A DNA stretch of 64,000 bases from Longimicrobiaceae bacterium (lineage in GTDB: Bacteria > Gemmatimonadota > Gemmatimonadetes > Longimicrobiales > Longimicrobiaceae): contig DASVBS010000060.1 in NCBI GenBank assembly GCA_036375715.1, positions 248,001 to 312,000 of the forward strand, written 5' to 3'. Below the pieces are notes generated by a model. That model worked only from the letters and a program-made list of their open reading frames with translations, was not told the origin of the DNA and ran no database searches. Both the position numbers and the translations under genes were made by a program. Below, one piece after another: positions 1 to 64,000 of this stretch. Positions within the stretch are counted from its first letter, which is position 1; every line of letters begins with the position of its first letter.

Positions 1-985
1 TGGCGGAGGCTGAAGTCGGGGATATGGTCCTGGGCGACGATCCCACCGTGGAGCGGCTGGAGCGTCGGATGGCGGAGGAGCTGGGGCAGGAGGCGGCGCT
101 CTTCTTTCCCAGCGGCGTGATGGCGAACCAGACCGCCGTGCTGGTGCTGGCTCGGCCGGGGACGGAAGCGGTGATCGATGCAGGTGGGCACCTGCTGAAC
201 TACGAGGAGGCAGCAGCGCGGCGTGGGCAGGGGTTCAGCTGCGCGGAGTGCAGACGCGAGATGGGTTGCTGGAGGCGAGCCAGGTGAAGGCAGCGATCCG
301 GCCGCGCTCGCCGCATGTGGTCCAGACGTCGCTGCTCTGCCTGGAGAACACGCACAACGCGGCGGGTGGTCGCGTGCTCCCGGTGGAGCGCATGCGGGAG
401 CTGGTGGAGGTGGCGCGAGAGCACGGTGTGGCGGTGCACCTGGACGGCGCGCGGCTCCCGAATGCAGCGGTCGCGACCGGGCGGAGGATGCGCGACTGGG
501 CAGAGCAGGCGGATACGGTGATGGTGGCGTTCACCAAGGGGCTCGGAGCGCCGGTGGGGGCGGTGCTGGCGGGGTCGGCGGAGCGGATGGAGAGCGCGAG
601 GCGGATCCGGCGGCGGCTAGGCGGGGGGATGCGGCAAGCAGGCGTGCTGGCGGCCGCGGCGCTGTACGGGCTGGATCATCATTTCGCGGCGCTGGCCGAG
701 GATCACCGGCGGGCCCGTCGGTTGGCGCAGCGGGTGCGCCACGTCCCTGGCCTGGTGGTGGAGGAGCCGGAGACGAACATCGTCATGCTGGACCTGGAGG
801 AGGCCGATGCGCTCAGCGTGCTGGATGCCCTTCACGCGGAAGGAGTGTGGATGACGCAGTTCGGCCCTCGGCGCCTGCGCGCAGTGCTGCATCGAGACGT
901 GGACGATGCGGGGGTCGAGCGGGCGGCAGAGGCAATCGAGGCGGTGATGACTTCCGTGCTTGCGTCGGTCTCCGGATCTTCGTAA
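1..985 (+). pseudogene. ltaE: Threonine aldolase family gene, 5' cut by window edge, internal frameshift
   Basis: PLP-dependent beta-eliminating lyase of the low-specificity L-threonine aldolase family, which cleaves threonine or allo-threonine to glycine and acetaldehyde. The first part is read in frame 3 from the window edge (VGDMVLGDDPTVERLE, then FPSGVMANQTA). The rest is in frame 2 (LCLENTHNAAGGRVLP, HLDGARLPNAAVA), with the PLP lysine in FTKGLGAPVG. The frames meet at about 210-220, in the stretch gcagcagcgcggcg. Adding one G there restores AAAAAWAGVQL, which matches the family, so a single-base deletion is the simplest explanation. Stop TAA is at 983-985. It could be a true pseudogene or a sequencing error. 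The family call is secure; the broken state is seen but its cause is not. Confidence 0.85.
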
Positions 986-988
986 TTT
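960..988 (+). promoter_or_regulatory. Predicted recA promoter
   Basis: TTGCGT (960-965), 17-base spacer, TAATTT (983-988). It overlaps the end of the aldolase gene and would start transcription near 995, about 70 bases before recA. The spacing matches the other promoters in this window. Confidence 0.5.
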
Positions 989-997
989 GTTCGGGAA

Positions 998-1013
998 TTC
1001 GCCGGCTGGCGAA
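998..1013 (+). promoter_or_regulatory. Inverted repeat at recA start site, possible SOS operator
   Basis: TTCGCC-ggct-GGCGAA is a perfect 6+6 inverted repeat just downstream of the predicted recA start site. The position suits a repressor such as LexA, but it does not match a LexA box I know. The role is inferred from position only. Confidence 0.3.
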
Positions 1014-1063
1014 CCTCCGGGAGCGCCAATGGGCGTGCCGCTACCCGCAGCCGAAGAGGACCC

Positions 1064-2122
1064 ATGGTCATGGTTGAAGTCAGTGAAGACAAGAAGAAAG
1101 CGCTGAACGTAGCGGTTGCGCAGATCGAGAAGGCGCACGGCAAGGGGTCGATCATGCGGTTGGGGGTGGACGGCCCGAAGGTGCAGGTCGCCGCAATCCC
1201 TACCGGCGCGATCAATCTGGACGCGGCGATCGGAATCGGGGGGATCCCTCGGGGCCGGATCACGGAGATCTATGGCCCGGAGTCCTCGGGGAAGACGACG
1301 CTCTGCCTGCACGTGATCGCCAACGCGCAGCGCGCGGGGGGAATCGCCGCCTTCATCGACGCGGAGCACGCGCTGGACATCCAGTACGGCCGCAAGCTCG
1401 GCGTCGATGCCGACAACCTGCTCGTCTCGCAACCGGATACGGGTGAACAGGCGCTGGAGATCGCGGAGACGCTGGTGCGCAGCAACGCGATCGACGTGCT
1501 GGTGATCGACTCGGTGGCGGCACTGGTGCCGCGGGCGGAGATCGAGGGGGAGATGGGCGACAGCCACGTCGGCCTCCAGGCGCGCCTGATGAGCCAGGCT
1601 CTGCGCAAGCTCACCGGGGCCATCAATCGGTCGCAGTGCGCCGTCATCTTCACCAACCAGATCCGTGAGAAGATCGGGGTGATGTTCGGCAACCCCGAGA
1701 CGACCACCGGCGGGCGTGCGCTGAAGTTCTACGCCTCGCTGCGCATGGACATCCGCCGCATCGGCGCCATCAAGGATCGGGACGAGCTGGTCGGCAACAA
1801 GACCCGGGTGAAGATCGTCAAGAACAAGGTCGCGCCCCCCTTCAAGCAGGCGGACTTCGACATCATGTTCAACGTCGGGATCGACCACTACGGGATCCTC
1901 GTGGACGTCGGCGTCGAAGCGGACATCATCCAGAAGTCCGGCGCCTGGTTCTCGTACGGAGACGTCCGGCTGGGGCAGGGGCGCGAGAACGCCAAGGCCT
2001 TCCTGCAGGAGAACCCGCCGCTCGCGCAGGAGATCGAGGCGCGGGTGAAGGAGGTCCTCGGCATCCGCGGTGGGCCCGCCGCCACGGATGACGGACCCTC
2101 GGCGGGTCCGCTCGACGACTGA
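1064..2122 (+). CDS. recA: Recombinase RecA
   Basis: RecA forms ATP-dependent filaments on single-stranded DNA, drives homologous strand exchange and triggers LexA self-cleavage. The product has 352 residues, a usual length. Walker A is GPESSGKTT at about 71-79, Walker B is [11 protein letters not shown], the loop L1 region is [22 protein letters not shown] in two blocks, and L2 is [10 protein letters not shown]. The C-terminus is acidic ([13 protein letters not shown]), as in other RecA proteins. Two ATGs lie 6 bases apart (1064 and 1070); the first is used here, with gaagagga upstream as ribosome site. It has its own promoter in the previous gene and a strong hairpin after the stop, so it is probably monocistronic. 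No recX follows. Confidence 0.98.
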
Positions 2123-2157
2123 TCGCGCTCCGCGATTCAAGAAGCTTCGGTATCGAT

Positions 2158-2195
2158 ACCAAACGGCGCCCCGCTCCGACGGGGCGCCGTTTGGT
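2158..2195 (+). terminator. Strong hairpin terminator after recA
   Basis: A perfect 16-bp stem (2158-2173 with 2180-2195) has a 6-base loop ctccga and is followed by tcttg. It begins 35 bases after the recA stop. The T-tract is short, but the stem is long and GC-rich. Confidence 0.8.
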
Positions 2196-2204
2196 TCTTG
2201 AGGC

Positions 2205-2400
2205 AGGGACTCGTCTCCAAGCGTGGACTTCGCCTTCGGTGGGAATCTCGTCTCGAGCAGGGATCTCGTGTTCGAGCGGCTTTGTCCTTTGGATAGGGAG
2301 CCGTTGTCTTCGATTGGGGGCGCCGTTGTGTTCAGGCGTCACCGTTTGTCGTCACTGGGCGGGGCGCCTTTGTCTTTGCGGGAGCCGCACCCTGAGTTCC
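2205..2400 (+). repeat. Degenerate tandem repeat, about 20-base units, between recA and alaS
   Basis: The 290-base gap between the recA terminator and alaS holds no convincing gene. It contains a loose series of units of about 18-23 bases, for example ATCTCGTCT-CGAGCAGGG then ATCTCGTGTTCGAGCGG, followed by GCCGTTGTCTTCGATTGG, GCCGTTGTGTTCAGG, ACCGTTTGTCGTCACTGG and GCCTTTGTCTTTGCGGG. It lies upstream of the predicted alaS promoter, so it is probably not in the alaS leader. Function unknown. Confidence 0.45.
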
Positions 2401-2422
2401 GAGCTTCCGGGGGAGTCACACC

Positions 2423-2452
2423 TTGAGCCGCAAGTGGCGCGCGAGTTATGTT
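2423..2452 (+). promoter_or_regulatory. Predicted alaS promoter
   Basis: TTGAGC (2423-2428), 18-base spacer, TATGTT (2447-2452). Transcription would start about 28 bases before the alaS ATG. Confidence 0.45.
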
Positions 2453-2486
2453 ATCGGACTCGACATTCCCATGCTCCCGCAAATAC

Positions 2487-5129
2487 ATGCGCGCCGACGA
2501 GATCCGTTCCCGCTTTCTCGATTATTTCGCCCGGCAGGGTCACGAAGTCGTCCCCTCGTCGCCCCTCGTGCCGGCCGATGATCCCACGCTGCTCTTCACC
2601 AACGCGGGGATGGTGCAGTTCAAGCGCGTCTTTCTCGGCCTCGAGAAGCTCCCCTACACCCGTGCAACCACCTCGCAGAAGTGCGTGCGCGCGGGCGGCA
2701 AGCACAACGACCTGGAGCAGGTGGGGTTCACCGCTCGGCATCACACCTTCTTCGAGATGCTGGGGAACTTCTCCTTCGGCGACTACTTCAAGCGCGACGC
2801 GATTCGCTTCGCCTGGGAGTTCCTCACCGTCGAGCTGGGGATGCCGCCCGAGAAGCTGTGGGTTACCGTCCACTACTCCGACGATGAGGCGGCGCAGCTC
2901 TGGGAGGAGATCGCGGGGATATCTCCAACGAGGATCTTCCGGCTGGGCGACAAGGACAACTTCTGGCAGATGGCTGAAACGGGGCCCTGCGGTCCCTGCT
3001 CGGAGATTCACTACGATCTCCGGCCGGAGGGGGAGGTGGGGAGCCCGATCGGTCTGGAGGAGTTCGTCGAGCGTGGTGACCGGGGCGAGTTCCTGGAAAT
3101 CTGGAACCTCGTCTTCATGCAGTTCGACCGCGACGCCGACGGTGAGCTTCATCCGCTCCCGGCGCCGTCCATCGACACGGGTGCAGGGCTCGAGCGGATT
3201 GCCTCGGTCATGCAGGGGGTGCGGTCGAACTACGACACCGACCTGTTCAAGCCGCTGATCCTCGCCGCGGCCGACCGGATCGGCATCCCCTACGAAGCCG
3301 AGAGTCCGCAGGGGGTGAGCTACCGGGTGCTCGCCGACCACGCACGCGCGACCGCCTTCCTCCTGGCCGACGGAGTGTACCCCTCCAACGAGGGGCACGG
3401 CTACGTGCTCCGGCGCATTCTCCGTCGGGCGGTGCGCCACGCATGGCTCCTCGGTCGGCGCGAGCCGACGCTGGTCCACGTGGTCGAGTCGGTGATCGAG
3501 CGGATGTCCGACGTGTACCCCGAGCTGCTGGCCCGGCGGGATCACCTGCTGCGTACGACCCGAGCGGAGGAGGAGCGCTTCCTCTCGACCATCGACGAGG
3601 GGATGAAGCGCTTCGATGAGATCGCGCCGCCAGGCGGATCAGGCACCCTCTCCGGTCAGGATGTCTTCCGCCTGTACGATACGTACGGCTTCCCGCTCGA
3701 TCTCACCGAGCTGATGGCCGTGGAGCGCGGGTACACTGTTGATATCGCCGGATTCGAAAATGAGCTCGAGCGTCAGCGGGAGCGCTCTCGGCAGGACCGG
3801 GCGGCGGCGGGCATCGGTATGGGAGACGATCTCGCCGACGGCTGGGTAGAGCTCGAGCCCGGGGCCGAGCAGGAATTCGTTGCCTATCGCGCCACCTCGG
3901 TCGAGACCGACGTGATTGCCTATCGCGAGGCGCCCGGAGTAGGGGATGCGCGGACGGCACTGCGCCTTCGGGAGAACCCCTTCTACGCCGAGAGCGGAGG
4001 CCAGATCTCTGACACCGGCCATATCATCGGCGAGGGTTGGCGGATGCGCGTGGACGAAGTGCGCAAGGTGGGCGGGCAGATCGCTGTGCTCGGTCCCATC
4101 GAAGGCGAGTTCCGTCCGGGGCGGGTGCGCGCCGAGGTGGAGGAACCCGTCCGCCGGGACACCGAGCGGAACCACACCGCCACGCACCTGCTGCACGCCG
4201 CACTCCGCCGGGTTCTGGGCGACCATGTCCTGCAGCAGGGCTCGCTGGTCGCTCCCGACCGCCTGCGCTTCGACTTCCTGCACACCGGGCCGATGACCCC
4301 CGAGCAGATCAATGAAGTCGAACGGCTGGTCAACGAGGCGATCTGGGCGAACTACGAGGTCTGCACCCACCAGCTCCCCTACGCCGAGGCGATCAAGCGG
4401 GGAGCCATGGCGCTCTTCAGCGAGAAGTACGGCGACGTGGTGCGGGTGGTAGAGGTGCCGGGTGTCTCGATGGAGCTCTGCGGCGGCACGCATGTGCGGA
4501 CGACTGGCCAGATCGGGGCGTTCCGCATCGTCTCCGAGACAGGCGTGGCGGCGGGAGTGCGGCGCGTCGAGGCGGTGACCGGACCCGAGGCCTATGCGCG
4601 GGCTCTCGAAGATCGCCAGACCCTTCGCGAGCTAGCGACAATCCTGCGCACCCGCGAGTCGAACCTCGTCCAGCGGGCCACTTCGCTAGTGGAGGAGAAC
4701 CGTGAGCTGCAGCGCCAGCTCGAGCGGGCGCGAGCGGCTGGCGGGGCCGACCGGGTGGCGGAAATGATTGCCGCCGCGCGGGAGGTGGACGGCGTGCGCG
4801 TCGTCACCGCCGAGGTGGAGCTCGAGGGCGCGGAGGAAGGAAGGCAGCTGGGAGACCAGCTGCGCAGCCGGCTGGGCAGCGGAGTCGCCGTGGTAGCGGC
4901 GCGGCCGGGAGGGCGGGCCGCGCTCTACGCGGTGGCCACCGACGACCTCATCCAGCGGGGCGTTCGCGCGGACACCCTGGTCCGCGAGGTGGCGGCGGCC
5001 GTGGGCGGCAAGGGCGGAGGAAGGCCGCACCTGGCGCAGGCGGGGATATCCGACCCGGATCGGCTGCCTGAAGCGCTCGATCGCGTGGACGAGATCGTGC
5101 GCGGTCTTCTCGCCGGCGCACCGGCTTGA
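2487..5129 (+). CDS. alaS: Alanine--tRNA ligase
   Basis: Charges tRNA-Ala with alanine and clears mischarged Ser/Gly-tRNA-Ala. The product is 880 residues, the normal length. The N-terminal class II core begins MRADEIRSRFLDYFARQGH and includes TNAGMVQFK, RAGGKHNDLEQVG and HHTFFEMLGNFSFGDYFK. The editing domain carries the zinc/editing ligands HTATH (about 563-567) and CGGTH (about 665-669). The C-terminal DHHA1 domain ends GGKGGGRPHLAQAG. The ATG at 2487 is chosen over 2448 because family members start at the RADEIR segment; no strong ribosome site is visible at either. It is first in a run of genes that overlap by a few bases. Confidence 0.97.
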   Translation: MRADEIRSRFLDYFARQGHEVVPSSPLVPADDPTLLFTNAGMVQFKRVFLGLEKLPYTRATTSQKCVRAGGKHNDLEQVGFTARHHTFFEMLGNFSFGDYFKRDAIRFAWEFLTVELGMPPEKLWVTVHYSDDEAAQLWEEIAGISPTRIFRLGDKDNFWQMAETGPCGPCSEIHYDLRPEGEVGSPIGLEEFVERGDRGEFLEIWNLVFMQFDRDADGELHPLPAPSIDTGAGLERIASVMQGVRSNYDTDLFKPLILAAADRIGIPYEAESPQGVSYRVLADHARATAFLLADGVYPSNEGHGYVLRRILRRAVRHAWLLGRREPTLVHVVESVIERMSDVYPELLARRDHLLRTTRAEEERFLSTIDEGMKRFDEIAPPGGSGTLSGQDVFRLYDTYGFPLDLTELMAVERGYTVDIAGFENELERQRERSRQDRAAAGIGMGDDLADGWVELEPGAEQEFVAYRATSVETDVIAYREAPGVGDARTALRLRENPFYAESGGQISDTGHIIGEGWRMRVDEVRKVGGQIAVLGPIEGEFRPGRVRAEVEEPVRRDTERNHTATHLLHAALRRVLGDHVLQQGSLVAPDRLRFDFLHTGPMTPEQINEVERLVNEAIWANYEVCTHQLPYAEAIKRGAMALFSEKYGDVVRVVEVPGVSMELCGGTHVRTTGQIGAFRIVSETGVAAGVRRVEAVTGPEAYARALEDRQTLRELATILRTRESNLVQRATSLVEENRELQRQLERARAAGGADRVAEMIAAAREVDGVRVVTAEVELEGAEEGRQLGDQLRSRLGSGVAVVAARPGGRAALYAVATDDLIQRGVRADTLVREVAAAVGGKGGGRPHLAQAGISDPDRLPEALDRVDEIVRGLLAGAPA

Positions 5130-5428
5130 GCACCGCCGAGAACTGGCTCCGCTCGCGCGTCGGGAAGGTGCCTCCGAGCCTGCTGGAGTGCATGGTGAAA
5201 GCCCTGCCGCAGGAGGCGAGCGGCACTCCCGAGGCGCTGGTCGACGGAGCCCTTCACCTCTACGACCAGGTGGTGCGCGGCAGCGGTGGCCGGGAGGATG
5301 CGCTGCCGCTTCTCGCGGCCGATGCCCTGTTCACCCACGCGTTCGAGGCGCAGGCGACGTTTGCGCCGGATCAAATCGACGATCTGGTGGCGCGCTGTGA
5401 GCGCAGGCTGGGAGAACTCCTACCATGA
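5126..5428 (+). CDS. Small conserved-looking protein of unknown function, coupled to alaS
   Basis: A 100-residue protein whose TTG start overlaps the alaS stop by 4 bases and whose own stop overlaps the next start in the same way. That indicates translational coupling and supports it as a real gene. It looks all-helical and soluble, beginning STAENWLRSRVGKVPPSLLECMVKALP, and has no signal peptide, membrane segment or known motif. A single cysteine occurs near residue 22. I do not recognise the family. The alternative start at the internal Met (5192) would lose the most regular part. Confidence 0.7.
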   Translation: MSTAENWLRSRVGKVPPSLLECMVKALPQEASGTPEALVDGALHLYDQVVRGSGGREDALPLLAADALFTHAFEAQATFAPDQIDDLVARCERRLGELLP

Positions 5429-5844
5429 CGGAAACGTCGGTCGCAAACCTGGAGGCACTGCGGGCGGCAGAGAAGGAGCAGGCGATGCGTTATCGGGGCC
5501 TCGCCGTGCTCGCGGAAGAGCGCGGTGATCCTGCAACCGCTCAGCGACTCCACGACCTTCACGCCGACGAGCAGCACCACCTCTCTCGACTCACCGCTCG
5601 GCTCATCGAGCTGGGGATCACCCCTGCCGATCTGCCCGTCTCTATGGGGCGCAACGCCGACCACGAGCTCGATGGATGGGAGGCGCGGGCCAGGCAGTGG
5701 GAGGCGGAGGAGGTCGACCGCTACGAGAAGCTCCTGACCAGAGGGAGAGAGCTGGATCCCACGACCCGCGCCCTCGCCGAATCCATTCTCGAGGTCGAGC
5801 GGCACCACGCCGAGCACCTGTCGGGAAAGTGGACGCTGGCCTGA
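5425..5844 (+). CDS. Ferritin-like/rubrerythrin-like four-helix protein
   Basis: A 139-residue, nearly all-helical protein with paired Glu and His residues in a ferritin-like pattern: AEKEQAMRYRGLAVLAEERGD, LHADEQHHLSRL, and near the end LAESILEVERHHAEHL. These resemble the E...ExxH ligands of di-iron rubrerythrin-type proteins, so a metal-binding oxidoreductase or iron-handling role is plausible but not proven. It lacks the C-terminal rubredoxin domain. Its ATG overlaps the previous stop (ATGA), and its end overlaps the asparaginase start. Fold call is moderate; function is open. Confidence 0.65.
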   Translation: MTETSVANLEALRAAEKEQAMRYRGLAVLAEERGDPATAQRLHDLHADEQHHLSRLTARLIELGITPADLPVSMGRNADHELDGWEARARQWEAEEVDRYEKLLTRGRELDPTTRALAESILEVERHHAEHLSGKWTLA

Positions 5845-6884
5845 CCGAGCCACCCGGCGACCCCTCCGCGCCGGACAACCCCCTCTCGCGCGCCACGCGA
5901 AACCCTCCTTCGCGACCCCACCTCGTTCTCTTCGCCACCGGCGGCACGATCTCCATGCGCAGCGACCCCGATGCGGGCGGTGCGCGCCCCTACCTTACCG
6001 GCGAGGAAATCCTCGCCCGCGTCCCGGGTTGGGAGGAGGTCGCCGAGATCGAGGTGCGCGAATTCGGGCGCTACCCTGGTCCCCACATGACCATCGAGCG
6101 CATGTGGGCGCTGCGTGCGGCCATTCTGGAAGCGATCGCCGCCGGAGCCCAGGGGATCGTCGTCACTCACGGCACCGACACCATCGAGGAGACCGTCTAC
6201 CTGCTCGATCGCTCGTTGCCACCGGAGATTCCCGTGACGGTCACGGGGGCGATGAGGAACATTTCGGAGCTGTCCTGGGACGGACCCGCCAACCTGATGG
6301 CAGCCATTCGCGTGGCGGCCTCGGCGGAGGCACACGGGCGGGGTGCGATGGTGGTGATGGACGACCGGATCATCCAGGGGGCGGAGGCGGTGAAAACGCA
6401 CACCGAGGAATTCGGGACCTTCCAGTCGCCGAACTGGGGGCCGCTGGGGATCGTGGACAAGGGGGAGGTGCTCTTCTACCGTGAGTCCCGCAGAAAGCCG
6501 ACCCTCGCGCCCCCGGCGCCCGCCGTCCCGGTGGACGTGGTGAAGATCGTGGCAGGGGCGGATTCGAGGCTGATCGAGGCGAGCCTGGAGAGCGGCGCGC
6601 ACGGCGTCGTGCTCGAGGCTCTGGGCCGGGGGAACGTGCCTCCCGCCGTCATCCCCGGCATTCGCCGCTGGTTGGAAGCCGGCAAGCCGGTGGTGGTGAC
6701 CTCGCGATCCCTCCGCGGACGCGTGCTGGATACCTACGCTTACGCCGGAGGCGGGCACGAGCTGAAAGAAATGGGCGCGATCTTCGCCGATCACCTGACA
6801 GGTCAGCAAGCGCGCATCGAGCTGATGCTGGCGCTCGGCACGGGCGCACCCGACGTCCGGCCCCTCATCGAGGGGGACCGCTGA
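5829..6884 (+). CDS. ansA: L-asparaginase
   Basis: Hydrolyses asparagine to aspartate and ammonia. Both catalytic threonine motifs are present: the N-terminal FATGGTIS and the VTHGTDTIEET segment. Other family blocks are VTVTGAMRN, GPANLMAAIRVA and GVVLEALGRGNVP. There is no signal peptide, so the enzyme is probably cytoplasmic. The start must lie before FATGGTIS. The GTG at 5829 gives 351 residues and overlaps the previous gene by 16 bases, but its ribosome site is weak, so the exact start is uncertain. Its neighbour on the other strand ends 6 bases away, without a visible terminator. Confidence 0.88.
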   Translation: MDAGLTEPPGDPSAPDNPLSRATRNPPSRPHLVLFATGGTISMRSDPDAGGARPYLTGEEILARVPGWEEVAEIEVREFGRYPGPHMTIERMWALRAAILEAIAAGAQGIVVTHGTDTIEETVYLLDRSLPPEIPVTVTGAMRNISELSWDGPANLMAAIRVAASAEAHGRGAMVVMDDRIIQGAEAVKTHTEEFGTFQSPNWGPLGIVDKGEVLFYRESRRKPTLAPPAPAVPVDVVKIVAGADSRLIEASLESGAHGVVLEALGRGNVPPAVIPGIRRWLEAGKPVVVTSRSLRGRVLDTYAYAGGGHELKEMGAIFADHLTGQQARIELMLALGTGAPDVRPLIEGDR

Positions 6885-6890
6885 TTCAGT

Positions 6891-7298
6891 TCAGGCCGTC
6901 GATCCGTCCAGCTCCCACTGGCGGAAGCAGTCGTGGCCGAACTCACGGGCCGCTCGCGTCTGGTCGGGAAACCCGAAATAGTCCGTCCACCCCATCTGCA
7001 TGGCTTTCCACTTGCAATCCCAGTAGAAGCGAATCTCCTGCAGCCCGTTTCGGGTGTGGACTCGCATCTCCCCGCGGTAAAACTCGCATCCTGAGCTCCC
7101 GTCGATCTCCACCCGCTCGATCTCCAGTTCCGGGTGTTGCTCGAGCAATTTCGTGAGCGTCCGCTCGACCTTGACAGGGGGAGAGTACGGGTCGAAGGTG
7201 ACACCGTCGTTGGGTCGGTTGTCTCGGACGAACTCCCGGACTGCACGCCGGAAGCTTTCGGACGCACGCGATCGCTCCAGGAACTTCGACAGGATCAT
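6891..7298 (-). CDS. Hypothetical protein, 135 aa
   Basis: A soluble 135-residue protein with no signal or membrane segment. It starts MILSKFLERSRASESFRRAVREFVRDNRPN and has an alpha/beta look, with GSSGCEFYRGEMRVHTRNG and an aromatic stretch IRFYWDCKWKAMQMGWTDYFGFPDQ. I do not recognise the family. A good promoter lies in the divergent gap, which supports it as a real gene. It converges on the asparaginase gene. Confidence 0.65.
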   Translation of the reverse strand: MILSKFLERSRASESFRRAVREFVRDNRPNDGVTFDPYSPPVKVERTLTKLLEQHPELEIERVEIDGSSGCEFYRGEMRVHTRNGLQEIRFYWDCKWKAMQMGWTDYFGFPDQTRAAREFGHDCFRQWELDGSTA

Positions 7299-7328
7299 AG
7301 GCCTCTTGAACGATGTGGGTGATCCTGA

Positions 7329-7357
7329 AATCTAGCTAATATTCCGCTGGATGCCAA
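7329..7357 (-). promoter_or_regulatory. Predicted promoter for the 135-aa hypothetical gene
   Basis: On the reverse strand: TTGGCA (7352-7357), 17-base spacer, TAGATT (7329-7334). Start of transcription would be about 25 bases upstream of the ATG. The rest of the divergent gap up to cca shows no equally good forward promoter. Confidence 0.5.
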
Positions 7358-7412
7358 CCGCTAATGCTTTGATACGGTTCTGCTTGACGCTTGTGAGGGT
7401 GGGGCGGAACTG

Positions 7413-8756
7413 ATGGATATCGTGGATCTTCGACCCCCTCCGGAGGTGCGACGCATCGCGCGCCGACTGGAGGGGGCCGGATTTGAGACCTGGGCGGTGG
7501 GTGGAGCGGTGCGGGACGCGTTACGCGGGGAGGCTCCCGAGGACTGGGACCTGACCACCGCCGCGCGGCCGGCGGACGTTCGGCGCCTGTTCAAGCGAAC
7601 CGTACCGATCGGCATCGAGCACGGTACTGTAGGGGTGCTGGGCAAGGACGGGCACCTCTACGAGGTGACGACCTTCCGGCGGGACGTGGAGACGTTCGGC
7701 CGCCGCGCCCGGGTCGCCTTCGCCGACTCGCTCGACGAAGACCTGGAGCGACGGGACTTCACCATCAATGCGGTCGCGTGGAACCCGCTTTCGGGGGAGC
7801 TGCGGGATCCGCACGGCGGCGCGGAAGATCTGCGCAGAGGCGTCCTCCGCACGGTGGGGGATCCGGCCGAGCGCTTTGCCGAGGATCGGTTGCGGGTGCT
7901 GAGGGCGCTACGCTTCGCGGGCCGCTTCGACCTCGAGATCGACGAGGCAACCTGGCGGGATCTGGTGGCGTCCGCGGATCGACTCGGAAACCTGTCCGCT
8001 GAGCGGATCCGCGAGGAGCTCTATAAGGTCCTCGGGGGGCAGGAGCCCCCCTCGCGCACACTGCGGCTCTACGAGCGATCGGGGGTGCTTGCCGCCCTGT
8101 ATCCCGAGTTGCAGGCGTGCGTGGGCTGTAAGGACGCGTCGGGGAGGGACCTCTGGGAGGTGCAGCTGTCCACGGTGGACGCGATTCCGTACCACCGGAT
8201 GGTACTACGGCTCGCTGGCCTGCTGCATCTGGTAGGCTGGCCGGCTACCGACGACCCTAGCGAGGTCGAGCAGGAGGGGGTGCCCGCCTACGCCGCAGTC
8301 GGAGGCACGATTGCCTGGCGGCTGATGCGGCGCCTCAAGGCATCCAACGCCGATTCCGACCGGGTTGCGCACCTGGTGGCCCAGCACGCTGTCATCCCTG
8401 GGCCGGATGCGCCGGACGTGGACGTGCGGCGTTGGCTGCGGCGGGTCGGCCTGGATCACTATCGCGACGTGCTGCGTCTGCGCCGCGCTATCACGATTGC
8501 CCGCGAAGGAGAAGGCTCCGAGGAGTTGCTGCAGGCGGCGCGGCACATTCGCGCGGTGGTCCGCGCCAGGCCCGCTCTCTCCGTCCAGGACCTGGCCATC
8601 GGGGGAAACGAGCTTCGTGCCGCCGGCATTCCCGCTGGTCCGCTCTACGGCGAGATCCTGCGCGACCTGCTGGAGCGCGTGACCGAGGAGCCGGCTCTCA
8701 ATACTCCCGAGCGGCTGATCGCCATCGTCCAGGAGTGGCAGCAGGACAGAGAGTAA
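7413..8756 (+). CDS. cca: tRNA nucleotidyltransferase / poly(A) polymerase family
   Basis: Class II nucleotidyltransferase with the head motif WAVGGAVRDALRG and the metal-binding acidic pair in EDWDLTT. The next block is LERRDFTINAVAWNPLSGELRDPHGG, then the neck RFAEDRLRVLRALRFAGRF, which recognises CTP/ATP and tRNA. It adds or repairs the CCA end; the single tRNA gene in this window does not encode CCA, which fits. The length of 447 residues is normal. The C-terminal half is helical and I see no clear HD phosphohydrolase motif. A poly(A) polymerase role (pcnB) cannot be excluded from sequence. Ribosome site: ggggcgga. Confidence 0.88.
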   Translation: MDIVDLRPPPEVRRIARRLEGAGFETWAVGGAVRDALRGEAPEDWDLTTAARPADVRRLFKRTVPIGIEHGTVGVLGKDGHLYEVTTFRRDVETFGRRARVAFADSLDEDLERRDFTINAVAWNPLSGELRDPHGGAEDLRRGVLRTVGDPAERFAEDRLRVLRALRFAGRFDLEIDEATWRDLVASADRLGNLSAERIREELYKVLGGQEPPSRTLRLYERSGVLAALYPELQACVGCKDASGRDLWEVQLSTVDAIPYHRMVLRLAGLLHLVGWPATDDPSEVEQEGVPAYAAVGGTIAWRLMRRLKASNADSDRVAHLVAQHAVIPGPDAPDVDVRRWLRRVGLDHYRDVLRLRRAITIAREGEGSEELLQAARHIRAVVRARPALSVQDLAIGGNELRAAGIPAGPLYGEILRDLLERVTEEPALNTPERLIAIVQEWQQDRE

Positions 8757-8862
8757 CCCATCGAACCCCAGCCGTCTCGAGATTCGTCGCGCCGGTCCAC
8801 GCCACCTGCACGAAATCGCCCCTACGGGCTGATCTCCTGCCGTGCCGCGGAAAGAACCCTCC

Positions 8863-10233
8863 CTACAGGTACCGCTCGACCTCCCAGGGGTGCACGTGCG
8901 CCAGGTAATCGAGCCACTCTTCCCGCTTGGCGTGTGTGAAGCGGGAGTAGATGTACTCCCCCAGCGCGGCACGGGTCACCCGGTCGTGTTCCAACTCGTC
9001 GAGCGCTTCTCCCAGGTGGCGCGGGAGCTCCTTGATGCGGAGCCGCTGCTTCTCGCGCGGAGTGAGCGTCCACAGGCTCTTGTTGATCGGCTCGCCGGGA
9101 TCCATCTCCTCCCGTAGCCCCTGAGCGCCCGTAGCGATCTGCACCGCGAGCGCGAGGTAGGGATTCGCCGAGGCGTCCGCGATGCGCACCTCACAGCGGG
9201 TATCTTCGCCCCGCTCCATGGGGATCCGGATCATCGGCGAGCGGTTGTGGAGCGACCAGGCCACGTTGACGGGCGCCTCGTGGCCGGGGACGAGGCGCTT
9301 ATAGGAGTTCACCAACGGGTTAGTGACCGCGCAGTAGGCACGTGCATGGTGCAGCAACCCGCCCACGTATGCGCGCAGCGTGGCGGACAGCTCGTCGCGC
9401 GCTTCCTCGTCGAAGAAACAGTTGATCCCGTCCTTCCACAGGGAGTGGTGGAGGTGCAGCCCGGAGCCGTTCAGGCCGGGGAGCGGCTTCGGCATGAAGG
9501 AAGCGTGCAGACCGTGCCGTTCTGCCACCATTCGCACCGTTGCGCGCAATCCAGCCAGAGCGTCCGCCATGCGCAGGGCGGGAAGCGGGACTAGCTCGAT
9601 CCGGTGCTGCCCCGCCGCAACCTCATGCAGGGCGCTTCGAACCTCGAGTCCCAGCGCCTCGACGGCGTCCATCACCTCGCGTCGCACGACAGCGCCTTGA
9701 TCCCCGGGTCCGAGCTCGTAGTAACCGCCCCGGTCATGGGGAGCGAGGAGCGGATTGCCGTGGGCGTCCTTGCGGAAGAGAAAGAACTCCAGGTCCGCCC
9801 CCACCCGTGCCTCGTAGCCGAGTGCAGCGAGACTCGCCACCGCCCGCTCCAGCGACGCCCGTGGGTCCCCCTCGAACCGACCTCCGTCCGGCCGGTAGAC
9901 GGCACAGATGACGTTGGCTACCTCGCGCTCCCAGGGAAGGACACGGAGCGAATGAAGGTCCGGGCGGAGCAACATGTCCGATTCCTCCACCCGAAAGTCT
10001 GCGTCCATGGCGGACCCGTCGAACAGAATGCGCCCCTCGAGCGCCTTCCCGAACTGAGCGCGAGTGACCTCGACGCCGCGCACCGTCCCGAAGATGTCGG
10101 TGAACACCAGGCGGAGATACCGCACGCCCCGCGCGCGGAGCAGGTGCAGCGCCTGTTCTGGCGTAAGGGTTTCGCTGCTGATGGTGCGGGCCAGCGGGGA
10201 TTTGTCTTCCAGATCCTTCGTTTGTTCGTGCAT
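8863..10233 (-). CDS. glnA: GSI-type glutamine synthetase homologue with altered metal ligands
   Basis: 456 residues with the whole GSI fold: beta-grasp (RLVFTDIFGTVRGVEV), FDGSAMDADFRVEESDM, NGSGLHLHHSL and RCEVRIADASANPYLA. Retained metal or substrate residues by alignment from memory are E149, E204, H260, E348 and R336. Two positions are odd: D147 replaces the first Glu of the usual G-x-E-x-E-F, and R211 replaces the Glu in the usual GQxE block (here GQHRIEL). The adenylylation Tyr site reads NKSLWTL, so adenylylation control is unlikely. It may be a slower glutamine synthetase, another gamma-glutamyl ligase, or a regulatory paralogue. A small hairpin (10258-10273) precedes the start. Confidence 0.85.
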   Translation of the reverse strand: MHEQTKDLEDKSPLARTISSETLTPEQALHLLRARGVRYLRLVFTDIFGTVRGVEVTRAQFGKALEGRILFDGSAMDADFRVEESDMLLRPDLHSLRVLPWEREVANVICAVYRPDGGRFEGDPRASLERAVASLAALGYEARVGADLEFFLFRKDAHGNPLLAPHDRGGYYELGPGDQGAVVRREVMDAVEALGLEVRSALHEVAAGQHRIELVPLPALRMADALAGLRATVRMVAERHGLHASFMPKPLPGLNGSGLHLHHSLWKDGINCFFDEEARDELSATLRAYVGGLLHHARAYCAVTNPLVNSYKRLVPGHEAPVNVAWSLHNRSPMIRIPMERGEDTRCEVRIADASANPYLALAVQIATGAQGLREEMDPGEPINKSLWTLTPREKQRLRIKELPRHLGEALDELEHDRVTRAALGEYIYSRFTHAKREEWLDYLAHVHPWEVERYL

Positions 10234-10320
10234 CGTTGTCTGCTAGGTGCCTGCATGCGGGGCGGTAGCCCCGGGCGGCGCACAATCTGACGGGCGGCCA
10301 TCCCGCCTGCAATCCTGGAT

Positions 10321-10388
10321 CCGTTCGGACGGGTCCCGAACGGAAGCGCGCAGGGGCGGCACCTCGAGGTGCCGCCCCTGCGCGCTTC
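10321..10388 (-). terminator. Tandem hairpins incl. perfect 46-base palindrome between glnN and glnA
   Basis: A perfect palindrome spans 10343-10388 (two 23-base arms centred on cctcgagg). Just beyond it, 10321-10343 forms a second, 8-9-bp hairpin. They lie 27 bases after the glnN stop and 88 bases before glnA, so they most likely end glnN transcripts. No T-run follows the stem on the reverse strand. Confidence 0.7.
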
Positions 10389-10414
10389 GGCGTGGCCGCC
10401 GAACCGCCGGCAGC

Positions 10415-12613
10415 CTACTTCACGAACAGCATGTCGCGGTAGGTCGGCAGGGGCCAGAAGTCGTCCGGCACGACCTTCTCCAGCCGGTCCGCGACCTCTC
10501 GAACCGCCTGCATCGCGGGGATGATCTTGTCCCGCATGTGGTACGCCTTGGAAGCGACATCGTCACCGCCGAGCTCGGCGTTGCGGCTGATGAGCGTCTG
10601 CAGCGCCTCGGTGAGCTCGTTCACCAGCCCGTTCACCTTCTCGATCGTCGCGCGGGTGCCGAGGACGTCGATACCCTGCTCCTTGCCGCGCTCCGACACC
10701 GCCAGCAGCTCGTTCAGGTAGCGGATCGCCGCCGGCAGGATCATCGTCTGGGCGATGTGCGCCGTGGTCTCACCCTCGATGTTGATCGTCTTGAAGTACT
10801 GATCGAGGGCGATCTCGTGCCGCGACTCCAGCTCGCGACGGGAGAGGACACCATACTTCTCGAAGACCTCGACGTTGCGCTCGTCCTCGAGGTACTCGAG
10901 CGCGTCGAGGGTGTTGCGCAGGTTGAGCAATCCGCGGCGAGCGGCCTCTTCCTGCCACTCCTGGCTGTAGTTGTCCCCGTTGAAGATGATGCGCTTGTGC
11001 TCCTTGATCTCCCGGGAGATCAGCTTGCGCAGCGCGTCCTCGAACTCCACTCCCGCCTCCAGGTCCCGCTCCAGCTCGGTGCAGAGCTCGTCGAGCGCCT
11101 CCGCCATGATCGTGTTGAGCACGGTCGCGGGGAAGGAGATCGACTGCGAGGAACCCACCGCACGGAACTCGAACTTGTTGCCTGTGAAGGCGAACGGCGA
11201 GGTCCGGTTGCGGTCGCCGGAATGCCGCGGAAGCTGCGGCAGCACCGGCGTGCCGAGGCCCAGCAGCCCCGCGTCCGGCCCGGCTGAGGCGCTACCGTTC
11301 TGCTCGAGCTGCTCGAAGATCGAGGTGAGCTGGTCTCCCAGGAAGATGGAGATGATCGCCGGTGGCGCCTCGTTCGCGCCCAGTCGATGGTCATTGCCGG
11401 CGTGCGCCACGCTCGCCCGGAGCAGCCCCTGGTGCTTGTCCACGGCGCAGATGACCGCCGTGCAGAACAGGAGGAACTGCATGTTCTCGTGCGGCGTGTC
11501 ACCCGGCTCCAGCAGGTTCATCGACTCGGTGCCGAGCGACCAGTTGACGTGCTTGCCGCTACCGTTCACGCCGGCGAACGGCTTCTCGTGCAGCAGCGCG
11601 ACCATCCCGTATTTCCGGGCGGCATTGCGCAGCTCCAGCATCATCAGCTGCTGGTGATCGGCCGCGATGTTGGCGTTCTCGTAGATGGGAGCCATCTCGT
11701 ACTGGCCCGGAGCAACCTCGTTGTGCCGCGTTTTGACCGGCACGCCGAGGCGATACAGCTCGCGCTCCACGTCCATCATGAATGCGAGCACCCGCTCGGG
11801 GATCGAACCGAAATAGTGATCCTCGAGCTCCTGACCCCGCGGTGGCTTCGCGCCGAAGAGCGTTCGCCCCGTGGTGAAGAGGTCGGGGCGGCGGTAGTAG
11901 AACTCCTCGTCGATCAGGAAGAACTCCTGCTCCGGGCCCAGCGTAGCCAGCACTCTGCTCGCGGGGAGCGAGCAGAGCTTCAGCGCGCGCCGCGCCTGCA
12001 CGTCCAGAGCGTGCATCGAGCGCAGCAACGGGGTCTTGAGGTCGAGGGCGTCTCCGGTCCACGAGGCGAACGCCGTCGGGATCGAAAGGAAGCTCCCGGA
12101 CGGGCGCTCAACGATGAACGCCGGCGACGTGGGATCCCATGCGGTGTAGCCGCGCGCCTCGAAGGTGGCCCGCAGACCTCCGGACGGGAAGCTCGAGGCG
12201 TCCGGCTCGCCCTGGATCAGGTCCTTGCCGGAGAACTCGGCGATCGCGCCGCCACCCACGTTCGGGGTGATGAAGGAGTCGTGCTTCTCCGCGGTGTAGC
12301 CGGTCAGCGGCTGGAACCAGTGAGTGAAGTGGGTGGCACCCTTCTCCAGCGCCCACTCCTTCATGGCGAGCGCCACCGCGTCGGCCACGCTCGGGTCCAA
12401 CTCGGAGCCCCGCTCAATGGTCGCGATGAGGGCCTTGTAGATGGTCTTGGGAAGACGGGCGCGCATCTCCGCGAGCCCGAAGGTGTTCTCGCCGAAAATC
12501 TGCTGAATGTCCAGGATCGGCTTCGCCTCGCCTTCCCCCTTTCCATTCAATCGAGTCGCATCCCAGCGAGTTGCCGCAGCCAGCGTATCGAAGCGAGTGG
12601 TGGTTTTCGCCAT
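10415..12613 (-). CDS. glnN: Type III glutamine synthetase
   Basis: Makes glutamine from glutamate, ammonia and ATP as a large dodecamer. The 732-residue length and long N-terminal region ([33 protein letters not shown]) are typical of GSIII. Catalytic blocks are intact: [47 protein letters not shown] and [17 protein letters not shown]. Given the altered neighbour, this is probably the main glutamine synthetase. It starts 15 bases after the Lrp-family gene, so the two likely form an operon under that regulator. Confidence 0.96.
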
Positions 12614-12628
12614 TGTCCGGATCTCAGG

Positions 12629-13171
12629 CTAGGGGTTGTGTCGAAACGGTACGTGCAGCAGGTCGGCGGGGCCGAGGCGGTGCTCCGCCTCGTCGTGTCC
12701 ACCACCATCCGCGGAGGCCGGCAGCGGCAGGCTCGCCGTCTCCTTCAAAGTGGACAGCACGATGCTCGTGGTCGTCCACTGAACTCCGGGCCACGACTGG
12801 ATGTCGGCCAGGAGCTTTTCCAGCGCCTCGGTATTGGCCACGCGGATCTTGAGCAGGTGTGAACCCTGGCCCGTCACGGAGTGGCACTCCAGGACTTCGT
12901 CCAGCTCTCCCACACGATTGCGGAAGTCCGTGAAGTATCTGGATCCGTTGATGCCCACGAAGATGAACGCGAGGATGTCCAGGCCCAGGCGACGAGGGTC
13001 GAGCACCGCCGTGAACTGACGGATGATCTCCCTCTCCTCCAACTTCCTCAGCCGCTCTCCGATCGCCGGTGCCGACAGGCCGACCGCCTTCGCCAGATCG
13101 TGTTGCGAGATCCGGCCGTTCTCCTGGAGCAACTCCAGAATCTGGAGGTCGACCTTATCGATCTGTGCCAT
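12629..13171 (-). CDS. Lrp/AsnC family transcriptional regulator
   Basis: A 180-residue DNA-binding protein. The N-terminal helix-turn-helix is IDKVDLQILELLQENGRISQHDLAKAVGLSAPAIGERLRKLEEREII. The C-terminal RAM/effector domain contains VLECHSVTGQGSHLLKIRVANTEALEKLL. About 25 extra polar residues follow the usual end. Such regulators sense amino acids and often control their own gene and a neighbour. Here the likely target is glnN, 15 bases downstream, making glutamine or a related amino acid a reasonable effector (inference). Confidence 0.93.
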   Translation of the reverse strand: MAQIDKVDLQILELLQENGRISQHDLAKAVGLSAPAIGERLRKLEEREIIRQFTAVLDPRRLGLDILAFIFVGINGSRYFTDFRNRVGELDEVLECHSVTGQGSHLLKIRVANTEALEKLLADIQSWPGVQWTTTSIVLSTLKETASLPLPASADGGGHDEAEHRLGPADLLHVPFRHNP

Positions 13172-13184
13172 GGAAAGTAGCAGA

Positions 13185-13199
13185 CTTAAGAAAATTAAG
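13185..13199 (-). promoter_or_regulatory. Possible Lrp-family operator
   Basis: CTTAA-gaaaa-TTAAG is a 15-base site with perfect arms in an AT-rich stretch, 14 bases upstream of the regulator's start codon and downstream of its predicted promoter. The length fits Lrp/AsnC sites. Autoregulation is inferred. Confidence 0.4.
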
Positions 13200-13223
13200 C
13201 GGAAATGTACGACCGCTGAACAA

Positions 13224-13250
13224 AGTATAAGAAATCGGCTGCTAACGCAA
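13224..13250 (-). promoter_or_regulatory. Predicted promoter of the lrp-like/glnN operon
   Basis: Reverse strand: TTGCGT (13245-13250), 15-base spacer, TATACT (13224-13229). The -10 is near consensus; the short spacer makes the -35 uncertain, which could reflect an activated promoter. Confidence 0.45.
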
Positions 13251-13295
13251 GTGCACCCGGACAGAGCTTGTGAGGTGTGGAAGGGGCAGGTGAGC

Positions 13296-14845
<1,550 letters not shown>

Positions 14846-14849
<4 letters not shown>

Positions 14850-15289
14850 CTGGCGCAGGCCGCGCAGTAGCCGACCACTTCCAGCCGGTAGCCCTCCACG
14901 CGGAAGCCGTCGGTGGGCTCGATGGAGGGGAGGGTGCCATGCACCGCACTTCCCTGGACGTCCCGTACCATGCCGCAGCGGAGGCAGCGGGCGTGGAAGT
15001 GATCGTCCGTGCGCGGATCATAGCGGGCCGATCCGTCAGCATAGGCCAGCTTGGTGGCCAGGCCGCAGCTCACCAGCGTCTCCAGCGCCTTGTACACGGT
15101 TGCCAACGAGATGTCGGCGATCTCCGCGCGCACCGCGGTGAACACCTCGTCGGCCGTGGGATGCTCCGTGTTGCCGCGAAGAAAGCGATAGATCGCGGCT
15201 CGCTGCTCGGTGAGTCGCTGACCGTTGGCTTCGAGCGCTTCGCGAAGGATGCGTTCGGAAGCCTGATCGTCGACGGAAATGGAAGCCAT
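14846..15289 (-). CDS. Fur-family metal/peroxide-responsive repressor
   Basis: 147 residues in the Fur/PerR/Zur pattern. The winged helix includes RLTEQRAAIYRFLRGNTEHPTADEVF and ISLATVYKALETLVSCGLATKL. The metal-binding half has DDHFHARCLRCGMVRDV and ends CAACAS, giving two Cys-x2-Cys pairs for structural zinc. Which ligand it senses cannot be told. The ATG at 15289 is chosen over the longer frame because AGGG sits 6 bases upstream and homologues start here. It heads an operon with the FAD-linked oxidase and may also control the metal importer nearby (inference). Confidence 0.92.
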
Positions 15290-15398
15290 GTGAATCCCTG
15301 CCCCTATTCGGACGCGAGCGATCGTCGATCGCCCGCCGCGCGGGCGGCCGCCCGGCCGCATGTGGCAAATACGGCCAGGAGCGGTACTTACCTAGCAA

Positions 15399-15427
15399 AT
15401 TGTAGGACTGATCACAGCCGCTGTCAA
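15399..15427 (-). promoter_or_regulatory. Predicted promoter of the fur-like operon, with overlapping dyad
   Basis: Reverse strand: TTGACA (15422-15427), 17-base spacer, TACAAT (15399-15404), almost consensus. A dyad CCTA-N8-TAGG (15391-15406) covers the -10, a position suited to autorepression. Between here and the lipoprotein start at 15508 nothing else is evident. Confidence 0.7.
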
Positions 15428-15507
15428 CCGAAGACGGGTTTGCGTGGCTCTGGTCCGAAGGCGCATTTCGTGCGAGTTTTTGCCCTCGTACCCGCACCCG
15501 ATCGACC

Positions 15508-16326
15508 GTGAGATTCCGAAAGCTACCGCTCCTGCTGGGGAGTCTCTCCCTGGCCTGCGATCCGGCGGACAACGTGCGCATCCAGGAGCTTCCGCCGCTC
15601 ACCGAATCCTCGATCGAGGATCGGCTGGGTCTGCCGCTGATGGAAGGCCCGTGGCGCTTCGCGGGCTGGGAGCTGGCGGAGGGAGACTCGCTGGGTCTGG
15701 AGGCCGATCTCCCCGCCCTCGGCGTGCTCGCGCTGGAGACGCAACAGCGCGATTCCCTGGGCGGGTATTACCTCATCGAAGGAGGAGGGAGCGCCCCGTT
15801 GTACGGTGAGGTGCGGCGTGACAGCGTGGTGGCGCTGGTGGCCTTTCTCCAGGAAGGAGACGGCCGTTATCTGGTGGGTGGGGTGCTGGGAGACACCCTC
15901 TGGGTCGAGTCGACGACGCTGGTGGACCCCGAGAGCTGGCGGCCGGGGGCGCGTCCCGCCTTCGTTCGCAGCCGCACACCCATCACCCCCTTCGTGCGCA
16001 TTCGGGGAGCTCTTCCGCCGCCGGCGGTAGACACCGCGGGTCTGGCTGCCACGCAGGACAGCGTCGCTCGGCCGACCGGTGCTGTCAGCGCAGCAACCGG
16101 CGCAGCGGTCCCGACACGGGGCGCCGCGGACGCAGGCCGCCAAACTCAGCCACCCGCGGCGCGGCAAGTCGAACCGGCTCGACCGCCGACTCCCATTCCC
16201 GATTCGGCTCCCCGGGCCGAGCCGGAGCTACCCGCTCGGAGGCCGCAGCCGCCGGCCATCGAACGGCGGGAGCCTCCGCGCCTCCTCGGCGTTCCGATCC
16301 AGCGAGACACCGCTGACGACCAGTGA
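15508..16326 (+). CDS. Putative lipoprotein with proline-rich C-terminus
   Basis: 272 residues starting at a GTG. The N-terminus MRFRKLPLLLGSLSLAC is a lipoprotein signal with cysteine at 17. A compact domain follows (about 40-160: GPWRFAGWELAEGDSLGL, LGGYYLIEGGGSAPLYGEVRRDS, GDGRYLVGGVLGDTLWVEST). Residues about 175-260 are Pro/Ala/Arg-rich and probably disordered. I do not recognise the domain. It should be anchored in the cell envelope. Its TGA stop is back to back with the stop of the opposing permease gene (TGATCA). Confidence 0.65.
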   Translation: MRFRKLPLLLGSLSLACDPADNVRIQELPPLTESSIEDRLGLPLMEGPWRFAGWELAEGDSLGLEADLPALGVLALETQQRDSLGGYYLIEGGGSAPLYGEVRRDSVVALVAFLQEGDGRYLVGGVLGDTLWVESTTLVDPESWRPGARPAFVRSRTPITPFVRIRGALPPPAVDTAGLAATQDSVARPTGAVSAATGAAVPTRGAADAGRQTQPPAARQVEPARPPTPIPDSAPRAEPELPARRPQPPAIERREPPRLLGVPIQRDTADDQ

Positions 16327-17442
16327 TCAGAGCGAGCTGATCGCCCGCCGTGCGGTGTGCCTACCCGCGGAGGTGAGCTCGAGGCGATCGTGGTTCGCCC
16401 GCACCACCACCCCGTGGTCCAGCGCGCGGTCCACGACTCGCTGGGCGAAGCTCTCTTCCCAGCGAAGGTGTTCGTGGAGATGCTGTACGCGGCTCTCCTC
16501 CTGGTGTTCGGGCAGCGACTCATGGTTGAATAGGTGAATTGCCAGCATGGTCTCGGCGAACTCCCACCGCTGCCGCTCCCGCCGGCGACGTACCGCCACC
16601 ATCCCACGTTCGGGCGCAAAGGCGAAAGCGCCCGCGAAGCAGAGCCCGATTGCGACGGCCATGGACCCCGCGATCGAGGCGTCGAGCGTGGAGGAGAGGA
16701 GATAGCCTGCGGCGGCGCCCACTACCCCGACGACCGCACTGAGAGCGATCATCGTGGAAAGCCGATCGGTGAGGAGGTACGCCGTCGCCGGCGGGCCGAT
16801 CATCATCGCGACCACCAGGATCGACCCCACCGCGTCGAAGGCCCCCACTGCCGTAATCGAGACCAGCGACATGAAGAGGTAGTGGACGAGGGCGGGCGAG
16901 AAGCCCAGCGCGGCCGCCAACCCTGCGTCGAAGGTGGTGAGCTTCAGCTCCTTGAAGAAGATGCCCAGAAAAGCCGCATTCAGCGCCAGGATTACCAGCA
17001 TCACCCACAGCACCCGCGGTCCCAGGTCGGCACCCGCGAGCTCGAAGCGCTCGAAGGGTGCAAAGACCAGCTCACCCAGCAGCACCGCGTCCGTATCGAG
17101 GTGAACGTTGCCGGCAAACCGGGCGATGAGGATCACGCCGATGCTGAAGAGCACGGGGAAGACGAGGCCGATCGCGGCGTCCTCCTTCACCAGACGTGTC
17201 TGGTTGAGCAACTCGACCAGGACGACCGTCACCACCCCCGTCGCAGCCGCAGCGAGGATGAGCAGTGGGGAGCCGATGTCACCGACGAAGAGGAAGCCGA
17301 GCACGATCCCGAGCAGGATCGAGTGGCTGATCGCGTCGCTCATCAAGGCCATGCTGCGGAGCACCAGGAAGACCCCTGGTAGCGCGCAGGCCACCGCGAC
17401 GACGATAGCGATCGCGAGGATTTCGAGCTCGGGCTGGATCAT
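16327..17442 (-). CDS. Metal ABC transporter permease with C-terminal winged helix (second permease)
   Basis: ABC-3 family permease of a manganese/zinc/iron importer, 371 residues. Residues about 1-275 hold 8 or so membrane helices with family blocks FLVLRSMALMSDAISHSILLGIVLGF, HLDTDAVLLGELVFAPF and VGAFDAVGSILVVAMMIGPPATAYLLTDR. After the last helix (AFAFAPERGMVAV) come about 90 soluble residues ending WEESFAQRVVDRALDHGVVV and LELTSAGRHTA, which resemble a DtxR/MarR-type winged helix. Its ATG overlaps the first permease stop (ATGA). The permease call is firm; the DNA-binding reading of the tail is inference from pattern. Confidence 0.9.
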   Translation of the reverse strand: MIQPELEILAIAIVVAVACALPGVFLVLRSMALMSDAISHSILLGIVLGFLFVGDIGSPLLILAAAATGVVTVVLVELLNQTRLVKEDAAIGLVFPVLFSIGVILIARFAGNVHLDTDAVLLGELVFAPFERFELAGADLGPRVLWVMLVILALNAAFLGIFFKELKLTTFDAGLAAALGFSPALVHYLFMSLVSITAVGAFDAVGSILVVAMMIGPPATAYLLTDRLSTMIALSAVVGVVGAAAGYLLSSTLDASIAGSMAVAIGLCFAGAFAFAPERGMVAVRRRRERQRWEFAETMLAIHLFNHESLPEHQEESRVQHLHEHLRWEESFAQRVVDRALDHGVVVRANHDRLELTSAGRHTARRAISSL

Positions 17443-18587
17443 CGCTTCTCCTGCGCTTCGTGCTCGTCGGGCGACGCCCCGGCATCGAAACGCCTCCGCG
17501 CCTCCTCCATACCGGACGGGGTGAGGGTCCACTCGCCGGGCCTGGTCTCGCGCGCCCAGCCGCGCTCGCGCAGGGCGGACAGGCTTCGGCGCGCGCTCCC
17601 TTGACCCATGCGCATCGCTTCCAGGGCGCCGATGGAGTGGCCGTGGGAGGTGTCGAGGTGCTGCCCGGCGAGGGAGTAGAGGTCGGCGAGCACCGCATCG
17701 GCGCGCAGCTGCCGACGCTGCTTGTGGGTGCGCACGAGGTTCCAGACGATTCCCCGATTCGGGGCGAAGAGCAGCGATACCAGCACGATCGCGCTCAGGC
17801 ACAGAACGATGGTCGGGCCGGTCGGAAGACGCTGCACGGTGCTGCTCAGAACCGCGCCTGAGAGTCCTGCCACTGCGCCGAAGAACGCCGCGATCGCGAC
17901 CATCCGTTCCATACGGTCCGTCCACTGCCGGGCCGCCGCCCCCGGCGCCACCACCATCGCACTCATCAGCACCACCCCCACCGTCTGCAGGCCGATGACG
18001 ATTGCCAGCACGATGATGGAGGTGAGCAGCACGTCCACCCGCCCCATGTTGATCCCCATGCTCGCTCCGAACGTCCGGTCGAAGGCGAGCAGCTTGATCT
18101 CTTTCCACCCGAGCAGCATCAGCACCACGGCAACGCTGCCGAGGGCGGCGATCACGGTGACGTCCTGCATCAGCATCGTGGCTGCCTGACCGAACAGGAA
18201 CCGATCCAGTCCGGCCTGGCTCGCGTCCGGCAGCGTCTGCACGTACGTGAGCAGGACGAGGCCGAGGCCGAAGAAGACAGAGAGGACGATCCCGAGACCG
18301 CTGTCTTCCTTTACCCGCGTGTTCCTGACGATGGCGATCACCGCGAGCGTGCCGAGCCACCCCGCGACCGCGGCGCCCAGGACGAGCACCAGCGTCGCCT
18401 TACTTCCGGTGAGGAGGAAGGCAAGGACGATCCCCGGGAGAGCGGCGTGGGAGATGGCGTCGCCGAGCAGGCTCTGCTTGCGGAGCACCGCCAGCGAGCC
18501 CAGCGCTCCGCTCGCGGCTCCGAGGATGGCGGAGCCGAGCGCCACCACCCGGAGGGTGTAGTCTCCGAACAGGCCGGCGAGGTCCAT
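17439..18587 (-). CDS. Metal ABC transporter permease with C-terminal winged helix (first permease)
   Basis: ABC-3 family permease, 382 residues. Membrane region about 10-280 with LGSLAVLRKQSLLGDAISHAALPGIVLAFLL, GLDRFLFGQAATMLMQDV and LQTVGVVLMSAMVVAPGAAARQWTDR. A cytoplasmic tail of about 95 residues follows (RTHKQRRQLRADAVLADLY, ALEAMRMGQGSARRSLSALRERGWARE, GEWTLTPSGMEEARRR), a winged-helix-like pattern. Start at 18587 is chosen because the upstream part of the frame is antisense to, or overlaps, the ATPase gene. It pairs with the second permease to form the membrane channel. Confidence 0.9.
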   Translation of the reverse strand: MDLAGLFGDYTLRVVALGSAILGAASGALGSLAVLRKQSLLGDAISHAALPGIVLAFLLTGSKATLVLVLGAAVAGWLGTLAVIAIVRNTRVKEDSGLGIVLSVFFGLGLVLLTYVQTLPDASQAGLDRFLFGQAATMLMQDVTVIAALGSVAVVLMLLGWKEIKLLAFDRTFGASMGINMGRVDVLLTSIIVLAIVIGLQTVGVVLMSAMVVAPGAAARQWTDRMERMVAIAAFFGAVAGLSGAVLSSTVQRLPTGPTIVLCLSAIVLVSLLFAPNRGIVWNLVRTHKQRRQLRADAVLADLYSLAGQHLDTSHGHSIGALEAMRMGQGSARRSLSALRERGWARETRPGEWTLTPSGMEEARRRFDAGASPDEHEAQEKR

Positions 18588-18594
18588 CAGTGGA

Positions 18595-19410
18595 TCAGGC
18601 GAGATGGCGGGCTTCGGCGCGGCGCGAGTCGCCGTCGGCGTGGCCGGCGTGGAGCAGGGGGAGTCCCTCGTCGCCGCCGCGTAGCAGCGGAACGCGGCCG
18701 CCGTAGGTGCGACGCAGGTTGTCCTCCGTGAAGACCTCCTCGACGGGTCCGCAGGCGATGCGGCGGACGTTGAGCAGGAGCACCCATTCGAAGTACTCGG
18801 GGACGGTCTCCAGGTCGTGGTGAACGGCCACGACCGTTCGCCCCTGCGCACGCAGCTCCTTCAGCACGTCCACGATGGCACGCTCGGTCTTGGCGTCCAC
18901 ACCCTGGAAGGGTTCGTCCATGAAATAGACTTCGGCCTCCTGAACCAGTGCCCGGGCGAGGAAGACCCGCTGCTGCTGGCCCCCGGAGAGCTGGCTGATC
19001 TGCCGGTCGGCGAACTCCTGCATCCCGACCTGTTCCAGCGCGGCCATGGCGAGCGTCCGCTCCTTCCGGCCCGGGCGGCGGAACCAGCCCAGCGAGCCGT
19101 AGCGACCCATCATCACCACGTCGAGGACAGTGGTGGGGAAATCCCAGTCCACGGTGCCGCGCTGCGGTACATAGGCCGTCAGGCGACGCTGCTCCGAGTA
19201 CGGCTTACCATGGATGAGAATCTGTCCGGCGGCCGGACGGATCAGCCCCAGAATCGATTTGAGCAGCGTCGATTTACCCGCCCCGTTGGGGCCCACGATC
19301 GCCATCAGGACTCCGGCGGGTACCTCCACGTCCACGTCCCACAGCGCTGGCTGCTCGCGGTAGGCGACGGTCAGGTCGTTGACTTCGATGGCCAGCTTGT
19401 TCGAGCTCAT
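18595..19410 (-). CDS. Metal ABC transporter ATP-binding protein
   Basis: 271-residue ATPase that powers the importer. Walker [11 protein letters not shown]-loop [13 protein letters not shown], signature LSGGQQQR, Walker B VYFMDEP and the switch His in VAVHHD are all present. The extra C-terminal tail after [12 protein letters not shown] carries several His and Asp residues ([13 protein letters not shown]) and might bind metal, though this is speculative. Its ATG overlaps the stop of the binding protein (ATGA), and the first permease begins 7 bases downstream. Confidence 0.95.
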
Positions 19411-20336
19411 GTCGTCTCCTCGGGATCCCTGAGCAGGGCATCCACGATCGTATCGATGTTGTGGCGAACCATGCCGATGTACGTCCCTTCCGGGGTGCCC
19501 GGAGATCCCATCGCGTCCGAGTAGAGCTGCCCCCCGATCCGCACCTCGAATCCCCGCGCCTGCACCGCCGCTCGAACCGCTTCGATCGTCCGCTGCGGAA
19601 TCGAGGATTCCACGAAGATGGCGGGAATTCGGCGTTGCACGATGAGATCCGCCAGCGCCTGCACGTCCGCGGTTCCAGCTTCGCTCGCGGTGCTGATCCC
19701 CTGCAGGCCGCGCACCTCGAAGCCGTAGGCGCGGCCGAAGTAGTTGAAGGCGTCGTGGGCGGTCACCAGCACCCGGCGTTCCGGCGGCACCTCGGCCGCC
19801 CGCCGGAGCACGTAGGCGTGCAGCTCCTCGAGCCGTTCGACGTAGGCGTCGGCGTTGCGCGCGTAGTCTTCCGCGTGCGCCGGGTCGACCGCCGTGAGCC
19901 CGTCGCGAACGGCTTCGGTCGCGTCCATCCAGAATCGCACGTCGAACCAGATGTGCGGGTCGTACGCGCCGGAGAAACCCGGCGGAGCCAGCAGTTGAGT
20001 GGAATCGACCGCCTGTGCGACCGCCACGGTCGGCGTGCGCTCGTCCATGTGGGCAAGCACCTCGGCCATGCGCGCCTCCAGGTGCAGCCCGTTGTAGAAG
20101 ATGATCCGCGAGCGCCAGAGCCGGCGCACATCTCCCTCCCGGGCCTTGTAGAGGTGCGGGTCCACGCCGGGACCCATCAGCGCCACCACCGACACGTGCT
20201 CTCCACCCACGTTCTTCACGATGTCCGCGATCATCCCGGTGGTGGCTACAGCCGGCAGCGCACCGGAGTCGTTCGCCTCGGTCGATGAACACGCGAGCAG
20301 GAGGACCAGGGAGAGAAGACCGGATGCGAGGCGCAT
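19407..20336 (-). CDS. troA: Metal-binding lipoprotein of a TroABCD-like importer
   Basis: Substrate-binding protein (cluster A-I), 309 residues. Lipoprotein signal [16 protein letters not shown] with cysteine 16. Probable metal ligands are H61 (VDPHLYKA), H128 ([11 protein letters not shown]), H194 ([10 protein letters not shown]) and D274 (YSDAMG), the HHHD set of TroA rather than the HHED set of PsaA/MntC. TroA-type proteins bind zinc, manganese or iron, so the metal cannot be fixed. It lacks the His-rich loop of ZnuA proteins. First gene of the operon; no clear ribosome site is visible next to the ATG. Confidence 0.92.
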
Positions 20337-20345
20337 GAAAGAAAA

Positions 20346-20362
20346 TTTTAGATAAGGTGAAA
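20346..20362 (-). promoter_or_regulatory. AT-rich imperfect dyad, possible metalloregulator site
   Basis: TTTTAGATAAGGTGAAA sits between the predicted start of transcription and the troA ATG in an otherwise GC-rich region. The outer arms TTT/AAA pair and the inside only partly. Position suits a Fur- or DtxR-type repressor; the match to a known box is weak. Confidence 0.3.
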
Positions 20363-20372
20363 CCTCCGAGCC

Positions 20373-20401
20373 AAGCTATGCAAAAGTCGTTATCGGGTCA
20401 A
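20373..20401 (-). promoter_or_regulatory. Predicted promoter of the metal importer operon
   Basis: Reverse strand: TTGACC (20396-20401), 17-base spacer, TAGCTT (20373-20378). It would give a leader of about 30 bases. Confidence 0.6.
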
Positions 20402-20480
20402 GGTAGTTGCGGAGCGCGCCGGCACGGTGGTTGCGCGCAGACTTCTGGCGTCAGCAGGCCTATCCGCCGCAGGAGGGATC

Positions 20481-20657
20481 GTGGAAGATCAGGAGGATCG
20501 GACGCCCGCCGTTGACGGAACCGAGCCGGTGCACGAGCACCCGCCGGAGAATCCGGGCCCGGCCCGCACCGGAGCGCAATACGGCGCCACCGTGATCAGT
20601 GCGCTGGTCCTGATTGCTGCCCTTCTGTGGCTGATCGTTCCCTTCGGCGGTCACTGA
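20481..20657 (+). CDS. Small single-span membrane protein, 58 aa
   Basis: The GTG at 20481 has a full AGGAGG ribosome site (20471-20476) at 4-base spacing, the best in its surroundings, which decides this start over the longer frame from 20427. Residues 1-33 are acidic and proline-rich (VEDQEDRTPAVDG, HEHPPENPGPA). Residues about 36-54 form one membrane helix (ATVISALVLIAALLWLIVP). It lies between the divergent metal importer and nuoA. I do not recognise it. Small subunits of respiratory complexes can look like this, but a link to the nuo genes is only positional. Confidence 0.6.
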   Translation: MEDQEDRTPAVDGTEPVHEHPPENPGPARTGAQYGATVISALVLIAALLWLIVPFGGH

Positions 20658-20806
20658 TCTTTCCAACCCAGCTCCGCCGCTTCTCCCACAGCGGGTCCGC
20701 CGACGCTCTGACACGCCTCCCGGCGGTTGCTCTTGGCCTCCATAGATCCCCCCTGGAACGGAGCTTGAAGCCCCCTGAGGGCTCGGTCCAAAGCCCGGGC
20801 GGCGGC

Positions 20807-20835
20807 TTGACCCGCCGCACCGCCCGTCATATCTT
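20807..20835 (+). promoter_or_regulatory. Predicted promoter of the nuoA-N operon
   Basis: TTGACC (20807-20812), 17-base spacer, TATCTT (20830-20835); start near 20842, about 50 bases before nuoA. The -35 is flanked by a GC-rich inverted repeat (gggcggcgg ... ccgccg). The preceding 150 bases back to the micro-protein show nothing clear. Confidence 0.65.
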
Positions 20836-20890
20836 GGGCGGACTCGCAAGTGAATGATTTCACAAACTCGGGGAGAGGCCAGCTCGCGCC

Positions 20891-21247
20891 ATGCTTCAGT
20901 CGTATCTGCCACTCCTGATCCTGCTCGGCATCTCGGTGGTGAATGCCGTGGGGATGGTGGTAGCGTCGCACCTGATCAGCCCGACGAAGCGGACGGCGGT
21001 CAAGTCCTCTCCCTACGAGTCGGGCATTGACCCGATCGGCGACACGCGGGCGAGGTTCAGCGTCGCCTTCTACGTCGTGGCGCTGCTGTTCATCGTCTTT
21101 GACGTCGAGACGGTCTTCCTGGTGCCCTGGGCGGTGGTGATGCGTGAGGTGGGCCTGGCCGGCTTCGTGACGGCCGGGATGTTCATCTTCATCCTCACCG
21201 TCGGCCTGATTTACGAATGGAAGAAGGGAGCGCTCGAATGGGACTGA
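20891..21247 (+). CDS. nuoA: NADH-quinone oxidoreductase subunit A
   Basis: Membrane subunit of complex I, 118 residues with three helices. The first helix is [20 protein letters not shown]. The conserved loop [44 protein letters not shown] carries the family's Glu/Asp residues near the quinone site. It ends [12 protein letters not shown]. It is the first gene of a full nuoA-N set; its end overlaps nuoB by 10 bases. Confidence 0.96.
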
Positions 21248-21972
21248 ACCCGGGAGAGCACGAGCAGAATAGAGAGCGTGACGCCATGGCCGCCGAGGTC
21301 AAGGAGAGCGGCGGTGTTCCGGTCCGGACGGTGGAGCCTCGCGGGGGCATCTTCTCCGGGCAGCCGGGATTTCTGACCACGCGCCTCGACGCGCTCATCA
21401 ACTGGGCGCGAGAGAACTCGCTCTGGCCGATGCCGTTCGGCACTGCGTGTTGCGCCATCGAGATGATGGCAACCGCAGCGTCGCGGTACGACCTGGCGCG
21501 GTTCGGCATGGAACGGATGAGCTTCTCGCCCCGGCAAGCGGACATGTTGATCTGCGCGGGGCGAGTTTCGTACAAGATGGCGCCGGTGCTGCGGCGTATC
21601 TGGGAGCAGATGCCGCAGCCGAAGTGGGCGATCTCGATGGGGGCTTGTGCCTCGTCGGGCGGCGTTTTCGACGTCTACAGCATGGTCCAGGGGATCGACA
21701 CGATCATCCCGGTGGACGTCTACGTGCCCGGTTGTCCCCCGCGCCCGGAAGGCTTGATGTACGGGATCCTGATGCTCCAGGAGAAGATCCGCCGCTCCAG
21801 CCCGACGCGGAACTGGGTGGTGGATGAGGACCTCCTGGAGGGGCTGCCCGCCCTCCCGCCGGAGACGGTCGACCTGGTGACGCGGCCCTTCGGCAACTCG
21901 ACCAATCAGAACCGTCCGAGCGGCCTGGTTTCCAGCGGCGCGCTGGCGCGGCCCGGCGACCGGGTACCGTGA
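21238..21972 (+). CDS. nuoB: NADH-quinone oxidoreductase subunit B
   Basis: Holds the N2 [4Fe-4S] cluster that passes electrons to quinone. 244 residues, longer than usual because of an N-terminal polar stretch and a C-terminal tail. The ligands are the tandem Cys in [12 protein letters not shown], the Cys of [12 protein letters not shown], and the Cys of [10 protein letters not shown]. The ATG at 21238 has AAGGGAG at good spacing; ATGs upstream overlap nuoA and are less likely. Confidence 0.96.
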
Positions 21973-22057
21973 CGGCGCCGCTCAGCTCCCGAACCGTTCA
22001 GCCAGCGGCCGCGTGCCTGGCGGCAGGCGCCGCCCCACGGCCCGCTTGAGAGATGAG

Positions 22058-22789
22058 ATGAGCAAGGATTCGTTCAGGAAGGGGCTGGAGGGGCTGGACG
22101 CGGGGGCCGGCGGCGCGGAGGCGACCGATATTCCGCGCCCGGAGGGCCCTGAGAACCTGCCTCCCCATCCCAGCGTCGATGCCTTGCGGGCGAAGTTCGG
22201 AGACGCCGTGCTCCGACACGAGGTCGTGGCGGGGGATGAGCACATCGTCTACATCCCCGCGGAACGCAACCTCGAGATTCTCGGGTGGCTCCGCGACGAC
22301 CCCGAGCAGCGCTTCGACTTCCTGAAGGACGTCACCGCGATCGACTACGGCGGAGGTCGCCCGCTGCAGCTCGTCTACGAGCTCTGGTCGATACCCTGCA
22401 AGCGGCAGCTTCGGATCAAGGTGGAGCTGCCGCTGTCGCAGTTGGAGATCGATTCCGTCTACTACCTCTGGCGCGCGGCCGACTGGCTCGAGCGCGAGAC
22501 GTACGACATGTTCGGCATCGTCTTCCGCGGGCACCCCGACCTGCGCCGCATCCTGATGCCGTACAACTACGCCGAGGGCTATCCGCTGCGGAAGGACTTC
22601 CCCCTTCGCGGCCGATTCACGCGCGCAGAGCAAACCCGGCGGGCACTCTCGATGGAGACCGCCGACCACTACTCGCCCTACGAGATCGACCTCGCGCGGC
22701 GTCTCGGCCAGCCGCTGCCGGACGTGATGGGCGAGGACGGCGGGCCGGGAGAGCCGAACGTGGGCATGCCCGGGGTGGGAGGGCACTGA
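22058..22789 (+). CDS. nuoC: NADH-quinone oxidoreductase subunit C
   Basis: Peripheral-arm subunit of the 30-kDa family, 243 residues. It has the signature YLWRAADWLERETYDMFGIVFRGHPDLRRILMP and LRKDFPLRGR. The N-terminus has about 35 extra residues before the conserved domain. Separate from nuoD, as in most bacteria outside the enterics. nuoD follows after one base. Confidence 0.95.
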   Translation: MSKDSFRKGLEGLDAGAGGAEATDIPRPEGPENLPPHPSVDALRAKFGDAVLRHEVVAGDEHIVYIPAERNLEILGWLRDDPEQRFDFLKDVTAIDYGGGRPLQLVYELWSIPCKRQLRIKVELPLSQLEIDSVYYLWRAADWLERETYDMFGIVFRGHPDLRRILMPYNYAEGYPLRKDFPLRGRFTRAEQTRRALSMETADHYSPYEIDLARRLGQPLPDVMGEDGGPGEPNVGMPGVGGH

Positions 22790-22790
22790 G

Positions 22791-24089
22791 ATGAAGACCA
22801 AGACGCGCACCGTCATCTACAACGTGACCCGCAACCCGGACCTGGCGGCCGGAGGCGGGCTCGTCAACGCGCCCATCGTTCCGGTCGAGGGGGAGATTCC
22901 CATCCACGAGGAGGAGGGAATCGGCGGCGAGCACATGCTGATCAACATCGGTCCGCAGCATCCGGCCACGCACGGGGTGCTTCGGCTGGTGCTCGAGCTC
23001 GACGGCGAGACGGTGATCAAGTGCACCCCGCACATCGGCTACCTGCACTCCTCCTTCGAGAAGCTGGGCGAGTACCGCACCTGGAACCAGATCGTCCCGC
23101 TCACCGATCGCATGGACTACCTGGCGCCGTTGATCTACAACTGCGCCTACGCCATGGCGGTGGAGAAGCTGATGGGCATCGAGGTGACCGAGCGGTGCAA
23201 GGTGCTCCGGGTGATCCTGATGGAGCTGGACCGGATCTTCAGCCACCTGCTGTGGCTGGGGACGACGGCCATCGACCTGGGGGCCTTCACCGTCTTCCTC
23301 TACACCTTCCAGGAGCGGGAGCGGATCTACAACCTCCACGAGGCCTACACCGGCGCCCGGATCACTACCAGCGCCACCCGGATCGGCGGGATGATGGCCG
23401 ATCTTCCGGACGGCTGGATCGAGCAGCTGGAGCACTTCGTCGAGACCTTCCCCGAGACGCTGGACGAGGTCGATACGCTGCTCACCAACAACTCGATCTG
23501 GATCGGGCGAACCCAGGATGTGGGTGTGATCTCGGCGGAGGATGCGATCAACTTCGGCCTCTCCGGCGCCAACCTGCGCGCCTCCGGGATCGATTACGAC
23601 GTCCGCAAGGACAACCCGTACTACGACTACGAGACCTACGACTTCGAGGTACCGGTCGGCAAGCACGGCGACATCTACGACCGCTATCTCTGCCGGATGG
23701 AGGAGATGCGGCAGAGCGTGTCGATCCTCCGGCAGGCCATCGACCGCCTGCCGGGCGGACCGATCAACGTGGAGGACTCGCGCGTGATCCTGCCCTCCAA
23801 GACGCGGGCGATGAACGACATGGAGTCGATGATCCACCACTTCAAAGTGGTGATGGAGGGCGTGCGCGCGCCGGTGGGAGAGTCGTGGTTCTCGGTGGAG
23901 AGCTCGAAGGGAGAGCTGGGGATGTACGTGGTCTCCGACGGTGGCTCGAAGCCGGTGCGCTGGCGAGTGCGCGGCCCTTCCTTCGTGAACATCGCGGCGC
24001 TGCCGCACATGATCGAAGGGTCGCTGCTGTCCGACGTCATCGCCGTGAACGCGAGCCTCGACATCGTGTTGGGGGAGATCGACCGCTAG
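22791..24089 (+). CDS. nuoD: NADH-quinone oxidoreductase subunit D
   Basis: The 49-kDa subunit that forms the quinone pocket with NuoB, 432 residues. Key blocks: INIGPQHPATHGVLRLVLELDGE with the quinone-site His, HIGYLHSSFEKLGEYRTWNQ, DRMDYLAPLIYNCAYAMAVEKL, and the C-terminal end IVLGEIDR. The N-terminal 45 residues before GGEHMLINIG are an extension. A reading of a hydrogenase-like relative is ruled out by the set of neighbours. Confidence 0.97.
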   Translation: MKTKTRTVIYNVTRNPDLAAGGGLVNAPIVPVEGEIPIHEEEGIGGEHMLINIGPQHPATHGVLRLVLELDGETVIKCTPHIGYLHSSFEKLGEYRTWNQIVPLTDRMDYLAPLIYNCAYAMAVEKLMGIEVTERCKVLRVILMELDRIFSHLLWLGTTAIDLGAFTVFLYTFQERERIYNLHEAYTGARITTSATRIGGMMADLPDGWIEQLEHFVETFPETLDEVDTLLTNNSIWIGRTQDVGVISAEDAINFGLSGANLRASGIDYDVRKDNPYYDYETYDFEVPVGKHGDIYDRYLCRMEEMRQSVSILRQAIDRLPGGPINVEDSRVILPSKTRAMNDMESMIHHFKVVMEGVRAPVGESWFSVESSKGELGMYVVSDGGSKPVRWRVRGPSFVNIAALPHMIEGSLLSDVIAVNASLDIVLGEIDR

Positions 24090-24131
24090 GCGATGCGCTG
24101 GAATGGACGACGTGAGAGGAACACCGGATAG

Positions 24132-24794
24132 ATGAGCAGCGAGCAGACCAGGGTGCGGCAGATCCGTTCGAAGAACCCGGGATTCGCGGGGGAGACGGGC
24201 GAGTTCGACCTCACCGAGGCGGAGATCCGCGGCACCGACTACGTGGGCAAGCGACCGCTCGACGGCGGCCATCCGGCCGTGGCCGGCACGCTCCCATACC
24301 AGCTCGCCGAGCGCGACCCCGAGGCGCCGCTCTTCGAAGGGCCCTACGCGGAGCGGCTGGAGAAGATCCTCTCCCGGTATCCGGATCGGCAGGCCGCCCT
24401 GCTGCCGACGCTGCACATGGCGCACGAGATCCGTGGCCACATCTCGCCCGAGACGATGGACGAGGTGGCCCGGAAGCTCGAACTGCCGCCCGCCTACGTA
24501 CGGGGGGTGGCGACCTTTTACACGATGTACAACCTGCGCCCCGTGGGGCGCTACTTGATCCAGGTCTGCACCAACATCTCGTGCAACCTGTGCGGGGGCG
24601 AGGAGGTGATGGAGGCCTTCCTGGAGGCGACCGGCACCGAAGCCGGCGAGGTCTCCGCCGACGGCCGCTTCACCGTGATCGAGGTCGAGTGTCTCGGCGC
24701 CTGCGGCTTCCCCACGGTCGTGCAGATCAACGATCGCTACTACGAGAACGTCAAGCCGGGGGACGTTCCGGCGATTCTCGAGAAGCTGAAGTGA
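24132..24794 (+). CDS. nuoE: NADH-quinone oxidoreductase subunit E
   Basis: Carries the N1a [2Fe-2S] cluster near the flavin. 220 residues. Ligands: CTNISC (first pair) and CLGAC (second pair). The thioredoxin-like domain is preceded by the helical block LLPTLHMAHEIRGHISPETMDEVA. The N-terminal extension of about 70 residues is longer than in standard NuoE and has no known role. An AT-rich inverted repeat follows directly after the stop. Confidence 0.95.
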   Translation: MSSEQTRVRQIRSKNPGFAGETGEFDLTEAEIRGTDYVGKRPLDGGHPAVAGTLPYQLAERDPEAPLFEGPYAERLEKILSRYPDRQAALLPTLHMAHEIRGHISPETMDEVARKLELPPAYVRGVATFYTMYNLRPVGRYLIQVCTNISCNLCGGEEVMEAFLEATGTEAGEVSADGRFTVIEVECLGACGFPTVVQINDRYYENVKPGDVPAILEKLK

Positions 24795-24802
24795 GTTTAG
24801 CT

Positions 24803-24949
24803 GGAATTACGAATTTCGAATGACGAATTACGAATTATGGGTTGGAACGGTATCGCCCTGCGGTCGGCGTTCGGGCCTCGTGATTCGTAATCGCTCCGTT
24901 GGTGCCGGATTTCTGAGTTTCGTAATTCGTAATTCGTAATTCGTAATCC
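24803..24949. repeat. AT-rich inverted-repeat element A (TAATTCG family) between nuoE and nuoF
   Basis: Left arm 24803-24837 is built from ACGAATT-type units; right arm 24918-24949 is 7-base tandem units (TAATTCG) in reverse orientation. The unlike centre (24838-24917) also holds gattcgtaatc. The arms would fold into a long hairpin within the nuo transcript. It starts 8 bases after the nuoE stop and ends 23 bases before nuoF. A second member is at 29857-29961. Confidence 0.8.
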
Positions 24950-24972
24950 GATTTTTTCGAAGGCGAGCCGAG

Positions 24973-26280
24973 ATGGCGTATCCGTACACCCACCCGAGCG
25001 AGGTTCGCATGATCTCCGAGCATTTCGGAGATCCGGAGGCGCGTACGCTAAAGGGGTGGGAGAAGCGGGGCGGGTACCGGGCGCTGCGGAAGGCGCTGGG
25101 CATGAGTCGCCAGCACGTGGTCAACGAGGTGAAGACCTCCGGGCTACGCGGGCGCGGCGGAGCGGGCTTCCCCACCGGGGTGAAGTGGTCGTTCATGCCG
25201 CAGAACTCCGGCAAGCAGCACTACCTGCTCTGCAACGCGGACGAGTCCGAGCCGGGCACCTTCAAGGACCGGGAGCTGATGCGGTGGACGCCGCACCAGC
25301 TGATCGAGGGGTGCCTGATCGGCGCCTACGCGATCAACGCGAGCCACGCGTACATCTACATCCGCGGTGAGTTCTTCGAGACCGCGCAGATCCTGGCCCG
25401 GGCCATCGAGGAGGCCTACGCCGCCGGGTACGCCGGCGAGGACGTGATGGGGAGCGGCGTCACCCTGGACATCACCCTCCACCTCGGCGCGGGGGCGTAC
25501 ATCTGCGGCGAGGAGACCGGGCTGATGAACTCGTTGGAGGGACGGCGAGGCGAGCCGCGCCTCAAGCCCCCGTTCCCCGCGGTCTCGGGGGCCTTCGGCA
25601 AGCCTTCCACCATCAACAATGTCGAGACGCTCTGCGCCGTGCCGCACATCGTGCTGAATGGCGGCGAGTGGTATCGGCAGTGGGGGACTGAGAAGTCGCC
25701 CGGCACCAAGCTGTTCTGCGTATCCGGGCACATTCAGCGCCCGGGGAACTACGAAGTGCCGCTCGGCTTCAACTTCAGGGAATTTCTCTACGACGTGTGT
25801 GGCGGCGTTCCCGGAGGGAGAGAGCTCAAGGCGGTAATCCCCGGTGGGAGCTCGGTGCCGATCATGAAGGCGGACGAGATCGATGTGGGGATGGATTACG
25901 AGTCCTTCGCCGCGATCGGGACCATGCTGGGCGCGGGGTCGGTGATCGTGATGGACGAGACCACCGACATCGTGAAGCAGGTGCGGCGCATGGTCGACTT
26001 CTACGCCCACGAGTCGTGCGGCCAGTGTACGCCGTGCCGCGAGGGTACCGCCTGGGCTGCCAAGATCCTGCGCCGCATCGAGAACGGGTGGGGGACCGAA
26101 GCCGACCTGGACACTCTGCTGGACATCTCCGACAACATGGCCGGGAAGACGATCTGTGTGCTCTCCGACGCCTGTGCGGCGCCGATCGTCTCCTCCATCC
26201 AGAAGTTCCGCGAGGAGTACGTAAGCCTGATCCGGCGAGGGGAAAACCTGGTGGCGAGCGCGGCGGTGAAGAGTGCGTGA
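24973..26280 (+). CDS. nuoF: NADH-quinone oxidoreductase subunit F
   Basis: NADH dehydrogenase site with FMN and the N3 [4Fe-4S] cluster, 435 residues. NADH/FMN motifs: GLRGRGGAGFPTGVKWSFMP and CNADESEPGTFKDRELM. Also GAGAYICGEETGLMNSLEGRRGEPR. The cluster motif is ESCGQCTPCREGT with the fourth Cys in DACAAPIVS. AGGCGAG lies upstream of the ATG, just beyond the inverted repeat. Confidence 0.97.
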   Translation: MAYPYTHPSEVRMISEHFGDPEARTLKGWEKRGGYRALRKALGMSRQHVVNEVKTSGLRGRGGAGFPTGVKWSFMPQNSGKQHYLLCNADESEPGTFKDRELMRWTPHQLIEGCLIGAYAINASHAYIYIRGEFFETAQILARAIEEAYAAGYAGEDVMGSGVTLDITLHLGAGAYICGEETGLMNSLEGRRGEPRLKPPFPAVSGAFGKPSTINNVETLCAVPHIVLNGGEWYRQWGTEKSPGTKLFCVSGHIQRPGNYEVPLGFNFREFLYDVCGGVPGGRELKAVIPGGSSVPIMKADEIDVGMDYESFAAIGTMLGAGSVIVMDETTDIVKQVRRMVDFYAHESCGQCTPCREGTAWAAKILRRIENGWGTEADLDTLLDISDNMAGKTICVLSDACAAPIVSSIQKFREEYVSLIRRGENLVASAAVKSA

Positions 26281-26331
26281 GGGGCGGATGTCGGATAACC
26301 TTCCAACGGATGACCCGTTACGGAGCTGTTA

Positions 26332-27948
26332 GTGGCTGACCAGCAGACAACACCCGAAATCGTCACCATCATCATCGACGGCCTGTCGATCGAGGTGCCG
26401 AAGGGGACGAGGATGATCGACGCCTGCGCGCGCGTGGGCGTGGACATCCCGCATTACTGTTACCACCCCGGGCTCAGCGCCCCGGCGCAGTGCCGGCAGT
26501 GCCTCGTCGAGGTCGAGGGGATGCCGAAGCTGATGCCGGCGTGCGTCACCACGGTGGCGGACGGGAACGTCATCCTCACGCAGAGTGAGAAGGCGCTGAA
26601 GGCGAGGGAGGGGAACCTCGAGTTCTATCTCCTCAACCACCCGCTCGACTGCCCGATCTGCGACCAGGCCGGTGAGTGCAAGCTGCAGGACTACGTCTCC
26701 GAGGAGGGGCGCGACATGGGCCGGCTCAACGAGCCCAAGCGCATCCTCGGGATCGACGACTTCGGCGGCGACGTGCTCTACTACGGCGACCGGTGCATCA
26801 TGTGCACACGCTGCGTTCGCTTCATGCGCGAGGTCGCCCGGGACGAGCGTCTCGCCGTCGTGCAGCGCGGCGACCGCAACGTCATCGACACCTTCTTCGA
26901 CGAGGGGCTGGAGGGTAACATCTGGGCGGACAACACCATCGACATCTGCCCGGTGGGCGCCCTCGTCTCGAAGGACTTCCTGCACAAGGCGCGGGCCTGG
27001 GATCTCGACCGTACCCCCTCGATCTGCCCCAACTGTTCTCAGGGGTGCAACATTACCCTGCAGGTGCGGGATAACGAGGTGATGCGCCTGAAGCCGCGCC
27101 CCAACGAGGAGGTCAACGGCCACTGGATGTGCGACTATGGCCGGCTGAACTACTCGTGGATCAACCGGGGCGGCCGGATCGAGGCGCCGATGGTGCGCGA
27201 GGGTGATCGGCTCGTTCCCACCTCCTGGTCGGACGCGCTGGTGCGCCTGGCGGAAGCGCTTGGCAAGGGCGCCGGCGCGGCGGGCGCCATCGTCTCCCCC
27301 TTCATCTCGAACGAAGACCTGGGGGCCACGCGCAAGCTGCTGGACGCGCTGGGTGGCGGGCCGGGGATCTACCGGTCCGCGCGCGGCGAAGAGGTGGTGC
27401 TCCCCGGCTTCCCCCAGCTTGCGCTGCGCCGGGACCGCGCGGCGAACGTGGTGGGCGCCGAGCTGTTCGGCTTCAGCCGCGTAGGTGACGACCAGGGCAG
27501 GGGCGGTCTCGAGGATCCGGCGAGCCACACCGGGACGCTGCTCGTTGTCGGCGATCCGCTCGACGACGCGCCCGCGGATTTCGGCACCCGCGCCTCACTC
27601 TTCGTCTACGTCGGACCGGTGCTGTCCCCGGCGGCGCGCAACGCGCACTTCGTGCTACCGACGACCACCTTCGCCGAGATGGACGGCAGCTTCACCAACG
27701 TCAACCGGCGGGTTCAGCGCTTCTGGCCTGCGCTGCAGCTGCCCGGGATGGCGCGGCCGGCGTGGCAGGTGCTCGGCGTGCTGCTCGCGGGGATCACCGG
27801 CGGTGAAGCGCCGGCCACCGCCGACCAGGCGTTCGCCAGCCTGGCCGAGCTGCGTCCGGAGTTCGGAGCTTTCACGTTCGCGGAACTCGGCGCGCAGGGC
27901 CGCGCCCTGGCCTCCCCCGAAGCAATCGCCGGGCCGGCCGGTGACTGA
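26332..27948 (+). CDS. nuoG: NADH-quinone oxidoreductase subunit G, compact form
   Basis: Iron-sulfur chain subunit, 538 residues, far shorter than the roughly 800-900 of many NuoG proteins. [2Fe-2S] ligands: CYHPGLSAPAQCRQC and the later Cys of MPAC. His-Cys3 cluster: HPLDCPICDQAGEC. N4 cluster: CIMCTRC with CPVGAL. A further Cys set SICPNCSQGC and HWMCDYGR matches the N7-type cluster. The molybdopterin-oxidoreductase-like rest is cut down (ends after TTTFAEMDGSFTNVNRRVQRF). GTG start with GGAG 6 bases upstream. Confidence 0.95.
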   Translation: MADQQTTPEIVTIIIDGLSIEVPKGTRMIDACARVGVDIPHYCYHPGLSAPAQCRQCLVEVEGMPKLMPACVTTVADGNVILTQSEKALKAREGNLEFYLLNHPLDCPICDQAGECKLQDYVSEEGRDMGRLNEPKRILGIDDFGGDVLYYGDRCIMCTRCVRFMREVARDERLAVVQRGDRNVIDTFFDEGLEGNIWADNTIDICPVGALVSKDFLHKARAWDLDRTPSICPNCSQGCNITLQVRDNEVMRLKPRPNEEVNGHWMCDYGRLNYSWINRGGRIEAPMVREGDRLVPTSWSDALVRLAEALGKGAGAAGAIVSPFISNEDLGATRKLLDALGGGPGIYRSARGEEVVLPGFPQLALRRDRAANVVGAELFGFSRVGDDQGRGGLEDPASHTGTLLVVGDPLDDAPADFGTRASLFVYVGPVLSPAARNAHFVLPTTTFAEMDGSFTNVNRRVQRFWPALQLPGMARPAWQVLGVLLAGITGGEAPATADQAFASLAELRPEFGAFTFAELGAQGRALASPEAIAGPAGD

Positions 27949-27978
27949 GATGCACTCACGACCCACGAACCAGGTCTG

Positions 27979-29301
27979 ATGGAGACGTTCGCCGCCGAGT
28001 CGATCCACCAGGTGGGGAGGCTCTCCGACACCGCATTTGTCGTCAGCTCGCTGGTGAAGCTGCTGATCGGCTTCACCGTCGTGATGGTGACGGTGGCGAT
28101 GCTGACGCTGCTGGAGCGAAAGATCAGCGCGTGGATGCAGGATCGGCCGGGGCCCAACCGGGTGGGGCCGGGTGGCATCGCCCAGCCGCTCGCTGACGGG
28201 CTCAAGAACATCCTGAAAGAGGAAACGATGCCCCGGGAGGCGCATCGCGCCTTCTTCATCCTCGCCCCGATGCTCTCGATCATCCCCGCCCTGGTGACCT
28301 TCGCGGTCATCCCGGTGGCGGCGCCCCTGCCCACGCCGTGGGGGGTGGTGGACATGGTGATCGCGGACGTGCCCATCGGCATCCTCTTCCTGCTGGCCTT
28401 CTCATCCCTCGGCGTGTACGGAATCGTGCTGGCGGGATGGGCAAGCACGAACAAGTACGCGCTGCTTGGTGGACTGCGGGCAGGCGCCCAGATGATCTCC
28501 TACGAGATTGCGCTGGGCTTGAGCCTGATGAGCATCTTCTTCCTGGTCGGGAATGTGACGCTGCCCGGCGTGGTGTGGGGCCAGCAGAGCATGAAGCTGT
28601 GGTACGCGGTGCCCCTCTCCGTCTCCTTCCTGTTCTTCTGGATCTCGTCGTTCGCGGAAACGAATCGCCTCCCATTCGACCTGCCCGAAGCCGAGTCGGA
28701 GCTCATCACCGGGTATCACACCGAGTACTCCTCGATGAAGTTCTCGATGTTCTTCATCGCTGAGTACGCGCACGTGCTGACCGTCTCGATGCTCATGGCC
28801 ACCCTCTTCCTGGGCGGGTGGGACATCCCGGGTTGGCGGGGGGACAACATGGTCAGCCTTGGCGACGGCACCGTGGGTGGGGCGGCTCCCGCCGTGTGGA
28901 AGACGCTGGTGACGCTGCTGGCGTTCGGGCTGAAGACCACCTTCTTCATCGTGGTCTTCATGGTCGTGCGCTGGACCGTTCCGCGCTTCCGCTACGACCA
29001 GGTGATGGACCTCGGTTGGAAGCTGATGCTGCCGGCGGCTCTGGTGGTGGTGGTGGTGACCGCGGGGACCATCCTCGCGCTCGATGCCGCGGGGGTCGAG
29101 TACGGCCTGCTCTACGGGCTGGTGCTCGCTGCCGTGAACCTGGCGATGCTGATCGCGGTGCTGCTGGTGCTGGACCGCGGACGGATCCTGGCCGGGTCCT
29201 ACGCTTCCCGCGCCAAGCGGGAGCACGCCCGGGTGGTGGCCGAATTCCATCGCGAGGAGCGCCTCCGGACGGCCGGCGCCCAGCCTCAAGCAGCGCCCTG
29301 A
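27979..29301 (+). CDS. nuoH: NADH-quinone oxidoreductase subunit H
   Basis: Membrane subunit linking the quinone site to the proton pumps, 440 residues. Blocks: LERKISAWMQDRPGPNRVGPGGIAQPLADGLKN, SYEIALGLSLM, ETNRLPFDLPEAESELITGYHTEYSSMKF and RWTVPRFRYDQVMDLGWK. The C-terminus is longer than usual, with extra helices and a charged tail (KREHARVVAEFHREER). Confidence 0.97.
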   Translation: METFAAESIHQVGRLSDTAFVVSSLVKLLIGFTVVMVTVAMLTLLERKISAWMQDRPGPNRVGPGGIAQPLADGLKNILKEETMPREAHRAFFILAPMLSIIPALVTFAVIPVAAPLPTPWGVVDMVIADVPIGILFLLAFSSLGVYGIVLAGWASTNKYALLGGLRAGAQMISYEIALGLSLMSIFFLVGNVTLPGVVWGQQSMKLWYAVPLSVSFLFFWISSFAETNRLPFDLPEAESELITGYHTEYSSMKFSMFFIAEYAHVLTVSMLMATLFLGGWDIPGWRGDNMVSLGDGTVGGAAPAVWKTLVTLLAFGLKTTFFIVVFMVVRWTVPRFRYDQVMDLGWKLMLPAALVVVVVTAGTILALDAAGVEYGLLYGLVLAAVNLAMLIAVLLVLDRGRILAGSYASRAKREHARVVAEFHREERLRTAGAQPQAAP

Positions 29302-29314
29302 AGGGTTAATAGAT

Positions 29315-29836
29315 ATGGCAATCACTGTGCGGGTCATGGAGCGGCCGGCGGAGCGGGAGACGTCGTATCTCCGCGCGACGCTGAAGGGAATGGCGCTCAC
29401 CTTCCGACACCTGGTGAGCACCGTCTCCCACGGGCGGGAAGCGACCATCAAGACGATGGAGTACCCGGAGGAGAAGTGGGCGCTCAGCCCGCGGTGGCGG
29501 GGAACCCACGTGATGGAGAAGCACGAGGACGGACGCCCCAAGTGCGTGGCGTGCGGACTCTGCCCGACCATCTGCCCGGCGAACTGCATCCGCCTCGTCC
29601 CCGGCGAGGACGACCAGGGGAACCGCTACCCCATCGTCTACGAGATCGACGAGTTTCGCTGCATCTTCTGCGGCATGTGCCAGGAGGTCTGCCCCGTCGA
29701 GGCGATCCACGTCGGTCAGCATTACGAGAACGCGGAATACACCCGCGATCGCTTCGTCTACGATCTCGATCGCCTCATGGCCCAGAAGCACCCCTCGACG
29801 CTGCTCTGGGACCCGTCGGACCCCGCGGGCGAATGA
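29315..29836 (+). CDS. nuoI: NADH-quinone oxidoreductase subunit I
   Basis: Two-cluster ferredoxin-like subunit (N6a, N6b), 173 residues. Motifs CVACGLCPTICP and CIFCGMCQEVCP provide the eight Cys. The N-terminal region TLKGMALTFRHLV docks on the membrane arm. An AT-rich inverted repeat follows its stop. Confidence 0.97.
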   Translation: MAITVRVMERPAERETSYLRATLKGMALTFRHLVSTVSHGREATIKTMEYPEEKWALSPRWRGTHVMEKHEDGRPKCVACGLCPTICPANCIRLVPGEDDQGNRYPIVYEIDEFRCIFCGMCQEVCPVEAIHVGQHYENAEYTRDRFVYDLDRLMAQKHPSTLLWDPSDPAGE

Positions 29837-29856
29837 TGTGGAGAGGGCGGAAAAAA

Positions 29857-29961
29857 ATTGCGAGTTACGAATTACGAATTACATGCGGACTCTCGGTTTG
29901 TGCTGGTTTCACGGGCGTTTCCTTTTGTTACTCGTAATTCGTAATTCGTAATTCGTAATTA
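29857..29961. repeat. AT-rich inverted-repeat element B (TAATTCG family) between nuoI and nuoJ
   Basis: Left arm 29857-29882 (gagttacgaattacgaatta) and right arm 29927-29961 (five-fold TAATTCG-type units) are reverse complements of each other and match element A. The 44-base centre differs from element A. It fills nearly the whole nuoI-nuoJ gap and ends 10 bases before nuoJ. Confidence 0.8.
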
Positions 29962-29971
29962 CTTCGGAGCA

Positions 29972-30493
29972 ATGCTAACGAATCTGCTCTTCTACTTCTT
30001 TGCCGCCGTCGCCATCCTGTGCGCGATGATGATGGTGTCGCGGCGCAACCCGGTGGCCAGTGCGCTCTGGCTGATCGGGGTGTTCTTCGCGCTGGCGGCC
30101 ATCTACACGCTGCTGGGGGCGTACTTCATCGGGATCATTCAGATCCTGGTGTACGCGGGCGCGATCATGGTGCTGTTCCTGTTCGTCATCATGCTGCTCA
30201 ACCTGGGCAACCAGTTCGAGCCGGACTTCCGGGGGACGGTCTGGAAGGTGGTCGCCGGGGGGACCGGCCTGGTGATGATCGCGCTGCTCGCCCGCATGAG
30301 CGCCACGCCGGCCGAGCCGGTCGGGGCCTCGGGCGGTCCCGACGCGCTGGCGGCGCAGGTCGCGGAGCGCGGGGTGGTGGGGGTGATCGGTATCCCCATG
30401 TTCACGGATTTCATGGTGCCGCTGCAGGTCACCGGCATCCTTCTGCTGGTTGCGGTCGTGGGAGCGGTTGCTCTCGCGAAGCGCCGATTCTAG
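29972..30493 (+). CDS. nuoJ: NADH-quinone oxidoreductase subunit J
   Basis: Membrane subunit, 173 residues, five helices. Starts [34 protein letters not shown] and has the conserved [26 protein letters not shown]. The last helix is [20 protein letters not shown]. Start ATG lies directly after the inverted repeat, with ttcggag as ribosome site. Confidence 0.95.
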
Positions 30494-30503
30494 ACGATCG
30501 ACG

Positions 30504-30803
30504 ATGCCTCCTCTGAGCGTCGCCCTTGGACTGAGCGCCATCCTCTTCGCCATCGGTGCGGCGGGAGTGGTGGTGCGGCGCAATGCCATCATCCTGTTCA
30601 TGTGCATCGAGCTGATGCTCAATGCGGTGAACCTGGCCTTCGTTGCGCTCTCCCCCTACGCGGGAATCGACGGACAGGTCTTCGTCTTCTTCGTGATCGC
30701 GGTGGCTGCCGCGGAGGCGGCGGTCGGCCTTTCGATCATCATCTCGATCTTCCGCCATCACGAGTCGGTGGACGTCAAGAACTTCGGCCTGCTGCGGTGG
30801 TAG
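30504..30803 (+). CDS. nuoK: NADH-quinone oxidoreductase subunit K
   Basis: Antiporter-like small subunit, 99 residues, three helices. Family block: [22 protein letters not shown] with the essential membrane Glu, then [17 protein letters not shown] with the second Glu. The ATG at 30504 gives the standard length. Confidence 0.96.
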
Positions 30804-30811
30804 CCATCGTG

Positions 30812-33088
30812 ATGCTTGCAATTCTTCAGGCGATGCCCACCGAGGCGCTGGCGCAGGAGGCCGCTACGCACGCGTTCGAGCCGACACTGCTCGGCTGGAT
30901 CGTGCTCCTGCCACTGATCGGCTTCGTCATCAATGGCGCGGCCGCGGTCGTCGCGGCGCGTCGGCAGCACCGTGAGCGCCTTGCCCACCTGCCCGCCGGC
31001 GTACACGACGAGCACGGGGAGGAGGTGCACAGCAACCACGGAGAGGAAGGGGAGGAGGCGCACGCGTCGTCGGACGCGCACGCGGAGACCGACGCCCACG
31101 CGGCCGCCGAGCCGGGCTGGACCCACCGGTTGCCGAGCCTCGTCGCGCCGGGGGTGCTGCTGCTGGCTTTCGCCATAGCGCTGGTCAATTTCCTCAGCAT
31201 GCGGGGGGCGGAGCTGCACGAGCCGATCGTGCAGACATTCTTTTCCTGGCTGCCGGTCGGTGAGCTGCAGGTCGACGCCGCGCTGTTGCTCGATCCGCTG
31301 TCGATCCTGATGACGCTGATCGTCACCGGTGTCGGCTTCCTGATTCACGTCTTCTCGGTCGGGTACATGAGCCATGATCCGGGCTATCCCCGGTACATGG
31401 CGTACCTGAACCTGTTCGTCTTCTTCATGCTGGTCCTGGTGCTGGGCGCCTCCTACCCGCTGATGTTCGTCGGCTGGGAAGGGGTGGGGCTCTGCTCCTA
31501 CCTGCTGATCGGCTTCTGGTTCTCCGAGAAGGCCAACGCCGACGCGGGGAAGAAGGCGTTCATCGTCAACCGGATCGGCGATTTCGGCTTCCTGATGGCG
31601 ATGATGCTGCTCTTCGCCAACCTGGGAACGCTGAACTTCCCCGAGGTCTTCGACGCGGCGGCAGGGCAGCTCCCGTATGCCGGCGCGGTCGTGACCGCGG
31701 CTGCCCTCTTCCTCTTCCTGGGGGCGACCGGCAAGAGCGCTCAGATCCCCCTCTACGTCTGGCTACCGGACGCCATGGCCGGTCCGACGCCGGTCTCGGC
31801 GCTGATCCACGCGGCGACGATGGTGACGGCTGGCGTCTACATGATCGTTCGCTCGGCCACGCTCTACGCGATGGCACCGACCGCCTCGCTGGTGGTCGCG
31901 GTGGTGGGAACTCTCACCGCCGTTTTCGCCGCGACGATCGGCCTCAAGCAGTGGGACATCAAGAAGGTGCTCGCCTACTCGACGGTGTCCCAGCTCGGTT
32001 TCATGGTGGCGGGCGTGGGCATGGGTGCCTACGTGGCGGGCATCTTCCACCTGATGACGCACGCCTTTTTCAAGGCCTGCCTCTTCCTCGGGTCGGGCGC
32101 GGTGATCCACGCGATGCACGAGGCGCTGCACGCCACACATTCGCACGCCGACGCCCAGGACATGCGCAATATGGGCGGCCTGAGGAAGTACCTGCCGGTC
32201 ACCTTCGTGACGATGGGAATCGCCACCCTGGCCATTGCAGGGATTCCTCCGTTCGCCGGCTTCTTTTCCAAGGACGAGATCGTGGGCGCGGCGTGGCTCG
32301 GCGCCCAGGGCGCTTCTCCCCTTGCCAGTGCCACCCTCTTCGGGATCGAGGGGGCGACCTGGATGGGGATCATCGCCGTGGTACTCTCCTTCGCCGCGCT
32401 GCTGACGGCCTTCTACATGGGCCGCCTGATGATCTACACCTTCTTCGGCCCCAACCGCACCGGCGAGACCGAGCAGCGGCACCTGCACGAGGTTGGCTGG
32501 ACGATGACGGTTCCGCTGGTGGTGCTCGCGCTGCTCTCCCTGATCGGTGGCCTGTTCAACGTCGAGGCCGAAGTACCGATCGTGAATTGGTTCACCCCGC
32601 TGGCGATCGGCGGCGGGGGCGCGTTGCACGACTGGCTGCATCCGGTGATCGAGGGGGCGGAGGCGGTTCATGCCGCGAACGGCGTGGTCATCGCCGAGGC
32701 GCACCACTATGCCTGGCCAATCCTGCTGGCCATTGCCATCGGCGTGGTCGGACTCGTCCTGGCCGGGGTGCTGCTGAAGCCGGCGCGTCTGGGGAGCGCC
32801 GAGGAGCATCCCGACTACGTCGGGGCGCTCGATCGGCTCCTCTATCACAAGTGGTTCGTGGACGAGCTGTACGACACGCTCGTGGTGCGACCGGTCTATG
32901 CCCTCTCGCGCGGGTTCAGCTCCATAGTGGATCGCGGGCTCATCGACGGCATCGTGGACGGGAGCGGCCGTTTCGCGCAGGGGGTGGGCCTCATGGTGGG
33001 GCGCATCCAGACGGGTCAGCTCAATACCTACGCTTTCATGATCCTCGTCGGCGTGCTCGCGGTGCTCGGCGCCTTCGTGGCCTTCTGA
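30812..33088 (+). CDS. nuoL: NADH-quinone oxidoreductase subunit L with His-rich insert
   Basis: Proton-pumping Mrp-type subunit with a long lateral helix, 758 residues. Core: LFVGWEGVGLCSYLLIGFWF, TGKSAQIPLYVWLPDAMAGPTPVSALIHAATMVTAG and KKVLAYSTVSQLGFMVAGVG. Between the first two helices (about residues 53-105) lies an unusual stretch with ten His and many Glu/Asp (GVHDEHGEEVHSNHGEEG, AHASSDAHAETDAHA). Standard NuoL has no such loop. Start is uncertain: ATG 30812 or GTG 30797, which would overlap the nuoK stop. Confidence 0.95.
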   Translation: MLAILQAMPTEALAQEAATHAFEPTLLGWIVLLPLIGFVINGAAAVVAARRQHRERLAHLPAGVHDEHGEEVHSNHGEEGEEAHASSDAHAETDAHAAAEPGWTHRLPSLVAPGVLLLAFAIALVNFLSMRGAELHEPIVQTFFSWLPVGELQVDAALLLDPLSILMTLIVTGVGFLIHVFSVGYMSHDPGYPRYMAYLNLFVFFMLVLVLGASYPLMFVGWEGVGLCSYLLIGFWFSEKANADAGKKAFIVNRIGDFGFLMAMMLLFANLGTLNFPEVFDAAAGQLPYAGAVVTAAALFLFLGATGKSAQIPLYVWLPDAMAGPTPVSALIHAATMVTAGVYMIVRSATLYAMAPTASLVVAVVGTLTAVFAATIGLKQWDIKKVLAYSTVSQLGFMVAGVGMGAYVAGIFHLMTHAFFKACLFLGSGAVIHAMHEALHATHSHADAQDMRNMGGLRKYLPVTFVTMGIATLAIAGIPPFAGFFSKDEIVGAAWLGAQGASPLASATLFGIEGATWMGIIAVVLSFAALLTAFYMGRLMIYTFFGPNRTGETEQRHLHEVGWTMTVPLVVLALLSLIGGLFNVEAEVPIVNWFTPLAIGGGGALHDWLHPVIEGAEAVHAANGVVIAEAHHYAWPILLAIAIGVVGLVLAGVLLKPARLGSAEEHPDYVGALDRLLYHKWFVDELYDTLVVRPVYALSRGFSSIVDRGLIDGIVDGSGRFAQGVGLMVGRIQTGQLNTYAFMILVGVLAVLGAFVAF

Positions 33089-33101
33089 TGTCCTGACGGA
33101 G

Positions 33102-34682
33102 ATGAGCTTCTTTCAGTCGCACTGGGTGCTGAGCTTCCTGATCTTCTGGCCGCTGCTGGGCGCGCTCGTCGTGCTGGCGGCGCCGGTCCAGTCGGCCAAG
33201 CGGATCGCGCTCGCCTTCGGAATCGTCGAGTTCCTGGCCGCGATTCCGCTCTTCTGGTCGTACGATCCGCTGGGGGCACCATTCCAGAACGAGATTGCCG
33301 TTCCCTGGATCGAGGGGTGGGGGATCTACTACCGCCTCGGGGTGGACGGGATCTCGCTCTTCATGGTGCTACTCACAGCCGGCCTGCTTCCGCTGATGGT
33401 CCTGGGCTCCTGGACCTACATCCAGTCGCGGGAGCGGACCTACTACTCCATGCTGCTCGCGCTGACCACAGGCGTGCTGGGGGTCTTCATCGCCCTGGAC
33501 ATGTTCCTGTTCTACGTGTTCTGGGAGATGATGCTCATCCCCATGTACTTCCTGATCGGGGTCTGGGGCGGCAAGGAGCGTATCTACGCGGCGGTGAAGT
33601 TCTTCCTCTACACGACGATCGGCTCCCTGCTGATGCTGGTGGGTATCGTCTATCTCTTCTTCCGCCATGAGTCGCTGACGGGGCAGGCGAGCTTTGCTTA
33701 CACCGACTTCTTGCAGCTACCGCTGACCGCGGCCGAGCAGTGGTGGCTGTTTGCCGCCTTCACGCTGGCCTTCGCCATCAAGGTTCCCATCTTCCCGTTC
33801 CACACCTGGCTTCCGGCGGCGCACGTCCAGGCGCCGACCGCGGGTTCGGTCATCCTTGCAGGGGTGCTGCTGAAGATGGGGACCTACGGGTTGCTGCGGT
33901 TCTCGCTGCCGCTCTTCCCCGCGGCGGCGACCGCCGAATCCACCATCACCCTGTTCATGGTGCTCGGGGTGATCGGCATCATCTACACGGCGATGGTGGC
34001 AGCGGTGCAACCGAACTCGAAGAAGCTGGTGGCCTACACCTCCGTGGCGCACCTCGGCTTCGCGGTCCTGGGGATCTTCGCCGTCAATCTCCAGGGCATC
34101 CAGGGAACGCTGCTGCTGATGATCGCGCACGGCGTCTCCACACCGATGCTCTTCTTCCTGCTCGGCATGCTGTACGAGCGGCGGCACACCTACGAGATCG
34201 ATGATTTCGGCGGGTTGGCGGGGTCGGTGCCGATCTGGTCGACCATGCTCGTGTTCGCGGCACTGGCCGCCATCGGGCTGCCCGGGACGAGCGGGTTCGT
34301 GTCGGAGTTCCTGGTGCTTCTGGGAACGTTCCGGGCGAGGCCATGGCTCGCCCTGTTGGCGGCGACCGGCGTGATCTTCGCCGCTTACTACATGCTCCCG
34401 ATGGTACAGAAGATCGCCTTCAACGCGCTGAAGCGTCCGGCGAACCGCAGCATTCCGGACGTGAACGGGCGCGAGCTGGCGATCCTGGCGCCGCTCGTTG
34501 CCGCGATCCTGTGGATCGGCGTCTATCCGCGGCCTTTCCTGGAGCGGATGGAGCCGAGTGTCAATCGTCTTATCCAGCAGCTGGAGGCGGCGCCGTCCCC
34601 GGTCGCGTCCGAGCCCCCCGCCGAGGCTGCGACCGGTGTGGTCGCCGCGGCGGTCCCGACCTCCGTATCGCCGCCTCGTTAA
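33102..34682 (+). CDS. nuoM: NADH-quinone oxidoreductase subunit M
   Basis: Mrp-type proton-pumping subunit, 526 residues, about 14 helices. Blocks: RLGVDGISLFMVLLTAGLLPLMV, FYVFWEMMLIPMYFLIGVWGGKERIYAAVKFFLYT, FAIKVPIFPFHTWLPAAHVQAPTAGSVILAGVLLKMGTYG and KKLVAYTSVAHLGFAVLG. The C-terminal 30 residues are Ala/Pro-rich. It starts 13 bases after nuoL. Confidence 0.96.
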   Translation: MSFFQSHWVLSFLIFWPLLGALVVLAAPVQSAKRIALAFGIVEFLAAIPLFWSYDPLGAPFQNEIAVPWIEGWGIYYRLGVDGISLFMVLLTAGLLPLMVLGSWTYIQSRERTYYSMLLALTTGVLGVFIALDMFLFYVFWEMMLIPMYFLIGVWGGKERIYAAVKFFLYTTIGSLLMLVGIVYLFFRHESLTGQASFAYTDFLQLPLTAAEQWWLFAAFTLAFAIKVPIFPFHTWLPAAHVQAPTAGSVILAGVLLKMGTYGLLRFSLPLFPAAATAESTITLFMVLGVIGIIYTAMVAAVQPNSKKLVAYTSVAHLGFAVLGIFAVNLQGIQGTLLLMIAHGVSTPMLFFLLGMLYERRHTYEIDDFGGLAGSVPIWSTMLVFAALAAIGLPGTSGFVSEFLVLLGTFRARPWLALLAATGVIFAAYYMLPMVQKIAFNALKRPANRSIPDVNGRELAILAPLVAAILWIGVYPRPFLERMEPSVNRLIQQLEAAPSPVASEPPAEAATGVVAAAVPTSVSPPR

Positions 34683-34688
34683 ACCAAG

Positions 34689-36194
34689 ATGCAGCTCGAT
34701 TTCGCGCACCCGTCGGATTATTTCTGGGCTCTGCTGCCGGAGATCGTCCTCTCCCTCTGGGGGATGATGGTGCTGGTGGTCGACGTGTTCCAGAAGGGGA
34801 GGGAGCCCATACCGTCGCGGCCGTACATCCCGTGGCTGTCGCTCGCGGGGCTGGTGCTCGCCGGCGTGGCCAACGCCTGGCTGCTGGGCTTCACCGAGGT
34901 TGGCACCGCGGGGATGGTGGCCGTGGATGGCTTCCGGGTCTTCGCCAACTTCATCATGCTGGTCGCGGCGGCCATCGCCATTCTGATCTCCATCGGCTAC
35001 CCTGACCACACCGGGATCAATCGGGGGGAGTTCTTTGCGCTGATCCTGCTGTCCACCGTCGGCATGATGCTGATGGCGGGGACGCGGGACCTGATGCTGC
35101 TCTTTCTCGCTCTGGAGCTGATGTCGATCAGCGTGTACGTGCTGGTCGGTTTCAACCGCTCCGATCCCCGCTCCGCCGAGGGCTCGCTGAAGTATTTCCT
35201 GCTGGGGGCGTTCTCGAGCGCCTTTCTGCTCTACGGCATCGCGTTGGTCTGGGGTAGCGCGGGAACCACGAACATCTCCGATATCGCCGGGGCGCTCGGC
35301 GGAGAGCTCGGCTCCAGCGCGATGTTTCTGACAGGCGCGGCCATGCTGGTGGTGGGGCTTGGCTTCAAGGTGGCGGCCGTGCCGTTCCACATGTGGACCC
35401 CTGACGCCTACGACGGCGCGCCCACGCCCATTACCGCTTTCATGGCGACCGGCGTGAAGGCGGCCGCGTTCGCCGCGTTCATCCGCATCTTCGCCGTTGC
35501 CTTCAGCGGCAGCTACGAGGTGTGGAGTGAGGTGATCTGGTGGCTGGCGATGCTGACGATGTTCGGCGCGAACCTCGTCGCGGTGACGCAGGGGAGCGTC
35601 AAGCGGATGCTGGCCTACTCCTCGATCGCCCACGCGGGCTACCTGCTGGTGGCCCTGCTCGCCGCGAATGCGTATGGCGCCGCCGCGTTCCTCTTCTACC
35701 TGCTGGTGTACACCCTGATGACGGCTGGTGCATTCGGCATCGTGATCGCCAACTCGCGCGGCGGACGCGAGCGGATTGCGCTGAAGGATTACGCCGGCTT
35801 CGGTTGGGAACAGCCGCTGCTCGGCGCGGTCTTCGCCATCTTCCTGCTCTCGCTGGCCGGTTTCCCGCTGACGGGTGGGTTCGTGGGCAAGGTGTACATC
35901 CTGCGCGCGGCTGTCGCGGCGGGATATCAGGGCCTCGCCGTGGCCCTGGTGGTGGCGTCGCTGATCTCGTACTTCTACTACCTGAGGGTGGTGGTGGTGA
36001 TGTACATGCGGCCGGTGAGCGAGGAGAACGCCGGTCGGCTGCAGGTGCCGGGTCCCCTCCGCTTCGCGGTGTCGCTGGCGGCCGCGGGGGTGATCATCCT
36101 CTTCCTCTTCCCGTCGCTCTTCCTCGACGCCGCGCAGCAGAGCGTGTCGGCGATGTTCACGACTCCGGGAGCCTTCTTCGGCTGGTTGCCGTGA
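34689..36194 (+). CDS. nuoN: NADH-quinone oxidoreductase subunit N
   Basis: Third Mrp-type subunit, 501 residues. Blocks: LALELMSISVYVLVGFNRSDPRSAEGSLKYFLLGAFSSAF, GLGFKVAAVPFHMWTPDAYDGAPTPITAFMATGVKAAAFAA, VKRMLAYSSIAHAGYLLVALLA and FPLTGGFVGKVYI. Last gene of the nuo operon; a GC hairpin follows 33 bases after the stop. Confidence 0.96.
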   Translation: MQLDFAHPSDYFWALLPEIVLSLWGMMVLVVDVFQKGREPIPSRPYIPWLSLAGLVLAGVANAWLLGFTEVGTAGMVAVDGFRVFANFIMLVAAAIAILISIGYPDHTGINRGEFFALILLSTVGMMLMAGTRDLMLLFLALELMSISVYVLVGFNRSDPRSAEGSLKYFLLGAFSSAFLLYGIALVWGSAGTTNISDIAGALGGELGSSAMFLTGAAMLVVGLGFKVAAVPFHMWTPDAYDGAPTPITAFMATGVKAAAFAAFIRIFAVAFSGSYEVWSEVIWWLAMLTMFGANLVAVTQGSVKRMLAYSSIAHAGYLLVALLAANAYGAAAFLFYLLVYTLMTAGAFGIVIANSRGGRERIALKDYAGFGWEQPLLGAVFAIFLLSLAGFPLTGGFVGKVYILRAAVAAGYQGLAVALVVASLISYFYYLRVVVVMYMRPVSEENAGRLQVPGPLRFAVSLAAAGVIILFLFPSLFLDAAQQSVSAMFTTPGAFFGWLP

Positions 36195-36227
36195 TCTGAC
36201 CGTTCGCCGGGAGAATGGCGCAGGAAA

Positions 36228-36257
36228 GGGGGTCCGGCGCATGCGCCCCGGACCCCC
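36228..36257 (+). terminator. Hairpin terminator after nuoN
   Basis: A perfect 10-bp stem, gggggtccgg with ccggaccccc, and a 10-base loop cgcatgcgcc. No T-run follows, so termination may be partial. Confidence 0.6.
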
Positions 36258-36313
36258 GTGTGCATATCCCTTGCAGAAGACGGTGGGCAGCAAACGATCC
36301 GGACGGGAGAGCG

Positions 36314-37345
36314 ATGCCACGCAAGAAGGCGCAGGGGAAATCGGTTCTCGGCACCGCGGGTAAGGCCGCACTGGGCCTTACGGCTGCGGCCGCCGCGGCG
36401 TACGGGGCCTACCTTTGGGGGGCACCTGGTCGCAGGCGTCCGGCCACGGAGCTCGGCTATGCGCTCAACCTGAGGCTCCACTATTCCGCCTGGCGTGGGC
36501 TCCACTACGCCTACTATTCCCGTCCCGGAACCGGCCGACCCATCGCTATCCTGCACTCGGTAAACGCGGTCGCATCCGCGCATGAGATGCGTCCGCTGGT
36601 GCAGCGACTCCAGCGTGAGACCCAGCGTCCGCTGTACGCCCTGGAGTGGATCGGGTTCGGCCACAGCGACCGGCCCGAGATCTCCTATTCGCCGGATCTC
36701 CTCGAGGACCAGCTCGAGCACTTCCTCGCCCGGGTGGTGCGGGCGTCCGACGGTGCCGATGTGATCGGGCTCTCGCTCGGGGCGACGTACGCCGCCGAAG
36801 TAGCGCGCCGGCGCCCCGACCTCGTGCATTCGCTGGTGGCCATCGAACCGGCCGGCCTCGGCGAAGAGCCGCAGGAGATCGGCAATGCCTGGGCGAAGCT
36901 CCTCTTCACCCTTCCGGGTGTGCAGCGTGCCTTCTACGACCGGCTGACCAAGCCGGACGCGCTCTACCGCTTCGCCCGCGAGAACCTCTTCACCGACGAG
37001 TTTGGAGTGCCGGAAGAGTACGTCGAATACGGCGCGGAGACCGCCCGCGTGGAGGGCGCCGCCCGCCCGCTCGACGATTTTCTCAACGGGCGGTTCTTCC
37101 CCGAGTACGCCCGCGACGCTTTCCTGCACCTGCGCCAGCCCGTGCTCATCATCCACGGCCTTGTGGGAGAGCGACGGATGGAGTCGTACACGGAGCTACC
37201 GGAGCTCGCCGCACGCGCCTCCGTGGAGGTGATCCCGTTGCCCACCGGAGCGATGCCCCACTGGGAGCGACCGGGAGTGGTGATGGAGCGGATCCGCGCC
37301 TTCTACGAGCAGCATTCAGGGTTGGCGGCCCCCGTCTCCACCTGA
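36314..37345 (+). CDS. Alpha/beta hydrolase
   Basis: 343 residues. An N-terminal hydrophobic stretch (TAGKAALGLTAAAAAAYGAYLWG, about 13-35) may anchor it in the membrane. The hydrolase fold follows: ILHSVNAVASAHEMRPLVQRL, ALEWIGFGHSDRPEISYSPD, and the nucleophile elbow GLSLG with Ser. The catalytic His is probably in MPHWERPG near the end. The oxyanion-loop HG is replaced by HS. Substrate cannot be inferred. Start at 36314 has GGGAGA 3 bases upstream. It is separated from the nuo genes by a hairpin. Confidence 0.82.
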   Translation: MPRKKAQGKSVLGTAGKAALGLTAAAAAAYGAYLWGAPGRRRPATELGYALNLRLHYSAWRGLHYAYYSRPGTGRPIAILHSVNAVASAHEMRPLVQRLQRETQRPLYALEWIGFGHSDRPEISYSPDLLEDQLEHFLARVVRASDGADVIGLSLGATYAAEVARRRPDLVHSLVAIEPAGLGEEPQEIGNAWAKLLFTLPGVQRAFYDRLTKPDALYRFARENLFTDEFGVPEEYVEYGAETARVEGAARPLDDFLNGRFFPEYARDAFLHLRQPVLIIHGLVGERRMESYTELPELAARASVEVIPLPTGAMPHWERPGVVMERIRAFYEQHSGLAAPVST

Positions 37346-37394
37346 TGGCGGCCAGCGCGGTACGCCGTCCTCTCGCGAACAGCATCTCGAACGC

Positions 37395-37658
37395 ATGAAC
37401 CGTCTGCCCCGGGGTACGATCCTGATCGCGTTTCTCAGCCTGCTAGGCGTCGGGTGCGGAGGCTCGGAAGAGCAGGAAGCAGGTTCCAACCCGCCCGAGG
37501 ACGTGAATCCGCTCACCCGGGAGGAGATCCGCGAGCAGGCGGAGGCGATGTCTCCGGAGGTTGCCGAATCGCTGGGAATCGTCGATACCACCATCAAGGT
37601 CCAGAGTCCGGTGTCTCCCGAAAGCGTGCCTCTGGTCGACACCGCCGCCGAGCGCTGA
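37395..37658 (+). CDS. Small putative lipoprotein, 87 aa
   Basis: Signal MNRLPRGTILIAFLSLLGVGC with a lipobox and cysteine at 21. The mature part of about 66 residues is acidic and looks helical then extended (NPLTREEIREQAEAMSPEVAESLGIVDTTIKV). No known domain. It lies between the hydrolase and etfB with short gaps. Confidence 0.6.
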   Translation: MNRLPRGTILIAFLSLLGVGCGGSEEQEAGSNPPEDVNPLTREEIREQAEAMSPEVAESLGIVDTTIKVQSPVSPESVPLVDTAAER

Positions 37659-37711
37659 TCGTTGCGGCCGCACCCGACCGCCAAACTCCCCGGGAACGAT
37701 AGGAGAAGCCT

Positions 37712-38461
37712 GTGAAGATCGTGGTGTGCGTGAAACGCGTCCCCGATACGGAGGCGCGCATCCGGATCGCCGGGGACGGGCGAAGCGCCGACCCCGCGGG
37801 GGTGAAGTTCATCACCAACCCGTATGACGAGTTCGCCGTGGAGGCGGCACTCCGGCTACGCGAGGCGGCGGGAGAGGGCGAAGTGGTGGCTCTCACCGTG
37901 GGCGGTCCGGAAGCCGCGGAAACGCTGCGGGCCGTTCTCGCCATGGGGGCGGATCGGGCCGTCCTGCTGCGGGCTGAGGGCGCGCCGGAGGGTAATGCGG
38001 TCGCCGAGGCGATCGCTGCTGAGCTGCGCGAGCAGTCCTTCGACGTGGCGCTGTTCGGGATGAAGGCGATCGACGACGATCTCCAGGCGGTGGGTGCAAT
38101 GGTGGGAGAACGGCTGCAGCTCCCGACGGCCACCTCCGTCACCGAGTTCCGCGTCGAAGGCAGTCGGGTGACGGCGGATCGGGAAGTCGAGGGAGGGATA
38201 GAGGTGGTCGAGCTGCAGACGCCCTGCGTGCTCACCATCACCAAGGGTCCCTACGAGCCGCGCTATGCCTCGCTCAAGGGGATCATGGCCGCGAAGAAGA
38301 AGCCGCTCGAGGAGAAGGAGGCCGCCACCGGCGAAGCACGCTCCCGGGTGGAGTCGCTCTCCTATCCGCCGGAGCGCCAGAGTGGGCGAATCGTCGGCCA
38401 GGGCCCGGATGCCGTGCCGGAGCTGGTGCGGCTGCTCCGGGAAGAGGCGAAGGTGATCTGA
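37712..38461 (+). CDS. etfB: Electron transfer flavoprotein subunit beta
   Basis: Binds AMP and pairs with EtfA to carry electrons from acyl-CoA and other dehydrogenases to the quinone pool. 249 residues, starting MKIVVCVKRVPDTEARIRIAGDG. Family block: DVALFGMKAIDDDLQAVGAMVGERLQLP, then PCVLTITKGPYEPRYASLKGIMAAKKKPLEE. GTG start with AGGAGA 6 bases upstream. etfA follows after 50 bases. Confidence 0.96.
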   Translation: MKIVVCVKRVPDTEARIRIAGDGRSADPAGVKFITNPYDEFAVEAALRLREAAGEGEVVALTVGGPEAAETLRAVLAMGADRAVLLRAEGAPEGNAVAEAIAAELREQSFDVALFGMKAIDDDLQAVGAMVGERLQLPTATSVTEFRVEGSRVTADREVEGGIEVVELQTPCVLTITKGPYEPRYASLKGIMAAKKKPLEEKEAATGEARSRVESLSYPPERQSGRIVGQGPDAVPELVRLLREEAKVI

Positions 38462-38511
38462 CGCCCGGATTCCAGCCATCCGGAACTCCTACTTCGGAAA
38501 GCAACCCGCTT

Positions 38512-39492
38512 ATGCCCAGGATTCTCGCATTCGCCGAAGCTCGTGAGGGAACGATCCGGCCGGTGGCCCGGGAGGCGGTGGCTGCGGCGCGGGCGCTGGC
38601 AGCGGCCGGCGATGAGGTAGAGGCGGTGGTCCTGGGCGGCGCCGGCGTGGGCGGCGAAGCGGCCGGGCTGGGGAGCGTGGGCGCGAGCCGGGTGCACGTG
38701 GGCGAGAGCGATGCCCTGAAAGCATACTCGCCGGAGGCGTACACCACCGTGCTCGCCGGACTGGTACGATCGGGGGACTACCGGGCGGTGGTGTTTCCGG
38801 GTTCCGCCATGGGCAAGGATCTCGCGCCGCGGTTGGCGGCGAGGCTCGGGGCGGGCTACGCCTCCGACTGCACCGGGCTCGAGTTGGAGGGGGAGGAGGT
38901 GGTCGCCACCCGGCCGCGCTACGCGGGGAAGGTGTTCGCCAGGGAGCGCATCACGGGATCGCCTGCCGTCGTGACGGTGCGGGGCAATGCCTTCGCGGTC
39001 GAGGAGGGGTCGGGGAGCGCCGAGGTCGTGCCGCTGGACCTGTCTCTGAGGGAGGCGGATTTTGGGGCGATTGTCTGCGAGGTACGCTCGGGCGCGGCGG
39101 CCAAGCTCGATGTCGCCGAAGCACCCATTGTGGTCTCGGGCGGCCGGGGCCTGCGCGACCCCGCCAACTTCAAGTTGCTGGAGGAGCTGGCCGAAGTGCT
39201 CGGGAACGCGGCCGTAGGAGCGTCGCGCGCGGTGGTAGATGCCGGGTGGCGACCGCACTCTGACCAGGTGGGTCAGACGGGAAAGACCGTCGCGCCGCAG
39301 CTGTACTTCGCCATCGGGATCTCCGGCGCCATCCAGCACCTCGCCGGCATGCGCACTGCCAAGTACATCGTGGCGATCAACAAGGACCCGGACGCCCCGA
39401 TCTTCAAGGTCGCTGACTACGGCATCGTGGGTGACCTCTTCGAGATCGTTCCCAGGCTGACGGAGGAGATCCGGCGGCTCCGGAGCTCGTGA
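38512..39492 (+). CDS. etfA: Electron transfer flavoprotein subunit alpha
   Basis: FAD-binding partner of EtfB, 326 residues. The FAD domain contains [45 protein letters not shown] and [27 protein letters not shown]. The N-terminal half starts [11 protein letters not shown] and includes [18 protein letters not shown]. Its stop overlaps the next start by 4 bases. Confidence 0.96.
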
Positions 39493-39956
39493 ACAGGCTC
39501 GAGGGCAGGCGAATGCGTCGTCCCTCGCTTTCGACTGTTGCGATCGCGCTCGCGACTATCTCCCTCCTGCTCAACGGCTATCTGCTGTACAAGCTCCTCC
39601 ACCCCGAGCAGGTGCTGGCGCCCCTGGTGGCCGACCTGACTCGGGAGATGGTCAACGATCAGGGAGAGATCGCCTACGAAGTCCAGATTCCGGCGGGAAC
39701 GCCCCTCGCACTGGATCTCCCCGTTGATGAGCGCTTCGCGGTATCCGTCGATACCGTCATCCCGCTGAACACCACCATCCAGGTGCCGATACGCGGCCCG
39801 CTCGGAATGGCGAACGTACCGGTGCCGATCCGCACGAACATCCCCATCCGGACTCGTCTTCCTCTCCACATCCAGCATACCTTTCAGCTCCGCACGCGGA
39901 CGCGCCAAGCGATCACCATTCCAATACGCCTGCGGGTTGACGACCTGCTTCCCTGA
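39489..39956 (+). CDS. Membrane-anchored protein with beta-rich repeats, unknown function
   Basis: 155 residues from the GTG that overlaps the etfA stop (GTGA); an ATG at 39513 is a possible alternative. One membrane helix near the N-terminus (STVAIALATISLLLNGYLLYKLL). The rest is outside or periplasmic and alternates short beta-like blocks ending in Pro-Ile/Leu: QVPIRGPLG, VPVPIRTNIPIRTRLPLHI, AITIPIRLRV. This looks like a small beta-sheet or solenoid. I do not recognise the family. Confidence 0.65.
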   Translation: MNRLEGRRMRRPSLSTVAIALATISLLLNGYLLYKLLHPEQVLAPLVADLTREMVNDQGEIAYEVQIPAGTPLALDLPVDERFAVSVDTVIPLNTTIQVPIRGPLGMANVPVPIRTNIPIRTRLPLHIQHTFQLRTRTRQAITIPIRLRVDDLLP

Positions 39957-39971
39957 GGCGCCGCCGGCCGG

Positions 39972-40000
39972 TTGACCCTTTGCGGGACCTGGCGTAGAAT
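39972..40000 (+). promoter_or_regulatory. Predicted valS promoter
   Basis: TTGACC (39972-39977), 17-base spacer, TAGAAT (39995-40000); start near 40007, leaving an 80-base leader before valS. Confidence 0.65.
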
Positions 40001-40048
40001 TCGGCCTCCCCAGACCGGCTGCAAACGCCGGCCTCATCGCGGATTCGG

Positions 40049-40071
40049 ACGGGGCCGTAAGGCCCCGTTTT
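40049..40071 (+). terminator. Terminator-like hairpin in the valS leader
   Basis: An 8-bp stem ACGGGGCC with GGCCCCGT, tetraloop gtaa, directly followed by TTTT. It lies downstream of the predicted valS promoter and 15 bases before the ATG. It may end the etf operon, attenuate valS, or both. Confidence 0.6.
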
Positions 40072-40086
40072 CGCACGACAGGCAGT

Positions 40087-42801
40087 ATGGAAGCGTCGCT
40101 CCCGGCACAGTACAACCCGAATGAGACCGAGGGGGCCCTCTATTCCTGGTGGATGGAGCAGGGCTTCTTCCGTGCCGACGCGAATACCAGCCGCGAGCCG
40201 TACACCATCGTCATCCCCCCGCCCAACGTCACCGCAGTCCTGCACATGGGCCACGGCCTGAACAACACGATTCAGGACGTGCTCATTCGCTGGCGGCGTA
40301 TGCAGGGGCGCGAGGCGCTCTGGCAGCCGGGAACCGACCACGCCGGAATCGCCACTCAGAACGTGGTGGAGCGGCGGCTGGCCAACGAAGGCCGCAGCCG
40401 CTTCGACCTCGGTCGCGAAGCGTTCGTGAACGAGGTCTGGAAGTTCGTGGAGGAGACCGGCAACACCATCCTGGAGCAGCTACGGGCGATCGGGTGCTCA
40501 TGCGATTGGCAGCGCACCCGCTTCACCCTCGACGAGGGGCTCTCGCGCGCGGTGCGCGAGGTGTTCGTGCGGCTGTACGAGAAGGGGTTGATCTACCGGG
40601 GCAACTACATCATCAACTGGTGCCCCCGCTGCCTGACCGCCCTCTCGGACGAAGAGGCGGAGCCGGAGGAGACGGACGGCAAGCTCTACCATCTTCGCTA
40701 TCCCCTGGCGACTCCCTCGAACAGCGGGTCGCTACCCACCCTGCCGGACGGCCGCGAGTACCTCGTCGTGGCGACCACGCGACCGGAGACGATGCTCGGT
40801 GACGTGGCCGTGGCGGTGCACCCCGAAGATGGTAGGTACTCGGCCGTGGTCGGAGCCGAGGTGGATCTGCCGCTCACCGGCCGCCGCATTCCTGTGCTGG
40901 CGGACGATTTCGTCGACCCCGAGTTCGGTACCGGCGCGGTGAAGATCACCCCCGCCCACGATCCGAACGACTTCGATATGGGGCGGCGTCACGGCCTCGA
41001 GGCGATCGACGTCATGACGCCCGAGGCGTCCCTGAGCGACCGCGCCCCGGAGCAGTTCCGCGGGCTCGATCGCTTCGCCGCGCGGGCCGCGGTCGTCGAG
41101 GCGCTCCAGGCGGCGGGGCTTGTGGAGAAGATCGAGGCGCACCGGCACGCGGTGCCCCACTGCTACCGGTGCAACACGGTCGTCGAGCCGCGCCTTTCCG
41201 AGCAGTGGTTCGTCAAGATGAAGCCGCTGGCGGAGCCGGCGCTGGCGGCGGCGCGGGAGGGACGGCTGCGCTTCATCCCCGATCGCTGGACGAAGGTCTA
41301 CGAGCACTGGATGGAGAACATCCGGGACTGGTGCATCTCCCGGCAGCTCTGGTGGGGGCACCGCATCCCGGTCTGGTACTGCCAGAACTCCGATTGCGGG
41401 GAAATGGTCGTGGCGCGCGAGGATCCGGATGTCTGCCCACGTTGCGGAGGGGCGCTCGTCCAGGATCCGGACGTGCTGGACACCTGGTTCTCCTCCTGGC
41501 TGTGGCCGTTCTCAACCCTCGGGTGGCCCGACGAAACGCCCGACCTGCAGAAGTTCTACCCGACCCAGACCCTCGTCACCGCCCCGGAGATCCTGTTCTT
41601 CTGGGTGGCGCGGATGGTCATGGCCGGGATCGAGTTCCGCGGCGAGGTTCCTTTCTCCGACGTGCTGCTGCACGGCACGGTGCGCGACCACCTCGGCCGG
41701 AAAATGTCCAAGTCTCTGGGCAACGGGATCGATCCGCTCGACGTGGTGCAGAGGTACGGCGCGGATGCCCTGCGCTACACGCTCGTATCCGGCATGGGGG
41801 TCGGCGCCGACGTCCTGCTCAACTACGAGGACCTCGATTCCACCTTCGCCCCGGGGCGGAACTTCGCGAACAAGCTCTGGAACATCGGCCGGTTCGCGCT
41901 GATGAACCTCGGCAACGAGCCCGTGGAAGACCTGGACGACGTCGTGGGCTCGCTCGAGCTGGCCGACCGATGGATCCTCTCGCGCCTGAACCGGGCGGTG
42001 GAGGAGGTGACCGATCGGCTGGAGCGCTTCCGCTTGAACGAGGCGGCGCTGACGGGCTACAACTTCTTCTGGGGCGAGCTGGCCGACTGGTATCTGGAGG
42101 TCATCAAGCCGCGGTTGCGCGGCGAGATGGGCGATGCCAGCCGCGCGGCGGCTCGTGCCACCCTGGTCCGGGTGGTGGACAACGCCCTCCGTCTGTTGCA
42201 TCCGATCACGCCGTTCATCACCGAGACGGTGTGGCAGAAGCTGCCGCGCCGGCAGGGGCAGGCTCCCTCCATCATGGTCTCCGAGTGGCCGCAGGCGGAG
42301 GCTCGCTGGCGCGATTCTGAGGCGGAGGCGCGGTTCGGCCAGCTCCAGGAGGTGATCGCGACCGTGCGGAACCTGCGGGCGGAGTACGGCATCCAGCCCG
42401 GTACGCGGGTGCGTCTACGGGTGAGTGACTCGAGCGGTGAGCTCTCGCGCCTCCTCGCCGACAGTGCGCGCGCGCTGGCCGACCTGGCCCGGGTGGAAGA
42501 AGTGACGGAGGGGACGGGATTGGGGTCGATCGGCGCGAGCGCGGTGCTGCGCTCCGGGGCCGAGCTGTTCCTGCCGCTGGAAGGTGTCATCGACCTGGAG
42601 AAGGAGCGCGCGCGCCTGCGAGCGGAGCTGGAGCGCACGATCTCTCTCGCCACGAGCGCGCGGAAGCGACTGGAGAACCAGAACTTCGTCTCCCGAGCTC
42701 CCGCCGAGGTGGTGGAGCGAGAGCGCGAGAAGCTGGCGAGCGTGGAGGAGCAGCGCGGCAAGCTGGAGAGAGCGCTTCGCGCCCTGGAGGGTCAGGGGTG
42801 A
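40087..42801 (+). CDS. valS: Valine--tRNA ligase
   Basis: Class I synthetase charging tRNA-Val and editing threonine, 904 residues. HIGH motif is HMGH at 53-56 (PPPNVTAVLHMGHGLNN); KMSKS at about 539-543 (GRKMSKSLGNGIDP). The editing domain has TTRPETMLGDVAVAVHPED and GTGAVKITPAHDPNDF. Zinc-like Cys pairs occur at WCPRC, CYRC, CQNSDC and CPRC. The C-terminal coiled coil is EKERARLRAELERTISLA. It opens an operon with a lipoprotein and fabI. Confidence 0.97.
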   Translation: MEASLPAQYNPNETEGALYSWWMEQGFFRADANTSREPYTIVIPPPNVTAVLHMGHGLNNTIQDVLIRWRRMQGREALWQPGTDHAGIATQNVVERRLANEGRSRFDLGREAFVNEVWKFVEETGNTILEQLRAIGCSCDWQRTRFTLDEGLSRAVREVFVRLYEKGLIYRGNYIINWCPRCLTALSDEEAEPEETDGKLYHLRYPLATPSNSGSLPTLPDGREYLVVATTRPETMLGDVAVAVHPEDGRYSAVVGAEVDLPLTGRRIPVLADDFVDPEFGTGAVKITPAHDPNDFDMGRRHGLEAIDVMTPEASLSDRAPEQFRGLDRFAARAAVVEALQAAGLVEKIEAHRHAVPHCYRCNTVVEPRLSEQWFVKMKPLAEPALAAAREGRLRFIPDRWTKVYEHWMENIRDWCISRQLWWGHRIPVWYCQNSDCGEMVVAREDPDVCPRCGGALVQDPDVLDTWFSSWLWPFSTLGWPDETPDLQKFYPTQTLVTAPEILFFWVARMVMAGIEFRGEVPFSDVLLHGTVRDHLGRKMSKSLGNGIDPLDVVQRYGADALRYTLVSGMGVGADVLLNYEDLDSTFAPGRNFANKLWNIGRFALMNLGNEPVEDLDDVVGSLELADRWILSRLNRAVEEVTDRLERFRLNEAALTGYNFFWGELADWYLEVIKPRLRGEMGDASRAAARATLVRVVDNALRLLHPITPFITETVWQKLPRRQGQAPSIMVSEWPQAEARWRDSEAEARFGQLQEVIATVRNLRAEYGIQPGTRVRLRVSDSSGELSRLLADSARALADLARVEEVTEGTGLGSIGASAVLRSGAELFLPLEGVIDLEKERARLRAELERTISLATSARKRLENQNFVSRAPAEVVEREREKLASVEEQRGKLERALRALEGQG

Positions 42802-44165
42802 TCGGTGGTTGGCGTTCACTGCGGCGCGCGGCGTTGCTGCTGGTGCTGGTCGCATGCGCGCAGATCGAGCCGCCGCCAGGAGGGCCCGAGGACCGGTCGC
42901 CGCCTCAACTTGTCATGCAGCAGCCGGACACCCTGGCAGTGGTTCCAGGGTGGAACCGGCCGGTGATCTTCCGCTTCGACGAGCGCATCTCGGAGCAGCA
43001 GGTGGAGCAGTCGGTGATGGTGTCGCCCCGTACCAGCCCGGTGGTGGTGGATCGGGGCTCGCGCGAGATCCGGGTCTCGCTGCGACGTGGCTGGCAGCCC
43101 AACACCATCTACCAGGTCACCGTGCGGCCGCAGATCCAGGACCTGTTCAATAACAGGATCCGCGAACCGCTGCAGATCGTCTTCTCCACCGGCCCCGAGA
43201 TTCCGCAGACCCGATTCGCGGGGATCGTGCGCGATCGGATCACCGGCGAGCCGACGGTCGATGCTCGCGTGGAGGCCATCCGTACCGCGGATTCGCTCGT
43301 CTACGCCGTGCCGTCCGATAGCACAGGCCGGTTCGAGTTCGCCTACGTGCCGGAAGGGGAGTACATGATCCGGGCGTACTCGGACAACAACCTCAACCGG
43401 AGTCCGGACTCGTTCGAGCCGCGGGACAGCCTGACGGCAACGATCTCGATCGCCGATACGGCGGCGGTCGAGGCGCCGGTAGAGCTGAGCGTCGTGCTTC
43501 CCGACAGCACGCCTCCGAAGATCGCTTCCGCACGACTGGCTGGAGAGCGTCGGGTGGAGGTTCGTTTCGACGACTATCTCGACCCGGCCCAGGAACTCCA
43601 GCCGGGATCCGTGACCCTCACCGGTCCGGATAGCACTTCGGTGGCCATCGACACCGTGACGATCGGTGAGCCGCCGGAGGAGGAAGCGCCAGATACCGCC
43701 GCTGCCCCAGCGCCCGGCGCTGAGCCTGCCCAGCCGCCCGCGGCCGCACCGGACACTGCTGCCGCTCAGCCCGGGGCGGAGCCTGCTCCGCCGCCGGTGG
43801 CAGCGCCCGACACCGCGGCGCCGGACACCGCCGCCGACACGGCCGGGGCCGCGGCCGACACGGCTCGCGTGCTCCCGTCGCAGCTGCTCGTTATACGGCT
43901 GCCGGAAGGGGTGCAGCTCACTCCAGAGGCCAAGTACACAGTTGCGGTGACGGGCGTACGGAACGTCGTGGGACTCACGGGTGACTCGCAGGCGGAGTTC
44001 ACCGCTGAGCCTCCCTCCGTCGAGGAGGCGGGGGAGCCGGAACCGGAAGCGCCAGCGGATGACGTTCCCGACGCCGAGCCGGAGGAGCAGCCCGAGCCGG
44101 GCCCGTCGGCGGACGCCGTGCCTGATACCGAACCGGATCCAGAACCTGAACCGATCATACCATGA
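42798..44165 (+). CDS. Ig-like domain lipoprotein with low-complexity linkers
   Basis: 455 residues, GTG start overlapping the valS stop (GTGA). Lipoprotein signal ends LLLVLVAC. An SbsA-type Ig-like (Big_5) domain follows: PGWNRPVIFRFDERISEQQVEQSVMVSP, then QPNTIYQVTVRPQIQDLFNN. A carboxypeptidase-like regulatory domain comes next (GIVRDRITGEPTVDARVEA, GRFEFAYVPEGEYMIRAY). A second Ig-like unit is split by an Ala/Pro/Asp/Thr-rich stretch (about 295-350). The last 50 residues are Glu/Pro-rich. Probably surface or periplasmic; function unknown. Confidence 0.75.
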   Translation: MIGGWRSLRRAALLLVLVACAQIEPPPGGPEDRSPPQLVMQQPDTLAVVPGWNRPVIFRFDERISEQQVEQSVMVSPRTSPVVVDRGSREIRVSLRRGWQPNTIYQVTVRPQIQDLFNNRIREPLQIVFSTGPEIPQTRFAGIVRDRITGEPTVDARVEAIRTADSLVYAVPSDSTGRFEFAYVPEGEYMIRAYSDNNLNRSPDSFEPRDSLTATISIADTAAVEAPVELSVVLPDSTPPKIASARLAGERRVEVRFDDYLDPAQELQPGSVTLTGPDSTSVAIDTVTIGEPPEEEAPDTAAAPAPGAEPAQPPAAAPDTAAAQPGAEPAPPPVAAPDTAAPDTAADTAGAAADTARVLPSQLLVIRLPEGVQLTPEAKYTVAVTGVRNVVGLTGDSQAEFTAEPPSVEEAGEPEPEAPADDVPDAEPEEQPEPGPSADAVPDTEPDPEPEPIIP

Positions 44166-44950
44166 CTGAATCCAGCCCGCTCGCCGGCCTCCTGAAGGGC
44201 AAGAAGGGCCTCGTCGTCGGCGTTGCGAATCAGAACTCCATCGCGTGGGCCTGCGCGCGTGCGCTGCACGGCGCTGGGATGGAGCTCGCCTTCACCTTCC
44301 AGGGGGAGACGATGCGGGAGCGGGTCCGGAAGACCACCGCCGAGCTGGGCGAGCCCATACTGTACGATCTGGACGTGCAGCGCGACGACCAGATCGAGAG
44401 TGTCTTCGCCGAGGTGAGGGAGCGCTGGGGGCAGCTCGACTTCCTCCTGCACTCCGTCGCCTTTGCGCCCAGGGCGGCCATGGCGAACCCCTTCATCGAG
44501 ACTACGCGCGCTGACTTCCTGACCGCGCACGATGTCTCCGCTTACTCGTTGGTGGCGCTCACGCGGGCGGCCGCCCCGATCATGCCGGAAGGCGGCAGCA
44601 TCGTGACGATGACCTACTACGGCTCCGAGAAGGCGGTGCCGGGTTACAACGTCATGGGGGTGGCCAAGGCCGCGCTGGAGGCCGCGGTGCGATACCTCGC
44701 GGTGGACCTCGGGCCGCGCGGAATCCGCATCAATGCCGTCTCCGCGGGGGCGGTGAACACGCTCGCCGCCCGGGGCGTGGCCCACTTCCGCGAGCTCCTG
44801 AAGATCACCGCCGAGCGCTCTCCGCTGCGCCGCGCGATCGAGGTCGACGAAGTCGGCAACGCCACGCTCTTCCTGGCGTCGCCTCTCTCCACCGGGATGA
44901 CCGGAGAGACCATGTACGTCGACGCGGGCTTCCACATCACGGCGGGGTGA
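44162..44950 (+). CDS. fabI: Enoyl-ACP reductase (NADH), FabI
   Basis: Final reduction of each fatty-acid elongation cycle, 262 residues. Cofactor block GLVVGVANQNSIAWACARALHGAG in two parts; SVAFAPRAAM; active-site Tyr-x6-Lys in YNVMGVAKAALE; the SAGAVNTLAARGVAHF loop that covers the substrate; and GMTGETMYVDAGFHI near the end. ATG overlaps the lipoprotein stop (ATGA). Confidence 0.95.
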   Translation: MTESSPLAGLLKGKKGLVVGVANQNSIAWACARALHGAGMELAFTFQGETMRERVRKTTAELGEPILYDLDVQRDDQIESVFAEVRERWGQLDFLLHSVAFAPRAAMANPFIETTRADFLTAHDVSAYSLVALTRAAAPIMPEGGSIVTMTYYGSEKAVPGYNVMGVAKAALEAAVRYLAVDLGPRGIRINAVSAGAVNTLAARGVAHFRELLKITAERSPLRRAIEVDEVGNATLFLASPLSTGMTGETMYVDAGFHITAG

Positions 44951-45495
44951 AGACCGGCAGGACGGCCGCTTTTCTCGACCGCGATGGCACCATCGTGGTC
45001 GACCGCGATTATCCGGGCGACCCGGACGAGGTCGAGCTGATCGATGGTGCCGCCGAGGCGATTCGCCGGCTGCGCGAGAACGGGATCCTGGTCCTGGTGG
45101 TCACCAACCAGTCGGGTATCGGCCGCGGCCTCATCACCGAGGATGATTTTCGGGCAGTGCAGGCACGCATGGAGAGTCTCCTGGCGCACGAGGATGCCCG
45201 GCTGGACGGGGCATACCACTGCCCGCATGCGCCCGACCGGGTTCCTCCCTGCGACTGCCGCAAGCCGGCGCCGGGTCTGTACCTGCGTGCGGCGGAGGAG
45301 CACGGAGTCGACCTCGCACGCTCCTACTATGTCGGCGATCGGCTCCGCGACGTGCTGCCCGGCGCTGAATTCGGAGGTAGGGGCTACCTGATTCGTGGAA
45401 CCGAGGCGGTGGGGGAGGAAGATCTCCCCCCCGGGGTGCAACTGGTAGGCTCCTTGCTCGAAGCCACGGAACGGTTGCTCGCCAACCGGGTTTAA
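44947..45495 (+). CDS. gmhB: HAD-family phosphatase, GmhB-like (heptose bisphosphatase)
   Basis: 182 residues of the HAD-IIIA subfamily. Catalytic DxD in FLDRDGTIVVDRDYPG; motif II VVTNQSGIGRGL; zinc-binding CPHAPDRVPPCDCRKPAPG; motif IV YYVGDRLRDVLPG. The zinc loop is typical of D-glycero-D-manno-heptose-1,7-bisphosphate 7-phosphatase, a step to the LPS core or to nucleotide-heptose. Histidinol phosphatase is a related option. GTG start overlaps the fabI stop. No other heptose gene is in the window, so the function is family-based. Confidence 0.8.
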   Translation: MKTGRTAAFLDRDGTIVVDRDYPGDPDEVELIDGAAEAIRRLRENGILVLVVTNQSGIGRGLITEDDFRAVQARMESLLAHEDARLDGAYHCPHAPDRVPPCDCRKPAPGLYLRAAEEHGVDLARSYYVGDRLRDVLPGAEFGGRGYLIRGTEAVGEEDLPPGVQLVGSLLEATERLLANRV

Positions 45496-45524
45496 TTGAC
45501 CGGTCGTGGCGGTTTCGTTATGTT
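45496..45524 (+). promoter_or_regulatory. Predicted erpA promoter
   Basis: TTGACC (45496-45501), 17-base spacer, TATGTT (45519-45524); the -35 starts one base after the gmhB-like stop. Leader of about 45 bases. Confidence 0.65.
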
Positions 45525-45577
45525 TCGACACTGCCTTATCCCGAATTCCAAGCGCTATCAGAAGGTATAGGGGGAAT

Positions 45578-45925
45578 ATGGAGACTCAGAACGCTGCTGG
45601 GATCACGGTAACCCCCACGGCCGTTGCCGAGGTTCGGCGTTATATGGAGGAGAACGGCGCCAGCGAGGACTCCGGCCTGCGGGTCGGTGTGCTTCCGGGA
45701 GGCTGCTCCGGCTTCCAGTACGGCCTCAACATCGAAGAGGAGCCGGCCGAGGACGATCTGGTGCTCGAGTCGAACGGGCTCCGTCTCTTCGTGGACCCGT
45801 TCAGCATGCAGTATCTCGGCGGCGTCGAGATCGACTACGTCAGCACGTTCCAGGGCTCGGGTTTCACCTTCAATAATCCGAACGCCACGGGTGGCTGTGG
45901 CTGTGGCAGCTCGTTCACGGTCTGA
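45578..45925 (+). CDS. erpA: A-type iron-sulfur carrier/insertion protein (ErpA/IscA)
   Basis: Passes [Fe-S] clusters to target proteins; the nearby complex I and NadA would need it. 115 residues with the three family cysteines C43 (GGCSGFQY), C107 and C109 (GGCGCGSSF). ATG at 45578 follows an AGGGGG ribosome site at 4-base spacing. It is likely monocistronic, with its own promoter and a hairpin after the stop. Confidence 0.93.
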   Translation: METQNAAGITVTPTAVAEVRRYMEENGASEDSGLRVGVLPGGCSGFQYGLNIEEEPAEDDLVLESNGLRLFVDPFSMQYLGGVEIDYVSTFQGSGFTFNNPNATGGCGCGSSFTV

Positions 45926-45947
45926 GCCGAACCGGGTCGGATTTCGT

Positions 45948-45976
45948 GGGCCCGCGGAGAAGGCTCCTGCGGGCCC
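45948..45976 (+). terminator. Hairpin terminator after erpA
   Basis: Stem gggcccgc (45948-45955) with gcgggccc (45969-45976); the loop can pair further (ggag/ctcc). It is followed by gctcgttta. It lies 23 bases after the erpA stop. Confidence 0.6.
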
Positions 45977-46027
45977 GCTCGTTTATGAGCGACGTTCTCT
46001 TCGTCCACTCAGGACCCCGGGCGAACA

Positions 46028-47113
46028 TTGATTCATCTAGCCGACGCACTGCGCACCCCGCTGGACTACGCGAGGCTTCCGCACGAGGAGCTCGTTGATC
46101 GCATCGCCGCGCGGAAGGCGGAGCTGAACGCCGTCATCCTGGGTCACAACTACCAGCGCGTGGAGATCCAGGCGGTCAGCGACTTTCTCGGCGACTCCCT
46201 GGGGCTTTCACAGGAAGCCGCCGAGACGGATGCCGACGTGATCGTCTTCTGCGGTGTGCACTTCATGGCGGAAACCGCCAAGATCCTGTCGCCGCAGAAG
46301 ATGGTGCTGATGCCCGACCTCCGTGCGGGCTGTCCGATGGCGGATTTCGTGACCGCCGACGGCCTGCGCCAGCTCAAGACGCGGCTGCCGGAGGCCGCCG
46401 TAGTCTCCTATGTGAACTCGACGGCGGAGGTCAAGGCGGAGTCCGACATCTGCTGCACCTCCTCCAATGCGGTGAAGGTGGTCGAATCGTTCGCGCCGGA
46501 CCGCACCATCCTCTTCGTGCCCGATCGCAACCTCGCGCGCTACGCCGCGCAGCGTAGCGGCCGTGCCTACCTGACCACCACGGAGCTGTCGCGAGAGGAT
46601 GTGGATGTACCCCCCGGGGCCATCGTCGCGTGGGACGGATACTGCTACGTTCACGATGATCTGGTCCTGGACGAGCTGGCCCAGGCACGCGCGAAGTATC
46701 CCGACGCCAAGGTGGTGATCCACCCGGAGGCGCGGCGCGAGCTTCTCGACGAAGCCGACTATGTCTCTTCCACCTCGAAGATGGTGGAGATCGCCGAGCA
46801 GCACGACACGCTGATCATCGGCACCGAACGCGGCCTCATCGATCGGTTGAAGCAGCGCTTCCCCGAGAAGACGCTGATTCCGCTCTCGGGCGCGGCGATC
46901 TGCGGTAACATGAAGATGAACACGCTCGCGAAGCTCGCCTGGTCGCTCGACCACCAGCAACACGAGATCGTGCTCGACGAGGAGGTGCGGTCGCGCGCGG
47001 AGCAGTCGCTCCGGCGCATGCTCGAGCTCTCTGGCGGCTGGAAGGCGCCGAGCGCCGAGGAGGCGGCACTGGAGGAGGCCGGTGTTCGACGGAGCGGTTG
47101 CGGCTGCGCATGA
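46028..47113 (+). CDS. nadA: Quinolinate synthase NadA
   Basis: Condenses iminoaspartate and dihydroxyacetone phosphate to quinolinate for NAD synthesis, 361 residues. The three [4Fe-4S] ligands are in VFCGVHFMAETAK, SDICCTSSNA and AAICGNMKMN. Other blocks: VILGHNYQRVEIQAVSDFLGDSLGLSQ, PDLRAGCPMADFV. The only start before the conserved N-terminus is TTG at 46028, with a weak ribosome site. A Cys-rich tail (SGCGCA) ends it. nadB and nadC are not in the window. Confidence 0.95.
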   Translation: MIHLADALRTPLDYARLPHEELVDRIAARKAELNAVILGHNYQRVEIQAVSDFLGDSLGLSQEAAETDADVIVFCGVHFMAETAKILSPQKMVLMPDLRAGCPMADFVTADGLRQLKTRLPEAAVVSYVNSTAEVKAESDICCTSSNAVKVVESFAPDRTILFVPDRNLARYAAQRSGRAYLTTTELSREDVDVPPGAIVAWDGYCYVHDDLVLDELAQARAKYPDAKVVIHPEARRELLDEADYVSSTSKMVEIAEQHDTLIIGTERGLIDRLKQRFPEKTLIPLSGAAICGNMKMNTLAKLAWSLDHQQHEIVLDEEVRSRAEQSLRRMLELSGGWKAPSAEEAALEEAGVRRSGCGCA

Positions 47114-47172
47114 GTCGGTAGCGGGGTTCCTGAGAGGCGGATCGGCGGGCCGCCGCCGTGAAGCGCAGTGCC

Positions 47173-47832
47173 ATGAGTGGTGACATCATCGTCCGCTCGT
47201 TCAGCGGGGGCGTCTTCAACCAGAACGGCTTCCTGGTCTCCTGCGCCGGAACACGCGCCTCGATCCTGGTGGACCCGGGCGCAGCGGTCGCTCGGATGCT
47301 CGACGCGGCCGAGACGTCACGCCTCAGCGTGGAGGCGATCGTCCTCACCCACGCTCACATCGATCACGTCGAAGGCGTTGCAGCGGCCCGGCGGGCCACC
47401 GCGGCGCCGATCTGGCTCCACCGCGAGGATCGGCAGCTCTACGAGTCCGTGCCCCTCCAGGCGCAGTGGTTCGGGGTGCAGGTGGAGCCGCTTCCGGAGG
47501 TCGACCACTTCTACGACGATGGTGACCTCGTCGAGTTCGGCGACTGCTCGCTGACGGTTCGCTTCACCCCCGGGCACGCGCCCGGCCACGTGATCCTGGT
47601 GGGAGACGGCCTCGCCCTGGTGGGGGACTGCGTGTTCAACGGATCGATCGGGCGCACCGATCTGCCGGGCGGTGACCTGGCCACGCTGATGCGCTCGATC
47701 CGGGAGAAGATCCTCACTCTCCCCGACGAGACCGTGCTCTACCCCGGGCACGGCCCCGAGACCACGGTGGGTCACGAGCGGGTCAGCAATCCCTTCCTCA
47801 TCCCCAACTATGGTGGCGGGAGCTTCGCCTGA
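47173..47832 (+). CDS. Metallo-beta-lactamase fold hydrolase
   Basis: 219 residues, glyoxalase II-like. Metal motif THAHIDH near residue 62, then FTPGHAPGHVILVGDGLALVGD and YPGHGPETTVGHE. Several relatives are thioesterases or hydroxyacylglutathione hydrolases, so a small thioester substrate is likely but not fixed. ATG 47173 is preferred to GTG 47158; neither has a strong ribosome site. Confidence 0.85.
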   Translation: MSGDIIVRSFSGGVFNQNGFLVSCAGTRASILVDPGAAVARMLDAAETSRLSVEAIVLTHAHIDHVEGVAAARRATAAPIWLHREDRQLYESVPLQAQWFGVQVEPLPEVDHFYDDGDLVEFGDCSLTVRFTPGHAPGHVILVGDGLALVGDCVFNGSIGRTDLPGGDLATLMRSIREKILTLPDETVLYPGHGPETTVGHERVSNPFLIPNYGGGSFA

Positions 47833-47861
47833 GGCCCCGTCACTTCCCGGACGGGCGAGCG

Positions 47862-47890
47862 TTGACGCCCCGGGTACCCCCGTCTAAGTT
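47862..47890 (+). promoter_or_regulatory. Predicted promoter for purN-purH
   Basis: TTGACG (47862-47867), 17-base spacer, TAAGTT (47885-47890); leader about 34 bases. Confidence 0.6.
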
Positions 47891-47930
47891 GGCGCCCGCC
47901 GAGCCGTATCCACCACCTAGACAACAAAAC

Positions 47931-48620
47931 ATGCCGGTCCGAATTGCGGTCCTCGCCTCGGGCGGAGGTACGAACCTGCAGGCGCTGATCGACCGCTTCC
48001 ATTCGGGGCAGGAGGCCCCGGCACGGGTCGAGCTGGTCGTGGCGAGCCGCCCGGGAATCGGTGCGCTTGCGCGCGCCGAGAAGGCCGGGATCCCGAGCGT
48101 GGTTCTCCCCCCAGCCGAGACGCCCGGCTCGCACCTTCTCGAGCTGCTGGAGCGGTATCGCATCGACCTGGTGGTGCTCGCCGGCTATCTACGGCAGGTG
48201 CCAGACGAAGTGGTCGCGGCCTACCGCCGTCGGATGCTGAACGTCCATCCCGCCCTCCTGCCCGCTTTCGGCGGCAAGGGGATGTACGGGATGCACGTTC
48301 ACCGGGCGGTACTCGCCTCCGGGGTGAAGGTGACCGGCGCGACGGTCCACCTCGTGGACGAGCACTACGACGAAGGGCCGATCCTGGCGCAGTGGCCGGT
48401 GCCGGTGCTCCCGGGCGATGACCCGGAGACGCTGGCGGCGCGCGTCCTCCGCGTGGAGCACCTGCTGCTTCCATTGGCGGTCGAGGCGTATGCCTGTGGT
48501 GGACCGCCGGCGCCAATGACCGACCCGCTCGCGTTCGAGCTGCTGGGAATCGAGCGCCCGAGCGTGGATTCCGTCGCGCGCCTCGCGGCCGCGACCTGCA
48601 AACCTGTTTCTGGTGAATAA
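47931..48620 (+). CDS. purN: Phosphoribosylglycinamide formyltransferase
   Basis: Third step of purine synthesis, formyl transfer from 10-formyl-THF to GAR, 229 residues. Motifs: VLASGGGTNLQALID, LAGYLRQVP, NVHPALLPAFGGKGMYGMHVHRAV with the catalytic Asn-x-His, and GATVHLVDEHYDEGPILAQ with the Asp. ATG at 47931 lacks a clear ribosome site. purH follows after 4 bases. Confidence 0.96.
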   Translation: MPVRIAVLASGGGTNLQALIDRFHSGQEAPARVELVVASRPGIGALARAEKAGIPSVVLPPAETPGSHLLELLERYRIDLVVLAGYLRQVPDEVVAAYRRRMLNVHPALLPAFGGKGMYGMHVHRAVLASGVKVTGATVHLVDEHYDEGPILAQWPVPVLPGDDPETLAARVLRVEHLLLPLAVEAYACGGPPAPMTDPLAFELLGIERPSVDSVARLAAATCKPVSGE

Positions 48621-48624
48621 ACGC

Positions 48625-50217
48625 ATGCCGCGCGCATTGCTGAGCGTATCGAACAAGGCCGGACTCGTGCCTTTCGCGGGAGAGTTGAGCCGGCGGGGAT
48701 GGGAGCTGCTTTCGACGGGAGGAACGGCCCGCGCGCTGCGGGAGGCGGGGCTGACCGTCACCGACGTCAGCGAGGTGACGGGCCACCCGGAGATCATGGA
48801 CGGGCGGGTGAAGACCCTGCACCCGGCGGTGCACGCCGGTCTGCTGGGGCGTCGCGGGCATCCGGGGGACGAGGCGCAGATGGCGGAGCTCGGCTACGCC
48901 CCGATCGACATGGTGGTCGTCAACCTCTACCCATTCCAGGAGACGGTCGCCCGCGAAGGGGTGACCCGGGAGGAAGCGATCGAGCAGATCGATATCGGCG
49001 GGCCCTCGATGCTCCGCTCGGCCGCGAAGAACCACGAGAGCGTCTGGGTGGTGTGTGACCCCGACGACTACTCCCGCGTGCTGGAGGCGCTGGACGATGA
49101 GCAGGACGCGGCGCTCGCTCTCCGGCGCGAGCTGGCGGTACGGGTCTTTGCGCACACCTCGGCATACGACGCCGCCATCGCTGCGTACCTGGGGTCCTCG
49201 ACCGTCCGGGAGCAGACCCCTGACGCGGCTTCGGAACAGGCGTCGGATGCAGCCCCGGCGCTGCCGTCGACCCTGCAGCTCGGGCTGGCGCGTGTGCAGA
49301 ATCTCCGGTATGGCGAGAACCCCGATCAGGCGGCGGCCTTCTACCGGGATCGCTCCGCCAGCGGCGGCTTCCCGCAGGCTCGACAGCTAAACGGCAAGGC
49401 ACTCTCGTACATCAACCTGCTGGACGCGGATGCGGCAGTGACCGCGGTTTCGGCCTGGACGCCGGGGGAGATCGCGGCCTGCTGCATCGTGAAGCACGCC
49501 ACGCCGTGCGGGGTCGCGGTCGGGTCGAGTGTGGGCGAGGCGTACCGGAAGGCGCTCGCAACCGATCCGGTGAGCGCGTTCGGCTCCGTCATCGCCTTCA
49601 ACCGCGCGGTGGACCTCGAAGCCGCGGAGCTGATGCGCGGGAACTTCATTGAGGTGATCGTCGCGCCGGGATTCGCGCCGGAAGCGGTGGAGCTGCTCAC
49701 CGAACGCAAGAACCTGCGCCTCCTCGAGCTCCCCGAAGGCGGCAGCGAGGGCATCCTCGACCTCCGCACGGTTCGTGGAGGGGTGCTGGTGCAGGAGCGG
49801 ATGCGGATGGACTTCCCGGAGGAGGGGTGGAGGGTCGTTACTCGGCGGGCGCCGGAGGCGGGGGAGTGGGAGGACCTGCGCTTCGCCTGGCGGGCGATCG
49901 CCACGGTTAAATCGAACGCGATCCTGATCGCGCGCGAGGGCGCGACCCTGGGAATCGGGGCGGGGCAGATGAGCCGCGTCGACGCCTCTCGCATTGCCGT
50001 GATGAAGGCGGGGGACCAGGGGCACGACCTGAAGGGAGCAGCGCTCGCCTCCGACGCTTTCTTCCCCTTCCGTGATGGGGTGGATGCCGCGGCCTCCGCC
50101 GGGATTTCCGCGATCATCCAGCCGGGCGGCTCCGTGCGCGACGAGGAGGTCATCGCCGCCGCCGACGAGCACGGACTGGCGATGGTCTTTACCGGGCGGC
50201 GGTTGTTCCGGCATTGA
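48625..50217 (+). CDS. purH: Bifunctional AICAR transformylase / IMP cyclohydrolase
   Basis: Last two steps to IMP, 530 residues. The IMP cyclohydrolase half: ALLSVSNKAGLVPFAGELSRRGWELLSTGGTARAL, KTLHPAVHAGLL, IDIGGPSMLRSAAKNH. The AICAR transformylase half: LRYGENPDQAAAFY, LNGKALSYINLLDADAA, CCIVKHATPCGVAVG, AGDQGHDLKGAALASDAFFPFRDGVD and QPGGSVRDEEVIAAADEHGLAMVFTGRRLFRH. GTG at 48613, overlapping the purN stop, is an alternative start. Confidence 0.97.
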   Translation: MPRALLSVSNKAGLVPFAGELSRRGWELLSTGGTARALREAGLTVTDVSEVTGHPEIMDGRVKTLHPAVHAGLLGRRGHPGDEAQMAELGYAPIDMVVVNLYPFQETVAREGVTREEAIEQIDIGGPSMLRSAAKNHESVWVVCDPDDYSRVLEALDDEQDAALALRRELAVRVFAHTSAYDAAIAAYLGSSTVREQTPDAASEQASDAAPALPSTLQLGLARVQNLRYGENPDQAAAFYRDRSASGGFPQARQLNGKALSYINLLDADAAVTAVSAWTPGEIAACCIVKHATPCGVAVGSSVGEAYRKALATDPVSAFGSVIAFNRAVDLEAAELMRGNFIEVIVAPGFAPEAVELLTERKNLRLLELPEGGSEGILDLRTVRGGVLVQERMRMDFPEEGWRVVTRRAPEAGEWEDLRFAWRAIATVKSNAILIAREGATLGIGAGQMSRVDASRIAVMKAGDQGHDLKGAALASDAFFPFRDGVDAAASAGISAIIQPGGSVRDEEVIAAADEHGLAMVFTGRRLFRH

Positions 50218-50233
50218 GAGTGGGCTGATCTTC

Positions 50234-51622
50234 ATGAGCGCTGGCTCCGCTCCTCGCTTTCGCTTCGCCCCCAGTCCGACGGGGCAGCTGCACGTCGGCA
50301 ACGCGCGCACCGCCATCCTCAACTGGCTGCTCGCGCGGCATCATGGTGGCGCCTTCGTGCTGCGCATCGAAGACACCGACGTGGAGCGGAACGTGGCGGA
50401 CGCGGAAACCGCGATCCTGGAGGACCTCCGCTGGCTGGGGATGGACTGGGACGAGGGGCCGGAGGTGGGTGGCCCTTACGGGCCCTACCGCCAGAGCGAG
50501 CGGGTGGAGGAGCACCGCGCGGCGGCGGAGGCGCTGCTACGAAGCGGGAACGCCTACGTCTGCACCTGTCCTCCTGCTCCCGAGACGGGAGCGGAGCGTC
50601 GGGAGCGCTGCCCCTGCGCCGATCGCGGCGATATCGAGTGGCGGCCGGGGACGAGTGTGCGCTTCCGCGTGCCCGATCGGGAGGTTCGCGTCGTCGACCA
50701 GGTGAGGGGGGAGGTGGTGTTCCCGGCAGGGAGCATAGAGGATTTCGTGCTCCTGCGTGGCAACGGTCGCGCGACCTACAATCTCGCGGTCACGGTCGAC
50801 GACGCAGCCATGCGGATCACCCACGTCGTCCGCGCCGTCGATCATCTCACCAACACGCCCAAGCAACTCCTGATCTACGGGGCGCTAGGCAAAGAGCCGC
50901 CCGTCTTCGCCCATATTCCCTTGATCCTGGGCGAGGATCGTCAGAAGCTGTCCAAGCGGCACGGCGCGACTTCCGTTGGAGAGCATCGCCAGCTGGGCTT
51001 CATGCCCGAGGCGCTGTTCAACTACCTCTCCCTGTTGTCCTGGTCCTCGCCTAGTGGCGAGGAGTATCTGCCGCGGGAGCGACTGATCGAGGAGGTCGAC
51101 CTCGGGCGTGTCGGCAGCAGCGACGCGATCTTCGATCGTGAGAAGCTGCGCTGGTTGTCATCGAGGTACATCCAGGAGCTTCCGACGGAAGTGCTGGCGG
51201 AGCGCCTGCGCGACTTTCTGAATCCGGAGCGCTTCGGGCTTGCGCCCGAGCAGATGACGTCCGTCGCCGAGCTCCTGCGCAAGCGCATCTCCATCCTCTC
51301 CGAGGCGGAGGGGCAGCTCGCCTCCTTTCTCAACCCGCTCGCGGGAGAGCGCCGCGCCGCCCGGGAGGCGGCCCTCGCGGATCCCGCCGCGCGGCAGGCG
51401 ATCACGGCTGTTCGTGCCCGGCTCGAGGCCCTTCCGGAGTGGACCGAAGCGGACGTCGACGCGGCCATCCGTGGTGCCGGCAAGGACATCGGAATCAGGG
51501 GGCGAGCCCTCTTCCAACCGGTCCGTCTGGCGCTCACCGGCGAGGAGCATGGACCCGAGCTCGGGCGGGTGGCGTACCTACTGGGGAGGGAGCGGGCGCT
51601 GGCGCGGTTGAAGGTGGAATAA
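50234..51622 (+). CDS. gltX: Glutamate--tRNA ligase
   Basis: Class I synthetase, 462 residues. HIGH-type motif RFAPSPTGQLHVGNARTAILNWL (HVGN at 20-23) and KLSKRHG at about 238. The zinc-like region CTCPPAPETGAERRERCPC matches the Cys block of zinc-containing forms. The C-terminal anticodon-binding half is helical. With no glnS in view, it might also charge tRNA-Gln; not decidable here. Starts 16 bases after purH and ends that operon. Confidence 0.96.
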   Translation: MSAGSAPRFRFAPSPTGQLHVGNARTAILNWLLARHHGGAFVLRIEDTDVERNVADAETAILEDLRWLGMDWDEGPEVGGPYGPYRQSERVEEHRAAAEALLRSGNAYVCTCPPAPETGAERRERCPCADRGDIEWRPGTSVRFRVPDREVRVVDQVRGEVVFPAGSIEDFVLLRGNGRATYNLAVTVDDAAMRITHVVRAVDHLTNTPKQLLIYGALGKEPPVFAHIPLILGEDRQKLSKRHGATSVGEHRQLGFMPEALFNYLSLLSWSSPSGEEYLPRERLIEEVDLGRVGSSDAIFDREKLRWLSSRYIQELPTEVLAERLRDFLNPERFGLAPEQMTSVAELLRKRISILSEAEGQLASFLNPLAGERRAAREAALADPAARQAITAVRARLEALPEWTEADVDAAIRGAGKDIGIRGRALFQPVRLALTGEEHGPELGRVAYLLGRERALARLKVE

Positions 51623-51627
51623 ACTGT

Positions 51628-51656
51628 TTGACTGGCGTCCGCGAAGCCTCTAGTTT
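51628..51656 (+). promoter_or_regulatory. Predicted promoter for the TPR lipoprotein gene
   Basis: TTGACT (51628-51633), 17-base spacer, TAGTTT (51651-51656). It leaves a leader of about 150 bases with a GGAGG ribosome site at the end; no known riboswitch fold was recognised in it. Confidence 0.65.
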
Positions 51657-51815
51657 GCTGGATGTTCTCAGTCCGGCGAGGCTGGCGGCGATGGCCCAAG
51701 GCTGCCGGTCGAATCGTATCGTCAGTCAGAGTGGCCCCGGACGGCGCTGGATCGTCTCTCGATCGATCCACATGCTCCGTTCCGGAGAAAATCATCCTTC
51801 CTGGAGGATTAACCT

Positions 51816-53204
51816 ATGAGATTTAGTCGAGGACTGGTTCTCACGCTGGCAATCGGGCTCGTCGCCGGCGCCTGTGCGGCGGGGAGCGCCGGTGGTGGCG
51901 GGCCGTCCGTCTCGCCGACCGGCAAGACCTATCCTCCAGGGACGCGCCCCTCGGAGAGCAGGTACACGACGCCGATCAAGCTGTACATCGCGCAGGGTCA
52001 GTTCGAGCAGGCGCTCCAGGAGGCGCAGCAGGCAGTCGCCGCTGACTCGGCGAACCCGCAGCACTACTTCCTCCTGGGACAGGCGTACGTGGGCGTGGAC
52101 AACTACGCCGCGGCCGACTCGGTGTGGAAGATCGCCGAGCGGATCTACCCGGCCTACGAGCTCCAGATCGAGCCGGAGCGGGAGAACGCCTGGGCGGAGG
52201 CCTTCAACGAAGGGGTGAACGCCTACAACGCGAACGATACCCAGACCGCCAGGCAGGCCTGGGAGCGGGCGAATACGATCTTCAAGAAGCGCCCCGAGGC
52301 CTTCCAGAATCTGGCCGCCATCTACACGCAGGAGGGCAACTACCAGGAGGCCATCACGGCCTACCGCGCCGCGCTCGAATCGGTCGACTCGTTGCCCGCG
52401 TCCCGGGTGCTCGAGGAGGCGGAGGTCGCCGAGCGTCAGGAGGCCAAGGCCAGCATCCAGGAGAACCTGGCGGAGCTGCTCCTCTTCACCAACCAGTATG
52501 CCGAGGCAGAGGCTCTCTTCCGCCAGCAGCTTGAGGCGGATCCCGAGAATGTCGCTCTGCAAGGCAAGCTCGCCGCCGCCATCGCCGCCCAGGAGGGGCG
52601 CGCCGCGGAGGCGCAGGCGATGTACAATGAGCTGCTCGGCCGCAGCGACCTGGACCCGGCTACCTTGATGGAAATCGGGGTCGCGCTCTTCCAGGCGCAG
52701 GACTACCCTCGGGCCGCGCAGGCTTTCGAGCGGGTGACGCAGGCCCGGCCGAATGCACGCGACGCCTGGTACAACCTCGCGAACGCGCTGTACGCCGCCG
52801 AGAGCTGGCAGGAGCTGGTGCCCGTTGGTGAGCGGCTGATCGAGCTGGACCCGCTCAACTACGACGCCTCGCTCATCCTCGCTCGGGCATACCGCGACTC
52901 GGGCCAGAATGAGAAGGCGCTGGCCGAGCTGGAGCGGATGGAGGCGGCTCCCATCAAGCTGCAGAAGCTGGAGACCCGGCAGGGCTCCAACCAGACCACC
53001 GTGCGGGGCGAGGTGATCGGCAACCAGGCCGCGCAGGGAACGCAGGTGCAGCTGCAGTTCACCTTCTACGGTGAGGGCGGCACGCAGATCGGCACGCAGA
53101 TGGCGACGATCCAGGCGCCCGCCAAGGACACCACCGCGCCGCTCGAAGTGAGCATCCAGACGCAGACGCCGGCTGTCGGCTACAGCTACACGCTGGTAAA
53201 CTGA
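51816..53204 (+). CDS. TPR-repeat lipoprotein
   Basis: 462 residues. Signal ends LVAGAC with a lipobox, cysteine about 20. At least five TPR-like helix pairs follow: KLYIAQGQFEQALQEAQQAVAADS, AFNEGVNAYNANDTQTARQAWERA, LAAIYTQEGNYQEAITAYRAAL, LLLFTNQYAEAEALFRQQLEADP, VALFQAQDYPRAAQAFERV. A C-terminal beta domain (TTVRGEVIGNQAAQGTQVQLQFTFYGEGG) resembles FxLYD-type domains. TPR lipoproteins often act as envelope scaffolds. It has its own promoter and a strong terminator. Confidence 0.85.
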   Translation: MRFSRGLVLTLAIGLVAGACAAGSAGGGGPSVSPTGKTYPPGTRPSESRYTTPIKLYIAQGQFEQALQEAQQAVAADSANPQHYFLLGQAYVGVDNYAAADSVWKIAERIYPAYELQIEPERENAWAEAFNEGVNAYNANDTQTARQAWERANTIFKKRPEAFQNLAAIYTQEGNYQEAITAYRAALESVDSLPASRVLEEAEVAERQEAKASIQENLAELLLFTNQYAEAEALFRQQLEADPENVALQGKLAAAIAAQEGRAAEAQAMYNELLGRSDLDPATLMEIGVALFQAQDYPRAAQAFERVTQARPNARDAWYNLANALYAAESWQELVPVGERLIELDPLNYDASLILARAYRDSGQNEKALAELERMEAAPIKLQKLETRQGSNQTTVRGEVIGNQAAQGTQVQLQFTFYGEGGTQIGTQMATIQAPAKDTTAPLEVSIQTQTPAVGYSYTLVN

Positions 53205-53226
53205 TCGGCTGGCGGAGCGAGCTCCC

Positions 53227-53261
53227 GGGCGGGTTCCCCCGAGGCGGGACCCGCCCTTTTT
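53227..53261 (+). terminator. Intrinsic terminator after the TPR lipoprotein
   Basis: A stem of about ten pairs, gggcgggttc with gggacccgccc, and a run of five T (53257-53261). It begins 22 bases after the stop. Confidence 0.9.
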
Positions 53262-53329
53262 GCGCGCGTGCGGCGCACGCTTCTTGCGGCCGCGCCGCCT
53301 CGAAACTGCTTACCTTTTACGGGGATCCA

Positions 53330-53935
53330 ATGCAGCAGTGTCCCTCGTGTAACGCGGAGTTCCCGGACCACCTCGCGCAGTGTCCGAGTTGCGGAGAGGC
53401 CGTCTCCGACGAGCCGGTCTACGTGTGCGAGCGTTGCGGTGAGCAGTACAGCGGAGGAGATTCCTGCCCCACTTGCGGTACGCTGCGGGAAACGGTCATG
53501 TGCCACCTCCATCCGGACCGCGAGGCGCGTTACCGCTGCGTGGTGTGTGGACGTGCCCTCTGCGAGGCATGCCGCGCCAGCGAGGGACGGGCGGCACTCT
53601 GTGCCGATCATGCCGAGGTACGCGTCATCGAGGGCTGGGCGCAGGTCTACAGCGCCACCTCCGACTTCGAGGCGCAGCTCCTCCGCGACAACCTGCGCGC
53701 GGAAGGGATCGATTCCCAGATCTACTCCCAGCGGGATCGGGCCTTCTCGGTGGATCTCGGTGAGCTGAGCATCGTCCGGCTGCTCGTGCCGGTGTGGGAA
53801 TACGAACGGGCCCTGCAGGTCATCCGGGAGCACATGGACAGCGCGGGGGAAGTGGTCTTCGCCTGTCCCTCGTGCGGAGAGGCGTTCGACCCCGGCGCTC
53901 AGGAGTGCGCGAGCTGCGGAGCCCCGCTCGCCTGA
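53330..53935 (+). CDS. Multi-zinc-ribbon protein with DUF2007 domain
   Basis: 201 residues. Two N-terminal double-zinc-ribbon units (C4/C7 with C18/C21; C33/C36 with C46/C49), then a B-box-like block (C58, C70, C73, C78, C81, C91, H94). Residues about 104-170 match DUF2007 (QVYSATSDFEAQLLRDNLRAEGIDSQIYSQ), and a last ribbon is C179/C182 with C193/C196. DUF2007 is a putative signal-transducing domain. The combination suggests a soluble zinc-binding adaptor or regulator. It sits just before der but with a separate promoter between them. Confidence 0.8.
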   Translation: MQQCPSCNAEFPDHLAQCPSCGEAVSDEPVYVCERCGEQYSGGDSCPTCGTLRETVMCHLHPDREARYRCVVCGRALCEACRASEGRAALCADHAEVRVIEGWAQVYSATSDFEAQLLRDNLRAEGIDSQIYSQRDRAFSVDLGELSIVRLLVPVWEYERALQVIREHMDSAGEVVFACPSCGEAFDPGAQECASCGAPLA

Positions 53936-53947
53936 GGCTTCCCTCCG

Positions 53948-53975
53948 TTGACACGCCGCCATCGCTGCATACCTT
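53948..53975 (+). promoter_or_regulatory. Predicted der operon promoter
   Basis: TTGACA (53948-53953), 16-base spacer, TACCTT (53970-53975); about 77 bases before the der start. Confidence 0.5.
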
Positions 53976-54058
53976 CCGCCCCTCCCGGGAGGTGGCGGCG
54001 TGCCCTCTGTCGCCCCGGATCGCGGCTTTTCCATGGCTGAAGGGATCGAGGCACTACC

Positions 54059-55384
54059 GTGAAGTTACCCGTCGTGGCGGTGGTCGGCCGCCCGAACGTC
54101 GGCAAGTCCACCTTCTTCAACCGGGTGGTGGGAGAGCGAATCGCCATCGTCGAGGACCGACCGGGGGTCACCCGGGATCGGAATTTCGCCCGCGCGGACT
54201 GGAACGGCCGGCACTTCTATATCGTCGACACTGGCGGGATGGTCGAGGGATCGGACGAGCCGATGGACAGGCTCATCCGCCAGCAGGTGCTGGCCGCCAT
54301 AGAGGAGGCCGACGTGGTGGTGTTCATGGTGGACGGGAAGGAGGGTCCCAATCCCCTCGACTACGCTGTCGCCGAGCGGCTGCGTCGCTCCGACCGCCCG
54401 GTGCTTCTGCTCGTCAACAAGGTGGACAATCTCGGCTCCCCTACCGCACTCCAGCACCACGACTTCTGGGACCTTGGCCTGGGTGAGCCGCTGCCCGTGA
54501 GCAGCCTCAGCGGCAAGGGAAGCGGCGATGTGCTCGATGCCATCGTCGAGCGACTGCCGTCGGCTGGCGAGGCGGAGGAGGAGGACGCCCTGCGCGTGGC
54601 GGTGGTCGGCGTGCCCAACGTCGGCAAGTCGAGCTTCGTCAATCGCTTGCTGGGCGAGGAGCGGCTGGTGGTATCGGAGGTGGCGGGGACCACCCGGGAT
54701 GCCATCGACACCCCCCTGCAGTACCACGGCCGAAAGCTCATCTTCGTGGACACCGCGGGGCTGAGACGTCAGTCCCGGGTGCACGAGAGCGTTGAATATT
54801 ACAGCGCCCTTCGCACCGAGCGCTCCATCGAACGGGCGGACGTCTGCCTGCTCCTCGTGGACGCCACCGAGCCGATCCATCAGCAGGACCTGCGCATCGC
54901 GCAGAAGGCGTGGGATGCCGGGTGCGGTCTGATCATCGTGGCCAATAAGTGGGACCTGGTGGAAAAGGACACGATGACTGCGCCCAACTTCGAGAAGGCC
55001 CTTCGCGAGAAGGCCCCTTTCCTGGAGTGGGTACCCATCATCTTCACCAGTGCCGTCACGGGGCTGCGCGTGCAGAAGACGCTCGACCTCGTCCTCTCCG
55101 TGCAGGAGCAGCGCGCGCGGCGCATCCCCACCCACGAGGTCAACGAAGTCCTGAACCAGTTAGTGACGCGGACGCGTCCGCCGCAGTACCAGGGGCACCC
55201 GGTGCGCTTCTACTACGCGACGCAGGTGGCCATCGAGCCCCCCACCATCGTGGCCTGGACCAATCTGCCCGAAGGAGTGCCGGAGAGCTATTTGCGTTAC
55301 CTCCACAACGGCTTCCGTCGCGCCTGGGGCTTCATGGGAGCGCCGCTCCGGATCCGCCTGAAACGGCGGGGAGAGGAGTCATGA
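54059..55384 (+). CDS. der: Ribosome biogenesis GTPase Der (EngA)
   Basis: Tandem GTPase needed for 50S assembly, 441 residues. First G domain: GRPNVGKS (10-17), DRPGVTRD, DTGG, NKVD. Second: GVPNVGKSS (from 184), VAGTTRDAID, DTAG, NKWD. The C-terminal KH-like domain includes PTHEVNEVLNQLV and LRIRLKRRGEES. GTG start. plsY overlaps the stop by 4 bases. Confidence 0.97.
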   Translation: MKLPVVAVVGRPNVGKSTFFNRVVGERIAIVEDRPGVTRDRNFARADWNGRHFYIVDTGGMVEGSDEPMDRLIRQQVLAAIEEADVVVFMVDGKEGPNPLDYAVAERLRRSDRPVLLLVNKVDNLGSPTALQHHDFWDLGLGEPLPVSSLSGKGSGDVLDAIVERLPSAGEAEEEDALRVAVVGVPNVGKSSFVNRLLGEERLVVSEVAGTTRDAIDTPLQYHGRKLIFVDTAGLRRQSRVHESVEYYSALRTERSIERADVCLLLVDATEPIHQQDLRIAQKAWDAGCGLIIVANKWDLVEKDTMTAPNFEKALREKAPFLEWVPIIFTSAVTGLRVQKTLDLVLSVQEQRARRIPTHEVNEVLNQLVTRTRPPQYQGHPVRFYYATQVAIEPPTIVAWTNLPEGVPESYLRYLHNGFRRAWGFMGAPLRIRLKRRGEES

Positions 55385-56013
55385 TTCCCGCGCTCCTGGC
55401 GCTCGTCAGCTACCTTCTCGGCGCGATCCCGACCAGCTATATCGCCGGCCGCTGGACGCGCGGGATCGATCTGCGCAAGCACGGGAGCGGGAATCTAGGG
55501 GCAACGAACACTTTTCGGGTGCTCGGGGCGCGCGTCGCGGCCCCCGTCATGGTGGTGGACGTGGCCAAGGGCTTCCTGCCCACCCTGCTCTTTCCACGTT
55601 GGGACGGCACCCCCGAATGGAGCTGGGTACTGGCGTACGGGGCCGCGGCCGTTCTGGGTCACGTCTTTCCCGTCTACATGCGCTTCCGAGGTGGAAAAGG
55701 GGTGGCCACCGGGGCCGGGGTCTTCCTGGCGATCGCGCCGCGAGCCGTCCTGCCGGCGGTGGTCGCCTGGCTGGTGGTGCTGAAGCTCTCGAGGATGGTA
55801 TCGCTGGCTTCCATTACCGCCGCCGTGACGCTGATCGCGGGCCTGCTCGTCACCGAGGACCGGCTACCGGTGCTGCTGACCGGTGTGGCGATTTCGTTGT
55901 TCGTCATCTACGCCCACCGCTCCAACATCCGCCGGATCATGCGCGGGGAGGAGCACCGGTTCGGGGGCGGGCGGGCGCGCCCCGAGCCGGAACCGAGGCG
56001 AGAGGAATCATGA
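55381..56013 (+). CDS. plsY: Acyl-phosphate:glycerol-3-phosphate acyltransferase PlsY
   Basis: First acylation of glycerol-3-phosphate in phospholipid synthesis, 210 residues, five membrane helices. Motifs: LGAIPTSYIAGRWTRGIDLRKHGSGNLGATNTFRVLG, FRGGKGVATGAGVFLA and YAHRSNIRRIMRGEEHRFG. ATG overlaps the der stop (ATGA) and its end overlaps gpsA. It sits beside gpsA, which makes its substrate. Confidence 0.96.
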   Translation: MIPALLALVSYLLGAIPTSYIAGRWTRGIDLRKHGSGNLGATNTFRVLGARVAAPVMVVDVAKGFLPTLLFPRWDGTPEWSWVLAYGAAAVLGHVFPVYMRFRGGKGVATGAGVFLAIAPRAVLPAVVAWLVVLKLSRMVSLASITAAVTLIAGLLVTEDRLPVLLTGVAISLFVIYAHRSNIRRIMRGEEHRFGGGRARPEPEPRREES

Positions 56014-57041
56014 GCGACCAGCGGATCGCGGTGATCGGTGCCGGGAGCTGGGGAACGGCGCTGGCCAACCTGCTGGCGAAGAAGGGGCTGCAGACCGTCC
56101 TCTGGTCGTACGAACGCGAGGTCGCCGAAGCGATCCGTCTGGAGCACCGCAACCCGCGGTACCTGAGCGAGGTGGTCCTCGACCCGTCCCTGCAGGTGAC
56201 CGACTCGATTCCGGAGGCGGTGCGCGGAGCCTCGATCGTAGTCTCGGTGAGCCCGTCGCACGTGGTGCGAGCGGTGATGGGCGAGGCGGCACCTTATATC
56301 GAGGAGGGCGCGTTGGTGGTGAGCGCCTCCAAGGGGATCGAGGAGCATTCGTTGCTCACCATGGATGGCGTCCTGCGGGAGGTGTTGGGAGAGGCGCACG
56401 CGCGTCGCACCGCCTTTCTCTCCGGGCCGAGCTTTGCGTTGGAGGTAGCCCTGGAGTACCCCACCGCCGTCACCATGGCGTCGCACGACCTGGCTTCGGC
56501 GCGGCGGGCGCAGGGGCTCTTCCAGACCGACTACTTCCGCGTCTACACTAACCCCGACGTTGCGGGGGTCGAGCTCGGCGGGGCGCTGAAGAACGTGATC
56601 GCGATCGCCGCGGGCGTAGTGGATGGTCTCGGCTACGGGCACAACACGCGAGCAGCGCTGATCACCCGCGGCCTTGCCGAGATGACGCGTCTGGGCGTGG
56701 CGCTCGGAGCGGATCCGCTGACTTTCGCTGGTCTGGCGGGGATGGGGGACCTCATCCTTACCTGCACCGGCGCCCTGAGCCGGAACCACTCAGTCGGCGA
56801 GGAGCTGGGGAAGGGGCGGCCGATCGACGAGATTCTGGCGGGCATGACGATGGTGGCCGAGGGTGTGCGCACCTCCCGCGCGGCCCGGGCGCTGGCGGCG
56901 CGTGCGGGCATCGAGATGCCGATCGTGGAGGAGGTCTACGCGGTGCTGTACGAGGGGCGATCGCCGCGGGAAGCGCTGGAGAACCTGATGTTGCGTGAAC
57001 CGAAGCCGGAGCAGTGGAGCCAATGGGAGCGGCGGAAGTAG
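56010..57041 (+). CDS. gpsA: NAD(P)H-dependent glycerol-3-phosphate dehydrogenase
   Basis: Reduces dihydroxyacetone phosphate to glycerol-3-phosphate for phospholipids, 343 residues. NAD-binding VIGAGSWGTALANLLAKKG; the catalytic Lys in ELGGALKNVIAIAAGVVDGLGYGHNTRAALITRGLAEM; and LAGMGDLILTCTG with RNHSVGEELGKG. Starts with an ATGA overlap after plsY. Confidence 0.97.
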   Translation: MSDQRIAVIGAGSWGTALANLLAKKGLQTVLWSYEREVAEAIRLEHRNPRYLSEVVLDPSLQVTDSIPEAVRGASIVVSVSPSHVVRAVMGEAAPYIEEGALVVSASKGIEEHSLLTMDGVLREVLGEAHARRTAFLSGPSFALEVALEYPTAVTMASHDLASARRAQGLFQTDYFRVYTNPDVAGVELGGALKNVIAIAAGVVDGLGYGHNTRAALITRGLAEMTRLGVALGADPLTFAGLAGMGDLILTCTGALSRNHSVGEELGKGRPIDEILAGMTMVAEGVRTSRAARALAARAGIEMPIVEEVYAVLYEGRSPREALENLMLREPKPEQWSQWERRK

Positions 57042-57460
57042 GGGGGGACGGCAGAAAGCGTCGAGGTCGTGGCCGGCTCGCGGAGGGGATGCGACGCCGA
57101 CGGGCGTTCTACTCGATTGGCGAGGTCTGCGAGATGCTCGACCTCAAGCCGCACGTGCTCCGCTACTGGGAGACCCAATTTCCGGAGCTCTCGCCCACCA
57201 AGAACCGGGCCGGCAACCGGGTCTACCAGGCCCGCGAGCTCGAGCTCATCGCCCTCATTCGGAAGCTGGTGTACGAGGAGCGGTACACGCTCGAGGGTGC
57301 CCGTCGCCGGGTGGAGGAGCTGAAGGCGGAGGGCACCGCGCAAGAGCAATCGAGCCGCGCGCTGGAGCGCACCTTCCTGCGCACCCTTCGGCAGGAAATG
57401 CAAGCGATCGAGGCGCTGCTCGACCCGGCCGGCGTTGACCGTCGACCGGGCCGGGAATAG
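57023..57460 (+). CDS. MerR family transcriptional regulator
   Basis: 145 residues. Winged-helix domain from about residue 27: FYSIGEVCEMLDLKPHVLRYWETQFPELSPTKNRAGNRVYQARELELIALIRKLVYEERYTLEGARRRVEEL. A helical C-terminus without an obvious metal or drug site (QSSRALERTFLRTLRQEMQAIEALL) is probably for dimerisation. The N-terminus is Gly/Arg-rich. ATG 57023 has ggagcagtggag upstream and overlaps gpsA. Target genes are unknown. Confidence 0.88.
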   Translation: MGAAEVGGDGRKRRGRGRLAEGMRRRRAFYSIGEVCEMLDLKPHVLRYWETQFPELSPTKNRAGNRVYQARELELIALIRKLVYEERYTLEGARRRVEELKAEGTAQEQSSRALERTFLRTLRQEMQAIEALLDPAGVDRRPGRE

Positions 57461-57463
57461 ATT
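57435..57463 (+). promoter_or_regulatory. Predicted surE promoter inside the end of merR
   Basis: TTGACC (57435-57440), 17-base spacer, TAGATT (57458-57463). Leader of about 108 bases. Confidence 0.6.
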
Positions 57464-57500
57464 GCCAACCCAATCGCCCAACGGAGTTTGCGTGCCGCCG

Positions 57501-57529
57501 GAGGGCCGCCGACCCCATCGGCGGCCCTC
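57501..57529 (+). promoter_or_regulatory. Hairpin in the surE leader
   Basis: Perfect 12-bp stem gagggccgccga / tcggcggccctc, 5-base loop cccca. No T-run follows. It may end merR transcripts or stabilise the surE leader. Confidence 0.5.
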
Positions 57530-57577
57530 GTCCGTACCGGGGCCTACTCGAGCGCAGTCGCCCGTGCGTTATCCCAG

Positions 57578-58327
57578 ATGCTGATCCTCTGCACCAACGA
57601 CGATGGTTATCGAGCCCTGGGGCTGAAGGTGCTCGCCGAGTCGGCAGAGGAGCTGGGAGAGGTCACGATCGTGGCGCCGGAGCGCGAGCAGAGTGCGACC
57701 AGTCACTCGCTCACCATGCATTTCCCCGTCCGGCGCCATCACATCTCGGAGCGCATGCAATCGATCGAAGGGACCCCTACCGATTGCGTGGCGCTCGCCG
57801 TAGGGATGCTGCTGGAGCGCCGGCCGGACTTTGTTCTCTCCGGTGTGAACCATGGCCCGAACATGGGGGAGGACGTGTTGTATTCGGGCACGGTCGCCGG
57901 GGCGATGGAAGCGACCATCCTGGGCATTCCCGCGATGGCGATCTCCTACGTCGGGCGCGAGCCCGAGGAGATCGTCGCGTACGGGCCGCTGCTGCGGCGG
58001 CTGCTCCGGCAGATCGTGAAGCGCGACTCTTTTCCACCCGAGACTCTACTGAACGTGAATCTTCCCGCGGTGGATCCGGCGGAGGTGAAGGGGGTGCGGG
58101 TGACCCGACTGGGTCGACGGGTGTACACCGATTCGATCACGCGGGCGGAGGATCCGAGCGGCCGCGAGTACTTCTGGATCGGGGGCGGCGGCGTCGAGTG
58201 GACGGCTGAGGAGGGGACCGACTTCCACGCCGTGCACGAGGGATACATCTCGGTCACGCCACTGCACCTCGACCTGACGAACTACCGCCTGCTTTCCGCG
58301 GTGCAGGATTGGGGGCTGCAACCATGA
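57578..58327 (+). CDS. surE: 5'/3'-nucleotidase SurE
   Basis: Metal-dependent nucleotidase/survival protein, 249 residues. Conserved start MLILCTNDDGYRALGLKVLAESAEELGEVTIVAPEREQS with the Asp-Asp metal site; SHSLTMHFPVR; GTPTDCVALAVG; LSGVNHGPNMGEDVLYSGTVAGAMEAT. Start at 57578 follows the family; the ribosome site is weak. pcm overlaps its stop, the classic surE-pcm pairing. Confidence 0.95.
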   Translation: MLILCTNDDGYRALGLKVLAESAEELGEVTIVAPEREQSATSHSLTMHFPVRRHHISERMQSIEGTPTDCVALAVGMLLERRPDFVLSGVNHGPNMGEDVLYSGTVAGAMEATILGIPAMAISYVGREPEEIVAYGPLLRRLLRQIVKRDSFPPETLLNVNLPAVDPAEVKGVRVTRLGRRVYTDSITRAEDPSGREYFWIGGGGVEWTAEEGTDFHAVHEGYISVTPLHLDLTNYRLLSAVQDWGLQP

Positions 58328-59007
58328 GCGACCGGTACGTAGCGCAGCGCCGCCTGCTCATCGAAAAAATCCGGGAGAAGGGGATTCGCGACCTGGAGGT
58401 CCTGCGCGCCTTCGACGTGGTACCGCGGCACGAATTCCTGCCGCAGGCGGTCTGGCACCGCGCCTACGAGGACGCCCCGATCCCGATCGGCTTCGGTCAG
58501 ACCGCCTCGCAGCCCTCGCTGCAGGCGCTATACATGCAGCTCCTGGAGCTGAAGCCGACCGATCGCGTGCTCGAGATCGGCACAGGCTCAGGATTCCAGA
58601 CCGCGGTGCTGGCGCAGCTCGTGGCGCACGTCTACTCCGTCGAGCGTGTGCGTGAGTTGGCGGTGCGCGCCCGGGAGATCCTGGAGCGGCTGAGGATCTC
58701 TAACGTGGCGCTGCTGGTGGGGGACGGGACGATCGGTTGGCGCCGTTTTGCGCCGTACGATGCGATTCTGGTGGCGGCGGGGGGCCCGGAGGTTCCGGAG
58801 CCACTGCTCGACCAGCTCGCCGTCGGGGGCCGCATGCTGATCCCGGTGGGTTCGCGCGAGACCCAGCGCCTGATGCTGGTGCGGCGCATCCCCGACGACG
58901 TGATCTACGAAGAGGTGCTGGACTGCAAGTTCGTGCCGCTGCTCGGCCGGTTTGGCTGGGCCGAAGAGGGAAATGGCGGCGGTACGGGCCCGGGTTACTC
59001 CGGGTGA
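58324..59007 (+). CDS. pcm: Protein-L-isoaspartate O-methyltransferase
   Basis: Repairs isoaspartyl damage with S-adenosylmethionine, 227 residues. Motifs: VPRHEFLP, EDAPIPIGFGQTASQPSLQALYMQLLEL, VLEIGTGSGFQTAVLAQL (AdoMet loop), VYSVERVRELA, GDGTIGWRRFAPYDAILVAAGGPEVPEPLLDQLAVGGRMLIPVG. A Gly-rich tail follows. ATGA overlap with surE. Confidence 0.95.
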   Translation: MSDRYVAQRRLLIEKIREKGIRDLEVLRAFDVVPRHEFLPQAVWHRAYEDAPIPIGFGQTASQPSLQALYMQLLELKPTDRVLEIGTGSGFQTAVLAQLVAHVYSVERVRELAVRAREILERLRISNVALLVGDGTIGWRRFAPYDAILVAAGGPEVPEPLLDQLAVGGRMLIPVGSRETQRLMLVRRIPDDVIYEEVLDCKFVPLLGRFGWAEEGNGGGTGPGYSG

Positions 59008-59114
59008 TCGTCCGCACGCGCGGGTGACATTCGGGTCATCGGCATTTGGCTGCAGGTTCCGCCCGTCCGTCGGGGGCCGATGCCACTCACGCTCCGGCTA
59101 GCCAGGGTGATTCC

Positions 59115-60452
59115 ATGAACCATGACACTCCGGGTGCCATCCCCTCCGACGACCTGCCGTTCCTCGGACCGGCCATTTCTCCACGCCGGCCGGTGAGCGG
59201 GAGCCCGCTGGGAGATGCCGATGAGCTCGCGGCGCCTTTCGTGGGCGGCGCTTACGATCCTCTTGCCGCAGGTGCCACCGGCCCCGCCTCTTCGGAGGCC
59301 GAGCCGGCCGCTGAGGTACCGATCGAAGGGCCTGTGGGCGACGCGCCGTGGCACGCTGCGAGTGCGGGCGAGACGCCCTGGGCCGCCGAAGGCGCGGCTG
59401 AGAGTGAGGGTACGGTCGAGGCCCGGGAAGACGAGGTCGCTGCCGCGGCCGGTGGACTGGATTCCTTCCCCGAATCGGACTGGCCCTCCGACGACTTCCC
59501 CTGGCTGAGCCCGAGCGCGCCCGAGCCCGACGAGGACGGCCAGGCTGAGGCCTGGAGGCCCGGGGTAGACACGGGAGAGCTGTCGGCCCCGGCGCAGTCG
59601 TACTCCGTCGAGGAGGAGGCGTCCGTACAGCACCTGAGCTGGATCGGGGAGCCGGCCTCCCAGGGCGAGATCGACGCCGCCGAGGCGGCCGCCGCGTCTG
59701 CGGAGGTCGCCCCGGCGGAAGCCGCGCCAGCGGATGCGGTGAGCGAGGGGCAGGAAGGGGTGATAGAGGTGTCACTGTTCGCGGTGGAGGGGGTCGAGGA
59801 GGAGCGAACGGGCTTCCAAGTAGACGCCGAGTCGGTGGAGGGAAGCTGGACGGGTTCGGAGAGCTGGGCGGAAGAACACGCGGAGCGGGGCGGGGAGGCG
59901 TGGGGCGGGGAGGCCACCGTGGAAGAGGCCGCACCCCCCGAGGCCGAGGCCGCGGCTGGCGGCGACCCGACCGCCTGGGCCGATGCCGAGACCAGCGCGC
60001 AGGACCGTCCCTGGGACGAGGGCGTGGCGGCGAGCTCTGCTGAGGCGTCCGAGGCGGCGGTGGCCGGTGACGAGGTCGCCGCGCCGGATCTGGGGCTCGA
60101 GGGTGAGGAGGAGGGGATGCTGTTCGGAGAGGTCGAGACGGAGGAGACGCCGCGGGAAGCGGTCGAGGCCGCAGCGCTGCCGCTGAGCGAGTGGGAATCT
60201 GGGGCCGCTGCCGGCGGGGTCGAGGAGGAAGAGGCGCTGGAGGTAACGACCCTGGAGAGCGAACCGGTGGCGCGGTCGGCGGCGAATGACTCTGTCGATC
60301 CGATGGTGGAGGTCGCCGAGCGGCTCGAGCGCATCGCGGGAGCGCTGCGTAGCGGGCGCCCGCTGGAGGCGGCGGAGCAGGGCGATCCGCTCCAGTTGCT
60401 GATCACCGGGTACGCCCTGGGTTACGCCCAGGCGCGCCGCTCCCCCCGCTGA
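59115..60452 (+). CDS. Highly acidic low-complexity protein, unknown function
   Basis: 445 residues, very rich in Ala, Glu, Gly, Ser and Asp. It has hardly any Lys, no signal and no membrane span. Much of it (residues about 30-380) is likely disordered. Short islands are more ordered: NHDTPGAIPSDDLPFLGP at the N-terminus, SDWPSDDFPWLSP (about 120), and the C-terminal helix DPMVEVAERLERIAGALRSG with LQLLITGYALGYAQARR. ATG 59115 is chosen for AGGGTGA upstream. No family recognised. The ordered end might be a docking site. Confidence 0.65.
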   Translation: MNHDTPGAIPSDDLPFLGPAISPRRPVSGSPLGDADELAAPFVGGAYDPLAAGATGPASSEAEPAAEVPIEGPVGDAPWHAASAGETPWAAEGAAESEGTVEAREDEVAAAAGGLDSFPESDWPSDDFPWLSPSAPEPDEDGQAEAWRPGVDTGELSAPAQSYSVEEEASVQHLSWIGEPASQGEIDAAEAAAASAEVAPAEAAPADAVSEGQEGVIEVSLFAVEGVEEERTGFQVDAESVEGSWTGSESWAEEHAERGGEAWGGEATVEEAAPPEAEAAAGGDPTAWADAETSAQDRPWDEGVAASSAEASEAAVAGDEVAAPDLGLEGEEEGMLFGEVETEETPREAVEAAALPLSEWESGAAAGGVEEEEALEVTTLESEPVARSAANDSVDPMVEVAERLERIAGALRSGRPLEAAEQGDPLQLLITGYALGYAQARRSPR

Positions 60453-60481
60453 GGAAGGGGCCCAGACTGCTCGCCGACGGA

Positions 60482-60510
60482 TGGACCCGGGGCCTCGAAG
60501 GCGTTATTTT
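60482..60510 (+). promoter_or_regulatory. Predicted tRNA-Arg promoter
   Basis: TGGACC (60482-60487), 17-base spacer, TATTTT (60505-60510); start near 60517, about 16 bases before the tRNA. Confidence 0.5.
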
Positions 60511-60532
60511 AGTGATTCCCTTCGGGGATGAT

Positions 60533-60606
60533 GCCTCCGTAGCTCAGTTGGATAGAGCACAAGTTTCCTAAACTTGGGGCCACAGGTTCGAGTCCTGTCG
60601 GGGGCA
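60533..60606 (+). tRNA. tRNA-Arg, anticodon CCT (reads AGG)
   Basis: All four arms fold: acceptor gcctccg/cgggggc, D stem gctc/gagc, anticodon stem caagt/acttg with loop ttcctaa (anticodon 60567-60569), and T stem acagg/cctgt with loop ttcgagt. Discriminator A at 60606. CCA is not encoded, so it must be added by the nucleotidyltransferase. Confidence 0.97.
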
Positions 60607-60616
60607 CTGCCCAGAA

Positions 60617-60661
60617 ACGCCCGTGGTTCGGTAATTTCGCCGACCGCGGGCGTTTTGTTTT
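60617..60661 (+). terminator. Intrinsic terminator after tRNA-Arg
   Basis: A stem of about 12 pairs (acgcccgtggt with accgcgggcgt, one wobble) and a T-rich tail ttttgtttt. The next 130 bases up to the sulfatase show no clear promoter or gene. Confidence 0.8.
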
Positions 60662-60792
60662 GCAGCTCGGGTCGCCCTTCGGCAACATGCCCGAGCAACA
60701 AGAACTGAACGACCATTTCACGCCCTGGCCACGGTTCTGCATCGGATCGCCGGACCACACCCCCGTTTCCACGCTCGCTACCAGATAGAGCG

Positions 60793-62328
60793 ATGCGACA
60801 CATCACCCGCAGAAAGTTCCTCTCGACCTCCGCCACGACGGCGGCATCATTCTACCTGACGGGGTGCGGCACCCGTGACGCCACCGCCCGTCAGCCCAAC
60901 GTGGTCTTCATCCTGACCGACGACCAGCGGTGGGACACGTTGAGTGTTCTGCCGGACTCGGAGCGCTTCTTCCCAGCGCTGCAGACGCCCAACATGGACC
61001 GGCTGGCGACGGAAGGGGTGCGCTTCGCGAACGCCTTCTGCACCTGGTCGCTCTGCTCGCCCAGCCGCGCGAGCTACCTCAGCGGGATGTACCCGCAGAT
61101 CCACGGTGTGCGCGACAACTTTACCCAGTATCCAGCCGCCCGCCTGCCGAGCTATCACACCCACCTGAAGAACGCCGGCTACAAGACCGCCTATATCGGG
61201 AAGTGGCACATGGGGGAGGGGGACGACTCGCATCGCCCTCCCTTTGACTACTGGGCCAGCCATGCGGGTCAGGGCCATTACGACAATACCGAGTTCAACA
61301 TCTCGCGCGCCGTCGACGGCACCGAGAGCATCGATTCGGTCTCTTTCAACGTCGCAGGGCGACGCCAGGTGATCGAAGGCTACTACACGCATGTGGTCAC
61401 CGATCTGGCGGTCGATTGGATCCGCTCCGTACGGGGTCCCTTCTCGCTCCAGATCGGCCATAAAGCGCCGCATGGAAAGTGGATCCCGGAGCCCAAGTAC
61501 GCCAGCCTGTACGGTGACATCCAGCTCACCAAACCGCCTACGGAGTCGCTATACACGGAGGGACTTCCCGAGTGGGTGAAGCGGCGCGTTGCGACCTGGC
61601 ATGGGATCGATGGTCCGCTATACGAGACCTACGACTACGAGACCTTCATCAAGACCTATCACCAGGTCCTCCCCTCGGTGGACGACAGCGTGGGGGAGAT
61701 CTACGAGGCGCTGCGCGCCAAGGGGGAGCTCGAGAACACAATCTTCATTTTCGCGGGGGACAACGGTTTCCTGCTGGGAGAGAAGGCCTCCATCGACAAG
61801 CGCACCGCCTGGGAGGAGAGCATCCGCATTCCGCTGCTCATTCGCTATCCGGAAGGGCTCGGGGCGGGGAAGGTGATCGACGAGATGGTGATGAACATCG
61901 ATGTCGCGCCGACGGTGCTGGCTCTAGTCGGAGTCGAGAACGTCACCCCGGAGATGCAGGGGCGCTCCGTCGTCGGGCTCGCCAACGGAGACAGGCAGCG
62001 ATGGAGGGAATCGATCTATTACCAGTACAACTTCGAGGAGCAGTTCCCCTACACGCCGAACGTGCGGTCGGTGCGCACGAGGGAGTGGAAGTACATCCAC
62101 TACCCGAACGGGGAGGGGTATCCGGACACTGAGCGTGCGGAGCTATACCACCTGGCGGTGGATCCCAAGGAGCAGCGGAATCTGATCGATGACCCGGCTC
62201 ACGCGGAAAAGCTGGCGGAGCTCAAGGCCGAGCTCCGGCGGCTGCAGGAGGAGACCGGGGCGATTCCCGACGTGATGCCCGCCAATCCGCAGCTCAGCTT
62301 TGAGATGCCGGACGAGGCCATCCGCTGA
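60793..62328 (+). CDS. Sulfatase, exported lipoprotein type
   Basis: 511 residues, alkaline-phosphatase superfamily. The N-terminus combines a twin-arginine motif (TRRKFLS) and a lipobox (YLTGC, Cys 25), so it is likely exported folded and anchored. FILTDDQRWDTL gives metal ligands D43/D44; CSPSRASYLSG holds Cys88, the formylglycine residue of the C-x-P-x-R motif. Further: GYKTAYIGKWHMGEG, FAGDNGFLLGEK and SIRIPLLIRYPEGL. Substrate (sulfated glycan or other ester) cannot be told. No sulfatase-maturing enzyme is visible nearby. Confidence 0.92.
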   Translation: MRHITRRKFLSTSATTAASFYLTGCGTRDATARQPNVVFILTDDQRWDTLSVLPDSERFFPALQTPNMDRLATEGVRFANAFCTWSLCSPSRASYLSGMYPQIHGVRDNFTQYPAARLPSYHTHLKNAGYKTAYIGKWHMGEGDDSHRPPFDYWASHAGQGHYDNTEFNISRAVDGTESIDSVSFNVAGRRQVIEGYYTHVVTDLAVDWIRSVRGPFSLQIGHKAPHGKWIPEPKYASLYGDIQLTKPPTESLYTEGLPEWVKRRVATWHGIDGPLYETYDYETFIKTYHQVLPSVDDSVGEIYEALRAKGELENTIFIFAGDNGFLLGEKASIDKRTAWEESIRIPLLIRYPEGLGAGKVIDEMVMNIDVAPTVLALVGVENVTPEMQGRSVVGLANGDRQRWRESIYYQYNFEEQFPYTPNVRSVRTREWKYIHYPNGEGYPDTERAELYHLAVDPKEQRNLIDDPAHAEKLAELKAELRRLQEETGAIPDVMPANPQLSFEMPDEAIR

Positions 62329-62361
62329 GGCTGGCCGGATGCCGGCGCCCGCGACATCGGC

Positions 62362-62703
62362 CTATCCTCTGAACACGAAGTAAACCGCCCCGACCAAACA
62401 CAACCCCGCCCAGAGGAAGTTCAGGCTGATCGGCTGTCGCATGTAGAAGATGGCGAAGGGGATGAAGACGGCGAGCGTGATCACCTCCTGCAGGATCTTG
62501 AGCTGCGGCAGGGTCAGGGCGGTGAAGCCGATGCGGTTTGCCGGAACCTGCAGCAGATACTCGAAGAGCGCGACCGACCAGCTCGCAATCGCCGCCACGT
62601 ACCAGGCACGATGGCTCAGGTTCTTCAGGTGCCCGTACCAGGCGAAGGTCATGAACACGTTCGACAATACGAGCAGAGCGACGGTACGCGTCAGCACGGG
62701 CAT
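62362..62703 (-). CDS. DUF486 family membrane protein
   Basis: 113 residues, four membrane helices. Starts MPVLTRTVALLVLSNVFMTFAWYGHLKNL; conserved blocks WYVAAIASWSVALFEYLLQVPANRIG, LTLPQLKILQEVITLAVFIPFAIFYMRQPI and NFLWAGLCLVGAVYFVFRG. The compact EmrE-like pattern suggests a small transporter, but none has a proven function that I know. Start at 62703 is chosen because family members begin there. Confidence 0.9.
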   Translation of the reverse strand: MPVLTRTVALLVLSNVFMTFAWYGHLKNLSHRAWYVAAIASWSVALFEYLLQVPANRIGFTALTLPQLKILQEVITLAVFIPFAIFYMRQPISLNFLWAGLCLVGAVYFVFRG

Positions 62704-63142
62704 ATATGGATGCTCCGGATATACCTCGTCCACCGGCCGTCGCGGCAAAAGTTCAGCGCCACGGCGGCCTTGGCGGAATCGATCTGTGGGTATGAGATTC
62801 CCGTCCGGACGGACGGGCGCATGAACTCTAAACGAGACGGATAAGATCGACAAGCGGCCCCAGGCGGACGTGGGCTTACGCCGCTGAGCGTTGGCGCAGG
62901 GCATCCGGGAGCAACCCGCCCTTCATGCCGTGGCACCTCGAGCGCCGCTCTCCAACAACTCCGTCGTACCGGCGGTAGATCAGATCGAGATCCATCATTA
63001 TTCCAGCAGATTGCACTGCAGCGACCGAACGCGGAGCAAGGGATTCTGAGTCAGGCGTGGATGCCGATCGAGGGCACCACCTCGTATCGCGGCGCAGAAC
63101 CGTCAAAAGGATGAGAACTCTCAACGCTCAAGGCGCACCATC
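62704..63142. other. 439-base stretch without a recognisable gene
   Basis: Short frames exist on both strands but none has a ribosome site, a familiar motif or codon use like the neighbours. It separates the divergent DUF486 and dehydrogenase genes. I see no terminal repeats or transposase remnants. It may hold promoters for both; no TTGAC-type box was found. Confidence 0.5.
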
Positions 63143-64000
63143 ATGATCGCTTCGAAGTCGTCACTGCGGGGTGCAGGGATCTGCCTCATGATCCCCGCTG
63201 CCCTCGTTTTCTCCGATCGGGCGTATGCCCAGGCGCAGGGGCAATGGATCGTTCCCGAGGGATTCGAGGTCTCGGTCTTCGCCGAGAACGTCGAGAACGC
63301 CCGCTCGATGGCCCTCGGTGACCAGGGCACCGTGTTCGTCGGGTCGAGGACCGGCGACAAGGTGCATGCCCTCATCGATGCCGACGGCGACTACGTCGCG
63401 GAGCGAACGGTCGTGATCGCCAGCGGCCTCGATCAGCCCAACGGGGTTGCCTTCCGCGACGGTGCGCTTTACGTGGCGACCGCGAGTCGGATCCTGCGGT
63501 ACGACGACATCGAGAGCCACCTCGATTCGCCGCCGGAGCCGGTCGTGGTCCGCGACAACCTGCCGAACCCGGATCGGGTGCATTCGTGGAAGTTCATCGA
63601 CTTCGGTCCCGACGGTCTGCTGTACATTTCCTCCGGCGCGCCCTGCAATGTCTGCGAGCCCCCGCCCATGACCGCGGCGATTCTGCGGATGCAGCCGGAT
63701 GGATCGAACCTCGAGGTGTTTGCCGAAGGAATCCGCAACACCGTGGGCTTCGCCTGGCACCCGGTCACCAACGAGCTCTGGTTCACCGACAACGGCCGCG
63801 ACATGCTGGGTGACGACGTGCCGAACGACGAGCTCAACGTCGCGCCGGAGCCCGGTCTGCATTTCGGCTATCCGTTCTGCCACCAGGGTGATATCGCGGA
63901 CCCTGAGTTCGGCGCACGGCGAGCATGCTCCACGACGGTGACGCCCGTGCAGAAGCTCGGCCCGCATGTGGCGCCGCTGGGGATCACCTTCTACACGGGC
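63143..64000 (+). CDS. PQQ-dependent sugar/sorbosone dehydrogenase-like protein, 3' cut by window end
   Basis: The reading frame runs open from ATG 63143 to the last base (286 codons). A signal peptide MIASKSSLRGAGICLMIPAALVFSDRAYAQ precedes a beta-propeller: GFEVSVFAENVENARSMALGDQGTVFVGSR, GLDQPNGVAFRDGALYVATASRILRYDD, FGPDGLLYISSGAPCNVCEPPPM, IRNTVGFAWHPVTNELWFTDNGRDMLGDDVPNDELN and HFGYPFCHQGD. These blocks are typical of soluble glucose/L-sorbosone dehydrogenase propellers in the periplasm. AGGCG lies 7 bases upstream of the start. The C-terminal end is outside the window. Confidence 0.88.
   Translation, partial: MIASKSSLRGAGICLMIPAALVFSDRAYAQAQGQWIVPEGFEVSVFAENVENARSMALGDQGTVFVGSRTGDKVHALIDADGDYVAERTVVIASGLDQPNGVAFRDGALYVATASRILRYDDIESHLDSPPEPVVVRDNLPNPDRVHSWKFIDFGPDGLLYISSGAPCNVCEPPPMTAAILRMQPDGSNLEVFAEGIRNTVGFAWHPVTNELWFTDNGRDMLGDDVPNDELNVAPEPGLHFGYPFCHQGDIADPEFGARRACSTTVTPVQKLGPHVAPLGITFYTG

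Follow-up and report, generated by a model that had tools for sequence, protein, structure and literature searches.

Both ABC-3 permeases of a metal importer in the window (the whole 64,000-nucleotide stretch of Longimicrobiaceae DNA analysed here) continue beyond their last membrane helix into a C-terminal tail that is predicted to fold as a winged helix. We give about even chances to a reading in which these tails, as winged helices derived from DtxR, form a cytosolic regulatory or feedback domain on a TroABCD-type pump, with a soluble DtxR as the gene switch.

The importer operon (window 16327–20336, minus strand) encodes a metal-binding protein, an ABC ATPase and two different ABC-3 permeases, denoted PermA and PermB, with 4-base overlaps at two of the three gene junctions (Table 1). 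The best solved relative of the binding protein is TroA of Treponema pallidum and the operon is therefore classed as TroABCD-type; as far as sequence goes, the importer is of the Mn/Fe type. The top NCBIfam matches of the ATPase are Mn/Fe importer ATPases, all below cut-off. PermA and PermB score 229 and 148 bits against PF00950 (family cut-off 20.1), which places both in the ABC-3 family, and they are the only ABC-3 genes found in the genome. The Fur-family gene near the operon has a PerR-like counterpart, 69% identical, near the operon of the relative G187 (L100:9331–9756). A plus-strand reading frame of 272 residues with a lipoprotein-like start (window 15508–16326) lies tail to tail with PermB and ends one base before it.

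Table 1. Features of the importer operon and its surroundings (window positions).
Feature	Position	Strand	Evidence
Periplasmic metal-binding protein, ZnuA/TroA type	19407..20336	-	PF01297 E 1.5e-78; TroA 1toa E 5.8e-94
Importer ABC ATPase; start overlaps end of binding-protein gene by 4 bases	18595..19410	-	PF00005 E 2e-31
Permease A (PermA), ABC-3, 382 aa	17439..18587	-	PF00950 residues 11-274, E 8e-68
PermA tail, predicted winged helix	17439..17753	-	AF2 pLDDT 72.5; alignment; hhalign vs soluble DtxR probability 84
Permease B (PermB), ABC-3, 371 aa; 4-base overlap with PermA	16327..17442	-	PF00950 residues 9-274, E 4e-43
PermB tail, predicted DtxR/MntR-like winged helix	16327..16605	-	AF2 pLDDT 85; 2h09 Z 11.6; Foldseek; profile
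Fur-family (PerR-like) regulator gene near operon	14846..15289	-	PF01475 E 2e-25
Weak candidate operator TTTCACCTTATCTAAA	20347..20362	-	8 of 12 positions of TTTAGGnnnnCCTAAA; shuffles 27%

The original prediction described an extension of about 90 residues after the last membrane helix of each permease and quoted a sequence motif for each; both motifs are found as given, and the extensions are present at about 90–100 residues. The Pfam ABC-3 match stops at residue 274 in both proteins, leaving about 100 residues in PermA and about 95 in PermB. It is also borne out that ABC-3 permeases normally stop after their helices: 16 others of the phylum end 2–15 residues past the corresponding point, and the solved PsaC and ZnuB permease chains (7kyp, 9oko), which share the ABC-3 membrane domain, have 260–290 residues. 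The membrane part of PermB matches PsaC (7kyp) with E 9e-34, and the profile match ends where the tail starts. In one pair of close relatives dN/dS is 0.029 for the PermB tail versus 0.021 for the PermB membrane part, and 0.079 for the PermA tail versus 0.013 for the PermA membrane part; a second pair gives 0.35 for the PermA tail. Because dN/dS is low, both tails are real coding sequence, and the PermB tail is under strong purifying selection.

The AlphaFold model of the PermB tail (92 residues, 4 sequences) has a mean pLDDT of 85 and the order H2–27, H41–47, H51–64, E68–71, E74–77, H79–91. That of the PermA tail, built on 2 sequences, has a pLDDT of 72.5 and shows helix-helix-helix-strand-strand-helix in the same order as in PermB. 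In both models the basic juxtamembrane stretch and helix 1 of the wing form a single continuous helix. With Z differences under 1 counted as ties, VIA-align ranks an E. coli DtxR-like protein first for the PermB tail [2h09, Z 11.6, 2.4 Å over 85 residues], followed by DtxR and IdeR, each at a Z of about 9.7, and not far below by MepR and further MarR proteins; in Foldseek, MntR chains and 2h09 fill the first eleven rows (best E 6.6e-3). We rejected a MarR origin for the PermB tail, since DtxR/MntR proteins come first in both fold searches even with MarR chains near behind. For the PermA tail the fold Z-scores are a tied mix (2obp, 1stz, AF1382 10.4; 2h09 10.2; MarR about 10), and the first Foldseek row is an archaeal IdeR. 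Structure prediction and comparison with DtxR, MntR and MarR folds thus return winged helices for both tails, with DtxR/MntR proteins at the top for PermB; the suggested DtxR/MarR type is upheld by fold and profile for PermB and more weakly for PermA, where DtxR and MarR tie in fold.

Profile searches agree with the fold. A profile of 14 PermB tails run against the PDB finds 27 sequences within E 10, of which 26 are DtxR, MntR, IdeR or (in one case) a 'metal-dependent transcriptional regulator' (best E 0.0037); the sole exception is mt-SAF6 (E 0.0061). The corresponding profile of 11 PermA tails reaches DtxR-family chains weakly (E 0.14–0.2, best 0.14). Outside permeases the PermB-tail profile gave two stray matches (E about 1e-3). 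With hhalign the probability against soluble DtxR is 85 for the PermB tail and 84 for the PermA tail, and 90 for tail against tail, versus 0.2–1.9 for the tails against PerR and Lrp as single-sequence controls; soluble DtxR against Lrp scores 81, so that hhalign reports winged-helix kinship and not a specific family. Neither PF01325 nor PF02742 matches the PermA or PermB tail in Pfam even at E 10, and an NCBIfam search of the tails was equally unproductive; the control permeases L017 and L018 do match PF02742. The tails end before the metal-binding and dimerization domain of DtxR (PF02742), so that only the winged-helix part of a DtxR/MntR protein is recognized. The PermB tail is supported as a winged helix whose nearest solved relatives, by profile and predicted fold, are MntR, DtxR and IdeR; the PermA tail is modelled as a winged helix with a weaker affinity to DtxR. 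Fold, profile and selection agree, and a chance resemblance to winged helices was rejected.

The close family (identity of 58% and above) occurs in 14 of the 200 genomes of the phylum searched, and in one Chloroflexaceae, two Sphaerobacter and one Poribacteria genome. Of the two tails, that of PermB is conserved throughout: every readable gene of these 18 genomes has it (15 of 15; the genes of G180, G192 and L063 are cut by a contig end and are uncounted). The PermA tail is conserved only in part, being present in 12 of the 18 and absent in six. A PermA with a 43-residue end (L015) is counted as tail-less, and genome G117, whose locus L016 is cut, is counted through L042. The tail alignments A4 and A5 omit L009, almost a duplicate of L008, and the two permeases with a full DtxR, L017 and L018; the A5 profile also matched a tail-less PermA (L065) through the juxtamembrane stretch shared at the start of the profile. 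On a tree of the membrane parts the six tail-less PermA are scattered, so that the tail must have been lost, or gained, several times. In another family of the same phylum, one permease in each of G003 and G007 ends in a complete DtxR (PF02742 E 2.2e-18 and 6.5e-17), and these two permeases group with PermB (support 94/86).

Homologues of the PermB tail also occur on plasmids (L128–L131), with E 2e-18 for Paracoccus and 2e-12 to 2e-6 for Deinococcus, computed for a nominal search of 100 sequences. Both tails are present on a Paracoccus aestuarii plasmid, as in the window, whereas three Deinococcus plasmid operons have the PermB tail and a PermA that lacks one; a Halomonas sp. plasmid has a PermA tail, with PermB broken in that record. 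Also on plasmids, both Fusobacterium vincentii permeases lack a tail, and a Deinococcus radiophilus permease stops shortly past its helices. A Fur-family gene adjoins one copy of the Paracoccus operon. In viral contigs 71 stretches fit a pattern, with no relative among them. Two Deinococcus plasmids encode a very short two-domain DtxR-like regulator after PermB (L129:5061–5405 and L130:5016–5411, 114 and 131 residues), and one of the two also has a longer DtxR upstream.

It is correct that the operon itself contains no separate DtxR-type regulator, but the genome encodes one soluble DtxR on another contig; judged by eye, the C-terminal extension of this protein is FeoA/SH3-like. All 30 genomes tested encode PF02742 proteins: 14 carry the operon, 14 belong to the order but lack it, and the other two are G003 and G007. 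A dtxR gene adjoins the operon in three relatives (G147, G187 and the Poribacteria locus) and also in Deinococcus. The idea that the tails replace a missing regulator was rejected on these two counts, the ubiquity of PF02742 proteins and the dtxR gene beside the operon in three relatives. Upstream of the binding-protein gene, at least 10 of the 12 positions of a DtxR-like box, TTTAGGnnnnCCTAAA, are matched in 11 of 19 operons, and for each of these 11 shuffled sequences reach the score in at most 0.7%, figures that favour the box somewhat as the consensus was derived from the same upstream sequences. Tandem boxes exactly 22 bp apart, of which one copy may be weaker, occur in eight of the 19 (L103–L107, L109, L111 and L112); in L100 and L064 the box precedes the adjacent dtxR instead (10 and 11 of 12). 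The window's own candidate is not above chance, with 8 of 12 positions and an equal score in 27% of shuffles, and G032 and G180, of the same family, score 9 of 12. The recognition helix of DtxR in these three genomes reads AAAVTA or SAAVTA versus the commoner PASVSG-like sequence, and a drifted operator would fit such an altered helix in three related genomes. Given the soluble DtxR in the genome and the boxes before the operons of relatives, the role of repressor probably does not fall to the tails.

The recognition helix of the tails points the same way. Judged by the DNA contact and metal ligand positions of DtxR and MntR, the ratio of entropy at eight exposed recognition-helix positions to that of the domain is 1.36 and 1.28 in the tails and 0.92 in 15 soluble DtxR proteins (from 14 operon-bearing genomes and L064), where one position is K in 15 of 15. 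DNA binding is thus probably not the role of the tails, and the original prediction that they may bind DNA while membrane-bound finds no support in tails that have no metal-binding and dimerization domain, whose recognition helix is unconserved and whose genomes encode soluble DtxR-type proteins in every case tested. The more particular form of that idea, a heterodimeric pair of wings on DNA, has very little to recommend it: both tails are predicted winged helices and, from the general architecture of ABC transporters, the two permeases should be neighbours within a transporter, but six of the 18 relatives and Deinococcus have a PermB tail only, which tells against an obligate pair, helix 3 positions vary, and boxes persist upstream of operons with a tail-less PermA (L104, L111 and L065).

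The original remark that similar fusions are annotated in some phyla was sound. YtgC-R of Chlamydia trachomatis (CT069) joins a permease to the DtxR-like repressor YtgR, which cleavage sets free from YtgC (review PMC5599777; PMC7755916), and orthologous fusions were reported from 11 phyla (PMC5599777). The window's permeases resemble YtgC-R in that an ABC-3 permease of a ytg/tro ABCD operon is followed by a C-terminal DtxR-type domain. YtgR keeps the metal-coordinating residues of DtxR and represses its own operon after cleavage, whereas the tails of the window lack the metal-binding half; the window also differs in having a separate soluble DtxR and a tail on both permeases. Cleavage of the tails to give metal-dependent repressors, for which the precedent of YtgC-R and a fold related to DtxR can be cited, is improbable here: the metal-binding and dimerization domain is lacking, the recognition helix is unconserved, DtxR-type proteins are encoded separately in every genome tested, and helix 1 runs unbroken from the juxtamembrane segment in the models. 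We regard the tails as a reduced variant of this known kind of permease–DtxR fusion. In the literature searched, with most subscription journals outside its reach, no description of wing-only permease tails was found.

What is conserved in the tails lies elsewhere. In PermB tails H24, H28, E37 and W49 are invariant (14 of 14) and H42 and H46 occur in 13 of 14, while all 11 aligned PermA tails share D24, H32 and H39. A helix-wheel projection would put H24 and H28 on a common face, and likewise H42 and H46. The suggestion that the importer senses metal directly is possible inside the family, where the His, Glu and Asp residues are invariant, but outside it they are not fully kept: the His set is present in none of the three Deinococcus PermB tails and half of it is kept in Paracoccus (H24, H28 and E37), so that metal sensing cannot be the general role. 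In its strongest form, in which a retired repressor wing would have gained a new metal site between helices 1 and 2 (His/Glu in PermB, Asp/His in PermA) and would gate the importer directly and independently of the soluble DtxR, the proposal is doubtful. Winged helices often serve as protein–protein modules, and the tails may instead be structural, stabilizing the ATPase dimer or the heterodimeric permease pair with no sensing at all. A hydrophobic Trp (14 of 14) and Phe (12 of 14) at the turn and start of helix 3 of the PermB tails would suit such a role, as would the patchy presence of the tails, and W49 is kept in all 18 aligned rows including Paracoccus and Deinococcus, unlike the His set. 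We hold this to be rather unlikely, if a little less so than direct gating, since the invariant His/Glu of the 14 PermB tails and Asp/His of the 11 PermA tails exceed the needs of a scaffold and many complexes have one tail only.

A domain that modulates the pump fits the selection on the tails, the lost metal-binding and dimerization half, the relaxed recognition helix and the patchy presence; against this reading counts that the tails are dispensable, the PermA tail being gone in the six relatives and both tails in F. vincentii. By positive-inside reasoning the tails are presumably cytosolic. In the mechanism we propose, soluble DtxR would act as the gene-level switch at the boxes upstream of the operon, and the tails, rigidly continued from the last membrane helix, would feed back on the transporter or gate it. 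In this family they may respond to cytosolic metal, bound in PermB by the His/Glu residues of helices 1 and 2 and in PermA by the Asp/His set. The ancestor was probably a full permease–DtxR fusion of the YtgC-R type that later lost its metal-binding half. Fused regulatory domains cause transinhibition in MetNI and ModC (PMC10710835); like the proposed tails, the MetN C2 and ModC domains are cytosolic, are fused to an ABC importer and feed back on transport, and they differ in that they lie on the ATPase, have other folds and are proven to bind their ligand.

How bacteria stop metal import once the cell is full has been studied mostly at the gene level, and permeases with a repressor-derived domain unfit to work as a standard repressor would offer a direct test of control at the protein level. 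If the proposal is true, an on-board metal sensor would be a built-in feedback domain on permeases of this class of metal importer. Intermediates ranging from a full DtxR tail through two wings and a single wing to no tail would let one follow how a transcription-factor domain becomes part of a transporter. The TroABCD–TroR system of treponemes is like the window in its TroA-type binding protein and two permeases. From Table 1 of PMC2628430, TroD has 366/367 residues and TroC 304/298; judged by length alone TroD has room for a PermB-like tail, whereas TroC is short and TroR lies within the operon.

A different link between DtxR and the membrane may exist in G075, which is without an importer of this family, and in G150. 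A protein of about 370 residues with a full DtxR (PF02742) is encoded just before a FeoB-like gene (L116:1789–2907, plus strand; L117:1574–2737, minus strand), and has, by eye (as for the FeoB assignment), a hydrophobic anchor-like N-terminus and FeoA-like repeats; these proteins are possibly membrane-tethered DtxR regulators beside a ferrous iron transporter.
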